42,621 nt of DNA from an uncultured Alphaproteobacteria bacterium (GTDB taxonomy: Bacteria; Pseudomonadota; Alphaproteobacteria; Bin95). Shown here one piece after another: positions 1 through 42,621 of the stretch. The stretch spans positions 1 through 42,621 of the forward strand of contig CALLKY010000087.1 in assembly GCA_938083135.1 (NCBI GenBank). Reading direction: 5' to 3'. Below the pieces are notes generated by a model that was given only the letters and a program-made list of their open reading frames with translations, was not told where the DNA came from and did not search any database. Both the position numbers and the translations under genes were made by a program. Position 1 is the first letter of the stretch. Every line of letters starts with the position of its first letter.

Positions 1-2
1 AA

Positions 3-251
3 CCCGGCACGGCCGCCAATCAGTCCTCTGCCAACCAGATTAGCCCTTCGGCAGCCATCAAAAGCAAAAGCCTTGCAGATCAAGCCTTTCCCAACCATGC
101 TTTCCTGGTTGGGACGATCCCACATGGGAAATCCCGGATTAACCGCCTCAAAGCACTAGCAGACCACGAGCAAGCCTTGCCATCCGCGCTGATCTCCAAA
201 GAAGTGCGCCTGCTTGCGGCGACGGGACGCGTCGGCGGTGGCGGCGGATAG
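3..251 (+). CDS. C-terminal fragment of an unidentified gene, cut by the window edge
   Basis: One forward frame is open from the left edge to a TAG at 249-251, giving about 82 residues. The other two forward frames have stops within this stretch. The visible tail is rich in Ala, Ser and Lys, then has a charged helical part and ends in a run of glycines. I recognise no domain or family. It lies on the same strand as ctaA and ends 15 bases before it, so the two may be co-transcribed. The open frame is short enough to be chance, so even its coding status is uncertain. Confidence 0.35.
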   Translation, partial: PGTAANQSSANQISPSAAIKSKSLADQAFPNHAFLVGTIPHGKSRINRLKALADHEQALPSALISKEVRLLAATGRVGGGGG

Positions 252-263
252 CGCTATCTCCGC
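244..263 (+). promoter_or_regulatory. hairpin just before the ctaA start codon
   Basis: The perfect 10-base palindrome ATAGCGCTAT (248-257) is flanked by GCGG and CCGC, so the leader can fold immediately 5' of the ctaA ATG at 267. It also covers the TAG that ends the upstream reading frame. No purine-rich ribosome site is visible there. It could tie ctaA translation to upstream translation, or it could be chance. Confidence 0.3.
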
Positions 264-266
264 AGC

Positions 267-1337
267 ATGACCAGTCAACCAATCCAACTCCATCTTTTGC
301 CGCATGCGCGCGCTATCGGCCTCTGGCTGCTTGTTGTGGCTGCAATGGTTGGTGCGATGACAGTGATTGGCGGCGTGACACGCTTGACCGAGTCTGGTCT
401 TTCAATGGTCGAATGGCGCCCGCTCATCGGCGCGCTGCCGCCATTCAGTGACGGGGAATGGGCTAGAGTATTTGCCCTTTACCAGACATCCCCAGAGTAC
501 CAGAAGATCAACAGCGGCATGTCGCTGGCAGAATTCAAACAAATCTTTTGGTGGGAATATATCCACCGGTTCTGGGGCCGACTAATCGGCCTCGCCTATG
601 CCGCTCCCCTGGCATTTTTTTGGATTAAAGGCTGGGTTCCAAAGGCTCTCAGAGGTCGCATGATCTTGTTGCTCGCGCTTGGCGGCAGCCAAGGCGTTAT
701 TGGCTGGTGGATGGTGAAATCGGGCCTCGTCGACAGGCCTGACGTCAGCCATTTCCGTTTAGCTATCCATCTGGGCATGGCGTTCATTATTGCAGGCGCT
801 CTTGTCTGGACCGCCCTGGATTTCCTTTCCCCTCGTACGCCAGAGGCAGCCCCAAGGGGTCTGCGCCGCATGAGCTGGGGCGTTCTCGGAGCATTGTTCT
901 TTGTGATTATCCTTGGCGCGTTCGTAGCTGGGACAAATGCCGGGATGATCTACAATACCTTCCCACTCATGGATGGCCGCCTGTTACCACCTGATTACGC
1001 GACCCTCACCCCTTGGTGGCGCAATAGTCTTGAGAGCATTGGCGCTATCCAGTTCAATCATCGCTGGGCCGCTGTTCTAACAACCGCTCTAATTATCGCA
1101 CTTTGGCTTCGCGCCAGGGTTAGTGTTCTTCACAGTGGGCAACGCCAAGCTCCAAGCGTTATGGCCCTTCTCGCTATCGTTCAGGTCGGCCTTGGGATCA
1201 CGACGCTACTTTCTGTCGTCTGGATACCATTGGCCGCTCTGCATCAGGCAACGGCGCTGCTATTATTCGTCGCCGCTGTATGGACGGTGTGGGTCTTCAG
1301 AGGCCAGACTGCGCCCCATGGCAGAAAGAACCGTTAG
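267..1337 (+). CDS. ctaA: heme A synthase (CtaA/COX15 family)
   Basis: Integral membrane enzyme that converts heme O to heme A for aa3-type cytochrome c oxidase. The 356 residues suit the family and show about eight hydrophobic segments. The early motif TVIGGVTRLTESGLSM is a hallmark of the proteobacterial form. Conserved histidines sit at H100 (EYIHRFWGR), H168, H265 (FNHRW) and H326 (LHQA), the usual heme-ligand positions. No Shine-Dalgarno is visible before the ATG; instead a GC-rich hairpin occupies roughly 244-263. The 3' end overlaps the glycosylase gene by 20 bases, so translation of the two may be coupled. The family call is firm; the hairpin's role is inference. Confidence 0.95.
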   Translation: MTSQPIQLHLLPHARAIGLWLLVVAAMVGAMTVIGGVTRLTESGLSMVEWRPLIGALPPFSDGEWARVFALYQTSPEYQKINSGMSLAEFKQIFWWEYIHRFWGRLIGLAYAAPLAFFWIKGWVPKALRGRMILLLALGGSQGVIGWWMVKSGLVDRPDVSHFRLAIHLGMAFIIAGALVWTALDFLSPRTPEAAPRGLRRMSWGVLGALFFVIILGAFVAGTNAGMIYNTFPLMDGRLLPPDYATLTPWWRNSLESIGAIQFNHRWAAVLTTALIIALWLRARVSVLHSGQRQAPSVMALLAIVQVGLGITTLLSVVWIPLAALHQATALLLFVAAVWTVWVFRGQTAPHGRKNR

Positions 1338-1968
1338 AGCAATATCGCCCGAAGGCGCTGTCCGGCGCTTTCGCAAAGGTGTCCGCGCACTCACTGCTAG
1401 CGATCCTGGAATGGCTGCCATCGTGAAGGAGGCCGGGCCGCCGCCGATTGCGTTGCGTGACCCAGGCTTTCCAACCCTATTGCGGGCTGTGTGCGCACAA
1501 CAGATATCAGCCGCCGCTGCACGGACAGTGTGGGCCAGGATCGAAGCAAAAACAGGTACCCCGGTAACAGCCACGACATTTCTAGAGCTTGGGTATGACG
1601 GTGCCCGCTCTATTGGTTTTTCTGGCCGCAAGACAGAATACGCCATCGGCTTGGCAGAGGCTGAAGTCTCAGGCGCACTCAATTTCGACGCCATCGCCCG
1701 TATGCCGGATGAAGACGCCATCGAAACGCTGACGGCACTTCGTGGCATTGGTCGATGGACGGCAGAAGTCTACTTGATATTCGCTCTTGGCCGACCGGAT
1801 GTATGGCCGGCCGCAGACATTGCACTCGTTGCAGCGGCAGGACGGATTCGCGGGCTGGCAGAAAAACCGAGTTTCAAGGAAGCCTCCGCTATAGCGGAGG
1901 AATGGCGGCCGTGGCGCGGAGCGGCGGCCATCCTGCTCTGGCACTACTATCGGACCATGCCGCAATAG
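1318..1968 (+). CDS. DNA-3-methyladenine glycosylase II family (AlkA-like)
   Basis: Base-excision repair enzyme of the HhH-GPD superfamily, expected to remove alkylated purines. The 216 residues match short bacterial AlkA proteins that lack the N-terminal domain of E. coli AlkA. The helix-hairpin-helix is at residues 141-149 (LRGIGRWTA), and the catalytic aspartate is probably D167 in PAADIAL. Residues 60-64 (AQQIS) match the family's helix with QQIS. I chose the ATG at 1318 because homologous sequence begins there. The longer open frame back to 1123 lies wholly inside ctaA. The gene overlaps the ctaA end by 20 bases. Confidence 0.88.
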   Translation: MAERTVRAISPEGAVRRFRKGVRALTASDPGMAAIVKEAGPPPIALRDPGFPTLLRAVCAQQISAAAARTVWARIEAKTGTPVTATTFLELGYDGARSIGFSGRKTEYAIGLAEAEVSGALNFDAIARMPDEDAIETLTALRGIGRWTAEVYLIFALGRPDVWPAADIALVAAAGRIRGLAEKPSFKEASAIAEEWRPWRGAAAILLWHYYRTMPQ

Positions 1969-2063
1969 CAGGCACCGAGCGTGCGGCGGACGAATTGACG
2001 GCCATCAGTCATCTGTGAGACTTTTATCCCAACATTGCCCGCCCAGCCTGAAAGGATGTCCGA

Positions 2064-2606
2064 ATGTTTGATATGGACCGCTTCATCGATGATTGCGCCG
2101 AAGCTGTAAAAGCTGACCCGACGCACAAAACAGTGCGCCCAATTGTGGAGCGCGCGGTCTCTGACCCAACTGCGCTGTTGAACACCATTGGTGAACCGGT
2201 GGCCGCGGGCGTCAACAAAATCTGCCACCGCCCTGACCTCACAATCCTGAACCTGGTGTGGGGCAAGCGCATGACGCTGATGCCGCATAACCATAATATG
2301 TGGGCTGTGATCGGTATCTATACAGGCCGCGAAGACAACATCTTCTGGCGGCGCCTGGACGATGGCCCCTGCGGCCTGGAAGCCGCTGGCGCTAAAACGC
2401 TTGGCGTTGGTGATGTAGCGCCGTTGGGCGCAGACATCATTCACTCAGTCACGAACCCATTGGATAAGCTGACGGGTGCCATCCACGTTTATGGCGGTGA
2501 CTTCTTCGCGGAACATCGATCTGAATGGGAGCCGGAGAACTTGACCGAGCAGACCTATGATGTCGCGAAGAATATGGCGCTCTTCGAAGAAGCCAATCGC
2601 CGCTAA
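2064..2606 (+). CDS. cupin protein resembling cysteine dioxygenase (thiol dioxygenase-like)
   Basis: A 180-residue single-domain cupin of the metal-dependent double-stranded beta-helix type. H75 and H77 (in PHNHNMW) and H127 (DIIHSV) form the expected three-histidine iron site of cysteine or mercaptopropionate dioxygenases; E90 lies where many cupins carry a fourth conserved acid. Family members oxidise a thiol to a sulfinate, but the substrate here is not determined. An AAAGGA ribosome site precedes the ATG at 2064. The gene is followed 18 bases later by a TauD-like dioxygenase, then by the molybdoenzyme genes, so a role in organosulfur oxidation is plausible. It could instead be a general cupin of unknown activity. 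Confidence 0.7.
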   Translation: MFDMDRFIDDCAEAVKADPTHKTVRPIVERAVSDPTALLNTIGEPVAAGVNKICHRPDLTILNLVWGKRMTLMPHNHNMWAVIGIYTGREDNIFWRRLDDGPCGLEAAGAKTLGVGDVAPLGADIIHSVTNPLDKLTGAIHVYGGDFFAEHRSEWEPENLTEQTYDVAKNMALFEEANRR

Positions 2607-2624
2607 GAACAGGGACCGGAGCTG

Positions 2625-3458
2625 ATGCAGGTAGAGGCAATTGCAGGCGCGCTAGGCGCTGAGATCACAGGCATTGATCTGAGCAGTGAACTGTCGAACA
2701 GCGATGCCGCCGCTATCCGTGATGCCTTCCTGGATCACAAGGTTATCTTTTTCCGGGACCAAAAACTGACGCCGAAAGATCAGGTCCGTTTCGCCAGCCT
2801 CTTTGGCGAGCCGGATATTTATCCTTTCATCGAAGGTCTGCCTGACACGCCTGAGGTCATCGAGATCCTGAAGGCAGAAGGTGACGCCAAGAACTTTGGC
2901 GGCAGTTGGCATTCTGACACCTCCTATATGGAGCAGCCTGCGCTCGGGACTGTGCTTTATGCGCTGGAAACGCCAAAGGCTGGCGGCGACACGCTATTCG
3001 CCAATGCAGGTGCTGCCTATGAGGCGCTGTCTGACGGTATGAAGGCTATGCTCGGCGATCTCAAAGGCGTGAATAGTTCCGAACATGGGTATGCTGGTGG
3101 CCGAGCCGCAGCGATGGCCAAGCTCGATGGTATGAAAGAAACCGACCAAGCGGCGACAGGATACGAATCCCGCCATCCAATTGTGCGCACGCATCCTGAA
3201 ACAGGCCAAAAATCACTCTATCTCAACCGCTCCCACACAGCTTGTTTTGATACGATGACGGAAGCGGAGAGCAAGCCGCTGATCGACTTCCTTTGCGATC
3301 ACATCACCCGGCCAGAGTTCACCTGCCGCTTTCGCTGGACGCCGGGCGCAATTGCTGTCTGGGATAACAGGGCGACCCAGCATTTCGCTGTGAACGACTA
3401 CCCGGGCAAACGTCGTCGCATGCATCGCGTCACGATTAAGGGCGACACACCCCGGTGA
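2625..3458 (+). CDS. TauD/TfdA-family Fe(II)/2-oxoglutarate dioxygenase
   Basis: Cytoplasmic non-heme iron dioxygenase, 277 residues, the usual length for TauD. The iron facial triad is H96-x-D98 (WHSDTSY) with H253 (TQHFAVND). The 2-oxoglutarate-binding Arg is likely R264 or R268 near the C terminus. Relatives split taurine and other sulfonates to release sulfite, or act on aryloxyalkanoates and other small acids, so the substrate cannot be read from sequence. Its TGA overlaps the GTG of the next gene by four bases (GTGA), which indicates an operon with the membrane protein and the molybdoenzyme. Confidence 0.85.
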   Translation: MQVEAIAGALGAEITGIDLSSELSNSDAAAIRDAFLDHKVIFFRDQKLTPKDQVRFASLFGEPDIYPFIEGLPDTPEVIEILKAEGDAKNFGGSWHSDTSYMEQPALGTVLYALETPKAGGDTLFANAGAAYEALSDGMKAMLGDLKGVNSSEHGYAGGRAAAMAKLDGMKETDQAATGYESRHPIVRTHPETGQKSLYLNRSHTACFDTMTEAESKPLIDFLCDHITRPEFTCRFRWTPGAIAVWDNRATQHFAVNDYPGKRRRMHRVTIKGDTPR

Positions 3459-4255
3459 CGGCCAAACCGAGCCCGCAAGGCGTTGCCGCAACAGATCTTT
3501 CCAACCGCGCGCTGATCAGCATCCTGGCTGGTGCGCTCTGCGCCAGCATTTTCGCGACCATTATTACGGCCAGCCTGACAGGCATATGGGGCCTACCCGG
3601 CGGGCCACTGCTACAGGCTGCTGCTGCTATTGGCGCACTTTGCCTGGTTGGATCATTTTTAGCCGTGCTGGCGAAACGGCGCGGGCGACCTGGGAAAGCA
3701 GGCTTCAGGTCACACGTCTGGCTTGCCAGCATCGGCACAGGACTAGTCTTGGCCCATGGGGCGGGCGGGCTGCTCAAACCGCCCGCTACGCTGTTTGTGC
3801 TTCTGCTGCTGCTCATCGGGCTTGGCGTTTGGTCCAGACTACAAGGCGCGCGGATGATGGCACAGACCTTTGGCGAAAAGCGCGCAGGCTTCGCCAAGCC
3901 GACCCCGGCAGTGCGGGCAGAACTAGCGGCACTTATTGAGCAGAAGCAGACATTGCTGGCCAAGCTTGATCCAAGTGCAAATGAGGCTCTCTTCTCACCA
4001 CAAATCCGACATTGGTTCAGCGCGCCGATCCTGGCACTGCGCTATACGAAGCTTGCAACGGAAGAAAGCCGCATCGTTGGTGCTGCTGCTGGTTTGCCGA
4101 AGATCCAAGCGCGTTGGCGGGTGGTGCATCGCTTGGCAGCGCTGGCATTTGTTGGCGGGCTGCTGGCGCACATCATCATCGTTATGCTGTTCGCAGGATA
4201 TGCTGCAGACGGCGGCGATATCTATTGGCTTCACTTTGCAGCTTGGAATTTTTGA
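3455..4255 (+). CDS. membrane subunit with two His pairs, probable di-heme cytochrome b
   Basis: A 266-residue membrane protein starting at GTG in the GTGA overlap with the dioxygenase gene. Hydrophobic segments lie near residues 19-45, 49-72, 86-107, 109-128 and 223-249. Segment 3 carries H87 and H101, and the last segment carries H225 and H239. Both pairs are spaced 14 residues apart, the geometry that bis-histidine b hemes use between two helices. H260 is also near the C terminus. A polar loop of about 90 residues separates the last two segments. It does not look like the NrfD/DmsC/SoeC anchor. Placed directly before the Fe-S/Mo enzyme, it is the likely quinone-side electron partner; that role is inference. 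Confidence 0.65.
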   Translation: MTAKPSPQGVAATDLSNRALISILAGALCASIFATIITASLTGIWGLPGGPLLQAAAAIGALCLVGSFLAVLAKRRGRPGKAGFRSHVWLASIGTGLVLAHGAGGLLKPPATLFVLLLLLIGLGVWSRLQGARMMAQTFGEKRAGFAKPTPAVRAELAALIEQKQTLLAKLDPSANEALFSPQIRHWFSAPILALRYTKLATEESRIVGAAAGLPKIQARWRVVHRLAALAFVGGLLAHIIIVMLFAGYAADGGDIYWLHFAAWNF

Positions 4256-4260
4256 GCGTC

Positions 4261-7185
4261 ATGTCACGCCTAGCCCTGATGATCGATCTGGAACGCTGTA
4301 TCGGCTGTAAAAGCTGCGAGGCCGCCTGCAAAGCCGAGCACGGCCTTGGCCCCGGCGAACGACGAAACCGCGTCGTTTGGCTTGGCGGCGATAATGGCCC
4401 GACCTTGGATTTCCTGAAGCTAGCCTGCCAGCACTGCGAGCGCCCTGCATGCCTCCGTGCCTGCCCGGTTGAACCCAAAGCCATCCGCAAAGATGCTGAA
4501 ACCGGCATCGTATCGATTATCGAAGAAAGCTGTGTTGGCTGCGGTGAATGCGTTGCCGCATGCCCCTACGGTGCCATGGGCTATGATGCTGGCGGGCACC
4601 ACGCGGTCAAATGCGACCTATGTCATGACCGGCGGGCAGATGGTGCCGCAACAACCGCATGCGCCAGCGTCTGCCCAGGCAAAGCGATCACGTTTGGCGA
4701 GCGCGATACCATGCTGGCGAGCGCCGAAGCGGATGGCCGCAAAGCAATCGACAACGACCCGTATCTTTTGGCACCAGCGACGATCTATCTGGATCGGATT
4801 ATCCGGGACGCGTCCGCATTTGATGTTTTTGAGCAATCAACGCCAGCCGTATCCGATGACGGCAAGCCGGACCCCGAGACAGCGACCGCCTTCCCCTTCG
4901 GCCTGCCCCGCGAGGAACGTTTAGCCGATCGGATTGAGCCCGGCGGGTGCAATATCTGCTTCAATGCCTGCACGACCAACTTCCATTTCAAGGATGACAA
5001 GCTGGTCAAAGTAGCCGGCAATGAAGCCGACCCCATGCTGGAAGGCCGTGTCTGCCCGAAATCTCAATTCTCACTGCAGCTCTATAATTCCAAAGACAGG
5101 TTGACCCAGCCGCTAAAACGCGTTGGTGAACGCGGCGAGAACAAGTTTGAGCCAATTTCCTGGGAACAGGCCCTGGATGAGATCGCGGAAAAGCTTGGTG
5201 CGATCCGGGATGACTTTGGGCCGGAAGCCTTGGCAATATTCTCCGGCACGCGCACCGGCACCTTGACCAATAAGGGCTATATCCGCCTGTTCCGTCAGCT
5301 ATGGGGCACGCCGAATTTTGAGACCACGGAGCCCTATTGCTCCTTCGGCAAGAACATCGCCTACAACATGGTTCAGGGCGCTGGCGGCAGTGGCAATAGC
5401 TATACTGAAGGCGACATGGGCTCTGCCGAGCTGTACGTCTACATGGGCGACAATCAAGCGGAAACGCGACCGGTCCACTTCGGCATGATCAATGACTGGC
5501 GGCTGAAGAACCGCGCTCGATTGATTGCTATTGACCCACGCATGACAGTCACAGCCTCCAAGGCGGATTGGCATTTGCCGATCCGGCCCGGCGGCGACAT
5601 GGCCCTATCCCTCGCCATCGCCCACCACATATTCACCGAGAATCTCCATGACGCAAAATTCTGCGAAGAATGGGTGCTTGGCTGGGAAGAATGGCGTGAT
5701 TTCATTTTTGCGAGCGGGTATTCACCAGAATGGGCAGCACCAATAACTGACCTTCCCGCTGAGGACATCAAGCGGCTAGCGGAGGAAATCGCCCGCGCTG
5801 ATGGTTGCGTCATCTTCGGCAGCCGGGGCTTGAACCAGCACGTAAATTCAGTCCAATCCAACCGTGCGATCATGTTTGTCGCGGCCATTACGGGCAATTG
5901 GGGTCGGAGGGGTGGTGCCTATTTCAACATGTCGGCGTCTGTTCCGGCTGAAGCCAATGCGCCGAAAGACCGGATTGCACCACTGAATAAGCCCCGCGTC
6001 CGCACCAGCCCGACCGGTTGGGTCGACGCCATGCGCACTAGCCAGCCCTACGCCCTAAAAGCGCTGATTGCGTGTAATAACCCCATGTCTCTCTGGCCCG
6101 ACCAGACGGAAACGCGGGATGGGCTGAATGCACTTGATCTACTGGTCCATATCGACATCTTCCCCAACGAAACCAGCGCATATGCCGACTACGTTCTGCC
6201 TGCTGCCACCGGCATAGAAAAAGGCGAGGTGGGACGCGCCTGCGAGGATCGCCGTGTCGTATGGATAGACCGCATGATCGAGCCGCCAGGCATTGCCAAA
6301 CCGGATGGATGGATTTGGATCGAACTTGGCAAACGCTTCGGCTTCGATGATGTACTAAAAGAGGAGTGGAAAGACTCAGCGAAGTTCTGGGATGAAGCCA
6401 TGATTGATCATGTGCAGATGCGCGGCGTCACCCAAAAACGCCTGCATTCCAGCCCCTATCGCTGGGTCCGCTTCCCTGTCGCGACAGAGGAAGCCGAAGA
6501 AATCAACACGCTCTATCTGGAAGGCACGACAGCACCAGGCAAACCAGAAGGCCACCGCTTCCCTTCCCCCAGCGGCAAGCTGGAATTCTTCACGGAGGAA
6601 ATGGACGCTAAATTCAAAGGCTATGGCTTATCCGCGCTGCCAGAATTCTATAGTGAGCGCGAAAGCCTGTTCGATATGGCGCATCTGGAAATGCTGGACC
6701 CCGACTGGACTGAAGGCATTAAAAGCCCGTTCCTGAACGGTGCTGCCTACGCATCTCGCGCACGTATTGTTGACGCTAGCGAGGCCCAGCCCGCAGCCGA
6801 TCTCCGCGCCCAGGGCTATGACATGGAGCTTGTTACTGGCCGTGCGCCCGCCCCGCACTTCCATTCCTGGACGCATTATTCATGGCAAGCACAGGAAATG
6901 TGGCCGGACCTGTATGCGCAGATGCACCCCACCACCGCCAAACGCCTTGGCATTGATGATGGCAACCGGGTCACGGTCGAAACATCCCACGGTAAAGCAG
7001 ATGCACGCGCCTGGATCACCAATGGCATCCGCGAGCGCGCGATCTTCATGCCCATCGGCTGGGGCGAACGGCAACCGTTCAATCCTTGGCGTCCGGTCAA
7101 TGACCTAACCGACAAACATCAGCGCTGCCCGATCTCCGAGCAGACGAACCTGAAGTCTCTGCTCTGCCGGGTAAGCGCGGCCTAG
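4261..7185 (+). CDS. fused four-[4Fe-4S] ferredoxin and molybdopterin oxidoreductase (DMSO reductase family)
   Basis: A 974-residue single chain. Residues 1-146 are a DmsB/PhsB-type ferredoxin with four cluster motifs: C13/16/19/23, C56/59/64/68, C91/94/97/101 and C118/121/134/138. Residues from about 225 onward are a bis-MGD catalytic subunit with its own cluster at C230/233/237/265. C360 in EPYCSFG lies where thiosulfate/polysulfide reductase relatives place the Mo-ligating cysteine. The C-terminal molybdopterin-binding domain occupies about 850-960. No Tat or Sec signal precedes the first cluster, so the enzyme should face the cytoplasm. I start at the ATG at 4261, since an extension to 4012 would overlap the membrane gene. 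The arrangement suggests a SoeAB-like sulfite dehydrogenase in one chain, but thiosulfate, polysulfide or another substrate is possible. Confidence 0.85.
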   Translation: MSRLALMIDLERCIGCKSCEAACKAEHGLGPGERRNRVVWLGGDNGPTLDFLKLACQHCERPACLRACPVEPKAIRKDAETGIVSIIEESCVGCGECVAACPYGAMGYDAGGHHAVKCDLCHDRRADGAATTACASVCPGKAITFGERDTMLASAEADGRKAIDNDPYLLAPATIYLDRIIRDASAFDVFEQSTPAVSDDGKPDPETATAFPFGLPREERLADRIEPGGCNICFNACTTNFHFKDDKLVKVAGNEADPMLEGRVCPKSQFSLQLYNSKDRLTQPLKRVGERGENKFEPISWEQALDEIAEKLGAIRDDFGPEALAIFSGTRTGTLTNKGYIRLFRQLWGTPNFETTEPYCSFGKNIAYNMVQGAGGSGNSYTEGDMGSAELYVYMGDNQAETRPVHFGMINDWRLKNRARLIAIDPRMTVTASKADWHLPIRPGGDMALSLAIAHHIFTENLHDAKFCEEWVLGWEEWRDFIFASGYSPEWAAPITDLPAEDIKRLAEEIARADGCVIFGSRGLNQHVNSVQSNRAIMFVAAITGNWGRRGGAYFNMSASVPAEANAPKDRIAPLNKPRVRTSPTGWVDAMRTSQPYALKALIACNNPMSLWPDQTETRDGLNALDLLVHIDIFPNETSAYADYVLPAATGIEKGEVGRACEDRRVVWIDRMIEPPGIAKPDGWIWIELGKRFGFDDVLKEEWKDSAKFWDEAMIDHVQMRGVTQKRLHSSPYRWVRFPVATEEAEEINTLYLEGTTAPGKPEGHRFPSPSGKLEFFTEEMDAKFKGYGLSALPEFYSERESLFDMAHLEMLDPDWTEGIKSPFLNGAAYASRARIVDASEAQPAADLRAQGYDMELVTGRAPAPHFHSWTHYSWQAQEMWPDLYAQMHPTTAKRLGIDDGNRVTVETSHGKADARAWITNGIRERAIFMPIGWGERQPFNPWRPVNDLTDKHQRCPISEQTNLKSLLCRVSAA

Positions 7186-7189
7186 GCGA

Positions 7190-7960
7190 TCAATCTGCCT
7201 TGGGCGCGATCTTCTGCTTGAGTGAAGTCATGCCTTTTATCCAACGCTCTGGATCAGATGCCTTTTTGGCCCAATACATGCCTGCAGGCGGGTGCGTGTA
7301 GATCATAAAGCGGTCGTCGGCGATGCCTTCGAGGATCACCTCTGCTGCTGTATCTGCCGTCATCACACCGTCGCGGACGGTCCCGGTATCAGGCATCCCT
7401 TCTGTCATTGGCGTTGCTACACGAAGGGGGCAGACAACGGATACGCCAACACCCTTTGGCCCCCATTCCACTGCCAACCATTCCGCCAACCCGACAGCGC
7501 CATGCTTGGTCGCTGTATATACGGCCGAATTCATCTGCATCAGGATTCCTGCAGCAGACGCGACATTCACCAACTTGCCCCCGCCCCGTGCCGCCATGCC
7601 AGGTGCGACGGCTCGCGCTGCAAACAAATGCGCCATCACATGAACGCGCCACTGTTGATCCCAGTGGTCATTGTCATCCCGGATTGGTTTTGGGCTGATG
7701 CCAGCGTTAGAGATGAAAAGATCAACCGGACCAAACTCGGCCTCAGTCTTTGCGACCAAAGCCTGAATGGCCGCCTCGTCGGTGACATCTGTTGGGACGG
7801 CCAAGCCGCCGATTTCTTTGGCTGAAGTCTGAAGCTTGTCTGCATTCAGGTCCGCCATGGCGACACCTTTAGCGCCCGCCGCCATCAAAGCCTTTGAAAG
7901 GGCAAACCCTATACCGCCACTAGCGCCCGTAACCACTGCGATCTTACCTGAAACGTCCAT
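7190..7960 (-). CDS. short-chain dehydrogenase/reductase
   Basis: A 256-residue classical SDR. The cofactor motif TGASGGIG is at residues 11-18, NAG at 85-87, and the triad is S135, Y148 and K152 (YTATK). It should oxidise or reduce an alcohol/ketone with NAD(P); D37 after the second strand favours NAD. The substrate is unknown. The ATG at 7960 has GGGAGGG just upstream (7965-7971); the TTG at 7978 would place that site inside the coding region, so I reject it. The stop lies four bases from the stop of the convergent molybdoenzyme gene. It is probably monocistronic. Confidence 0.88.
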   Translation of the reverse strand: MDVSGKIAVVTGASGGIGFALSKALMAAGAKGVAMADLNADKLQTSAKEIGGLAVPTDVTDEAAIQALVAKTEAEFGPVDLFISNAGISPKPIRDDNDHWDQQWRVHVMAHLFAARAVAPGMAARGGGKLVNVASAAGILMQMNSAVYTATKHGAVGLAEWLAVEWGPKGVGVSVVCPLRVATPMTEGMPDTGTVRDGVMTADTAAEVILEGIADDRFMIYTHPPAGMYWAKKASDPERWIKGMTSLKQKIAPKAD

Positions 7961-8019
7961 CCATCCCTCCCGGATCAAATAACTTGGGATGGATTACAGC
8001 ACAGGCAGAGCAGACGGCG

Positions 8020-8691
8020 CTATGCCGCCAAAACTTCAATCAAGAAGTCCGAAAGCTCATCTGCGCGGTGATGAATGTGGCTTTCGCCATCATCACCCGG
8101 CTGCGCCCCAGGCCGATCATTGCGGAGCCACACTGTGCGCATGCCAAGATCAGAAGCAGGCTTCAAATTCTTCGCAGTGTCTTCGAACATGACCGCGCGC
8201 TTAGGATCAACGTCATGTCGCTTCAGGAATGTGTCATATGAAGCTTGGTGCGGCTTCGGCATATAATCCGCATCCGCAATATCAAACATATCCTCGAAAT
8301 GATGCGTGATACCAAGTCGGCCAAGCACATTCGCTGCATGAAGTCGCGTGGCATTGGTATAAATTACTTTTCGCCCAGGCAGAGCGGCTAAGGCTTGGTC
8401 CAGCGGCACATCATGGTGCATTTCCGACAGATCAAGCTCGTGGCAATAGGGTAGGAATTTCTCGGGATCCATCTGATGGTGATCCATCAGGCCGCGCAGG
8501 GTCGTGCCATATTCTTCGAAATAGAACTGTCGGCGCCTGTCAGCCTCGACCAGATCAACGCCAAACTCCGCCATGATGAACTCCTGCATACGAACATGCA
8601 TTTGCGGCATCAGGTCTGAGCGGCGCGGGTTGTAGAGGGTGTTGTCGAGATCAAACACCCATACGTCTATTTCAGTGGTTTTTATCGGCAT
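8020..8691 (-). CDS. HAD-superfamily pyrimidine 5'-nucleotidase-like hydrolase
   Basis: A 223-residue HAD phosphatase. The nucleophile motif DLDNTLY is at residues 14-20 (D14, D16), the threonine motif is in YTNAT, and the lysine/acid motifs are KP and FEDTAKN. The sequence resembles the bacterial pyrimidine 5'-nucleotidase group (relatives of yeast SDT1), which dephosphorylates nucleoside monophosphates. I chose the ATG at 8691. The open frame runs on to 9384, but that part is antisense to the HDAC-like gene. The gene is divergent from that gene across 90 bases. Confidence 0.82.
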   Translation of the reverse strand: MPIKTTEIDVWVFDLDNTLYNPRRSDLMPQMHVRMQEFIMAEFGVDLVEADRRRQFYFEEYGTTLRGLMDHHQMDPEKFLPYCHELDLSEMHHDVPLDQALAALPGRKVIYTNATRLHAANVLGRLGITHHFEDMFDIADADYMPKPHQASYDTFLKRHDVDPKRAVMFEDTAKNLKPASDLGMRTVWLRNDRPGAQPGDDGESHIHHRADELSDFLIEVLAA

Positions 8692-8781
8692 AAAACAGGA
8701 TATAGCCGCCCCTGCCCGCCGTTGCCAGCCCAGATGTCGATGCCTACGATACGGACTGAACACGAACATAGGATTTGCCCC

Positions 8782-9813
8782 ATGCTGGTCGTGCATGACG
8801 ACGCCCATCTGCAACATCAACCGGCTGAAATTATCAGCCGCGGACGCCACGTTCCCCATGTGGAAATCGCGCGCCGAGCTGAAGAACTTTTGGCAGCGGC
8901 CACGGCTGGCGGCCATGACCTGCAGGCACCCACAGCCCACGGCATGGCACCCATTGAGGCCATCCATGACAAAGAATATTTGGCGTTCCTGGAGTCCGCA
9001 TGGACGCGCTGGCAAGCCTTGCCTGACCCAACGCCATATGTGCACCCTTACGCACAACCAAACCGCAGGATGACCGGCAAGCCAACCAGCATCATGGGGC
9101 AGGCTGGGTATTACATGGCCACAAATTCCGCCCCCATTGCTGAAGGCACATGGGGTGCTGCCAAAGTTTCCGCCGATATCGCCCTGACGGCCGCAGACGC
9201 CGTTATGGCTGGCGCTTCCGAAGCTTATGCGCTTTGCCGCCCACCCGGGCATCATGCGTTTCAAGATCTGGCGGGCGGGTTCTGCTATCTGAATAATGTC
9301 GCCATCGCCGCGCAGCATATGCGCGGCAAATGGGACAAGCTGGCGATCCTGGATATCGACGTTCACCACGGTAACGGCACCCAAGGTATTTTCTATGACC
9401 GGGGCGATGTGCTGTTTGCATCACTCCACGGCGATCCGTCAGACTATTTCCCATTCTTCGCAGGCTACAAAGACGAGACCGGCGAAGGCGCTGGTGCTGG
9501 AAAAACGGCCAATTTTCCAATGGCTCAAAACAGCGGTGACGACGTGTTCATGGCCTCCCTGGATAAGGCCTTCGACGCTATCCAGGCGCATAGGCCCGGT
9601 GCGCTTTTAGTCAGCCTTGGGTTTGATGCTTATGAGCATGACCCGATTGGTTATCTGAAAGTGACAACCGTTGGGTTTGGCAAAGTCGCTGAGCGCATCG
9701 CGGGGCTTGGCCTGCCGACATTGCTGGTGCAGGAAGGCGGCTATAATTGCGAAGGGCTTGGCCCGAACCTAAGGTCATTCTTCGCTGGATTCTCGGCGGG
9801 TCGGGCGAAGTAG
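8782..9813 (+). CDS. histone deacetylase-family protein, acetylpolyamine amidohydrolase-like
   Basis: A 343-residue zinc amidohydrolase of the arginase/deacetylase fold. Visible motifs are RPPGHHA (H157, H158, the catalytic pair), DIDVHHGNGT with zinc ligands D193 and H195, and GFDAYEHD with the third ligand D282. A tyrosine in GGYN near 322 is the usual transition-state residue. Bacterial members deacetylate acetylpolyamines or other small amides. The ATG at 8782 has AGGA nine bases upstream; the in-frame ATG at 8722 is possible but adds 20 unconserved residues. An acyl-CoA dehydrogenase gene follows 10 bases later, so the two are probably co-transcribed. Confidence 0.88.
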   Translation: MLVVHDDAHLQHQPAEIISRGRHVPHVEIARRAEELLAAATAGGHDLQAPTAHGMAPIEAIHDKEYLAFLESAWTRWQALPDPTPYVHPYAQPNRRMTGKPTSIMGQAGYYMATNSAPIAEGTWGAAKVSADIALTAADAVMAGASEAYALCRPPGHHAFQDLAGGFCYLNNVAIAAQHMRGKWDKLAILDIDVHHGNGTQGIFYDRGDVLFASLHGDPSDYFPFFAGYKDETGEGAGAGKTANFPMAQNSGDDVFMASLDKAFDAIQAHRPGALLVSLGFDAYEHDPIGYLKVTTVGFGKVAERIAGLGLPTLLVQEGGYNCEGLGPNLRSFFAGFSAGRAK

Positions 9814-9823
9814 GAGCAAACCC

Positions 9824-10987
9824 ATGTCATACATATTCCGCTTTGATCCCATTCAGTTACCGCCTGAAGCTGAAGCGCTAAGGCAGGAAGTACGCAGCTT
9901 CCTACGTGCGGAAATAGATGCCGGGACATTCACACCTGGTTCTGGCGACATGGCTTCCAATTTCAATCCGGAATTCAGCCGGAAGATTGGCGCTAAAGGC
10001 TGGATCGGGCTGACATGGCCAAAGGAATATGGCGGTCATGGGCGCAGCCAGATCGAGCGTTATGTGCTGACAGAGGAATTTTTGGCCCATGGCGCACCCG
10101 TTCGCGCGCACTGGGTTGCGGATAGGCAATCTGGACCCGTCTTGCTGAAGTTTGGGACAGAGCCAGTCAAGCGGAAGCTGATCCCGGAGATCGTGCGTGG
10201 CGAGACCTATTTCTGTATAGGCCTATCGGAACCAAACTCCGGCTCAGACCTGTTTGCGGCCTCAACGCGCGCAAAGAAGGTAGATGGCGGCTACAAGGTT
10301 ACGGGCACGAAGATTTGGACATCGAACGCCCATCGCACCCATTACATGATTGGCCTGATCCGCACGTCCCAGCCAACAGAAGACAACCGCCGCCATGGCC
10401 TGACGCAGTTCCTAATCAAAATGGACACGCCGGGCATCACCGTGCGCCCAATCATCAACCTTGCCGGCCATCATGACTTCAACGAGGTTCACTTCGACGA
10501 CGCCTTCGTACCAGATGAACATGTCATTGGGCGGCCAGATGAAGCCTGGAAACAGGCGACAGATGAGCTTGCCTATGAACGCTCAGGCCCAGACCGTTGG
10601 CTTGAAACCATCTTTGCGCTGAATGCTGGCATTCGTGTTTCAGGCCCAAATCCGGACGACCGGACCGCCGAAACCATTGGCCGGGATGTCGCGCATTTAA
10701 TGACGCTCCGCCGCATGTCAGCTTCGGTTGCTGGCATGTTGCAGGCAGGTGAAACGCCCATGACAGAGGCTGCGGTCGTCAAAGACCTTGGCACCAATTG
10801 GGAGCAGGCCCTTCCGAACCGCATGCGCCTGATAGCACCCGACGGCGTGCGCGCGCCCTCACCGAATGACTCGGCTTATGAGGAGGTGATGCGTTACGCG
10901 ACGCACATCGCCCCAAAACTTACCATCCAAGGCGGTACCCGCGAGGTGCTACGCGGCATCATCGCTCGCGGCCTTGGACTTAGATAA
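9824..10987 (+). CDS. acyl-CoA dehydrogenase family protein
   Basis: A flavoprotein of 387 residues, the standard length. The N-terminal helical domain is followed by SEPNSGSDL (about residues 135-143) and KIWTSNAH (163-170), the two FAD/substrate signatures. E252 in AYERSG is a candidate catalytic base at the position used by the isovaleryl-CoA and long-chain enzymes. The C-terminal part IQGGTREVLRGIIAR is the flavin-binding tail. It should oxidise an acyl-CoA to an enoyl-CoA and pass electrons to ETF. TAGGAG precedes the ATG. An SMP-30 gene follows after 12 bases. Specificity is unknown. Confidence 0.88.
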   Translation: MSYIFRFDPIQLPPEAEALRQEVRSFLRAEIDAGTFTPGSGDMASNFNPEFSRKIGAKGWIGLTWPKEYGGHGRSQIERYVLTEEFLAHGAPVRAHWVADRQSGPVLLKFGTEPVKRKLIPEIVRGETYFCIGLSEPNSGSDLFAASTRAKKVDGGYKVTGTKIWTSNAHRTHYMIGLIRTSQPTEDNRRHGLTQFLIKMDTPGITVRPIINLAGHHDFNEVHFDDAFVPDEHVIGRPDEAWKQATDELAYERSGPDRWLETIFALNAGIRVSGPNPDDRTAETIGRDVAHLMTLRRMSASVAGMLQAGETPMTEAAVVKDLGTNWEQALPNRMRLIAPDGVRAPSPNDSAYEEVMRYATHIAPKLTIQGGTREVLRGIIARGLGLR

Positions 10988-10999
10988 GGACCAGATGAA

Positions 11000-11938
11000 A
11001 TGGCAACGCTCGACACTCCAAAGCTGACAACAATGGCGACCGGCCTCCGTTTTCCCGAAGGGCCAATCGCCATGCCAGATGGCTCTGTCATTCTGGTTGA
11101 GATCGAGCGGCAAACGCTGTCCCGCGTTATGCCGGATGGCAAGATTGAGGTCGTCGCAAAAATTCCTGGCGGCCCGAATGGCGCTGCTCTTGGCCCTGAT
11201 GGCGCGATTTACATTTGCAATAATGGCGGGTTTGAATTCCATAAGGACGATAGCGGCATCCGCCCAGTGCGCCAGGCCTATAGCTACAAAGGCGGATCAA
11301 TTGACCGGGTGGACTTGCAATCAGGCGCTGTCAAAACGCTCTACACTCACTGCGGCGACAACAAGCTTTGCGGCCCGAATGACATCGTGTTTGACCGCCA
11401 GGGCGGCATGTATTTCAGCGATCTTGGCAAGACGCGGGACCGGGACTGGGATCGCTCCGGCCTCTACTACGCATCAATTGATGGCAGCCATATCGCTGAA
11501 GTCGCTTTCCCACTAATCACGGCGAATGGCGTCGGCCTTTCACCAGATGAGAAGACCGTTTATGCGGCAGAAACCCAAACAGGCCGCCTCTGGGCGTTCG
11601 ACATTGAAAGCCCGGGGAAGATCAAGCCGCGCGCATGGCCATCACCCCATGGCGGCTGGCTGGTTGGTGGCACGACAGGCTTCCGGAATTTCGACAGCTT
11701 GGCAGTGGATGCAGTTGGAAACATCTGCGTCGCAACATTGATGGACGGCGGCATCACCGTGATCGCGCCAGACAGGTCCAACGTCGACCATGTGCCGATG
11801 CCTGATCCCTACACCACCAATATTTGCTTCGGTGGTGCTGGCATGAAAACGGCGTTCATCACCCTTTCGCTTGGTGGAACGCTCGTTTCATGCCCCTGGC
11901 CAAAGGCTGGCCTGCCGCTGAATTTCCTCAATACCTGA
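11000..11938 (+). CDS. SMP-30/gluconolactonase family beta-propeller hydrolase
   Basis: A 312-residue six-bladed propeller lactonase. The metal-binding acid is E20 (RFPEGP), the conserved CGPNDIVFD lies near residues 129-137, and DSLAVDA lies near 233-239. Family members hydrolyse sugar lactones, so a sugar-acid route together with the enolase-superfamily gene 2.6 kb downstream is possible. AAGGA at 10987-10991 precedes two overlapping ATGs; only the one at 11000 is in frame. The stop is seven bases from the stop of the convergent RraA-like gene. Confidence 0.85.
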   Translation: MATLDTPKLTTMATGLRFPEGPIAMPDGSVILVEIERQTLSRVMPDGKIEVVAKIPGGPNGAALGPDGAIYICNNGGFEFHKDDSGIRPVRQAYSYKGGSIDRVDLQSGAVKTLYTHCGDNKLCGPNDIVFDRQGGMYFSDLGKTRDRDWDRSGLYYASIDGSHIAEVAFPLITANGVGLSPDEKTVYAAETQTGRLWAFDIESPGKIKPRAWPSPHGGWLVGGTTGFRNFDSLAVDAVGNICVATLMDGGITVIAPDRSNVDHVPMPDPYTTNICFGGAGMKTAFITLSLGGTLVSCPWPKAGLPLNFLNT

Positions 11939-11945
11939 GGCAGAT

Positions 11946-12623
11946 TTAGTCCTCGAAGCTGCAGCCTAGGCGTTTTAAGCTTGCATCGACCCAGGCGCGG
12001 TCCGCCTTGCCAGCGTCGATGTCTGCAAACTGCTGAATTTCAGCCGCATTCTTTGCTTCGGTGGCCTTCAATATGTCAGCAGCATCCTCTTTTGCCACGC
12101 AAAGGCAGCCGTCCCAATCCCCGATCATGAGATCGCCAGGCCGGATAACCATGCCATCTATGGCAATTTCATAGCCAATTTCACCGGGGCCATCTTTATA
12201 AGGTCCGCGATGGCTGACACCTGCTGCAAAGACCGGCAGGTTCCGCTTCTGGAATGCGTCAAGATCCCGGATGGCACCATCCAGCACAAAGCCCGCAACG
12301 CCACGCGATATTGCGAGGGAGAGCATGATTTCCCCCATAAGCGAATTGGTGAGGTCTCCGCCGCCATCGCACACAATCACATCGCCGGGATCAGCCATAT
12401 CGATGGCCTTATGTAGCATCAAATTATCGCCAGGGCGTGTCTTCACCGTAAGCGCTGGGCCAGAAAGTTGGCCAGACGCATGCATTGGCCGAAGCCGAGA
12501 GCCACCTGCTGTCATGCGGGACATGCTGTCTGATACGTTCGCGACCGGCATATGTTGATACTGCGCGACCAAATCAGCTGAAACTTTATCTGTGTTTTTG
12601 CGGACACGAAAACCAATGGGCAT
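11946..12623 (-). CDS. RraA-like protein (HMG/CHA aldolase or dimethylmenaquinone methyltransferase family)
   Basis: A 225-residue RraA-fold protein. The motif with R119-D120 (DGAIRD) and the acidic GDVIVCDGGGD at 80-90 form the metal and oxaloacetate/pyruvate site of the class II pyruvate aldolases in this family. Members act as 4-hydroxy-4-methyl-2-oxoglutarate aldolases or oxaloacetate decarboxylases; RNase E regulation applies only to true RraA. In this catabolic setting an aldolase or decarboxylase is more likely. The ATG at 12623 has AGGGGAGAGG (12629-12638) upstream. A longer frame to 12695 would run through a palindromic promoter region, so I reject it. Confidence 0.82.
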   Translation of the reverse strand: MPIGFRVRKNTDKVSADLVAQYQHMPVANVSDSMSRMTAGGSRLRPMHASGQLSGPALTVKTRPGDNLMLHKAIDMADPGDVIVCDGGGDLTNSLMGEIMLSLAISRGVAGFVLDGAIRDLDAFQKRNLPVFAAGVSHRGPYKDGPGEIGYEIAIDGMVIRPGDLMIGDWDGCLCVAKEDAADILKATEAKNAAEIQQFADIDAGKADRAWVDASLKRLGCSFED

Positions 12624-12628
12624 AGCGA

Positions 12629-12638
12629 CCTCTCCCCT
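12629..12638 (-). promoter_or_regulatory. strong ribosome-binding site fixing the RraA-like start
   Basis: On the minus strand AGGGGAGAGG sits five bases before the ATG at 12623. It settles the start against the longer open frame that begins at 12695. Confidence 0.7.
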
Positions 12639-12698
12639 AATGATGCGATTGCCGAAGTCTGCCTGGCAGTCGGCAGAAACGCCAGCTTGCATCATTAG
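12637..12698. promoter_or_regulatory. nested inverted repeats in the divergent rraA-like / TIGR03084-like promoter region
   Basis: An outer perfect 10-base inverted repeat, CTAATGATGC (12637-12646) and its complement (12689-12698), encloses TGCCGA/TCGGCA (12650-12655 and 12670-12675). That pair in turn encloses CTGCC-T-GGCAG (12659-12669). Three nested dyads in a 134-base divergent gap suggest operator sites or a structured leader for the RraA-like mRNA. No regulator gene is nearby. Confidence 0.4.
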
Positions 12699-12757
12699 CG
12701 GCTACCGGGCGACACTTCCATCAACATTGCGCCGACAGCCTATTGATGGAGTTCCCG

Positions 12758-13564
12758 ATGATCGCTGAAGCTAAAGACTTCGAAGCCGAGTGCGCTGCGC
12801 TCGCGACCTTGCTGGCACCATTGAGCGACGCAGATTTCGCCCGTGAGACCGCGTTCAAAGCCTGGACCATTAACGACATCATGTCCCATCTCTATATGGG
12901 CGACACGTCAGCCCGGCAAACGCTGATGGAGCCGGATGCGTATGCAGAGGCCCGCGCAGTTCGCAGGAAGGCGCAGGATGACGGAGAGACCCTACTATCT
13001 TACCAGCGGCGATGGGTTGATGGGTTAGAAGGCCGTGCCCTCGCCGCCGCATGGCGCGTATCATCCAGTAAGACTGCCGCCGCCTATGCTGACGCAGACC
13101 CAAAACGCCGCGTAAAATGGGTTGGGCCTGATATGAGCGCCCGATCCAGCATTACGGCGCGTTTGATGGAGACCTGGTCCCATTCTCAGGCGATCTATGA
13201 CCTTCTAGGTGTAGTTCGGCAGGATCACGACGGCATCCGCGCCATCGCCCATCTTGGTGCCATCACCTATGGCTGGACCTTCCAAAATCGGAACGAAGAC
13301 CCACCCGGCCCGCCGCCGCATATCCGACTGACCGCCCCGTCCGGTGCAATCTGGGAATGGAATGCCGACAAGGCTGCACCCGGCGAACGCGTAGAAGGCC
13401 CTGCTACAGATTTCTGCCAAGTAGTTGCACAAACACGGAATATCCAGGATGTGAACCTAACGATCACCGGTGCGAACGCAAACACATGGATGGCCAAAGC
13501 CCAGTGCTTTGCAGGGCCGCCAAATGACCCGCCAGCGCCCGGTTCTCGCCGGACAGGCGCATAG
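12758..13564 (+). CDS. TIGR03084-like metal-binding protein (DinB/MDMPI fold)
   Basis: A 268-residue protein similar to the TIGR03084 family, with an N-terminal DinB/mycothiol-maleylpyruvate-isomerase-like four-helix domain and a C-terminal sterol-carrier-like part. Metal-ligand histidines are expected in IMSHLYMGD near residue 46 and [11 protein letters not shown] near 144. The biochemical role is unknown; the fold is used by thiol-dependent isomerases. I chose the ATG at 12758 because GGAG (12748-12751) lies six bases upstream. ATG 12746 and TTG 12743 are in frame but poorly placed. An enolase-superfamily gene follows after 49 bases on the same strand. Confidence 0.7.
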
Positions 13565-13613
13565 ACCGACATCGCATCTCGCAGACTTTAGATGTCGCCG
13601 GACAGGACAAACC

Positions 13614-14708
13614 ATGGCTAAAATCGACCATATCGAAACGCGCCTTTTTCATGTGCCGCTTGATGAGCCTCTGGCGGACGCGAAGCATGGCACGCACACG
13701 CATTTTGAGCTGATTACTGCCACCGTTCATTTAGATGATGGCCGGTCTGGCACGGGCTACAGCTATACTGGTGGACGTGGCGGGTTCGCTGTCGCGGCGA
13801 TGATTGAGCATGACCTGGCACCCTTTCTTGTCGGCCAAGAGCCAGACGATGTTGAAGCGCTATATGAGGCGATGCAGTGGCATGTGCATTACGTCGCCCG
13901 TGGCGGAATCGCCTCTTTTGCCATTTCAGCCGTCGACATTGCGCTTTGGGATCTACGCGGACATGCGCGCGGGCAGCCGCTTTACCAAATGGCAGGTGGC
14001 GCTGCACGCACCACGAAGGCGTATTGCGGTGGGATTGACCTGAACTTCACCCAGGAGCGCTTGCTGAAAAATATTCAGGGCTATCTGGACAACGGCTTCA
14101 ACGCGGTCAAAATCAAAGTTGGAAAGCCGGAATTGGATGAGGACGCCCAACGCACTGCCGCCGTCCGTAAGCTTATCGGCCCGGACGTGGCCTTCATGGT
14201 GGACGCCAATTATTCACTCACGGTCGAACAGGCGATACCGGCAGCGCGTGTGTTCATGGAACAAGACATTCTTTGGTTTGAGGAGCCCATTATCCCGGAT
14301 GACTATGCCGGATACGCTGAAATCACTGCCGCGACGGGTTGCCCGCTCGCCATGGGTGAGAATCTGCACACGATCCATGAGTTCGAATATGCCTTCGCCC
14401 AGTCAAACCTATCGTTCATCCAGCCAGATGCCTCAAATTGTGGCGGTATTACTGGATGGCTTCAGGTGGCTGCGCTTGCGAAACGGCACGGCATTCCTGT
14501 GTGCAGTCATGGCATGCAGGAATTGCAAGTCAGCCTCCTGGCCGCACAGCCGCACGCTGGTTGGCTCGAAGTCCACAGCTTCCCGATTAACCGCTATACG
14601 ACACGTCCGTTGGTGGTCGAAAACTGTCTTGCCGTGGCACCGGATGAACCAGGGACAGGCGTGACGTTTGACTGGAGCAGCTTGAACGGGTTCGAGCAGG
14701 CCCGTTAA
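13614..14708 (+). CDS. mandelate racemase/muconate lactonizing enzyme family protein (MR subgroup)
   Basis: A 364-residue enolase-superfamily enzyme with an alpha+beta capping domain and a TIM-like barrel. All key MR-subgroup residues are present: KxK at K166/K168, metal ligands D197, E223 and E249, D272 partner, and H299 in CSHG. This set fits dehydration of an acid sugar or racemisation of a 2-hydroxy acid with Mg2+. The substrate cannot be assigned. The ATG at 13614 has AGGA upstream; the open frame extends to 13470 but overlaps the previous gene. The stop overlaps the stop of the convergent AtuA-like gene by four bases. Confidence 0.85.
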
Positions 14709-16108
14709 CCAACCAGCTCCGTCGTCACCGGGAAATGGGCTGCCAGATCGTCCACCTCCATCAGGTGATAGGCGTTGAAGCGATATGCAGGGCCAGCGGC
14801 CAGTTCCGGCGGCGTGAACGGGAACGCAATGTTGCCGCTAGTGGAAAGCCGCCCCGGAAACCCGTGATGCAGCAAATATTGTTTTGTTGATTTCGTGACG
14901 GCGAGTGCTCGATCTGTTGTCGGCGCAATCACCTCACCCAGAATGAATATCTCTCGGGGCGGCGTCGCGGGTGGGTCTGGCCAGGGAAAGACGGCATCCA
15001 AGCCATAAGTGCGGAAGGTCAAGTCATAGTCTGGTGCCACGCCTGCGCCACACACCAATTCCTGCACAACCGCTTTCACTTCTTCCAGCAAGGTTTTGAC
15101 ATTCTGGATAAATCGCGGATCCGCTGATCCAGCAAGCAATACTGCCCGTTCGCCCAGATAGCGAGCACCTTCCAGCTTGATTGTTAGCTGCTCAGCAGGC
15201 TGCCAGCGCGCCCCTGCAACGCGGGTCCGCCTATCATCAACTGCAGAATAGGTCGCAGTATCGACCAATGACGCACCCTCCGGCTCCGTAATCCGGTGAG
15301 GGTCCGCTTGCTCATACAGACTATGTGCGGCAACAGACATAGGCGTCGCAGCCCGTGCGGGGTTCATACTTTCCAGAACAAAGCCTTGCTTATCCAGCAC
15401 TGCCAAAATCGGATCACGACCACCTGGGAGGCAGCACAGCGATGCGCATTCGACGATCTTAGCCATATGGACGGTCAGGCCCGTTGGAAAGCCCAGCCAT
15501 TCCGGAATGCAGGCATAAATGCCCGTATCGCAGGCACGACCGGCGATGATGACGTCCGGTTCTGTCTCAAGCGCGCGGATAAACGCTTCTGTTCCTGCCT
15601 GCCCGACCAGGTTTGAGCTGGCGCGGACTTCTTCCACTGTCAGATCCGGTAGAACGCCCATGCCGCGCACGCGCCCCGCCTCAACGGCGGCGCTCACACT
15701 GTTTCTATCCATATCGGAATGAATAACGGCCAGTTTGAAACTCAAGCCATGCTCAGCTGCAATCTCCCGGATCATCGCCAGCGTCGCGTCCAAATGTGCC
15801 GCAGCGCCAGCGGAGCCGGCACTGCCGATGATCAGCGGAATATCATGAGACCGCGCTCCAACCAGCAGCTTTTCCAGATCACGCCGCGTTTGTTCACCGG
15901 CAGTCGCCATTTGGCCGGAGCCTAGGAATGTAGGCCCAATATCAGTGGACCCCATGTCAGCGCCAATCATGTCAGGTTTCCGGGCCAGTGCCGCTGTGAA
16001 CGCTGGCTCTGGAACGCCGTAGCCAAGTTGGCCCGTCGCACCAATCAACTTCAGCGGTTGATCAGGCTTGGCGGCGAAACGTGCGCGCAGGCGGGCGACG
16101 GCGCTCAT
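14705..16108 (-). CDS. AtuA-like protein (DUF1446)
   Basis: A 467-residue member of the DUF1446/AtuA family, named after a gene needed for acyclic terpene utilisation in Pseudomonas; its reaction is not established. The start is typical, with GATGQLGYG near residues 24-32 and [13 protein letters not shown]-like sequence near 50-60. A conserved Gly/Ala-rich segment, [13 protein letters not shown], lies near 95-107. Its ATG overlaps the TGA of the DUF4387 gene (ATGA), so the two are translationally coupled as in other genomes, where they are sometimes fused. It is the last gene of a five-gene operon. Confidence 0.85.
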
Positions 16109-16407
16109 ACCTCAATCTCCAACAATGGCGCGTGCTGCTGCGCGCCGTAGACGTCCCGATCTCCCGGTGCACCAGCGGCTTCATGGCGCGGCAATGTAAT
16201 CTTGATGGCACGCGCCGTCGGGTATGGCGTGATAGCAACAGCATTGGCCGAAACACTGTAGATTTTGGCGATAGGTTCAGCCCGCAAACCGGGTGCGGCC
16301 AGACAGCGTTCGTAGTCCGCTTCAGTTTCCAGCATGATATCGAATGTTAGATGCAGAGGGCCTGCATTCTTACTGCGGACGACACGAGCCATTTCCATCA
16401 ATCGCAT
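16105..16407 (-). CDS. DUF4387 family protein
   Basis: A 100-residue protein of the DUF4387 type, a family of unknown function that usually travels with DUF1446. It begins MRLMEMARVVRSKNAGP, has the motif LTFDIM near residues 19-24, and ends in a stretch with little complexity. I chose the ATG at 16407 with GGGAG upstream. The open frame runs on to 16545 but enters the MFS gene antiparallel in sense and lacks similarity there. It overlaps the AtuA-like gene by four bases and follows the MFS gene by 13 bases. Confidence 0.8.
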   Translation of the reverse strand: MRLMEMARVVRSKNAGPLHLTFDIMLETEADYERCLAAPGLRAEPIAKIYSVSANAVAITPYPTARAIKITLPRHEAAGAPGDRDVYGAQQHAPLLEIEV

Positions 16408-16420
16408 GCTTGGCGTCTCC

Positions 16421-17653
16421 CTATCCCGTCTTAACAGTCTCACTTGCAGGTGCGCGCCATGTTTCTTGCGCGGCCACTCCAAATACCATCCCCGCCAGCA
16501 TGATCCCGCCAGCCGCAACGAGCAACGCAATATCGGTGCCCGCATAGTCTGCGATCAGCCCCAGCGATAGCGGACCGACGACATATCCAACATCGCCGAC
16601 CATACGGAATGTGCTCATGGTGGCGGCGTTCATACCGGGCGGTGCGCTGTCTGCCGCATAGGCCGCAGGCGCAGCCCCGCCAATGGCACTCGCGACGCCC
16701 CAGACGACGCAGGCAGCCAGAAATAACGGATACCCGCCTGAAAATGCGAACAGGCACATGGATACGCCGGTGATGATTGTGGTCGGCACAATCACCATTT
16801 TGCGGCCATAGCGGTCCGCTAATGCGCCCGCTGGATAGGCTGCAAGAAGGCCGAGCCCACTGCCAAGCGCCAACCCAAAACCAACCTCACTCAACGACAA
16901 ATTAAGCTTAACCGCACCGATCAATGGGATGAGGCTGAATAGTCCGCCGGTGCGCACCACAGCATTCATTAGTGACACAATGCAGATCAATACATAGCCA
17001 CGCTTTGCCGCGAGCATCCGCAATTGCTGCAAGAATGGCACACGATCCGGGGCCGGTTTACCGTCTCGGTTGGTAGCAAAATCACGGGTCTCACCTACAG
17101 CGAACCAAGCGCAGAGCGCACAGGCCACTCCGGCCACACCATAGGCAGCAAATGGGGCATACAGACCGAAATTATCGGCGATCAGCCCACCCGGAAGTGG
17201 ACCGACGCCCACGGCAAAAATGAACGTGCCTTGGTAGATTGATATAACGCGACCCCGGCGTGCAGGGGTTGTGATGTCTGCCAGGATGATCTGGCCGGTC
17301 GTGATCACAAGCCCAGCGCCTGCCCCAGCGACAAAGCGACCAAGCATGAACTCAGGGTAGCTATCTGCCACTGCGCAGATGACATTACCCAGCGCCGTCA
17401 CAAGACCGCCTAAAGCTAAGCTCGGTCTGCGTCCAAGCCTATCGGACAGCATCCCGGCACACGGCGCGCCAAACAGCCTTGCAAAACCATAGATCGCGAT
17501 GGCCATGCCGATGAGGAACGTCGAAACGCCGAATGATTTCGCATAAAGCGAGATCGTCGGCACGATGGCACCAAAACCAAGCTGATTGATAGCAATCAGC
17601 ACACACATCCATGTCAGAACGCGCCGCTCGCTTAGGTTAGCGGGCGGGGTCAC
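16421..17653 (-). CDS. major facilitator superfamily transporter
   Basis: A 410-residue inner-membrane permease with about 12 hydrophobic segments. The MFS loop signature DRLGRRP lies near residues 71-77 between segments 2 and 3, and a second DRYGRK lies near 282-287 in the other half. The start is a GTG at 17653 with AAGG seven bases before it. It sits inside a catabolic operon between an aminotransferase and DUF4387, so substrate uptake or product efflux for that pathway is likely. The solute is unknown. Confidence 0.88.
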   Translation of the reverse strand: MTPPANLSERRVLTWMCVLIAINQLGFGAIVPTISLYAKSFGVSTFLIGMAIAIYGFARLFGAPCAGMLSDRLGRRPSLALGGLVTALGNVICAVADSYPEFMLGRFVAGAGAGLVITTGQIILADITTPARRGRVISIYQGTFIFAVGVGPLPGGLIADNFGLYAPFAAYGVAGVACALCAWFAVGETRDFATNRDGKPAPDRVPFLQQLRMLAAKRGYVLICIVSLMNAVVRTGGLFSLIPLIGAVKLNLSLSEVGFGLALGSGLGLLAAYPAGALADRYGRKMVIVPTTIITGVSMCLFAFSGGYPLFLAACVVWGVASAIGGAAPAAYAADSAPPGMNAATMSTFRMVGDVGYVVGPLSLGLIADYAGTDIALLVAAGGIMLAGMVFGVAAQETWRAPASETVKTG

Positions 17654-17675
17654 AGGCCAGCCTTTAAGTCAGCGA

Positions 17676-18959
17676 TCAAAGCTCGACCATGCTTTCGTCA
17701 AAGGCCCGGATTGTCGCTTCGATATCTGCTTCCGTATGGCAGATGCCGATGTAATGCTTGCCCTCGCTTTTCAGAATTCCGCGCTTGCGCATGCCCGCAT
17801 TGTATTTCGCGGCCTTTTCCGGATCACCAAGGGAGGAGCGGTAATCAACCACGTCTTGGTTAGTGAAAATCACATCGAACATCGGTGCATCGCCAACGAC
17901 TTTGGCTTCGATATTCCGGCGCTTCAGGATATCTCTATAACCTTCCATCAACGCTTCGCCACGGGCGAACAACGTGTCATATGACCCAGGGCGTTTCAGA
18001 ATTTCAAGCGTCTTGCGGCCAGCGGCGGCGGCCACCGGATTGCCTGAAAGTGTGCCGATCTGCGCCATGAACTTGTCATCACCGACAGCGGATTTATCGA
18101 AGTTCGCCATGATTTCGGCCTTGCCACCAATAGCAGCCAACGGAAACCCACCGCCAATGGCTTTGCCCATGGTGCAGATATCCGGCATCACCCCATAATA
18201 TTGCTGCGCGCCGCCGTAAGCGAAGCGGAAGCCTGTGACGACTTCATCGAAGATCAACAGAATATCGTTCTCTTCGGTGATCCGGCGCAGGCCTTCAAGG
18301 AAGCCCGGTTGGGGTGGAATTAGGCGCTGGAACGGCTCAGCCAAAATTGCCGCGATCTCACCCTTGTGCTCTTTTACTAAGCTCTCGACCATGGCGAGGT
18401 CGTTGTAGGGTGCCACCAGCATTTCCTGCTGAACGCTTTTTGGGATACCGGGGCTGTCAGGAACACCGACCGGAAAATTGCTTTTCCGTTTTGGCGCTAA
18501 GCTGATGAGGCCAAAATCGCTCATCCCGTGGTAACCGCCCTCGAACTTCAGGATTTTATCCCGGCCCGTATGCGCCCGCGCGAGGCGCATAGCGTACATA
18601 TCAGCTTCAGATCCAGATGAGACGAACCGCACCTGCTCGACGGAGGGCATAGCATCCACGATCTCCGCCGCCAGACGAATCCCGTCAGCATTATTCGCGA
18701 AGAAGGTCGTACCTTGGGTAACGCAATCTTGCGTGGCCGCCAGCACTTCCGGGTGCGCATGGCCAACGATCATTGGGCCAGAACCCAGGAGATAATCGAT
18801 ATACTCGTTCCCGCTCACGTCCCAAACGTGGCTGCCCTCCCCGCGCGCGACGATCAACGGGTAGCTGACATTGCCGAACCCGCCCGCAGGCAGCACCCGC
18901 TTCGCCAGTTCAACAAGTTCAGCCTCACTCATATCTTGCGCCAATGCAGCTTCAGCCAT
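17676..18959 (-). CDS. class III aminotransferase, glutamate-1-semialdehyde aminomutase-like
   Basis: A 427-residue PLP enzyme of the class III omega-aminotransferase group. The PLP lysine is K266 (TMGKAIGGG), the cofactor aspartate is D238 (IFDEVVTGF), and SSGSEAD at about 114-120 binds the phosphate. It resembles HemL-type proteins. The catabolic setting (SDR upstream, transporter downstream) argues for an aminotransferase or mutase of a degradation pathway rather than heme synthesis. AGGGAG precedes the ATG at 18959. Gaps of 21 and 22 bases to its neighbours indicate an operon. Confidence 0.85.
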   Translation of the reverse strand: MAEAALAQDMSEAELVELAKRVLPAGGFGNVSYPLIVARGEGSHVWDVSGNEYIDYLLGSGPMIVGHAHPEVLAATQDCVTQGTTFFANNADGIRLAAEIVDAMPSVEQVRFVSSGSEADMYAMRLARAHTGRDKILKFEGGYHGMSDFGLISLAPKRKSNFPVGVPDSPGIPKSVQQEMLVAPYNDLAMVESLVKEHKGEIAAILAEPFQRLIPPQPGFLEGLRRITEENDILLIFDEVVTGFRFAYGGAQQYYGVMPDICTMGKAIGGGFPLAAIGGKAEIMANFDKSAVGDDKFMAQIGTLSGNPVAAAAGRKTLEILKRPGSYDTLFARGEALMEGYRDILKRRNIEAKVVGDAPMFDVIFTNQDVVDYRSSLGDPEKAAKYNAGMRKRGILKSEGKHYIGICHTEADIEATIRAFDESMVEL

Positions 18960-18980
18960 TGCCCTGCTCCCTTTGATTAA

Positions 18981-19766
18981 TCAGGTGACCGGTGACCGGC
19001 CGCCGTCAACATTGATGTCCACGCCCGTAACATAAGCCGCCGCATCGGACGCCAGGAAACAGGCGACATTGGCGAACTCTTCCGACGTGCCAATGCGGCC
19101 AAGCGGAATGCGCGCCTTCTCTGCCATCTCGACCTTGAATTCATCATAGGTCAGGCCGCGATTGTCTGCTGCATGCTTGCGAACATGCTGATCGCTATCG
19201 ATCAACCCGGTCATCATCGCATTGACCAGAATATTATGGGGCGCGCCTTCGTTCGCCAGAATTTTCGAAAGTGCCAGCCCTGCCGCCCGCGTCACTGCAG
19301 TTGGCGCGCCTTCTGCCGCTGGTGCCTTTGCCCCAGTATTCAGGATATTGATGATCCGGCCCCAGTTACGCTCTTTCATGTCTGCGAATGCCAAGCGTGA
19401 GAAGCGAATTTGGGCGAAGAGCTTTAGCTCCAGATCGTTCTTCCAATCCTCATCCGTCATTTCCAGGAACGGGCCACGCAGGCTGGAGCCTGCATTGTTC
19501 ACCAAAATATCAACCTTGCCATAAGTTTTGACCGCTTCGGCATAGGCCGCCTCAATCGCCCGCGGGTCTGTCACGTCACAGGCAATCGCATGCGCGTTTC
19601 CGCCAGCGGCTGTAATGAGTTTGACTGTTTCATCAAGCGGTTCCTTGCGTCGCGCAACAGGCACGATGTTCGCACCTGCCGCTGCCATTTTAATACCCAT
19701 AGCCCGGCCTAGCCCCATGGATCCACCAGTGATCAGCGCGGTGCGCCCAGTCAAATCGATCTGCAT
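18981..19766 (-). CDS. SDR-family protein lacking the usual catalytic triad
   Basis: A 261-residue SDR fold protein with an intact cofactor motif (TGGSMGLG at 13-20) and NNAG (90-93). The Ser-Tyr-Lys triad is not conserved: the positions hold N143, T156 and R160 (NTG then TAVTR). The C-terminal motif DVNVDGG-like is present as DINVDGG. It may catalyse differently or be non-redox, or use a residue I cannot place. I chose the ATG at 19766 with AGGA nine bases upstream; the frame runs on to 20021 across hyuA. It is the first gene of a five-gene operon and divergent from hyuA across 144 bases. Confidence 0.8.
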   Translation of the reverse strand: MQIDLTGRTALITGGSMGLGRAMGIKMAAAGANIVPVARRKEPLDETVKLITAAGGNAHAIACDVTDPRAIEAAYAEAVKTYGKVDILVNNAGSSLRGPFLEMTDEDWKNDLELKLFAQIRFSRLAFADMKERNWGRIINILNTGAKAPAAEGAPTAVTRAAGLALSKILANEGAPHNILVNAMMTGLIDSDQHVRKHAADNRGLTYDEFKVEMAEKARIPLGRIGTSEEFANVACFLASDAAAYVTGVDINVDGGRSPVT

Positions 19767-19910
19767 CTTTGATATTCCTGTGAATGAATTCGTCGTCTCT
19801 ATCCGCATGGTGAGGCGCAGAGAGGCTGCTTGTCCAGAGGATGCCTGCTTGGCGCGCCCGCATGACGGCGTTAGCCTGTTATTCCGATCCCGAAGTTCAG
19901 GTTTGCTTGC
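19767..19910. promoter_or_regulatory. divergent promoter region between the SDR operon and hyuAB
   Basis: This 144-base gap must carry promoters for both the leftward five-gene operon and the rightward hyuAB pair. I see no convincing -35/-10 pair, no strong dyad and no adjacent regulator gene. An AGGA serves the SDR; hyuA has only a weak AGG before its ATG. Confidence 0.4.
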
Positions 19911-21989
19911 ATGGCCACACGTTATTCTCTCGGCATAGACATTGGCGGCACATTTACCGATGTTGTGGTGCAAGACCATGAGAAAGGCCAACAATTCTCC
20001 CGTAAACTGCTGACCACACATGATGATCCTGCCCGCGCCGTGCTAACTGGCGTGGCCGAGGTGATCCATGAGGATGGCGTTCCAGCGACGGAAATTGGCC
20101 GTGTCGTTCACGCCACCACGCTATTCACCAATGCGCTGATCGAACGCAAAGGTGCTGAGACCGGACTGATCGCCACTGAAGGCTTCCGGGATGTGGTGGA
20201 GATTGGGCGCGAGCGGAAATACGAACTCTACGATATTCATATCCAAAAGCCGCTCCCCCTGGCCCCCCGTGAACGCCGCCTTGAAGCCCGTGAACGGATG
20301 AATTTTGACGGCACTGTGAAAACGCCGCTGGATGCTGGCAGCGTTCGGGTCGCCGCTAATGCGCTGGTTGCGGACGGTGTTACGTCCGTCGCCATTTCAT
20401 TTTTGCATGCCTATGCCAATCCTGCTCACGAGCAAGAAGCCGCCGCCATTGTTCAGGCCGCATATCCAGAATTAGCAGTCAGTGTCTCGTCTGACGTTGC
20501 ACCTGAAATTCGGGAATATGAGCGGACGTCTACGGCACTCGCCAATGCCTATATCAAGCCGCTCGCCCGTGACTATCTGGATGGCATTCAGGCAGGATTA
20601 CAAAAAGCAGGCGTGGAAGCGCCACTGTTGCTAATGCTTTCAAACGGTGGCCTTTCCGATCTGGTTGAGGCCAAGCGCGCACCGGTGGCATTGCTGGAAT
20701 CTGGTCCTGCGGCCGGCGCACTTGCAGCGGCGTGGTTTGGCCGTGACGCGGCAGGCGGTGACGTTCTGGCGTTTGATATGGGCGGCACGACCGCAAAGCT
20801 TGCAGTCGTCGATGGCGGCAAGCCAGAAGTCGCCTACCACTTCGAAGCCGCCCGCCAGAAACGGTTTGCTGAGGGCAGCGGATTACCCATCCGTACCTCA
20901 ACGATTGAACTGATTGAGATCGGTGCTGGCGGTGGCTCCATCGCGCGCTTGGATGAGATTGGCCTGCTGAAAGTCGGCCCGGATAGTGCTGGATCAGACC
21001 CCGGCCCTGCTTGCTATGGGCTAGGCGGAACGGCTCCAACCGTCACAGACGCAAATTTCGCACTTGGCCTGCTAGATGCGGAGAGTTTTGCGGGCGGCGT
21101 CATGCAGATTAATATGGCCGCAGCGGAAGCATCGCTCGACGGGCTTGCCGAGTCTGCGAACCTTAGTCGCGCCGAGATCGCGCAAGGCATTCGCGACGTC
21201 GTGAATGAAACCATGGCATCTGCCGCCCGGGTGCATATCGCTGAACGCGGCAAAGACCCGCGCCGTTACGCCTTGCTCGCCACCGGCGGTGGCGGGCCAT
21301 TACATGGGGCAGATGTTGCGCGAAAGCTTGGCCTTAAGCGGATGATTTCCCCCGCATCGGCCGGTGTCGCCTCCGCCATCGGTCTGTTGATTGCGCCTGC
21401 CCGTGTGGACAGGGTCGCCACGGTCGCTAAGCGTATGGACCAGCTTGACTGGTCGGAATTTGAGCAAACCTTCGCACGCATGGAGGCAGACGCCCGCCAA
21501 GTCATCGCTGCAACTGGCCTCAACGCAGAAAGCGCCAGGGTCGAACGCCGGGCGGACGTTCGTTATGTCGGCCAGGCGTTCGAAATTGTCGTGGATCTGC
21601 CCCCAGGCCCTTATGACTCCCATTCAGCAACAAGCCTGCAAGGCGCGTTCGAGAAAGCCTATCTCGCACAATTCACGCGCACACCACCTGCTGGGCCTGT
21701 TGAAATTATCAACGTCCGTATTGCGGCATCAGCCGACGCTAGCGTCGCCGCTACGAACGCTTCAAATGCGGCAACAGATACCCCAAAGCTGAAGGGCGAA
21801 CGGCCCGTGTGGTCTCCAGCCGAAAAAGCCTACCGGACGACGCCAGTTTATGATCGCTATGCACTGCGCCCCGGTGATGCATTCGATGGTCCGGCCTTAG
21901 TTGAAGAACGCGAATCCACGCTAGCAGCGCCCGAACGCTCCCGTTTCATCGTTGCGGCAGGCGGCGAAATCGTCATCGATCTGGATTAA
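19911..21989 (+). CDS. hydantoinase/oxoprolinase family protein, HyuA type
   Basis: A 692-residue ATP-dependent amidohydrolase subunit of the HyuA/5-oxoprolinase N-half family. The N-terminal ASKHA-type phosphate motif GIDIGGTFTD is at residues 8-17, and a second, DMGGTTAKL, lies near 286-294; a glycine-rich TGGGGPLHGAD follows near 454-464. Relatives open the ring of N-methylhydantoin or 5-oxoproline, or carboxylate acetone/acetophenone, with ATP hydrolysis. The partner HyuB gene starts 13 bases after its stop, so it is a heterodimer operon. The cyclic or keto substrate is not determined. Confidence 0.88.
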   Translation: MATRYSLGIDIGGTFTDVVVQDHEKGQQFSRKLLTTHDDPARAVLTGVAEVIHEDGVPATEIGRVVHATTLFTNALIERKGAETGLIATEGFRDVVEIGRERKYELYDIHIQKPLPLAPRERRLEARERMNFDGTVKTPLDAGSVRVAANALVADGVTSVAISFLHAYANPAHEQEAAAIVQAAYPELAVSVSSDVAPEIREYERTSTALANAYIKPLARDYLDGIQAGLQKAGVEAPLLLMLSNGGLSDLVEAKRAPVALLESGPAAGALAAAWFGRDAAGGDVLAFDMGGTTAKLAVVDGGKPEVAYHFEAARQKRFAEGSGLPIRTSTIELIEIGAGGGSIARLDEIGLLKVGPDSAGSDPGPACYGLGGTAPTVTDANFALGLLDAESFAGGVMQINMAAAEASLDGLAESANLSRAEIAQGIRDVVNETMASAARVHIAERGKDPRRYALLATGGGGPLHGADVARKLGLKRMISPASAGVASAIGLLIAPARVDRVATVAKRMDQLDWSEFEQTFARMEADARQVIAATGLNAESARVERRADVRYVGQAFEIVVDLPPGPYDSHSATSLQGAFEKAYLAQFTRTPPAGPVEIINVRIAASADASVAATNASNAATDTPKLKGERPVWSPAEKAYRTTPVYDRYALRPGDAFDGPALVEERESTLAAPERSRFIVAAGGEIVIDLD

Positions 21990-22002
21990 TAGGACAAAGC
22001 CA

Positions 22003-23556
22003 ATGACCAAAGCCGCATTTGATGCCGTGACCCTCGAAATCCTTTGGCGTCGCATGATTTCTGCCGCCGATGAGGCCGCGAAAACCTTGCAGCGCGTCTC
22101 ATTCTCGACACTGGTGAATGAAAGCAATGATTTTGCCTGCGTGCTGACAGACGCGACCGGCGCATCGCTTGTCCAAAACACCGAGAGCATCCCATCCTTC
22201 AATGGCTGCTTACCGGTAACCGTGAAGCACTTTCTAGACGTCATTGGCGTGGATGATATGCGGCCCGGCGATTTTCTTGTTTGTAATGATCCATGGGTGG
22301 GCACAGGGCATCTGAACGACATTACGCTTGCCAAACCCGTTTTCCGGGATGGCAAAATCGTTGCGTTCTGTGCGTCAACCGCCCATGCTCCAGATATCGG
22401 CGGCAAGGTTCGATCCGTTGTCGCGCGGGAAGTGTTTGAGGAAGGCTTCGCCATTCCCGCCATGCACTTAATCCGGGACGGCGAGCCGGATGCGACGTTC
22501 TTCAAGCTCATGCGTGCCGCCGTTCGCACACCGGACCAGACAGAAGGCGATATCTGGGCGCAAGTCACAGCACTTGATCTGATGGAGCAACGTCTAACAG
22601 CACTGATGGATGAATATGCGCTGACCTCCCTTGAGGACTTCGCCGCCGAAATCCATGGCCGCTGCGAAACCGCCATGCGTGCCGCCTTCAAAGAAGCGCC
22701 AGATGGCCGCTACGAGTTTGGCTTCGAGACGGATGGCATGGACGCGCCCTTCCATTATCAAGTCGCGGTAACGATCTCTGGAGATCGCGTTCATGTGGAC
22801 TGGACTGGTACCAGCGACCAGGTTGGCCGAGCCATCAACTGCCCCCTCGTCTACACCTTCGCGATGACATCCTATGCGTTGAAATGCGCATTCCTGCCGA
22901 ACCTACCTAACAATGAGGGCGTATTCCGCTGCATTGAAGTGACCGCAGAGCCCGGCACGATCGTGAATCCTACACGTCCGGTGGCCGTTGGTGGCCGCAT
23001 GGCGACGGGTCACTACCTGCCCGTCGCGATCTTTGGAGCGTTGGCACAAGCCCTGCCTGATAAAGTGATGGCAGCGTCTGGCTCTCCGCTTTGGTCACTC
23101 ATCCAGACCGGCGTCACGGACGATGGCAAGCCCTACGCCAACACGCTGTTCTTTAATGGCGGGTCCGGTGCGACCGCCCAAACAGACGGCCAGAGCTGCT
23201 ATTCCTGGCCATCCAATATCTCCAATGTGCCCGTTGAGCTAACCGAACGGAACACGCCATTTTTCGTCGCCAGGAAGCAGCTTCGCGACGGGTCAGGCGG
23301 CGTTGGGGCACAGACCGGCGGACTTGGGCAGGAAATAGAGCTTGAGCATGCAGGCACAGGCGAACTCGGCATCATCTTCATGGCGGAACGTCTGCGCCAC
23401 CCCGCGCACGGCCTTATGGGCGGCAAGGAAGGTGCCTGCGGTGCTGTTTTGATCGATGGCGAACCGGCCAACGCCCGCGCCGATCATGTTCTAAAACCCG
23501 GCCAGGCGATTACCCTGAAGCTGCCGGGCGGCGGTGGCTATGGGGTGCCTAATTAA
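22003..23556 (+). CDS. hydantoinase/oxoprolinase family protein, HyuB type
   Basis: A 517-residue HyuB partner of the preceding HyuA-like protein. The N-terminal region reads VTLEILWRRM, followed by the family's FST-VNES-DF pattern near residues 31-44. The metal-site-like stretch VCNDPWVGTGHLND lies near 90-103, and GGGGYG closes the C terminus. The ATG at 22003 has AGGA at 21991. The gene ends in an eight-base overlap with the stop of the convergent flavin monooxygenase gene. Assignment to a specific reaction (hydantoin, oxoproline or acetone carboxylation) is not possible from sequence. Confidence 0.88.
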   Translation: MTKAAFDAVTLEILWRRMISAADEAAKTLQRVSFSTLVNESNDFACVLTDATGASLVQNTESIPSFNGCLPVTVKHFLDVIGVDDMRPGDFLVCNDPWVGTGHLNDITLAKPVFRDGKIVAFCASTAHAPDIGGKVRSVVAREVFEEGFAIPAMHLIRDGEPDATFFKLMRAAVRTPDQTEGDIWAQVTALDLMEQRLTALMDEYALTSLEDFAAEIHGRCETAMRAAFKEAPDGRYEFGFETDGMDAPFHYQVAVTISGDRVHVDWTGTSDQVGRAINCPLVYTFAMTSYALKCAFLPNLPNNEGVFRCIEVTAEPGTIVNPTRPVAVGGRMATGHYLPVAIFGALAQALPDKVMAASGSPLWSLIQTGVTDDGKPYANTLFFNGGSGATAQTDGQSCYSWPSNISNVPVELTERNTPFFVARKQLRDGSGGVGAQTGGLGQEIELEHAGTGELGIIFMAERLRHPAHGLMGGKEGACGAVLIDGEPANARADHVLKPGQAITLKLPGGGGYGVPN

Positions 23557-24877
23557 GCCCCAGATTCTCCCGGAGCGTCGGGCCAGCATAGTCTTTGTGG
23601 TAGAGTTCGCGGCGCTGAAGTTCCGGGACAACGTGGGTGACGAAATCCTCGTAGGAACCCGGCATATGTGTTGCCGCCAGCACAAAGCCGTCGCAGCCTT
23701 TGCCGGTAAACCATTCTTCCATACCGTCTGCCACTTGCTTTGCAGTGCCGACAAACTGCGCCATTTCCTTCAGGGTTCCACGGGCGGAATGCTCAACGAA
23801 ATCGCGCACCGTCGGGTTGGCTTTGCCTGAGAGCCGGATCACACGATCCCGGATCGCTTGGAGACCACTGATCGCCTCAAGCTCGTCGGATGAAAACGCA
23901 TCATCCATACCCTTGGCGGCGAAGTCATAATTCAGTGCCTCTGACAGCAGGGCCAGCGTGTCGATTGGCTGGTGCAGTTCGGCAATCATCGCCGCCTTGT
24001 CTTCGGCCTCGGCTTGGCTTTCTCCAACAATGGCATAGGCGGCAGGCGTGAGGCGGAAGCTGTTTGGGTCCCGGCCTGTTTGCGCGGCCAGCGCCTGGGT
24101 CTCACCATACACCCGCTGCGCATATTCCAGGTTCGGGAAGATTGCGAAGATCAGTTCCGCCCACTTAACGGCGAACTGCTGCCCGCGCCCGCTTTGGCCA
24201 GCTTGGATGATGACGGGCCGACCTTGCGGCGTAGGCGGCACCGTGAACGGCCCGCGGCTCTTGAAATAGGTGCCCGCATGCTGGAGCGCTTTTACCTTCG
24301 ATGGGTCTGCGAAAACGCCATTGGCCTTATCGAGAATGATTGCGTCTTCCGCCCATGTATCCCAATGGCCATGGACGACCTCCAAAAACTCTTCTGCCCG
24401 TTCATAGCGTTCTGCATGGCCGAGCAGTGCATCTTGACCAAAGTTTGCGGCCTCGGAATCATTCAGTGACGTAACCACGTTCCATGCAGCCCGACCATTG
24501 GTCATATGATCCAGGGTTGAGAACTGGCGGGCTGCGTGAAACGGCTCGTAATATGTGGTGGACATGGTGGCACCGAGGCCAATGCGGAATGTAACCGCGC
24601 CCATGGTTGCCAGGATCGGGATAGGGTCCAGCTTCACGACGCGCACGCCGTTCCGGATGGATTCATCGGCACTATCGCCATACCGGTCTGGCATGGCTAA
24701 GCGATCATCAAAGAACGCCATATGGAACTTGCCAGCCTCAAGCGTCTTAGCGATCCGCTGATAATATTCAGGCGTTAGAAAATCTGTCGCGGACTCTGGA
24801 TGGCGCCAGGACGCTGGATAGTTCGAGCAGTTTTGAGCTTGCAGAAATCCCACAAGCGCCATCTGGCGTTTGGCCAT
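23549..24877 (-). CDS. flavin-dependent monooxygenase, NtaA/SnaA/DszA type (LLM class)
   Basis: A 442-residue luciferase-like monooxygenase of the NtaA/SnaA/DszA/DmoA branch, which uses FMNH2 from a separate reductase to cleave C-N or C-S bonds or hydroxylate substrates. Typical features are FFDDRLAMPD near residues 54-63, TTYYEPFHAAR near 105-115, DHMTNGRAAWNVVTS near 120-134, and QAGQSGRGQQFA near 219-230. No flavin reductase gene is nearby. The start is at 24877, 29 bases after the VOC gene, so both are probably co-transcribed. Confidence 0.88.
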   Translation of the reverse strand: MAKRQMALVGFLQAQNCSNYPASWRHPESATDFLTPEYYQRIAKTLEAGKFHMAFFDDRLAMPDRYGDSADESIRNGVRVVKLDPIPILATMGAVTFRIGLGATMSTTYYEPFHAARQFSTLDHMTNGRAAWNVVTSLNDSEAANFGQDALLGHAERYERAEEFLEVVHGHWDTWAEDAIILDKANGVFADPSKVKALQHAGTYFKSRGPFTVPPTPQGRPVIIQAGQSGRGQQFAVKWAELIFAIFPNLEYAQRVYGETQALAAQTGRDPNSFRLTPAAYAIVGESQAEAEDKAAMIAELHQPIDTLALLSEALNYDFAAKGMDDAFSSDELEAISGLQAIRDRVIRLSGKANPTVRDFVEHSARGTLKEMAQFVGTAKQVADGMEEWFTGKGCDGFVLAATHMPGSYEDFVTHVVPELQRRELYHKDYAGPTLRENLGLN

Positions 24878-24906
24878 GGTGTCTAAGTCCTAATGTACGA
24901 AAAGGC

Positions 24907-25296
24907 TTAAGCGGCTTCTTTGGCAGCCTCGAAATTCAGCTCACAGAGCACACCGTTCGGATCTCGCACGAACAACTGCCAAAGCCGTCCGCCTGGAACA
25001 ATCCGCTCCTCGAACTCATAACCCTGGGACTTGAGTTGCGCCTTGAAGGTCTCAAAGCCTTCAGCGGCGAACGCAACGTGGTCGATACAGCCTGTCTCGT
25101 TCAGCGCGGTTTCATCCATGCCGCTGACATCGATAAGATGCATCACTGCCTCATCGCCTGAATACAGCCATGCACCGGGAAATTGAAAGTTGGGGCGATC
25201 GCCATCTTTCAAGCCAATCGCCTCTTCCCAGAACTTCACTGTTCCGGCGAGATCGCCTGTGCGGATATTGATGTGCTGAAGAATGCCTATGCCCAT
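24907..25296 (-). CDS. VOC (glyoxalase/dioxygenase) superfamily protein
   Basis: A 129-residue protein with one pair of beta-alpha-beta-beta-beta modules. The metal-ligand pattern is H8, H53, H73 and E119. The likely roles are a metal-dependent lyase, epimerase or extradiol-type enzyme for a small substrate; none can be fixed. The Shine-Dalgarno GGAG lies within the palindrome GGAGCGCTCC directly upstream of the ATG. It precedes the flavin monooxygenase gene in a two-gene unit. Confidence 0.82.
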   Translation of the reverse strand: MGIGILQHINIRTGDLAGTVKFWEEAIGLKDGDRPNFQFPGAWLYSGDEAVMHLIDVSGMDETALNETGCIDHVAFAAEGFETFKAQLKSQGYEFEERIVPGGRLWQLFVRDPNGVLCELNFEAAKEAA

Positions 25297-25298
25297 TG

Positions 25299-25308
25299 GG
25301 AGCGCTCC
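25299..25308 (-). promoter_or_regulatory. palindrome containing the ribosome site of the VOC gene
   Basis: GGAGCGCTCC is a perfect 10-base dyad that includes the Shine-Dalgarno sequence, ending just before the ATG at 25296. Folding or protein binding could hide the site, so it is a candidate translational or transcriptional switch. Confidence 0.25.
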
Positions 25309-25345
25309 AGTGAATGATTGATTCGCCTAGAGTCAACGACGAACA

Positions 25346-25364
25346 GGCCCTTGGAGCAAGGGCC
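25346..25364 (-). terminator. hairpin downstream of pleD
   Basis: GGCCCTTG and its complement CAAGGGCC form an 8-bp stem with a 3-base loop, starting about 29 bases after the pleD stop on the minus strand. No U-tract follows, so intrinsic termination would be weak. It may be a processing or Rho-assisted site. Confidence 0.4.
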
Positions 25365-25392
25365 AGCAAACACGGAATTCATTCGGTAAGGA

Positions 25393-26781
25393 TCAAGCAG
25401 AAACTTGGTCAGGCTTGTCTTCGGACTCAGCCGCAAATACGACCTGGTTTCGGCCAGATGTCTTGGCCTGATAGAGCGCAGCATCAGCCCGTGCGAGCAG
25501 GGTTTCCATACTATCGCTAGCCGTCGCTGTGGCGACACCGAATGAGGATGTCATTTTGAGCTGCGTTTCGCCGCCGATGTCAAATGTCTCATCAGCAATT
25601 GATGCGCGCAGACGTTCGGCAATACGGCTTGCAATGCCCTCTTCAGCATCGGGTGCTACAACGGCGAACTCTTCTCCGCCAAGACGCGCGATCAAGTCAG
25701 TCGCACGGGTGCAGATGCCAAGGCGCAGAACGAAATCCTTCAAGACCGCATCACCGGCAGGGTGACCATGGGTATCATTGACGGCCTTAAAGCGGTCAAT
25801 ATCCGCCAATATCAAGGATACCGGCTGATTATGCTCCGCCCCATGGCGAAGTAGCCGGGCAAAATGATCGTTGAAATAGCGGCGGTTGAAAGCCCCCGTC
25901 AGCGGGTCTCGTGTCGCCATATCGCGGTTCTGGCGATGTTGATCCCGAAGCCGTTCGTGGAAGCGGTGCCGTTTGATCTGCAGACGGATACGCGCAACCA
26001 TTTCAGCATGGTCAACTGGACGGAATGCATAGTCGCTGGCACCCAGCTCCATGCCCTTATAAAGCGCTTCAGTTTCCCAGGAATCACCGATCAGCAGGAT
26101 GGGGACATGACGGGTGTCCGGGCGCGCCCGCAATTGGGAGCAGACACGCAACCCATCAACCGGGCCGGAAACCTCAAGGGCGACGAGTTCCGCGTCACCA
26201 GCGGCAACGATTTGCGCGGCTTCATCTTGATCAGCGGCTATGATTAGACGGCTCCGGCAAATCCGGGCGGCATCTTCCATAGCTTCGATATCGCTTGCGG
26301 GCAGATCAATCGCCACCCAAGTCGCCTCATCGCCTGAAACCTCGGCGATAGAGTCTTTAATGCCGAGATCACCTTCAGTGGCCTCGCGCAATTTGAGCTC
26401 GTCTAGAATGCGCTTAAGGCGGGTCAATGCGCGCACACGGGTTAGCAGCGCCACATCGTTAACAGGCTTGGACAGAAATTCATCTGCGCCCGCTTCTAGG
26501 CCGCGCACACGGTCCTCAATGGAGTCGAGCGCAGTCACCATAACCACGGGCACGTGGCCAAAAGAGGGGCTTTCCTTGATCTTCTCGCAGACTTCAAAGC
26601 CGGTCATACCCGGCATCATCACGTCCAGCAGCACGACATCCGGCTGCTCGCTTTCCATCATTTCAAGCGCTTCAGCGCCACTGCCTGCGCAGCGCACTTC
26701 ATAATATTCGGCCGTCAACCGCGCCGCCAAAAGGCGTTGGTTGATGGGTATGTCGTCTACAACTAGGACGCGGCCGGTCAT
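25393..26781 (-). CDS. pleD: PleD-type diguanylate cyclase (REC-REC-GGDEF)
   Basis: A 462-residue c-di-GMP synthase close to Caulobacter PleD (454 residues). The first receiver has phospho-site D53 (LLDVMM) and VDD near residues 8-10. The second receiver (about 155-270) has no matching aspartate and should be a dimerisation adaptor. The GGDEF domain has an intact GGEEF at 368-372, with the allosteric RxxD I-site at R359-D362. Product is c-di-GMP, with inhibition expected at the I-site. The ATG at 26781 has TGGAG upstream. It follows divK by 17 bases, as in Caulobacter and its relatives. Confidence 0.95.
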   Translation of the reverse strand: MTGRVLVVDDIPINQRLLAARLTAEYYEVRCAGSGAEALEMMESEQPDVVLLDVMMPGMTGFEVCEKIKESPSFGHVPVVMVTALDSIEDRVRGLEAGADEFLSKPVNDVALLTRVRALTRLKRILDELKLREATEGDLGIKDSIAEVSGDEATWVAIDLPASDIEAMEDAARICRSRLIIAADQDEAAQIVAAGDAELVALEVSGPVDGLRVCSQLRARPDTRHVPILLIGDSWETEALYKGMELGASDYAFRPVDHAEMVARIRLQIKRHRFHERLRDQHRQNRDMATRDPLTGAFNRRYFNDHFARLLRHGAEHNQPVSLILADIDRFKAVNDTHGHPAGDAVLKDFVLRLGICTRATDLIARLGGEEFAVVAPDAEEGIASRIAERLRASIADETFDIGGETQLKMTSSFGVATATASDSMETLLARADAALYQAKTSGRNQVVFAAESEDKPDQVSA

Positions 26782-26798
26782 TAGCAGGCTCCAGTCGA

Positions 26799-27194
26799 TC
26801 AACCGATATGTTGGGTGACCGTCTCCAAAAATGTCGCGACAGAAATTGGCTTCGAGATATACCCCTCGCACCCGCCTCGCCGGATACGTTCCTCATCGCC
26901 CTTCATGGCGAATGCAGTCACGGCGATAATCGGAATATCGCACAAGGTTTCGTCATCCTTCATCCATTTCGTCACCTCCAGTCCCGACACTTCCGGGAGC
27001 TGGATATCCATTAAAATCAGGTCAGGGCGATCATCCCGGGCAATCGAGATCGCCTGGCGCCCATCATTTGTTTTCAGTGTTCTGTAACCACTACTTTCTA
27101 AAACGTCATTGAAAAGCTTCATATTCAATGGGTTATCCTCCACGATGAGGATCGTTTTCGTTGGCGCTTTGGTCACAATAGCCTGAACCGACAT
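26799..27194 (-). CDS. divK: single-domain response regulator DivK
   Basis: A 131-residue stand-alone receiver. The acidic pocket is VEDN (18-21), the phospho-acceptor is D63 (LMDIQLP), and Thr/Lys positions are in VTAFA and ISKP. In Alphaproteobacteria, DivK relays signals from DivJ and PleC to DivL/CckA to control CtrA. It starts at 27194 with AGGGG upstream, and pleD follows after 17 bases as an operon. The leader upstream of 27194 contains a partial CtrA-like motif. Confidence 0.95.
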
Positions 27195-27353
27195 GTTATA
27201 CCCCTAACCTGTTAAGGAGACGCTAGCGCCGAATAGTTAACGGAACGTAACCATTGATTTTACGTATTAATACCGGCGCGCATTCAAGGCCATTATTTAT
27301 GGCTCCTCTTGCGCCCATTCAGCCTTTCCGCCATAAGGACGCCTCACCTGACC
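27195..27353. promoter_or_regulatory. divK-pleD / tRNA-Glu shared upstream region
   Basis: A 159-base region with TTAA at 27237-27240 followed seven bases later by TAACCAT (27248-27254), an imperfect fit to the CtrA TTAA-N7-TTAA box. A dyad GTATTAATAC lies at 27264-27273. Both fall 43-80 bases before the divK start. Neither is proof of CtrA control. Confidence 0.35.
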
Positions 27354-27429
27354 GGCCCCATCGTCTAGCGGTCTAGGACGTCGGCCTCTCACGCCGAAAA
27401 CACGGGTTCGAGTCCCGTTGGGGTCACCA
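27354..27429 (+). tRNA. tRNA-Glu, anticodon CTC
   Basis: A complete 76-base cloverleaf. The acceptor stem GGCCCCA pairs with TGGGGTC, and the D-stem is GTCT/GGAC. The anticodon stem TCGGC/GCCGA holds the loop CTCTCAC, giving anticodon CTC for GAG. The T-stem ACGGG/CCCGT has loop TTCGAGT. A73 and a genomically encoded CCA close the gene. It lies opposite to pcaG and divergent from divK. Confidence 0.96.
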
Positions 27430-27433
27430 AAGG

Positions 27434-27450
27434 CGTTCGCCCAGCGAACG
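27434..27450 (+). terminator. hairpin just after tRNA-Glu
   Basis: CGTTCGC and GCGAACG form a 7-bp stem around the loop CCA, five bases after the tRNA CCA end. No T-run follows, so it is a weak terminator or a 3'-processing signal. Confidence 0.4.
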
Positions 27451-27522
27451 ACTGAAGCGCTCCAATCCCCTCAGTAGACTGGCAGGCTTTTGCGCAGAAT
27501 CGCCGAGAGGTCGCGCGGCAAC

Positions 27523-28080
27523 CTATTCCTCAAATGACGGCGTGCCGCCCTCATCGCCGAGCCTGATATCAGCCTCAAGCACGTGCTTACCATCAGCACC
27601 ATCACTACCTCGCGCCAACATGAGCGCTTTCGCTGCATCTGGCAGACCATCCAAGAAGCTATCAGCAATGTCGCTGCCAGGCGCATAAATCCTTGTTGTG
27701 ACGTGACGCATCAGACCGGACGCAAATACGTTCACGGCGAAATGCGGCGCTTGCAGGCTGTTTCCGCCAGATGACGAGGCACCTGGAATAATGGTCTGAA
27801 AGGCGAAGTTTCCGTCAATGTCCGTTAAGGACCGGCCAAAGCCACGAACTTCAGGATCAGCCGCCGGGTCCTGACCCGAATATCGACCTTCTGCATCTGC
27901 CTGCCAAACCTCGATAAGCCCTTCGCGAACCGGGCCACCATTCTTGTCCAATAAGCGCCCCTTGAGGGTCACATGCTGACCAGCCGCTTTGGGAGACGCG
28001 ATGACGGGATCATCATCCCGCATGAATTCATAGGAATAGAATGGCCCTAGGGTCTGCGAGGCAGTTGGAATGCGTGCCAT
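27523..28080 (-). CDS. pcaG: protocatechuate 3,4-dioxygenase alpha subunit
   Basis: The 185-residue alpha subunit of the intradiol ring-cleaving dioxygenase that converts protocatechuate to beta-carboxy-cis,cis-muconate. It starts ARIPTASQTLGPFY, the diagnostic opening, and has LIEVWQADAEGRY near residues 55-67. Iron ligands are absent, as expected: the beta subunit supplies them. It follows pcaH by three bases. The upstream genes are amidohydrolases and a deacylase, not the pcaB/C/D of the usual pathway, so the substrate or the rest of the route may be unusual. Confidence 0.92.
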   Translation of the reverse strand: MARIPTASQTLGPFYSYEFMRDDDPVIASPKAAGQHVTLKGRLLDKNGGPVREGLIEVWQADAEGRYSGQDPAADPEVRGFGRSLTDIDGNFAFQTIIPGASSSGGNSLQAPHFAVNVFASGLMRHVTTRIYAPGSDIADSFLDGLPDAAKALMLARGSDGADGKHVLEADIRLGDEGGTPSFEE

Positions 28081-28083
28081 GCT

Positions 28084-28779
28084 CTAATTCTCCAACGGCG
28101 TCGCCGCCCGTCCACGCAGTACCAGATCAAAGCGATACCCAAGCGCTTCCTCGTGCAGGCCAACACTTTCATCAGGAACCAGCATCAGCCGCTCACGCGC
28201 CTTCGGGTCTGGCACACCTTGCAGGATAGCATCCAGCTCATTCAACGGGTCACCTGGGAAGTAGACCTGTGTCACCAATCGCGACACAAAGCTTGAGCCA
28301 TAGGCGGAGATATGGATGTGCGGCGGACGCCACCAGCCATCAGTGTTTGGAACAGGGTATGCGCCAGGGCGGATGGTCAGAAACACAACTTCGCCTTTGT
28401 CATCAGCAAGCCCCCTGCCCCAGGAACGGAAGTTGCCATCGATTGGCGCTTTCCGCTGATCAACCGGATGCTGATACTTACCCGCAGCGTTTGCTTGCCA
28501 TAGCTCAATCAACGCACCCGGCTGCGGACGATCATCCTCATCAACAACACGAACGACTATGCGGATAAGCTGCCCAATAGCGAGGCCGTCAACACCAGCA
28601 ACAAGGTTCTGATCCACGGGCGGCGGAGCCTCAAAGCGCGGGCCAGTCAATTCCGTCAGCGTGCGCAGGGGCGGCATCTGTCCGCCTGGTGCCAATGTCC
28701 CGGTCCGGAAGTAGCCTGCCGTTTTGTATTTTGGCTGCGAGCCTTCGGGCAGCGGATCATAAATCTTGTCTGTCGTCAT
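28084..28779 (-). CDS. pcaH: protocatechuate 3,4-dioxygenase beta subunit
   Basis: The 231-residue beta subunit carrying the non-heme Fe(III). The four ligands are Y102 (KYQHP), Y141 (AYPVPN), H154 and H156 (PHIHIS). It cleaves the catechol ring between the two hydroxyls. The ATG at 28779 has AAGGGA upstream; an extension to 28821 would enter the preceding gene. It forms a contiguous unit with pcaG (3 bases apart) and begins 23 bases after the M20 deacylase stop. Confidence 0.92.
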   Translation of the reverse strand: MTTDKIYDPLPEGSQPKYKTAGYFRTGTLAPGGQMPPLRTLTELTGPRFEAPPPVDQNLVAGVDGLAIGQLIRIVVRVVDEDDRPQPGALIELWQANAAGKYQHPVDQRKAPIDGNFRSWGRGLADDKGEVVFLTIRPGAYPVPNTDGWWRPPHIHISAYGSSFVSRLVTQVYFPGDPLNELDAILQGVPDPKARERLMLVPDESVGLHEEALGYRFDLVLRGRAATPLEN

Positions 28780-28802
28780 GAGACTATTCCCTTTCTTGCA
28801 GC

Positions 28803-29987
28803 CTACGCAGCAGCGCTCCAACGGTTAACCAGGCGCTCGAAGAATTGGCCACCTTTAGCCAATTGATCCAGCGCTAGGAATTCATCCGGCTTGTGGGCCT
28901 GGGCAATATCGCCAGGGCCGCAAACGACCGTTGGGATATCGCCCATTTCTTGGAACAAGCCAGCCTCTGTGCCATAGGCGACCTTACCGTGATCATTCCG
29001 TTCGGCGCAGCTTTTCGCCAAGCGCACGACTTCATGCCCAGGATCAATTTCAAGCCCTGGAATAACGGAGCGTTCGACTAGCTCAAACCCGCATTCAGCA
29101 GATACGGCTTTCATCTGTGGCTCAAGCTCATTGCGGATATAATCCGTGAGCTGCGCCATAATTTCCGCTGGATTATCAGCAGGCACATAGCGGAACTCAA
29201 AATCAAACTCACATTTGTTCGGAACGATATTGACCGCTGAACCACCATTGATGACGCCCGTATGCACTGTTGTATGGGGCATATCAAACATCTCATCCCG
29301 GGCACCAGACGCGATCTTCTCTCGCATCAGCTTCCGCAAGAACACGATGGCCTCTGACGCATACTCGACTGCGTTCACGCCCTGTGGTGCCAAGCTGGAA
29401 TGGCATTCAAGGCCGGTAACGATGCCCTTGTAACTCCATTTTCCCTTGTGGGCTGTCACTGGCTGCATGCTCGTCGGCTCGCCAACGATGCACATGGCCG
29501 GGTTCATGGTCTTGCGGTTCAGTTCCTCAATCAGCCCACGCACTCCCAAACAGCCAACCTCCTCGTCATAGGAGATCGCGTAATGGATTGGCGAGGCGAG
29601 GTTGGCAGCCTGAAATGCCGGTGCGGACGCCAAGGCCAGTGCAACAAAGCCCTTCATATCGCAGGAACCGCGCCCGAACAGCTTGTCGTCGCGCTCGACC
29701 AAATTGAATGGATCATCCGTCCAAGCCTGCCCTTCAACCGGCACCACATCGACATGGCCGGAAAGGATCAAGCCGCCATCAACTTGCGGCCCAATGGTCG
29801 CAAACAAATTGGCCTTGTTGCCCTCCTCGTTATAAACGCGTTCTGTGGCGATACCGAGATCGGCGAAATACCGCTCGATATATTCAATCAGTTCCAAATT
29901 GGAGAGATGGCTGATCGTGTTGAACCCGACGAGGTCCGTCAGCAAGGTTCGGGCGCGGGCGCTGATCGTTGCGGCTGTCTCTACCAT
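28803..29987 (-). CDS. M20 family deacylase, acetylornithine deacetylase (ArgE)-like
   Basis: A 394-residue di-zinc M20 hydrolase. The metal ligands are H78 and D80 (SGHVDVVP), bridging D110 (GSCDMKG), catalytic E142 with E143 (DEEVG), E170 (GEPTS), and a C-terminal histidine in AHKPDEF. Annotation as acetylornithine deacetylase is usual for this sequence group, but M20 enzymes accept many N-acyl amino acids. Its ATG overlaps the TAA of the preceding amidohydrolase by one base (TAATG), and pcaH follows, so a catabolic deacylase is at least as likely as arginine synthesis. Confidence 0.85.
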   Translation of the reverse strand: MVETAATISARARTLLTDLVGFNTISHLSNLELIEYIERYFADLGIATERVYNEEGNKANLFATIGPQVDGGLILSGHVDVVPVEGQAWTDDPFNLVERDDKLFGRGSCDMKGFVALALASAPAFQAANLASPIHYAISYDEEVGCLGVRGLIEELNRKTMNPAMCIVGEPTSMQPVTAHKGKWSYKGIVTGLECHSSLAPQGVNAVEYASEAIVFLRKLMREKIASGARDEMFDMPHTTVHTGVINGGSAVNIVPNKCEFDFEFRYVPADNPAEIMAQLTDYIRNELEPQMKAVSAECGFELVERSVIPGLEIDPGHEVVRLAKSCAERNDHGKVAYGTEAGLFQEMGDIPTVVCGPGDIAQAHKPDEFLALDQLAKGGQFFERLVNRWSAAA

Positions 29988-30982
29988 TAGGCGTCCAATC
30001 CAAATACGCGTCGAGCGTTGCCGCCCAGGATGCCGGCCTTATCGGTGGCTGAGAGAGTCGCACCCTCAACGACCTTGGTCGGCTGAAAATCACCAATCGG
30101 GAACGGCCAGTCGGAGCCGAGCATAATTTTATCCGCCCCGACCTTGCTAACCAGGAAATCCAATGTCGATGGCTCGAACACAATGGTGTCGAAATACATC
30201 CGTTGGAATTCAGCAGAAGGGTCAGCGCAGGTGTCTTTGTGCAGATCGTAGTGCCGCATTAAACGGCCCAGCGCATAAGGCAACGCCGCCCCGCCTGTTG
30301 CCGCGACGACTTTGGCGCCGGGATTCTTCGACAACACGCCGCCGTAAAGCAGGCGCGCGATACCCGTTGAGAGGTCATTAATGCGAGCGACGGCATTCAC
30401 CATGTCGTAGCCGGTAACGCGCTTATCGATGGTGTCATATTCCGGATGAATAAAGACTGCTGCTTCAAGGTCTGACGCTGCAGCCCAGAACGGTGACAAT
30501 TGCGCGTCATCCAGCCCTGCCTCTAACCCCATGCCAACGCCTGATGGCTGCGTGCCAATCATAACGCCCTTGAAGCCGTCCTTCATGGCTACTTCAAGCA
30601 CGCGGGCTGCGCGATCACCGTCCTGCAACGGCACTGTGCACAGCGGGAAAAGCGCATCGTCCTTGCTGGCGGATTCCATCAGCACGTCATTTGTAAATTT
30701 AGCCCAGGCCTCGCCTTCGTCAGCTGGAAGCTCGTAGCCAAATGCATCCAACCAACCGCCAACAACTTGGGCGTCCAGTTTCTCGCGTTCCATCCATTCA
30801 TGGCGCTCATCGGTTTCGCGCAAGCGCGGCATGACGGGGCGGGTTGGCGCGCGCTGCATGAATGACAGGCGATACTTGCCATCGCTCGCAAGCAGTTCGA
30901 TCGACGGGAACTTGTCAATCACTTTACCGAGGCGCTCAAACATGAGCTCCGGCGCGTAATGGGCATGGCAATCAATGATCAT
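29987..30982 (-). CDS. amidohydrolase-2 family protein (ACMSD-like decarboxylase/hydrolase)
   Basis: A 331-residue TIM-barrel metalloenzyme of the ACMSD/gamma-resorcylate decarboxylase group. Metal ligands H6 and H8 (DCHAHY), H179 (FIHPEYD) and D291 (GSDWPFP) are present. The acid-base histidine found in ACMSD (H-x-G-G) is replaced by T229 in AATGGA, so activity may be altered. Members decarboxylate aromatic or semialdehyde acids without redox. It lies six bases after the dihydroorotase-like gene and overlaps the deacylase gene by one base, in an operon ending in pcaHG. Confidence 0.8.
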   Translation of the reverse strand: MIIDCHAHYAPELMFERLGKVIDKFPSIELLASDGKYRLSFMQRAPTRPVMPRLRETDERHEWMEREKLDAQVVGGWLDAFGYELPADEGEAWAKFTNDVLMESASKDDALFPLCTVPLQDGDRAARVLEVAMKDGFKGVMIGTQPSGVGMGLEAGLDDAQLSPFWAAASDLEAAVFIHPEYDTIDKRVTGYDMVNAVARINDLSTGIARLLYGGVLSKNPGAKVVAATGGAALPYALGRLMRHYDLHKDTCADPSAEFQRMYFDTIVFEPSTLDFLVSKVGADKIMLGSDWPFPIGDFQPTKVVEGATLSATDKAGILGGNARRVFGLDA

Positions 30983-30987
30983 TGCGT

Positions 30988-32331
30988 TCAGGCCCCGGCC
31001 AGCAGCGTGTCGTGGAACTTCATTGGCTGGCCTAATGGATCGCCTTGCAATGCGCCATCACGCATCACGCTATTCCCGCGGATGATCGTAGCGACTGGCT
31101 TAGCGCTCGCTTTAAAGCCCGCATAGGGCGTCCAGCCTGCTTTGCTGGCGATCCAATCATCCGTGATTTCCCAGTTCGATTTCATGTCCACCAGTGTGAA
31201 ATCAGCATCATAGCCTTTAACGATACGGCCTTTACGAACGATACCGAATGCCCTGTTCGGCCCGTGGCTCACCAGGTCAACAAACCGCTGCAGGCTAAGC
31301 TTTCCATTATTCACATGGGTCAGCATGACAGAAACGAGCGTTTGAACGCCAGGCATGCCGGAGGGCGTATTTGGATACGGCTTCATCTTTTCTTCGCGCG
31401 TATGCGGTGCATGATCGGAGCCGAGGATATCGACAACGCCATCATTGATGGCCTGCCAAATCGCTTCCTGGTGATGCTTTTCCCGCACGGGTGGGTTCAT
31501 CTGCGCGAAAGCACCAAGGCGCTCATAGCAATCGGGTGCGAACATGGTCAGGTGGTTCGGCGTCGTCTCAACCGTCGCCACATCTTTGTGGTCGGCCAAA
31601 TAGGCCATCTCGTCCGCTGTCGTCACATGCAACACATGGACCTTGCGGCCAGCATCCCGCGCGGCATTGACCAGACGTGTCGTTGCGATCAGTGCTGTCT
31701 GTTCATCCCGCCATACAGGATGGGCACGGGGATGACCTTCGGCTTCAGCCAGCGCCTTCCGCTCCCGCAAGCGCGGCTCATCTTCACAATGGACGGCGAC
31801 GCGACGGTGGCCGTTCTGCATGGCGCGGACCAAATCGTTTGGATCTTCCAGCAGCAGGCCGCCAGTCGAACTGCCCATGAAAATCTTGATGCCACAGCAC
31901 CCGGCCAGCTTCTCAAGCTCCGCCAGATTTTCAAGATTCCGATTGGTGGCACCAGCATAAAATGCGTGCTCCACCCACATACGGCCAGATGCACGGTCAA
32001 GCTTGTCCTGCATGGCATCAACATTATCAGTGGAAGGGTTTGTGTTCGGCATTTCGAACACGCCCGTAACGCCACCAAGAGCCGCTGCCGCCGCACCTGA
32101 AGCCAAGTCTTCTTTATGTTCGCCGCCCGGCTCCCGGAAATGCACCTGGGTATCGATAACCCCCGGCAGCACATGCAGACCCTTGGCGTCGATTAATTCA
32201 GCGCCGCTTAAGCTGCCCGGAGCACCAAAGCCACGGATTTGCCCGTCGCGTACGCCAACGTCGCCTTCAGCGATGCCACCGGGCGTCACCAGAGAGCCGG
32301 ATTGGATAACCAGATCGAATTGTTCAGCCAA
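30988..32331 (-). CDS. dihydroorotase-like cyclic amidohydrolase
   Basis: A 447-residue class I dihydroorotase-type enzyme that hydrolyses a cyclic amide with a di-zinc centre. The carboxylated-lysine position is K149 (GIKIFMGSS), and the HxR signature is present as QVHFREPG. Here Q62 takes the place of the first metal histidine (variant QVH, which I recall from dihydroorotase-like sequences of other bacteria). The DHAPH-like metal site is in GSDHAPH. The start is TTG at 32331 with AGGA at 32340-32343, overlapping the NifU-like stop by eight bases. An ATG at 32424 would overlap by 100 bases. A true pyrimidine role is uncertain because pyrB is not nearby; a catabolic hydantoinase/imidase is possible. 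Confidence 0.75.
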   Translation of the reverse strand: MAEQFDLVIQSGSLVTPGGIAEGDVGVRDGQIRGFGAPGSLSGAELIDAKGLHVLPGVIDTQVHFREPGGEHKEDLASGAAAAALGGVTGVFEMPNTNPSTDNVDAMQDKLDRASGRMWVEHAFYAGATNRNLENLAELEKLAGCCGIKIFMGSSTGGLLLEDPNDLVRAMQNGHRRVAVHCEDEPRLRERKALAEAEGHPRAHPVWRDEQTALIATTRLVNAARDAGRKVHVLHVTTADEMAYLADHKDVATVETTPNHLTMFAPDCYERLGAFAQMNPPVREKHHQEAIWQAINDGVVDILGSDHAPHTREEKMKPYPNTPSGMPGVQTLVSVMLTHVNNGKLSLQRFVDLVSHGPNRAFGIVRKGRIVKGYDADFTLVDMKSNWEITDDWIASKAGWTPYAGFKASAKPVATIIRGNSVMRDGALQGDPLGQPMKFHDTLLAGA

Positions 32332-32788
32332 CAGCTTGTTCCTGTCCTTGGGAAATGGATTGAATTGCGTCTTCAACGGCTTCGAAAGCCAGCAGCACGG
32401 ACCCGTGCCTTGATTTGTACTCATGCGCCGGGGCGAGCATCTGCAACTCCGGCCATAAGTCGTCGCTGGGTGCTGCGCCATCCTTCAGCATTTGCCGAAC
32501 GGCTTCAGCAATCGCCAGCAGCACACGTGTTTCCTCGCCGATCACGCGCCGCGCCATGATAGATGCTGCAGCTTGCCCTAAGGTGCAGGCGCGGACGACA
32601 TGGCCGTAGTCTACGACCTTACCGCCTTCGACTTTCAGGTCGACGGTAATGCGACTGCCGCAAAGCGGGCTTCGACGCTGCACAGTTGCGTCTGGTTCTT
32701 CAAGGCGGTGTTGCAGCGGAATATCATTGGCGAACGCCATAAGCTTGTCATTGTAGAGCGCGCGCATAGCGCTATCGGTGGTGCTCAT
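32324..32788 (-). CDS. NifU/IscU-like Fe-S scaffold, with two of the three usual cysteines
   Basis: A 154-residue scaffold-type protein of the NifU N-terminal family. C43 (PLCGSR) and C68 (RACTLGQ) are present. The usual third ligand pair His-Cys is His-Gly (H128-G129 in SRHGS). Members in Alphaproteobacteria are annotated as Fe-S assembly scaffolds. It overlaps sufE by four bases (ATGA), so the two are translationally coupled. The missing cysteine means it may use different ligands or not hold a cluster itself. Confidence 0.8.
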   Translation of the reverse strand: MSTTDSAMRALYNDKLMAFANDIPLQHRLEEPDATVQRRSPLCGSRITVDLKVEGGKVVDYGHVVRACTLGQAAASIMARRVIGEETRVLLAIAEAVRQMLKDGAAPSDDLWPELQMLAPAHEYKSRHGSVLLAFEAVEDAIQSISQGQEQAVG

Positions 32789-33246
32789 GCCGCCCTCCCC
32801 GCGATCTCCTGAATGCGGCCAAGCATAGCATGCAGGCCGTTGGAGCGTGTCGGGCTGAGATGTTCGGCCAGGCCAATCTTTTCAATGAACCAAGGGCTGG
32901 TTCCAAGAATTTCAGCGGGCGAGCGTGCGTTATAAACCCGCAGCACAAGCGCAATGAGCCCAGCGACAATGGCGGCATCAGTCGCGGCCTTGAATGTCAG
33001 CGCGCCACCTTTTTCGCCCGAAGTCAGCCACACGCGGGACTGACACCCACGGATCAGCGCGCCGTCAGGCCGGGCATCTTCTGGCAATTGGTCAAGCTCA
33101 CGGCCAAGATCGATGATGTAGCGGTATCGATCCGTCCAATCATCGAACAGGTCAAACTCATCGACAATCTCTTGCTGCGCGCCATTTATCGCGCTCAGAT
33201 CAACATCTGAATTAGCAGCTTCCGGCGTAGATACAGGCGCAGTCAT
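32785..33246 (-). CDS. sufE: cysteine desulfuration protein SufE
   Basis: A 153-residue SufE protein that accepts persulfide sulfur from a cysteine desulfurase (SufS) for Fe-S cluster assembly in the cytosol. The active cysteine is C68 in RGCQSRVW, the standard motif. No sufS gene is present in the window. It lies upstream of the NifU-like gene and is divergent from hisI across about 106 bases, a known alphaproteobacterial arrangement. Confidence 0.92.
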   Translation of the reverse strand: MTAPVSTPEAANSDVDLSAINGAQQEIVDEFDLFDDWTDRYRYIIDLGRELDQLPEDARPDGALIRGCQSRVWLTSGEKGGALTFKAATDAAIVAGLIALVLRVYNARSPAEILGTSPWFIEKIGLAEHLSPTRSNGLHAMLGRIQEIAGRAA

Positions 33247-33352
33247 ACATAAGCCTCAACATTCGGGGCGACATAGCTTGGAAATACGCCCTTCGGACAG
33301 TATGTATAGCCCCAACTGATCCGACAACATATCGCATAAGGTTTTGACGAGT

Positions 33353-33823
33353 ATGTCAGATGAAATATTTGCGCCGCGCCGCACCATCGAACAGGTGGAA
33401 GAAGGCAATGAGCTCGCGCCGAAATTTGATGATAACGGCCTGATTCCAGTCGTCACGACGGATTTCACATCCGGTGAGGTTCTGATGCATGGCTATATGA
33501 ATGCAGAAGCATTCAAGCGCACGCTGGAAATTGGCGAAGCGCATTATTATAGCCGGAGCCGCCAACAGCTTTGGCATAAGGGTGCTACCAGCGGCCTGGT
33601 GCAGACCGTGCGAGAATTCCGGATCGACGACGATCAGGACTGCGTTTGGCTGCGTGTGGACGTAAATGGCGGTGCGAGCTGCCACGTCGGGTATCGCTCA
33701 TGCTTCTACCGCTCTGCCCCAGTCGGCGCAGCTGGTCCTGTGGCGCTCAAGTTTGAAGAAACTGAGAAAGTATTTGATCCGGTTGAAGTTTACGGCGATG
33801 CGCCAAATCCAACGAAGCTTTAG
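33353..33823 (+). CDS. hisI: phosphoribosyl-AMP cyclohydrolase (histidine biosynthesis)
   Basis: A 156-residue zinc enzyme that opens the purine ring of phosphoribosyl-AMP in histidine synthesis. The metal cysteines are C97, C110 and C117 ([11 protein letters not shown]). The HisE pyrophosphohydrolase domain is not fused. I prefer the ATG at 33353 over the TTG at 33344, since AAGG at 33337 is far enough upstream only for the ATG. The stop overlaps that of the convergent secreted protein by four bases. Confidence 0.92.
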
Positions 33824-34263
33824 TAGCGCAGCGGAATATCGGCCTTGGATGATAGCTCAAGGCGGGCAAGGCAGTTCATCGCCTGACCGTCAGCGCTAGA
33901 GCACGACACAACGTCGTTCACCAGAATTGAGCCAATGACGGAGCAGTCCGTCTCTGGCATGTCAAACAGGCGGACAGCAGTTTTCCGGGGAATCAGAGGC
34001 CCAAGCTCGACATAAAGCCGATTACGGATGATGTCGTTCTTATCAAAGAACACCAGATCCAGCTTGAACGCCTTGATGGCCGATTCCGCTGGATTGTTTG
34101 CCACCAGATACACTCGGCAGATGGGGCCGTCTTGCTCTAACCGATTGAGCTCAACCGGGAACTTTGCTGCGTCCTGCGCTACAGCAGGAACGGCTGACAG
34201 ACCGCCTAGGATCAGCGCGCCAGCTAGCGCCATCAAGCGGGGCATCCAAGGACGATATGTCAT
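33820..34263 (-). CDS. small secreted protein with four cysteines, function unknown
   Basis: A 147-residue hypothetical protein with a clear Sec signal peptide: positive N terminus, hydrophobic segment about 11-26 and a cleavage site after AVA near residue 29. The mature part carries four cysteines (near 49, 106, 120 and 129), which could make two disulfides in the periplasm. I recognise no domain. AGGAG at about 34273 precedes the ATG at 34263. Its neighbour hisI is on the other strand, so it appears to be monocistronic. Confidence 0.65.
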
Positions 34264-34494
34264 GCATGTTTCTCCTGTTAACCATATTTGCGTGGAAGAT
34301 ACGCCAGCCCGGGCCTGTCGCCAACTAATCTCTAGCTGAGCTAGGTATTAATACCAGATCCCGCCCCGCAGTTCCTTGCTTAAGAGGATCATCTTGGTGA
34401 GGATGCGCATGTATTTTGGCAGAATGAAGGCGTGATCCTGAAAGTGGGTCGGTTTAGGCTGCGATATCGAATCATCGCCTAAGGCCAAAGCCCA
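34264..34494. promoter_or_regulatory. divergent region with two dyads
   Basis: A 231-base gap between the secreted protein and mazG. It contains CTAGC-TGA-GCTAG (34332-34344) running into GGTATTAATACC (34344-34355), a perfect 12-base palindrome. The second dyad shares its core GTATTAATAC with the divK upstream region. Function is unknown. Confidence 0.35.
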
Positions 34495-35325
34495 ATGACA
34501 GATGCGCCATCCCAACCCAACGCGCCCGAAGCCGCTGCAGCGCTTGGCCGCCTGATGGAAGTCATGCGCCGGCTCCGTGATCCCATTGATGGGTGCCCCT
34601 GGGACTTAGTCCAAAGCCACGGAACCATCGCGCCCTACACCATTGAGGAAGCCTACGAGGTCGCGGACGCAATTGACCGGAACGATGACGCAGAGTTATG
34701 TGACGAGCTAGGTGACTTACTGCTTCAGGTTATCTTTCAGGCGCAAATTGCTGATGAAGCAGGGAACTTCAGATTTTCTGACATCGCCAATGCGATCACT
34801 GAGAAGATGCTACGCCGGCATCCGCACATTTTTGGCGACCCATCATCGGATGCCGCAAAGGCCGGCCCCACTGGATGGGAAGCCATCAAAGCAGCGGAGC
34901 GCGCAGCGAAGACAGGGACGGACGATCCCCCCTCCAGCGCCCTAGATGGTGTCGCGGCCACCCTTCCCGCCATCGCTCGGGCCTACAAACTACAGCGACG
35001 CGCGGGACGGATTGGCTTCGACTTTCCGGACTGGCGGGATGCGCTTGCTAAAACCCACGAAGAACTCGTCGAGGTCGTCAAAGCACAAGATGATCAAACA
35101 GCGATGGAAGAAGAGATCGGCGACCTGCTATTCGCTGCAGTGAATCTCGCCCGGAAGCTAGACATCGATCCGGACCAAGCGCTCAAATCCGCCAATGCCA
35201 AATTTGAGGCCCGGTTTCGAACAATGGAATCGGCCATCCGCAGCGCCGGCGATGATCCAGCAGACCTGACGCTTGAGGCGCAGGAAGCCGAGTGGATCAA
35301 AGCCAAATTGGCGCTGAAGCGCTGA
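34495..35325 (+). CDS. mazG: nucleoside triphosphate pyrophosphohydrolase MazG
   Basis: A 276-residue all-alpha NTP pyrophosphohydrolase that hydrolyses NTPs and dNTPs to the monophosphate plus PPi. The N-terminal MazG domain reads DGCPWD near residues 32-37, and the metal motif has TIEEAYEVADAI then CDELGDLL near 49-77. A second, more diverged MazG-type segment (EEIGDLLFAAVNLARKL) lies near 203-222. The ATG at 34495 has AAGG upstream. It ends three bases from the stop of the convergent dehydrogenase. Confidence 0.92.
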   Translation: MTDAPSQPNAPEAAAALGRLMEVMRRLRDPIDGCPWDLVQSHGTIAPYTIEEAYEVADAIDRNDDAELCDELGDLLLQVIFQAQIADEAGNFRFSDIANAITEKMLRRHPHIFGDPSSDAAKAGPTGWEAIKAAERAAKTGTDDPPSSALDGVAATLPAIARAYKLQRRAGRIGFDFPDWRDALAKTHEELVEVVKAQDDQTAMEEEIGDLLFAAVNLARKLDIDPDQALKSANAKFEARFRTMESAIRSAGDDPADLTLEAQEAEWIKAKLALKR

Positions 35326-35328
35326 TTT

Positions 35329-36195
35329 TTACTTCTGCAGCAGGTGGATGAGCGCAGATGTATCCCAGCGCCCGCCGCCATCTTGCTGCACATTCTTGTA
35401 AAGTTGGTCGACCATAGCTGTCGCTGGCAAGCGCGCGCCGTTCCGTTCAGCTTCAGCGATGCAGATGCGCAGGTCTTTCCGCATCCAATCAACAGCAAAA
35501 CCGAAATCGAACTTGCCATCGACCATCGTCGATCCGCGATTTTCCATCTGCCAGGATTGCGCCGCACCCTTCGAAATGACTTCCAGCACAGTCTCCATAT
35601 CGAGCCCGGCCTTGGAGCCAAAGTTAAGCGCCTCAGACAAAGCCTGCAGCAGCCCGGCGATGCAAATCTGGTTGACCATTTTGCAGAGCTGACCACTACC
35701 CGCTTCGCCAATCAGCGTGACTGCACGGCCGTAGCTGTCCATCAGCGACTTTGCTTTCTCAAATGGCTCAGCATCACCGCCGCACATGACCGTCAATGCA
35801 CCATTTTCAGCGCCCGCCTGGCCGCCAGAAACGGGGCCATCCAGGAACGCGATGCCAGCTTTCTCAGCGGTCTCATAAAGCTCACGAGCCAATTCTGCGG
35901 AGGCCGTAGTGTGATCGACATAAATGGCACCGACTTTCATTGCGCCGAATGCGCCATGGTCACCAGTTGCCACGGCCCGCACGTCGGGATCATCGCCGAC
36001 ACAGGCAAACACGAAGTCTGCACCTCTTGCAGCGTCCGCCGGCGTCCGTGCACTCTTGCCTTTATGCTCTTGCGCCCAGGCTTCTGCCTTCTCAAAGGTC
36101 CGGTTGTAGACCGTCACTTCATGACCAGCGGCAGCGAGGTGGCCTGCCATTGGATAGCCCATTACGCCAAGGCCCAAAAATGCAGCTTTCGCCAT
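35329..36195 (-). CDS. beta-hydroxyacid dehydrogenase (3-hydroxyisobutyrate/tartronate-semialdehyde reductase family)
   Basis: A 288-residue NAD(P)-dependent oxidoreductase. The Rossmann motif GLGVMG is at 8-13, substrate-binding DGPVSGG at 119-125, and catalytic lysine K172 in GQLCKMVNQ. It oxidises a beta-hydroxy acid or reduces a semialdehyde, but which one is unknown. AGGAGA precedes the ATG. It lies 33 bases after the inositol-phosphatase-like gene on the same strand. Confidence 0.88.
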   Translation of the reverse strand: MAKAAFLGLGVMGYPMAGHLAAAGHEVTVYNRTFEKAEAWAQEHKGKSARTPADAARGADFVFACVGDDPDVRAVATGDHGAFGAMKVGAIYVDHTTASAELARELYETAEKAGIAFLDGPVSGGQAGAENGALTVMCGGDAEPFEKAKSLMDSYGRAVTLIGEAGSGQLCKMVNQICIAGLLQALSEALNFGSKAGLDMETVLEVISKGAAQSWQMENRGSTMVDGKFDFGFAVDWMRKDLRICIAEAERNGARLPATAMVDQLYKNVQQDGGGRWDTSALIHLLQK

Positions 36196-36228
36196 GTAAT
36201 CTTCTCCTATGAGATCGTGTTTCGAAGC

Positions 36229-37050
36229 CTATACGGCTTCCGGCGTTGTGATGATGTCGTGAATCTTGTTCCAAATATCTTCGTCCGGCGCAAGCAAGCC
36301 AGGGATATCTGCGTTCGACGGCTTATAGGGCTCACCCGAAATCAGCTTGCCCACGCCGCCCGCCTCGCTGTGCATCAAAAACCCTGCCGCGTGGTCCCAC
36401 GGAAAAAGTTTGGAATAGCCGCCAAAGTGCGACAGGCCTGCCAAGCGCGACATATGCTCATGGCCAACACAGCGGGCGTTAAAAATGCCCCCCATCTTGC
36501 CGCGCCCCCTGGCCCAAGTGGCTTGAAAGCCTGTGGACCGCCGGAACATGCGCCCGTAGATTGATCCGTTCATCAAACGGCCTTCGGAAGGTGTGTGGAC
36601 ACTAAGCCGTCGCCCGCCAAACCATGCCCCGCCGCCAAGCGAGCCAACAAACGTGCGGTCGCTATACGGATCATGAATCCAGCCCGCCAAGACCTCATCC
36701 TTACGCACGAGCGCCAAAATGACGGCAGAAAGCGGGTACCCAGCGGCAAAGTTTCCCGTGCCGTCAATCGGGTCAATCACCCAGGAAAGGTGATCATCTG
36801 CCAGCCCAGCGATGGACGCCCGGCCCTCACTGACCGCTTCCTCGCCGACAATCTGTGCGTCGGGCGTCAGGTCCTGCAAAGCCGCACCTAAGCGACGTTC
36901 AACCGCCAGATCGGCGGAGGTTACGAAATCGCCCGCAGACTTTTCAGTCACCTCTGCGCGCGAAAGCACACCGAGCTTCGCCTTCACTTCTTCAGCAGCG
37001 ATTTCAGCAATGATCGCCGTGATCGCATCAAAATCGATATCAGGCGTCAT
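36229..37050 (-). CDS. inositol monophosphatase family protein (SuhB/CysQ-like)
   Basis: A 273-residue Mg2+-dependent phosphatase. The metal ligands are E70 (GEEA), D93 and D96 (DPIDGTGNF), and D219 (WDHAAG). Substrates in the family include myo-inositol phosphate, histidinol phosphate and PAP, so none can be chosen here; a histidinol-phosphate role is worth testing because hisI is in the same region. The ATG overlaps the hflX TGA by four bases. Confidence 0.82.
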   Translation of the reverse strand: MTPDIDFDAITAIIAEIAAEEVKAKLGVLSRAEVTEKSAGDFVTSADLAVERRLGAALQDLTPDAQIVGEEAVSEGRASIAGLADDHLSWVIDPIDGTGNFAAGYPLSAVILALVRKDEVLAGWIHDPYSDRTFVGSLGGGAWFGGRRLSVHTPSEGRLMNGSIYGRMFRRSTGFQATWARGRGKMGGIFNARCVGHEHMSRLAGLSHFGGYSKLFPWDHAAGFLMHSEAGGVGKLISGEPYKPSNADIPGLLAPDEDIWNKIHDIITTPEAV

Positions 37051-38357
37051 GATGCAGCGCTCGCTTCTTGCACGATGGCGACGCCAGACCAGCGCTTCAT
37101 AAACCGGTCAACCTCACTTTGCGGCATAGAAGCTTCGACGATCATGTTTTCATCCCGAACTTCCGTGTCGATCTGAAAGCTGACCCGATGCAGCCATGCC
37201 AGTGCTTCCCCTGCTGCACAGGGCAGACGCAGAACAATACGGACTGACCCGGCGGAAAGCGCTTCATCGACTGCAATTAAAAGCGCCGGCAACCCCTCCC
37301 CCGTTTCGGCGGAAACCATCAGCGCGTCTGGCTGCTGCATTAAGCGCGCGCGTTCATCAGCAGTAGCAGCATCAGCCTTATTATAGACGTCCAGAATAAC
37401 GCGGCTTTCGGCATCAACGCCTAAATCGGCTAGCACGGTTCTGACATCGCTGGCTTGCTCGAACCGTTCTTCATTCGCGAGATCATGGACATGCAAAATG
37501 ACGTCCGCAGCGGATACTTCTTCCAGCGTCGCGCGAAAAGCCTCGACCAGCTCCGTCGGGAGTTCGGCGATAAAACCAACGGTATCTGAAAATATTGACG
37601 TTCGGCCAGACGGCATTTCAACGCCGCGCATGGTTGGATCCAACGTGGCGAAAAGCTGATCGGCGGAGAGTACGCCCGCACCCGTCAACTTATTGAACAG
37701 CGTGGACTTGCCGACATTCGTATAGCCAACCAACGCAACCGTTGGCGTGTCATTGCGCTTACGGCCGCTGCGATGCTGCGCACGCGTCCGGCGAACATCA
37801 TCCAACTGCCGCTTGATCCGTCCGATTTGGTCGTCGATTGAACGACGGTCAAGCTCCAACTGACGTTCGCCCGGGCCACCCATAAACCCAGCACCACCGC
37901 GCTGCCGCTCCAAATGCGTCCATGATCGAACAAGTCGTGTGCGTTGATAGCTGAGCGCTGCAAGACTGACCTGAAGCACGCCTTCCCGGGTCCGCGCGCG
38001 CGCACCAAACACTTCAAGGATCAAGCCGGTCCGGTCGAGGATCTTGACGCCGACATCGCGTTCAAGATTGCGCTGCTGAACCGGTGAAAGTTGGCCATCA
38101 ATGATCAGCAGACTTGCGTGGAGGTTCTTCGCCTCCTCCGTTGCTTCCTCAATGACGCCAGCGCCAAACAGTGTCGCCGCCTTCGGTTTCGTCACGCGCA
38201 CTTCGCGGGAATAAACAACGTCCAGGCCAATGCCGCTCGCGAGACTGATAGCTTCTTCCAGAGAGGCGGCAGTTTCCGGCCTTGGCCCCATTCGCGGCAG
38301 TTCAGGCCTTAGGATGATGGCGCGTGTTGGGCCATCATCATGTTCACCGTCGCCCAA
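37047..38357 (-). CDS. hflX: ribosome-associated GTPase HflX
   Basis: A 436-residue GTPase. The N-terminal ligand-binding/GAF-like domain includes TLFGAGVIEEA near residues 62-72 and QQRNLERDV near 94-102. The G domain has P-loop GYTNVGKST (211-219), DTVGF near 259-263 and NKAD near 328-331. It acts on stalled or heat-damaged 70S ribosomes. The start is TTG at 38357, with GAGG at 38368-38371 inside hfq. It follows hfq by two bases, the canonical hfq-hflX arrangement. Confidence 0.95.
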   Translation of the reverse strand: MGDGEHDDGPTRAIILRPELPRMGPRPETAASLEEAISLASGIGLDVVYSREVRVTKPKAATLFGAGVIEEATEEAKNLHASLLIIDGQLSPVQQRNLERDVGVKILDRTGLILEVFGARARTREGVLQVSLAALSYQRTRLVRSWTHLERQRGGAGFMGGPGERQLELDRRSIDDQIGRIKRQLDDVRRTRAQHRSGRKRNDTPTVALVGYTNVGKSTLFNKLTGAGVLSADQLFATLDPTMRGVEMPSGRTSIFSDTVGFIAELPTELVEAFRATLEEVSAADVILHVHDLANEERFEQASDVRTVLADLGVDAESRVILDVYNKADAATADERARLMQQPDALMVSAETGEGLPALLIAVDEALSAGSVRIVLRLPCAAGEALAWLHRVSFQIDTEVRDENMIVEASMPQSEVDRFMKRWSGVAIVQEASAAS

Positions 38358-38359
38358 CG

Positions 38360-38617
38360 CTATTCGGCCTCATCTTCTGGTTCGCCGGTTGCATCCTGCA
38401 GATTAACAGGGCTTGAAGGCATAACCGTCGAAATAGCGTGCTTATACACCAGCTGTGAATGCCCATCACGGCGAAGTAGCATGCAGAAGTTATCAAAAGA
38501 CGTGATAACCCCTTGAAGCTTAACGCCATTGATCAAAAACACTGTCACAGGAAGCTTCTGCTTCCGGACATAGTTCAGAAAAACATCTTGGAGGTTTTGA
38601 GACTTCGCGCCGCTCAT
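38360..38617 (-). CDS. hfq: RNA chaperone Hfq
   Basis: An 85-residue Sm-like hexameric RNA chaperone for small RNA-mRNA pairing. The Sm1 motif (QNLQDVFLN to NGVKLQG) and Sm2 motif YKHAIS at 58-63 are clear. The C terminus is short and acidic, as in Alphaproteobacteria. The start ATG is at 38617; the in-frame extension to 38677 lacks similarity. No strong ribosome site is seen. hflX begins two bases after the stop. Confidence 0.95.
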
Positions 38618-38745
38618 GCTGGCAATCCACATGCAATGGGTCTTTTGACGAAGCTGACCACATGTCGCTCGCCGCAACCGCTTATTGTTGAAGTTCTAAT
38701 GTGCACCCCGTACCTGCATTCTACAAGTGCCTCTGCCATTTGCGC

Positions 38746-39603
38746 TCAATCTGCGGCGCTCAGCGTGTGGTCATTGTAGAGGTCAAACATGCGCTGCGTG
38801 ACGGGTCCAACGGTGCCATTGCCAATCGTAGTACCGTCAACCGACGTGATCGGTTTGACAAACGACGTCGCACTGGTGATGAACATCTCCCTGGCACCAA
38901 GCATGAAGTTGCGATCAAACCGGTCCTCGTTGACCTGAATTTGCGCGCCCGCCGCCAGCTTCTTCACTGCTGCCCGCGTGACGCCGCCCAGAATTTCTGG
39001 CCCGAGCGGGTGCGTATGCAGTGCCCCCGCCTCATCGACAATCCATACGTTGGAAGACCCGCCTTCCCGCACAACTCCGTCATCGGCTATGAAAATTGCT
39101 TCAGCCGCTCCGGCTTCTTTGGCCTTCTGTTTGGCAAGAATATTGGCGAGTAATCCGACGGATTTAATATCGCAGCGCGCCCAACGCTCATCCCGCAACG
39201 TGATGGCGCTTTGGCCAGCAGGCTTATGGCCAGCCGCAGGCCAACTGCGCGCCCGAGCTGAACAAACCAGCGCCGCTTTCACTGGACCTGGGAAAAAGTG
39301 ATCCCGTGGCGCAACGCCCCGTGTCGCCTGCGCATAGACAAAACCTTCGCGAATGCGGTTTCGCCGGATGAGCTCATTCAACACCACCCGAAGTGGTGCC
39401 TCAACCATGGGCGGCTGGATATCCAACTCACCAAGTGAGCGCCCCAGCCGTGCCAAATGCGGCGCTGCATCGACCATTTTGCCGCTGCGCACCAGCACTA
39501 CTTCATAAACACCATCAGAAAACTGATAGCCCCTGTCCTCAAAATGGACCAGAGCTTCTGCATGGGGCCTATAAGCCCCATTTACATATACGACACGGCC
39601 CAT
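38746..39603 (-). CDS. dat: D-amino acid aminotransferase (class IV)
   Basis: A 285-residue PLP fold-type IV transaminase that interconverts D-amino acids and 2-oxo acids, supplying D-Glu or D-Ala. The PLP lysine is K147 (CDIKSVG). The N-terminal FEDRGYQFSDGVYE matches the D-amino acid rather than branched-chain transaminases, although ADC lyase is a homologue. AGGGGG precedes the ATG at 39603. It follows trkA by 19 bases and precedes hfq after 128 bases, a standard alphaproteobacterial order. Confidence 0.9.
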   Translation of the reverse strand: MGRVVYVNGAYRPHAEALVHFEDRGYQFSDGVYEVVLVRSGKMVDAAPHLARLGRSLGELDIQPPMVEAPLRVVLNELIRRNRIREGFVYAQATRGVAPRDHFFPGPVKAALVCSARARSWPAAGHKPAGQSAITLRDERWARCDIKSVGLLANILAKQKAKEAGAAEAIFIADDGVVREGGSSNVWIVDEAGALHTHPLGPEILGGVTRAAVKKLAAGAQIQVNEDRFDRNFMLGAREMFITSATSFVKPITSVDGTTIGNGTVGPVTQRMFDLYNDHTLSAAD

Positions 39604-39622
39604 TGTGGCCCCCTGTTTGCGC

Positions 39623-40993
39623 CTAGAAGAATTCAAAGCGGACTTCGAACAACCGCTCGACCCGCCGCACGACCGATTCCTCGGTGAAGATAACAACCCG
39701 GTCGCCCTCATGAATACGCGTATCCGGCTTCGGCATAACGACTTCATCATTGTGCATAATGGCACCAACAATGGCACCTTCTGGCAATGGCAGCTCACCG
39801 ACCTTTTTGTTCACGATGGCGCTGGTCGCCAAGGCATCAACCTCGAGCACTTCGCCAAATCCGTCACCGATAGAATGCACTTCACGCACGCGTCCCCGCC
39901 TAACGTGACGAAGGATGGTGCTGATCGTGATTTCGCGCGGGTTCACAACGACGTCGATGTCCAACGGATTCACCAGTGCAGAGAACGACGCCCGGTTAAT
40001 CAGTGAAATCGTGCGTCCGGCACCTGCGCGTTTGGCCATAAGGGAGGCCAGAATATTGGTCTGATCATTGTTGGTAACTGCAATAACCGCATCCGCATCA
40101 TGAACGCCGGCTTCTTGCAGGATCTCTGGTTCCAAGGCATCGCCGTTAATGACGATAGAGCCCTGCATATATTGCGCCGCAGACTCGGCCTGGGCCTTAT
40201 CCATTTCAATAATACGAACGCTGACATTGCCGCTATCCAGCGCATCGGCCATCATCATGCCGATATTGCCGCCGCCGATCACCACGACCCTTCGCGCCTG
40301 CTGCTCTTGATGGCCAAACGCAGCCATAGCGCGGTCCATGTGTTCAGCCGCAACAATGAAATACACCCGGTCCATCGGGAAAATCTGATCATCTGGATCC
40401 GGGATGAAGTGTCGGTCTTCGCGGTGCACACCAATGACCGTGATCTGCAAATCCGGGAAGAGCGCCGTTAACTGGCGCAATGGCGTATTGATTACCGGGC
40501 AATTATCAGCGATCCGAACACCGATCAGGCGGGCTTTGGAATCCATCAGCGGAATGAGTTCAAATGCACCTGGTGCCGTTACCCGACGGACAACAGCACG
40601 TGCCACCTCAGCCTCAGGCGAAATTATCACGTCGATCGGCATGTGGTCGCGCGAGAACATGGCGCGCCAATTCTCGGACATATAGCCCTTGGTGCGAATG
40701 CGCGCGATCTTCTTCGGCACGTTAAAAAGCGAATGTGCGACCTGGCAGGCAACCATGTTCACTTCATCGGACGCTGTAGCGGCGATGAGCATATCGGCCT
40801 CATCAGCGCCAGCTTGTTGCAGAATATCAGGATCAGACGCATGACCTGTGATCGCCTGCACATCCAAGGAATCCCCGAGTTGCTGGGCCAGGGCCGCAGA
40901 CTGATCAACCACCACAACGTCGATGTTTTCGAGCGCCAACTGCCTGGCAATACTGACGCCAACCTGACCTGCGCCACAGACAACTACTCTCAT
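39623..40993 (-). CDS. trkA: Trk potassium uptake regulatory protein TrkA
   Basis: A 456-residue peripheral membrane regulator of Trk-type K+ uptake. Two RCK/TrkA-N domains, each with a Rossmann motif (GAGQVG near 7-12; GGGNIG near 240-245), are followed by C-terminal TrkA-C segments (near 140-230 and 370-456). They bind NAD(H) and gate the TrkH channel, which is not in this window. The ATG overlaps the ntrX stop by four bases. Confidence 0.94.
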   Translation of the reverse strand: MRVVVCGAGQVGVSIARQLALENIDVVVVDQSAALAQQLGDSLDVQAITGHASDPDILQQAGADEADMLIAATASDEVNMVACQVAHSLFNVPKKIARIRTKGYMSENWRAMFSRDHMPIDVIISPEAEVARAVVRRVTAPGAFELIPLMDSKARLIGVRIADNCPVINTPLRQLTALFPDLQITVIGVHREDRHFIPDPDDQIFPMDRVYFIVAAEHMDRAMAAFGHQEQQARRVVVIGGGNIGMMMADALDSGNVSVRIIEMDKAQAESAAQYMQGSIVINGDALEPEILQEAGVHDADAVIAVTNNDQTNILASLMAKRAGAGRTISLINRASFSALVNPLDIDVVVNPREITISTILRHVRRGRVREVHSIGDGFGEVLEVDALATSAIVNKKVGELPLPEGAIVGAIMHNDEVVMPKPDTRIHEGDRVVIFTEESVVRRVERLFEVRFEFF

Positions 40994-42396
40994 GCTCCGT
41001 CCTCATCGGAATCCGCCGCAGCACCCTCGCCACCGGGGCCGATATTGAGCGCACGCATTTTACGATGTAGCGCTGACCGCTCCATCCCAACGCTTTTCGC
41101 AGTTTTGGAGACATTGCCGCCAAACCGGGCGATCTGGGCGGACAGGTAATTCCGTTCAAACACCTCGCGCGCTTCTTTCAACGGCAATTCCATGACCTCC
41201 GTCCGGCGTTCGGACAACAGTGAGGCAGGATCTTCTTTCAGGATATCTGGCGGCAAAGCTTGCATCCCGATCTCCTCATCAACCGCACCTGGGGCCATAA
41301 TAAGCAACCATTCCACAACATTCCGTAATTGCCGAACATTGCCTGGCCAAGCATGAGCCTGCAGCGCGGCCATTGCGTTGCTAGAAAGGATACGGCGCGG
41401 CTGGCCAGAGGCTGCAGCGCGCTCAATAAAGTAATCAATGAGGATTGGGATATCATCGACCCGGTCCGCGAGCGCTGGCGCTTCGACAGGCACAACGTTC
41501 AGCCGGAAGTACAGGTCTTCCCGGAAGCTCCCCTCCCGCACTGCGGCCTGCAGATCACGGGATGTGGACACAAGCACTCTGACGTCAACAGATATCTGAT
41601 TGGCAGAACTGACAGGCGTGAACGTCTGTTCCTGGATGACCCGAAGCATCTTCGCCTGGGTTTCCAATGGCATATCCGCCACTTCATCCAATAACACTGA
41701 CCCGCCATCTGCATTCTGCAGTAAGCCGGGGGTTATAATGCCGCCGGCTGTTTCTTCGCCGAAGAGAGCCGCTTCCATCGTCTCCGGCCGAATACTGGCG
41801 CAATTTACTGCGATAAAAGGCGCATCAGCTCTATCGGACTGTGAGTGGATGTTACGCGCAATGACCTCTTTGCCTGCACCACTGGGCCCGGTGATCAAAA
41901 CACGGCTGTTGACCTTAGCAAGTCGCGCGATCTGCCCCCGCAACGCCGCCACTTGCTGGGACTGCCCGATTAGCGACCAATCCCGGTGCGTTTGTGCCTT
42001 CAACGCCGCGTTTTCCTGACGAAGCCGACCTGCTTCCAGTGCACGACTGACAGAAATGATCATCCGGTCCGCGTTAAATGGCTTCTCGATAAAGTCATAA
42101 GCACCGTCTTGGATGGCATTCACTGCGGTTTCAATGTCTGAATGCCCACTCATCATCAGCACGACCGTATCCGGGCGCTCCTTCTGGATTGCCGTCAGAA
42201 CTTCAAGGCCGTCCAGCAGGCTGCCCTCAAGCCAAACATCCAGGACAACGACCGGCGGACTTTGGTCGATAACCTGCCTCAGCGCTTCATCAGAGCCGCC
42301 AGCAGTCGCAATCACCCAGCCTTCATCTTCCAGCAGACCAGACAAAGTCAGCCGGATGTCAGCCTCATCATCGACGACCAGTACATCGACCGCCAT
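40990..42396 (-). CDS. ntrX: NtrX-type response regulator (AAA+/Fis), without the GAFTGA loop
   Basis: A 468-residue NtrC-family regulator. The receiver has phospho-site D53 (VLDVWL), the AAA+ domain has Walker A GPSGAGKE at 170-177, Walker B LLDE near 235-238 and arginine-finger region FREDLYFR near 291-298. A Fis-type HTH lies near 428-450. Where sigma-54 activators have GAFTGA, this protein reads EETAGG near 214-219, so it may not activate sigma-54 in the usual way. The cognate ntrY is not visible. It overlaps trkA by four bases. AGGAG lies nine bases before the ATG. Confidence 0.92.
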   Translation of the reverse strand: MAVDVLVVDDEADIRLTLSGLLEDEGWVIATAGGSDEALRQVIDQSPPVVVLDVWLEGSLLDGLEVLTAIQKERPDTVVLMMSGHSDIETAVNAIQDGAYDFIEKPFNADRMIISVSRALEAGRLRQENAALKAQTHRDWSLIGQSQQVAALRGQIARLAKVNSRVLITGPSGAGKEVIARNIHSQSDRADAPFIAVNCASIRPETMEAALFGEETAGGIITPGLLQNADGGSVLLDEVADMPLETQAKMLRVIQEQTFTPVSSANQISVDVRVLVSTSRDLQAAVREGSFREDLYFRLNVVPVEAPALADRVDDIPILIDYFIERAAASGQPRRILSSNAMAALQAHAWPGNVRQLRNVVEWLLIMAPGAVDEEIGMQALPPDILKEDPASLLSERRTEVMELPLKEAREVFERNYLSAQIARFGGNVSKTAKSVGMERSALHRKMRALNIGPGGEGAAADSDEDGA

Positions 42397-42441
42397 GGGT
42401 TTGCTCTCCTAGGGTCAGGCCCCATAAAATTGATCCGTTTC

Positions 42442-42541
42442 GTCCATCATAGGACGTCCGCGCGGCGCTGTGCTAGGCGCAGCGCAGGCTGGATGCCTTC
42501 TCAAGCCTAGTATAGCGTCGCGCGGACGTCCTATGTTGGAC
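42442..42541. repeat. long inverted repeat (36-bp stem) upstream of ntrX
   Basis: Arm 42442-42477 pairs with 42506-42541 around a 28-base loop. The 36 positions have one plain mismatch (42447/42536) and three at 42465, 42470 and 42472. All three are G opposite T on the plus strand, so they would pair as G.U in a plus-strand RNA. The loop also holds a smaller AGGC/GCCT hairpin. It lies between ntrX and the expected position of ntrY. It resembles a REP- or MITE-like palindromic unit, or a structured RNA. I saw no second copy in the window. Confidence 0.55.
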
Positions 42542-42589
42542 CCGAAGGGCGCGTCTCCGCTGCACGCCGGCCGCGTCGCAAAGCCTTAA

Positions 42590-42604
42590 AAGGGCCCCAC
42601 CCTT
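42590..42604 (-). terminator. weak hairpin near the right edge
   Basis: AAGGG and CCCTT form a 5-bp stem, followed on the minus strand by TT. It could end a gene lying beyond the right edge, but the evidence is slight. Confidence 0.2.
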
Positions 42605-42621
42605 CCTGCGCCTTTGCTCCT

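Follow-up and report, generated by a model that had tools for sequence, protein, structure and literature searches.

Complex iron-sulfur molybdoenzymes are known with both heme-b and NrfD-type membrane anchors. NarGHI combines a cytoplasmic Mo enzyme, a subunit with four FeS clusters and a diheme-b anchor, all as separate subunits, with Asp as the Mo ligand, while PhsABC and PsrABC are exported, quinol-dependent reductases of separate subunits, with PhsC annotated as a cytochrome b. SoeABC is cytoplasmic, carries a Cys-ligated Mo-bisPGD center and 1+4 [4Fe-4S] clusters on the separate chains SoeA and SoeB, and uses a membrane anchor and quinone as acceptor. A MopB domain joined to a multi-cluster FeS subunit is found in ActB of alternative complex III, which is periplasmic, belongs to a different complex, and has the opposite domain order to the protein described here. 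ActB has been described as an A-B fusion without a Mo cofactor (PMC10100899), and SoeC belongs to the NrfD-like anchors, which carry no redox cofactors (PMC8076601). An earlier note on this DNA named DmsAB, PhsAB, PsrAB, and SoeAB as systems in which the A and B parts are separate subunits; ActB is a precedent for their fusion. A literature search, with subscription journals mostly outside its scope, found neither a fused SoeAB nor any other B-A fusion paired with a heme-b anchor, and within the literature searched no account combines a catalytically equipped B-A fusion with this unnamed, probably diheme-b protein.

The window, a stretch of 42,621 nucleotides, encodes such a fusion in one uninterrupted frame of 974 codons and a stop (4261-7185, forward strand, as are all window features below), with a four-cluster ferredoxin followed by a DMSO-reductase-family Mo-bisPGD catalytic domain. 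The ferredoxin part (residues 1-149; 4261-4707) is DmsB-type, with a match to Pfam Fer4_11 and 38% identity to E. coli DmsB, and has 16 cysteines in four predicted [4Fe-4S] motifs (13, 16, 19, 23; 56, 59, 64, 68; 91, 94, 97, 101; and 118, 121, 134, 138), the Pfam 4Fe-4S domains falling within residues 6-148. Alignment and conservation point to a fifth [4Fe-4S] site in the catalytic domain, formed by C230, C233, C237, and C265 (4933-5100), and to C360 (codon 5338-5340) as the Mo ligand; this residue is Cys in 44/44 relatives and shares an alignment column with the Mo-ligand Cys of SoeA-like and ArrA proteins and the Sec of FdhF. Pfam recognizes the Mo-enzyme Fe4S4 domain (PF04879) at 230-276, the molybdopterin domain (PF00384) at 280-692, and the dinucleotide-binding domain (PF01568) at 857-966, and these three domains together with the aligned C360 place the protein in the DMSO reductase (MopB) superfamily. 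Across the 44 whole-length relatives, each of the 20 predicted cluster cysteines is fully or almost fully conserved, the exceptions being two rows with disturbed N-termini. The single chain with its 16 ferredoxin cysteines, and the second cluster and likely Mo ligand behind them, had been described in the earlier note and are confirmed here.

The N-terminus of the fusion has no hydrophobic stretch and no Tat context by sequence and hydropathy, and the sole RR within residues 1-60 (34-35) lies C-terminal to cluster motif I. The earlier reading of an enzyme without Tat or Sec signal agrees with this, and a cytoplasmic location is supported because an export signal is missing from the sequence. 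An in-frame TTG is present 83 codons 5′ of the ATG; Tat or Sec export from that start was rejected, as it would overlap the preceding gene in another frame, and the closest homologs align starting at the ATG at 4261. An AlphaFold model of the fusion (pLDDT 84.7, pTM 0.89) is less certain in the ferredoxin part and linker. Formate dehydrogenases and Nap align structurally with its catalytic part at Z ∼40, a match of modeled fold that is no pointer to substrate. In formate dehydrogenases, Cys or Sec is followed by His at the metal, whereas residue 361, directly after the Mo ligand, is S, A, or D in the fusion relatives, and formate is therefore an unlikely donor.

Of 80 loci recovered by a scan of representative genomes, most match over the full length, with identities of 49-99%. 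They come from Alpha-, Beta-, and Gammaproteobacteria, Nitrospinota, and Tectomicrobia, and isolates of Halomonas, Vreelandella, Thioalkalivibrio, and Spiribacter are among the hosts. A false join of two genes through faulty sequencing or assembly, the case the earlier note had named against its own reading, is excluded because whole-length homologs occur in dozens of independent assemblies, among them Halomonas, Thioalkalivibrio, and Spiribacter isolates, and its chance is negligible. The distribution has wide gaps: of the 398 Pseudomonadota genomes sampled, none but the window's own has a whole-fusion match, and a single further match, with 34% identity, has no ferredoxin part. L152 (genome G058), a molybdoenzyme of 738 aa with 34% identity along a portion of the catalytic domain and no ferredoxin part, branches alone in the tree. 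Within the window's own family, all four other members of the genus have the fusion, and it was found in one of nine genomes of other genera, where it is split over contig ends.

Immediately upstream of the fusion lies the gene for P2, a 266-aa membrane protein with five TM helices (3455-4255), which has no assigned Pfam or NCBIfam family. An AlphaFold model (pLDDT 91.9) contains five long helices fitting membrane spans, with histidine pairs on the third (H87 and H101, codons 3713-3757) and last (H225 and H239, codons 4127-4171) long helices. Both pairs are H-x13-H, the spacing found in cytochrome b/b6, and P2, minus the first helix, also fits the A-B(HH)-C-D(HH) helix order of those proteins. 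All four histidines are invariant in 60/60 and 77/77 rows, and because of this conservation P2 probably serves as a diheme-b anchor and as a quinone site. Paired ligand-type histidines on two TM helices are shared with diheme b cytochromes of the cytochrome b/b6 and Ni_hydr_CYTB types. Some P2 family members match DUF4405 (best E 1.9e-6) and Ni_hydr_CYTB (1.7e-4), though weakly, the window P2 reaching E 0.059 against DUF4405. Foldseek and a profile search against PDB structures and sequences, respectively, gave no significant match to P2, and a VIA structural alignment placed cytochrome b6 in its top row with Z 8.4, below the decisive level for a helical bundle. Positive charges lie on the same side as the large 141-215 loop, consistent with a cytoplasmic docking face at which P2 would exchange electrons with the ferredoxin part.

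In 82 fetched loci the fusion has a P2 homolog as its neighbor, which in nearly every case lies immediately upstream and in one (L091) downstream. Fusion loci without P2 are mostly contig ends or paralogs, and P2 homologs with other partners were limited to weak matches, in three further genomes out of 60. The earlier note had suggested that fusing the two parts locks electron transfer in one polypeptide, a view that is not supported, since a separate, conserved membrane protein accompanies the fusion almost everywhere. Elsewhere in the same genome (L102, contig C102, 765-4266), a gene for a cNMP-binding/ferredoxin protein precedes one for a membrane protein of 276 aa, which carries two H-x13-H motifs as well and resembles P2 distantly, and adjoining genes encode CxxCH motifs (c-type cytochromes); this is possibly a second module with a P2-kind membrane subunit.

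With a cytoplasmic Mo enzyme, a four-cluster ferredoxin, and a predicted diheme-b anchor whose hemes are expected to span the membrane, fusion and P2 have the same layout as NarGHI, and could work as an energy-conserving, quinol-dependent reductase: quinol would be oxidized by P2, preferably at the periplasmic face, and the electrons would go to an oxyanion or an S- or N-oxide at the Mo site. This alternative is unlikely: the Mo ligand is Cys in place of the Asp of NarG, NarG is distant from the fusions in the tree, the anchors are distant as well, with only a marginal score for the P2 profile against NarI, the hosts include many bacteria of oxic marine water, and the informative neighbors of the fusion are oxygenases.

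The fusions form one clade (100/100) in two trees, a point the earlier note had left to be checked. Sister to this clade in the catalytic domain (100/100) is a standalone MopB pair from Nostoc and Streptomyces plasmids (WP_179069484 and WP_329212327), which has no ferredoxin part and no annotated P2 neighbor. The earlier note had proposed a tree of the Mo domain with SoeA, PhsA, and ArrA, and the best trees place the fusions outside the group of these three, which a mixture-model tree with added PhsA sequences recovers without the fusions at 97/95. Forcing the fusions together with SoeA is short of formal rejection, with AU p values of 0.083 in an earlier set and 0.057 in the set with added PhsA, and support for placement relative to formate dehydrogenases and Nap is 85/79. 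From these sequence trees, it can be defended that the fusion is not a SoeA ortholog, with its deep position unsettled.

Among the characterized enzymes tested, the highest pairwise similarity of the catalytic domain is to PhsA (236 bits), the best PDB match is a polysulfide/thiosulfate reductase (2vpw), and the C-x-x-G-K at the Mo ligand is common to PhsA and the window protein. PhsC also scored highest among the four anchors searched with the P2 profile, but its match is weak (E 0.0017 in this four-sequence search). These likenesses would fit a cytoplasmic enzyme related to PhsABC whose substrate is thiosulfate, polysulfide, or persulfide and which may run in the oxidative direction. That identity is nevertheless distinctly unlikely, as the mixture-model tree puts PhsA with SoeA and ArrA and not as sister to the fusions, a fusion-PhsA clade is disfavored (AU p 0.022 in a tree with three PhsA and no PsrA sequences; 0.34 in an earlier single-PhsA set), and PhsA is exported whereas the fusion is not. 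The fusion scores 314 bits against the NCBIfam PhsA model, which has a cut-off of 694.

The genome also has a SoeABC-type operon, separate from the fusion (L097, contig C33, 5175-12079), in the order TauE (sulfite exporter), Alph_Pro_TM, universal stress protein, 959-aa MopB, FeS protein, and DmsC-like anchor. Its MopB is 53% identical to a MopB of Thioalkalivibrio denitrificans, a species reported with soeABC (PMC6382920), and the operon is treated here as SoeABC, the name resting on operon type and this identity and not on a comparison with A. vinosum. Similarity between SoeABC and the fusion is only local, at ∼30% identity over some 250 residues. The SoeC of this genome matches DmsC, whereas P2 has no DmsC match and carries the H-x13-H motifs. 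With an anchor unlike SoeC or DmsC, a catalytic domain that the best trees place outside the SoeA/PhsA/ArrA clade (a join with SoeA being short of formal rejection), and a separate SoeABC-type operon in the genome, the fusion-P2 module is not SoeAB. Of the earlier suggestion that the enzyme stays in the cytoplasm as SoeAB does, the location stands, while the comparison with SoeAB is reduced to analogy. Fusion-P2 is a widespread variant of complex iron-sulfur molybdoenzymes.

In the window, P2 is preceded by a TauD-type gene and, before that, a thiol-dioxygenase-like gene, and from the first of these four genes to the fusion, neighbors either overlap or lie a short distance apart. The first gene of this putative operon (2064-2606) encodes a 180-aa cupin that keeps HxH...H and has no Pfam or NCBIfam match; its likeness to thiol dioxygenases comes solely from a phmmer search of PDB sequences, with cysteine dioxygenase type I at 4.7e-7, 3-mercaptopropionate dioxygenase at 1.6e-6, and mercaptosuccinate dioxygenase at 1.1e-5. 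The second (2625-3458) encodes a 277-aa TauD/TfdA-type Fe(II)/2-oxoglutarate dioxygenase with taurine dioxygenase as best PDB match (1.1e-65) and a score of 251.9 bits against the NCBIfam taurine dioxygenase model, under the cut-off of 313. Taurine was rejected as its substrate, as equivalents of the taurine-binding residues His70 and Tyr73 of E. coli TauD are missing from the aligned window protein. The P2 start overlaps the TauD-type stop by 4 nt and the fusion starts 5 nt past the P2 stop, so that the TauD-type gene, P2, and the fusion are, to judge by spacing, probably translated together. The thiol-dioxygenase and TauD-type families include producers of sulfinate and sulfite.

Dioxygenase neighbors are limited to part of the Alphaproteobacteria: 14 loci, every one from this class, have the TauD-type gene two genes 5′ of the fusion, and the cupin gene is found 5′ of the fusion in close relatives only (L017 and L018). 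By eye, housekeeping genes (recA, alaS, and cinA-like) were recognized beside the fusion in many gammaproteobacteria and a GreA-like gene in Nitrospinota. Halomonas has a TRAP transporter and a MocR regulator at this place, and various oxidoreductases and regulators adjoin the fusion at other loci, the neighbors varying by clade. The Halomonas regulator was considered as a sign of TauR-type taurine control and dropped as evidence, since it scores as PdxR-like. On a Pseudohalocynthiibacter plasmid typed as mobilizable (NZ_CP049042.1, 995-15743), fusion and P2 occur with a sulfate-exporter-family transporter, Rieske and ferredoxin proteins, and a second molybdoenzyme.

These differences between clades would also suit another donor, such as arsenite or an organic compound tied to the TRAP, GMC, or dioxygenase neighbors of some clades, and the sister clade includes a Streptomyces protein from an arsenic operon. 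No ars genes lie beside the fusions examined, however, and such a donor is improbable. The Streptomyces molybdoenzyme is encoded on plasmid NZ_CP109189.1 (1241-6334) among genes for arsR, ACR3, and an ArsO-type monooxygenase.

SoeA was found in 27 of 51 fusion genomes and in 50 of the 398 sampled Pseudomonadota (Fisher p 3e-10, phylogeny ignored), which suggests that fusion hosts handle sulfite, an association confounded by phylogeny. About half of the fusion genomes thus already have SoeABC, and these would duplicate a function if the fusion also oxidized sulfite. Weighing the dioxygenase neighbors and this enrichment against the variable neighborhoods elsewhere, sulfite is the first candidate substrate, a tentative choice on circumstantial grounds, and the NarGHI-like reductase and the Phs-like sulfur enzyme are its chief competitors.

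The preferred reading is a two-subunit, membrane-bound molybdoenzyme that oxidizes its substrate, with quinone as acceptor and sulfite as first candidate, and its probability as a whole is put at about 0.5. Fusion and P2 would form a cytoplasm-facing complex in which substrate reacts at the Cys-ligated Mo-bisPGD center, electrons pass through the [4Fe-4S] cluster of the catalytic domain to the four ferredoxin clusters of the same chain, and from there through two stacked b hemes in P2 to the quinone pool. The architecture of the fusion, its conservation, its linkage to P2, and the missing export signal can be read from the sequences compared, and the electron-transfer route is considered highly probable, with heme content and docking predicted and the coupling to quinone deduced from P2. 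The favored direction is oxidation, with quinone as acceptor and a small inorganic or organosulfur compound as substrate, though with less confidence than the route itself. That substrate would be made in the cytoplasm, in the window lineage by the co-encoded dioxygenases.

Fusion-P2 is probably an uncharacterized intracellular enzyme that exchanges electrons with the respiratory chain. It is quite possible, though short of probable, that it represents a distinct cytoplasmic quinone-linked family separate from SoeABC, with a B-A fusion connected to the membrane through a cytochrome-b-like diheme protein that belongs to no named family, and that it gives marine, halophilic, and sulfur-oxidizing bacteria another respiratory path for sulfite or a different reduced sulfur compound. 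In current annotation, the fusion is a generic molybdopterin-dependent oxidoreductase and P2 a hypothetical protein. If sulfite is oxidized, a sulfite sink in SAR116, Nitrospinota, and Halomonas escapes surveys based on SoeABC, SorAB, or Apr/Sat alone; if the function is another, those genomes would hold an unrecognized entry to or exit from the respiratory chain.
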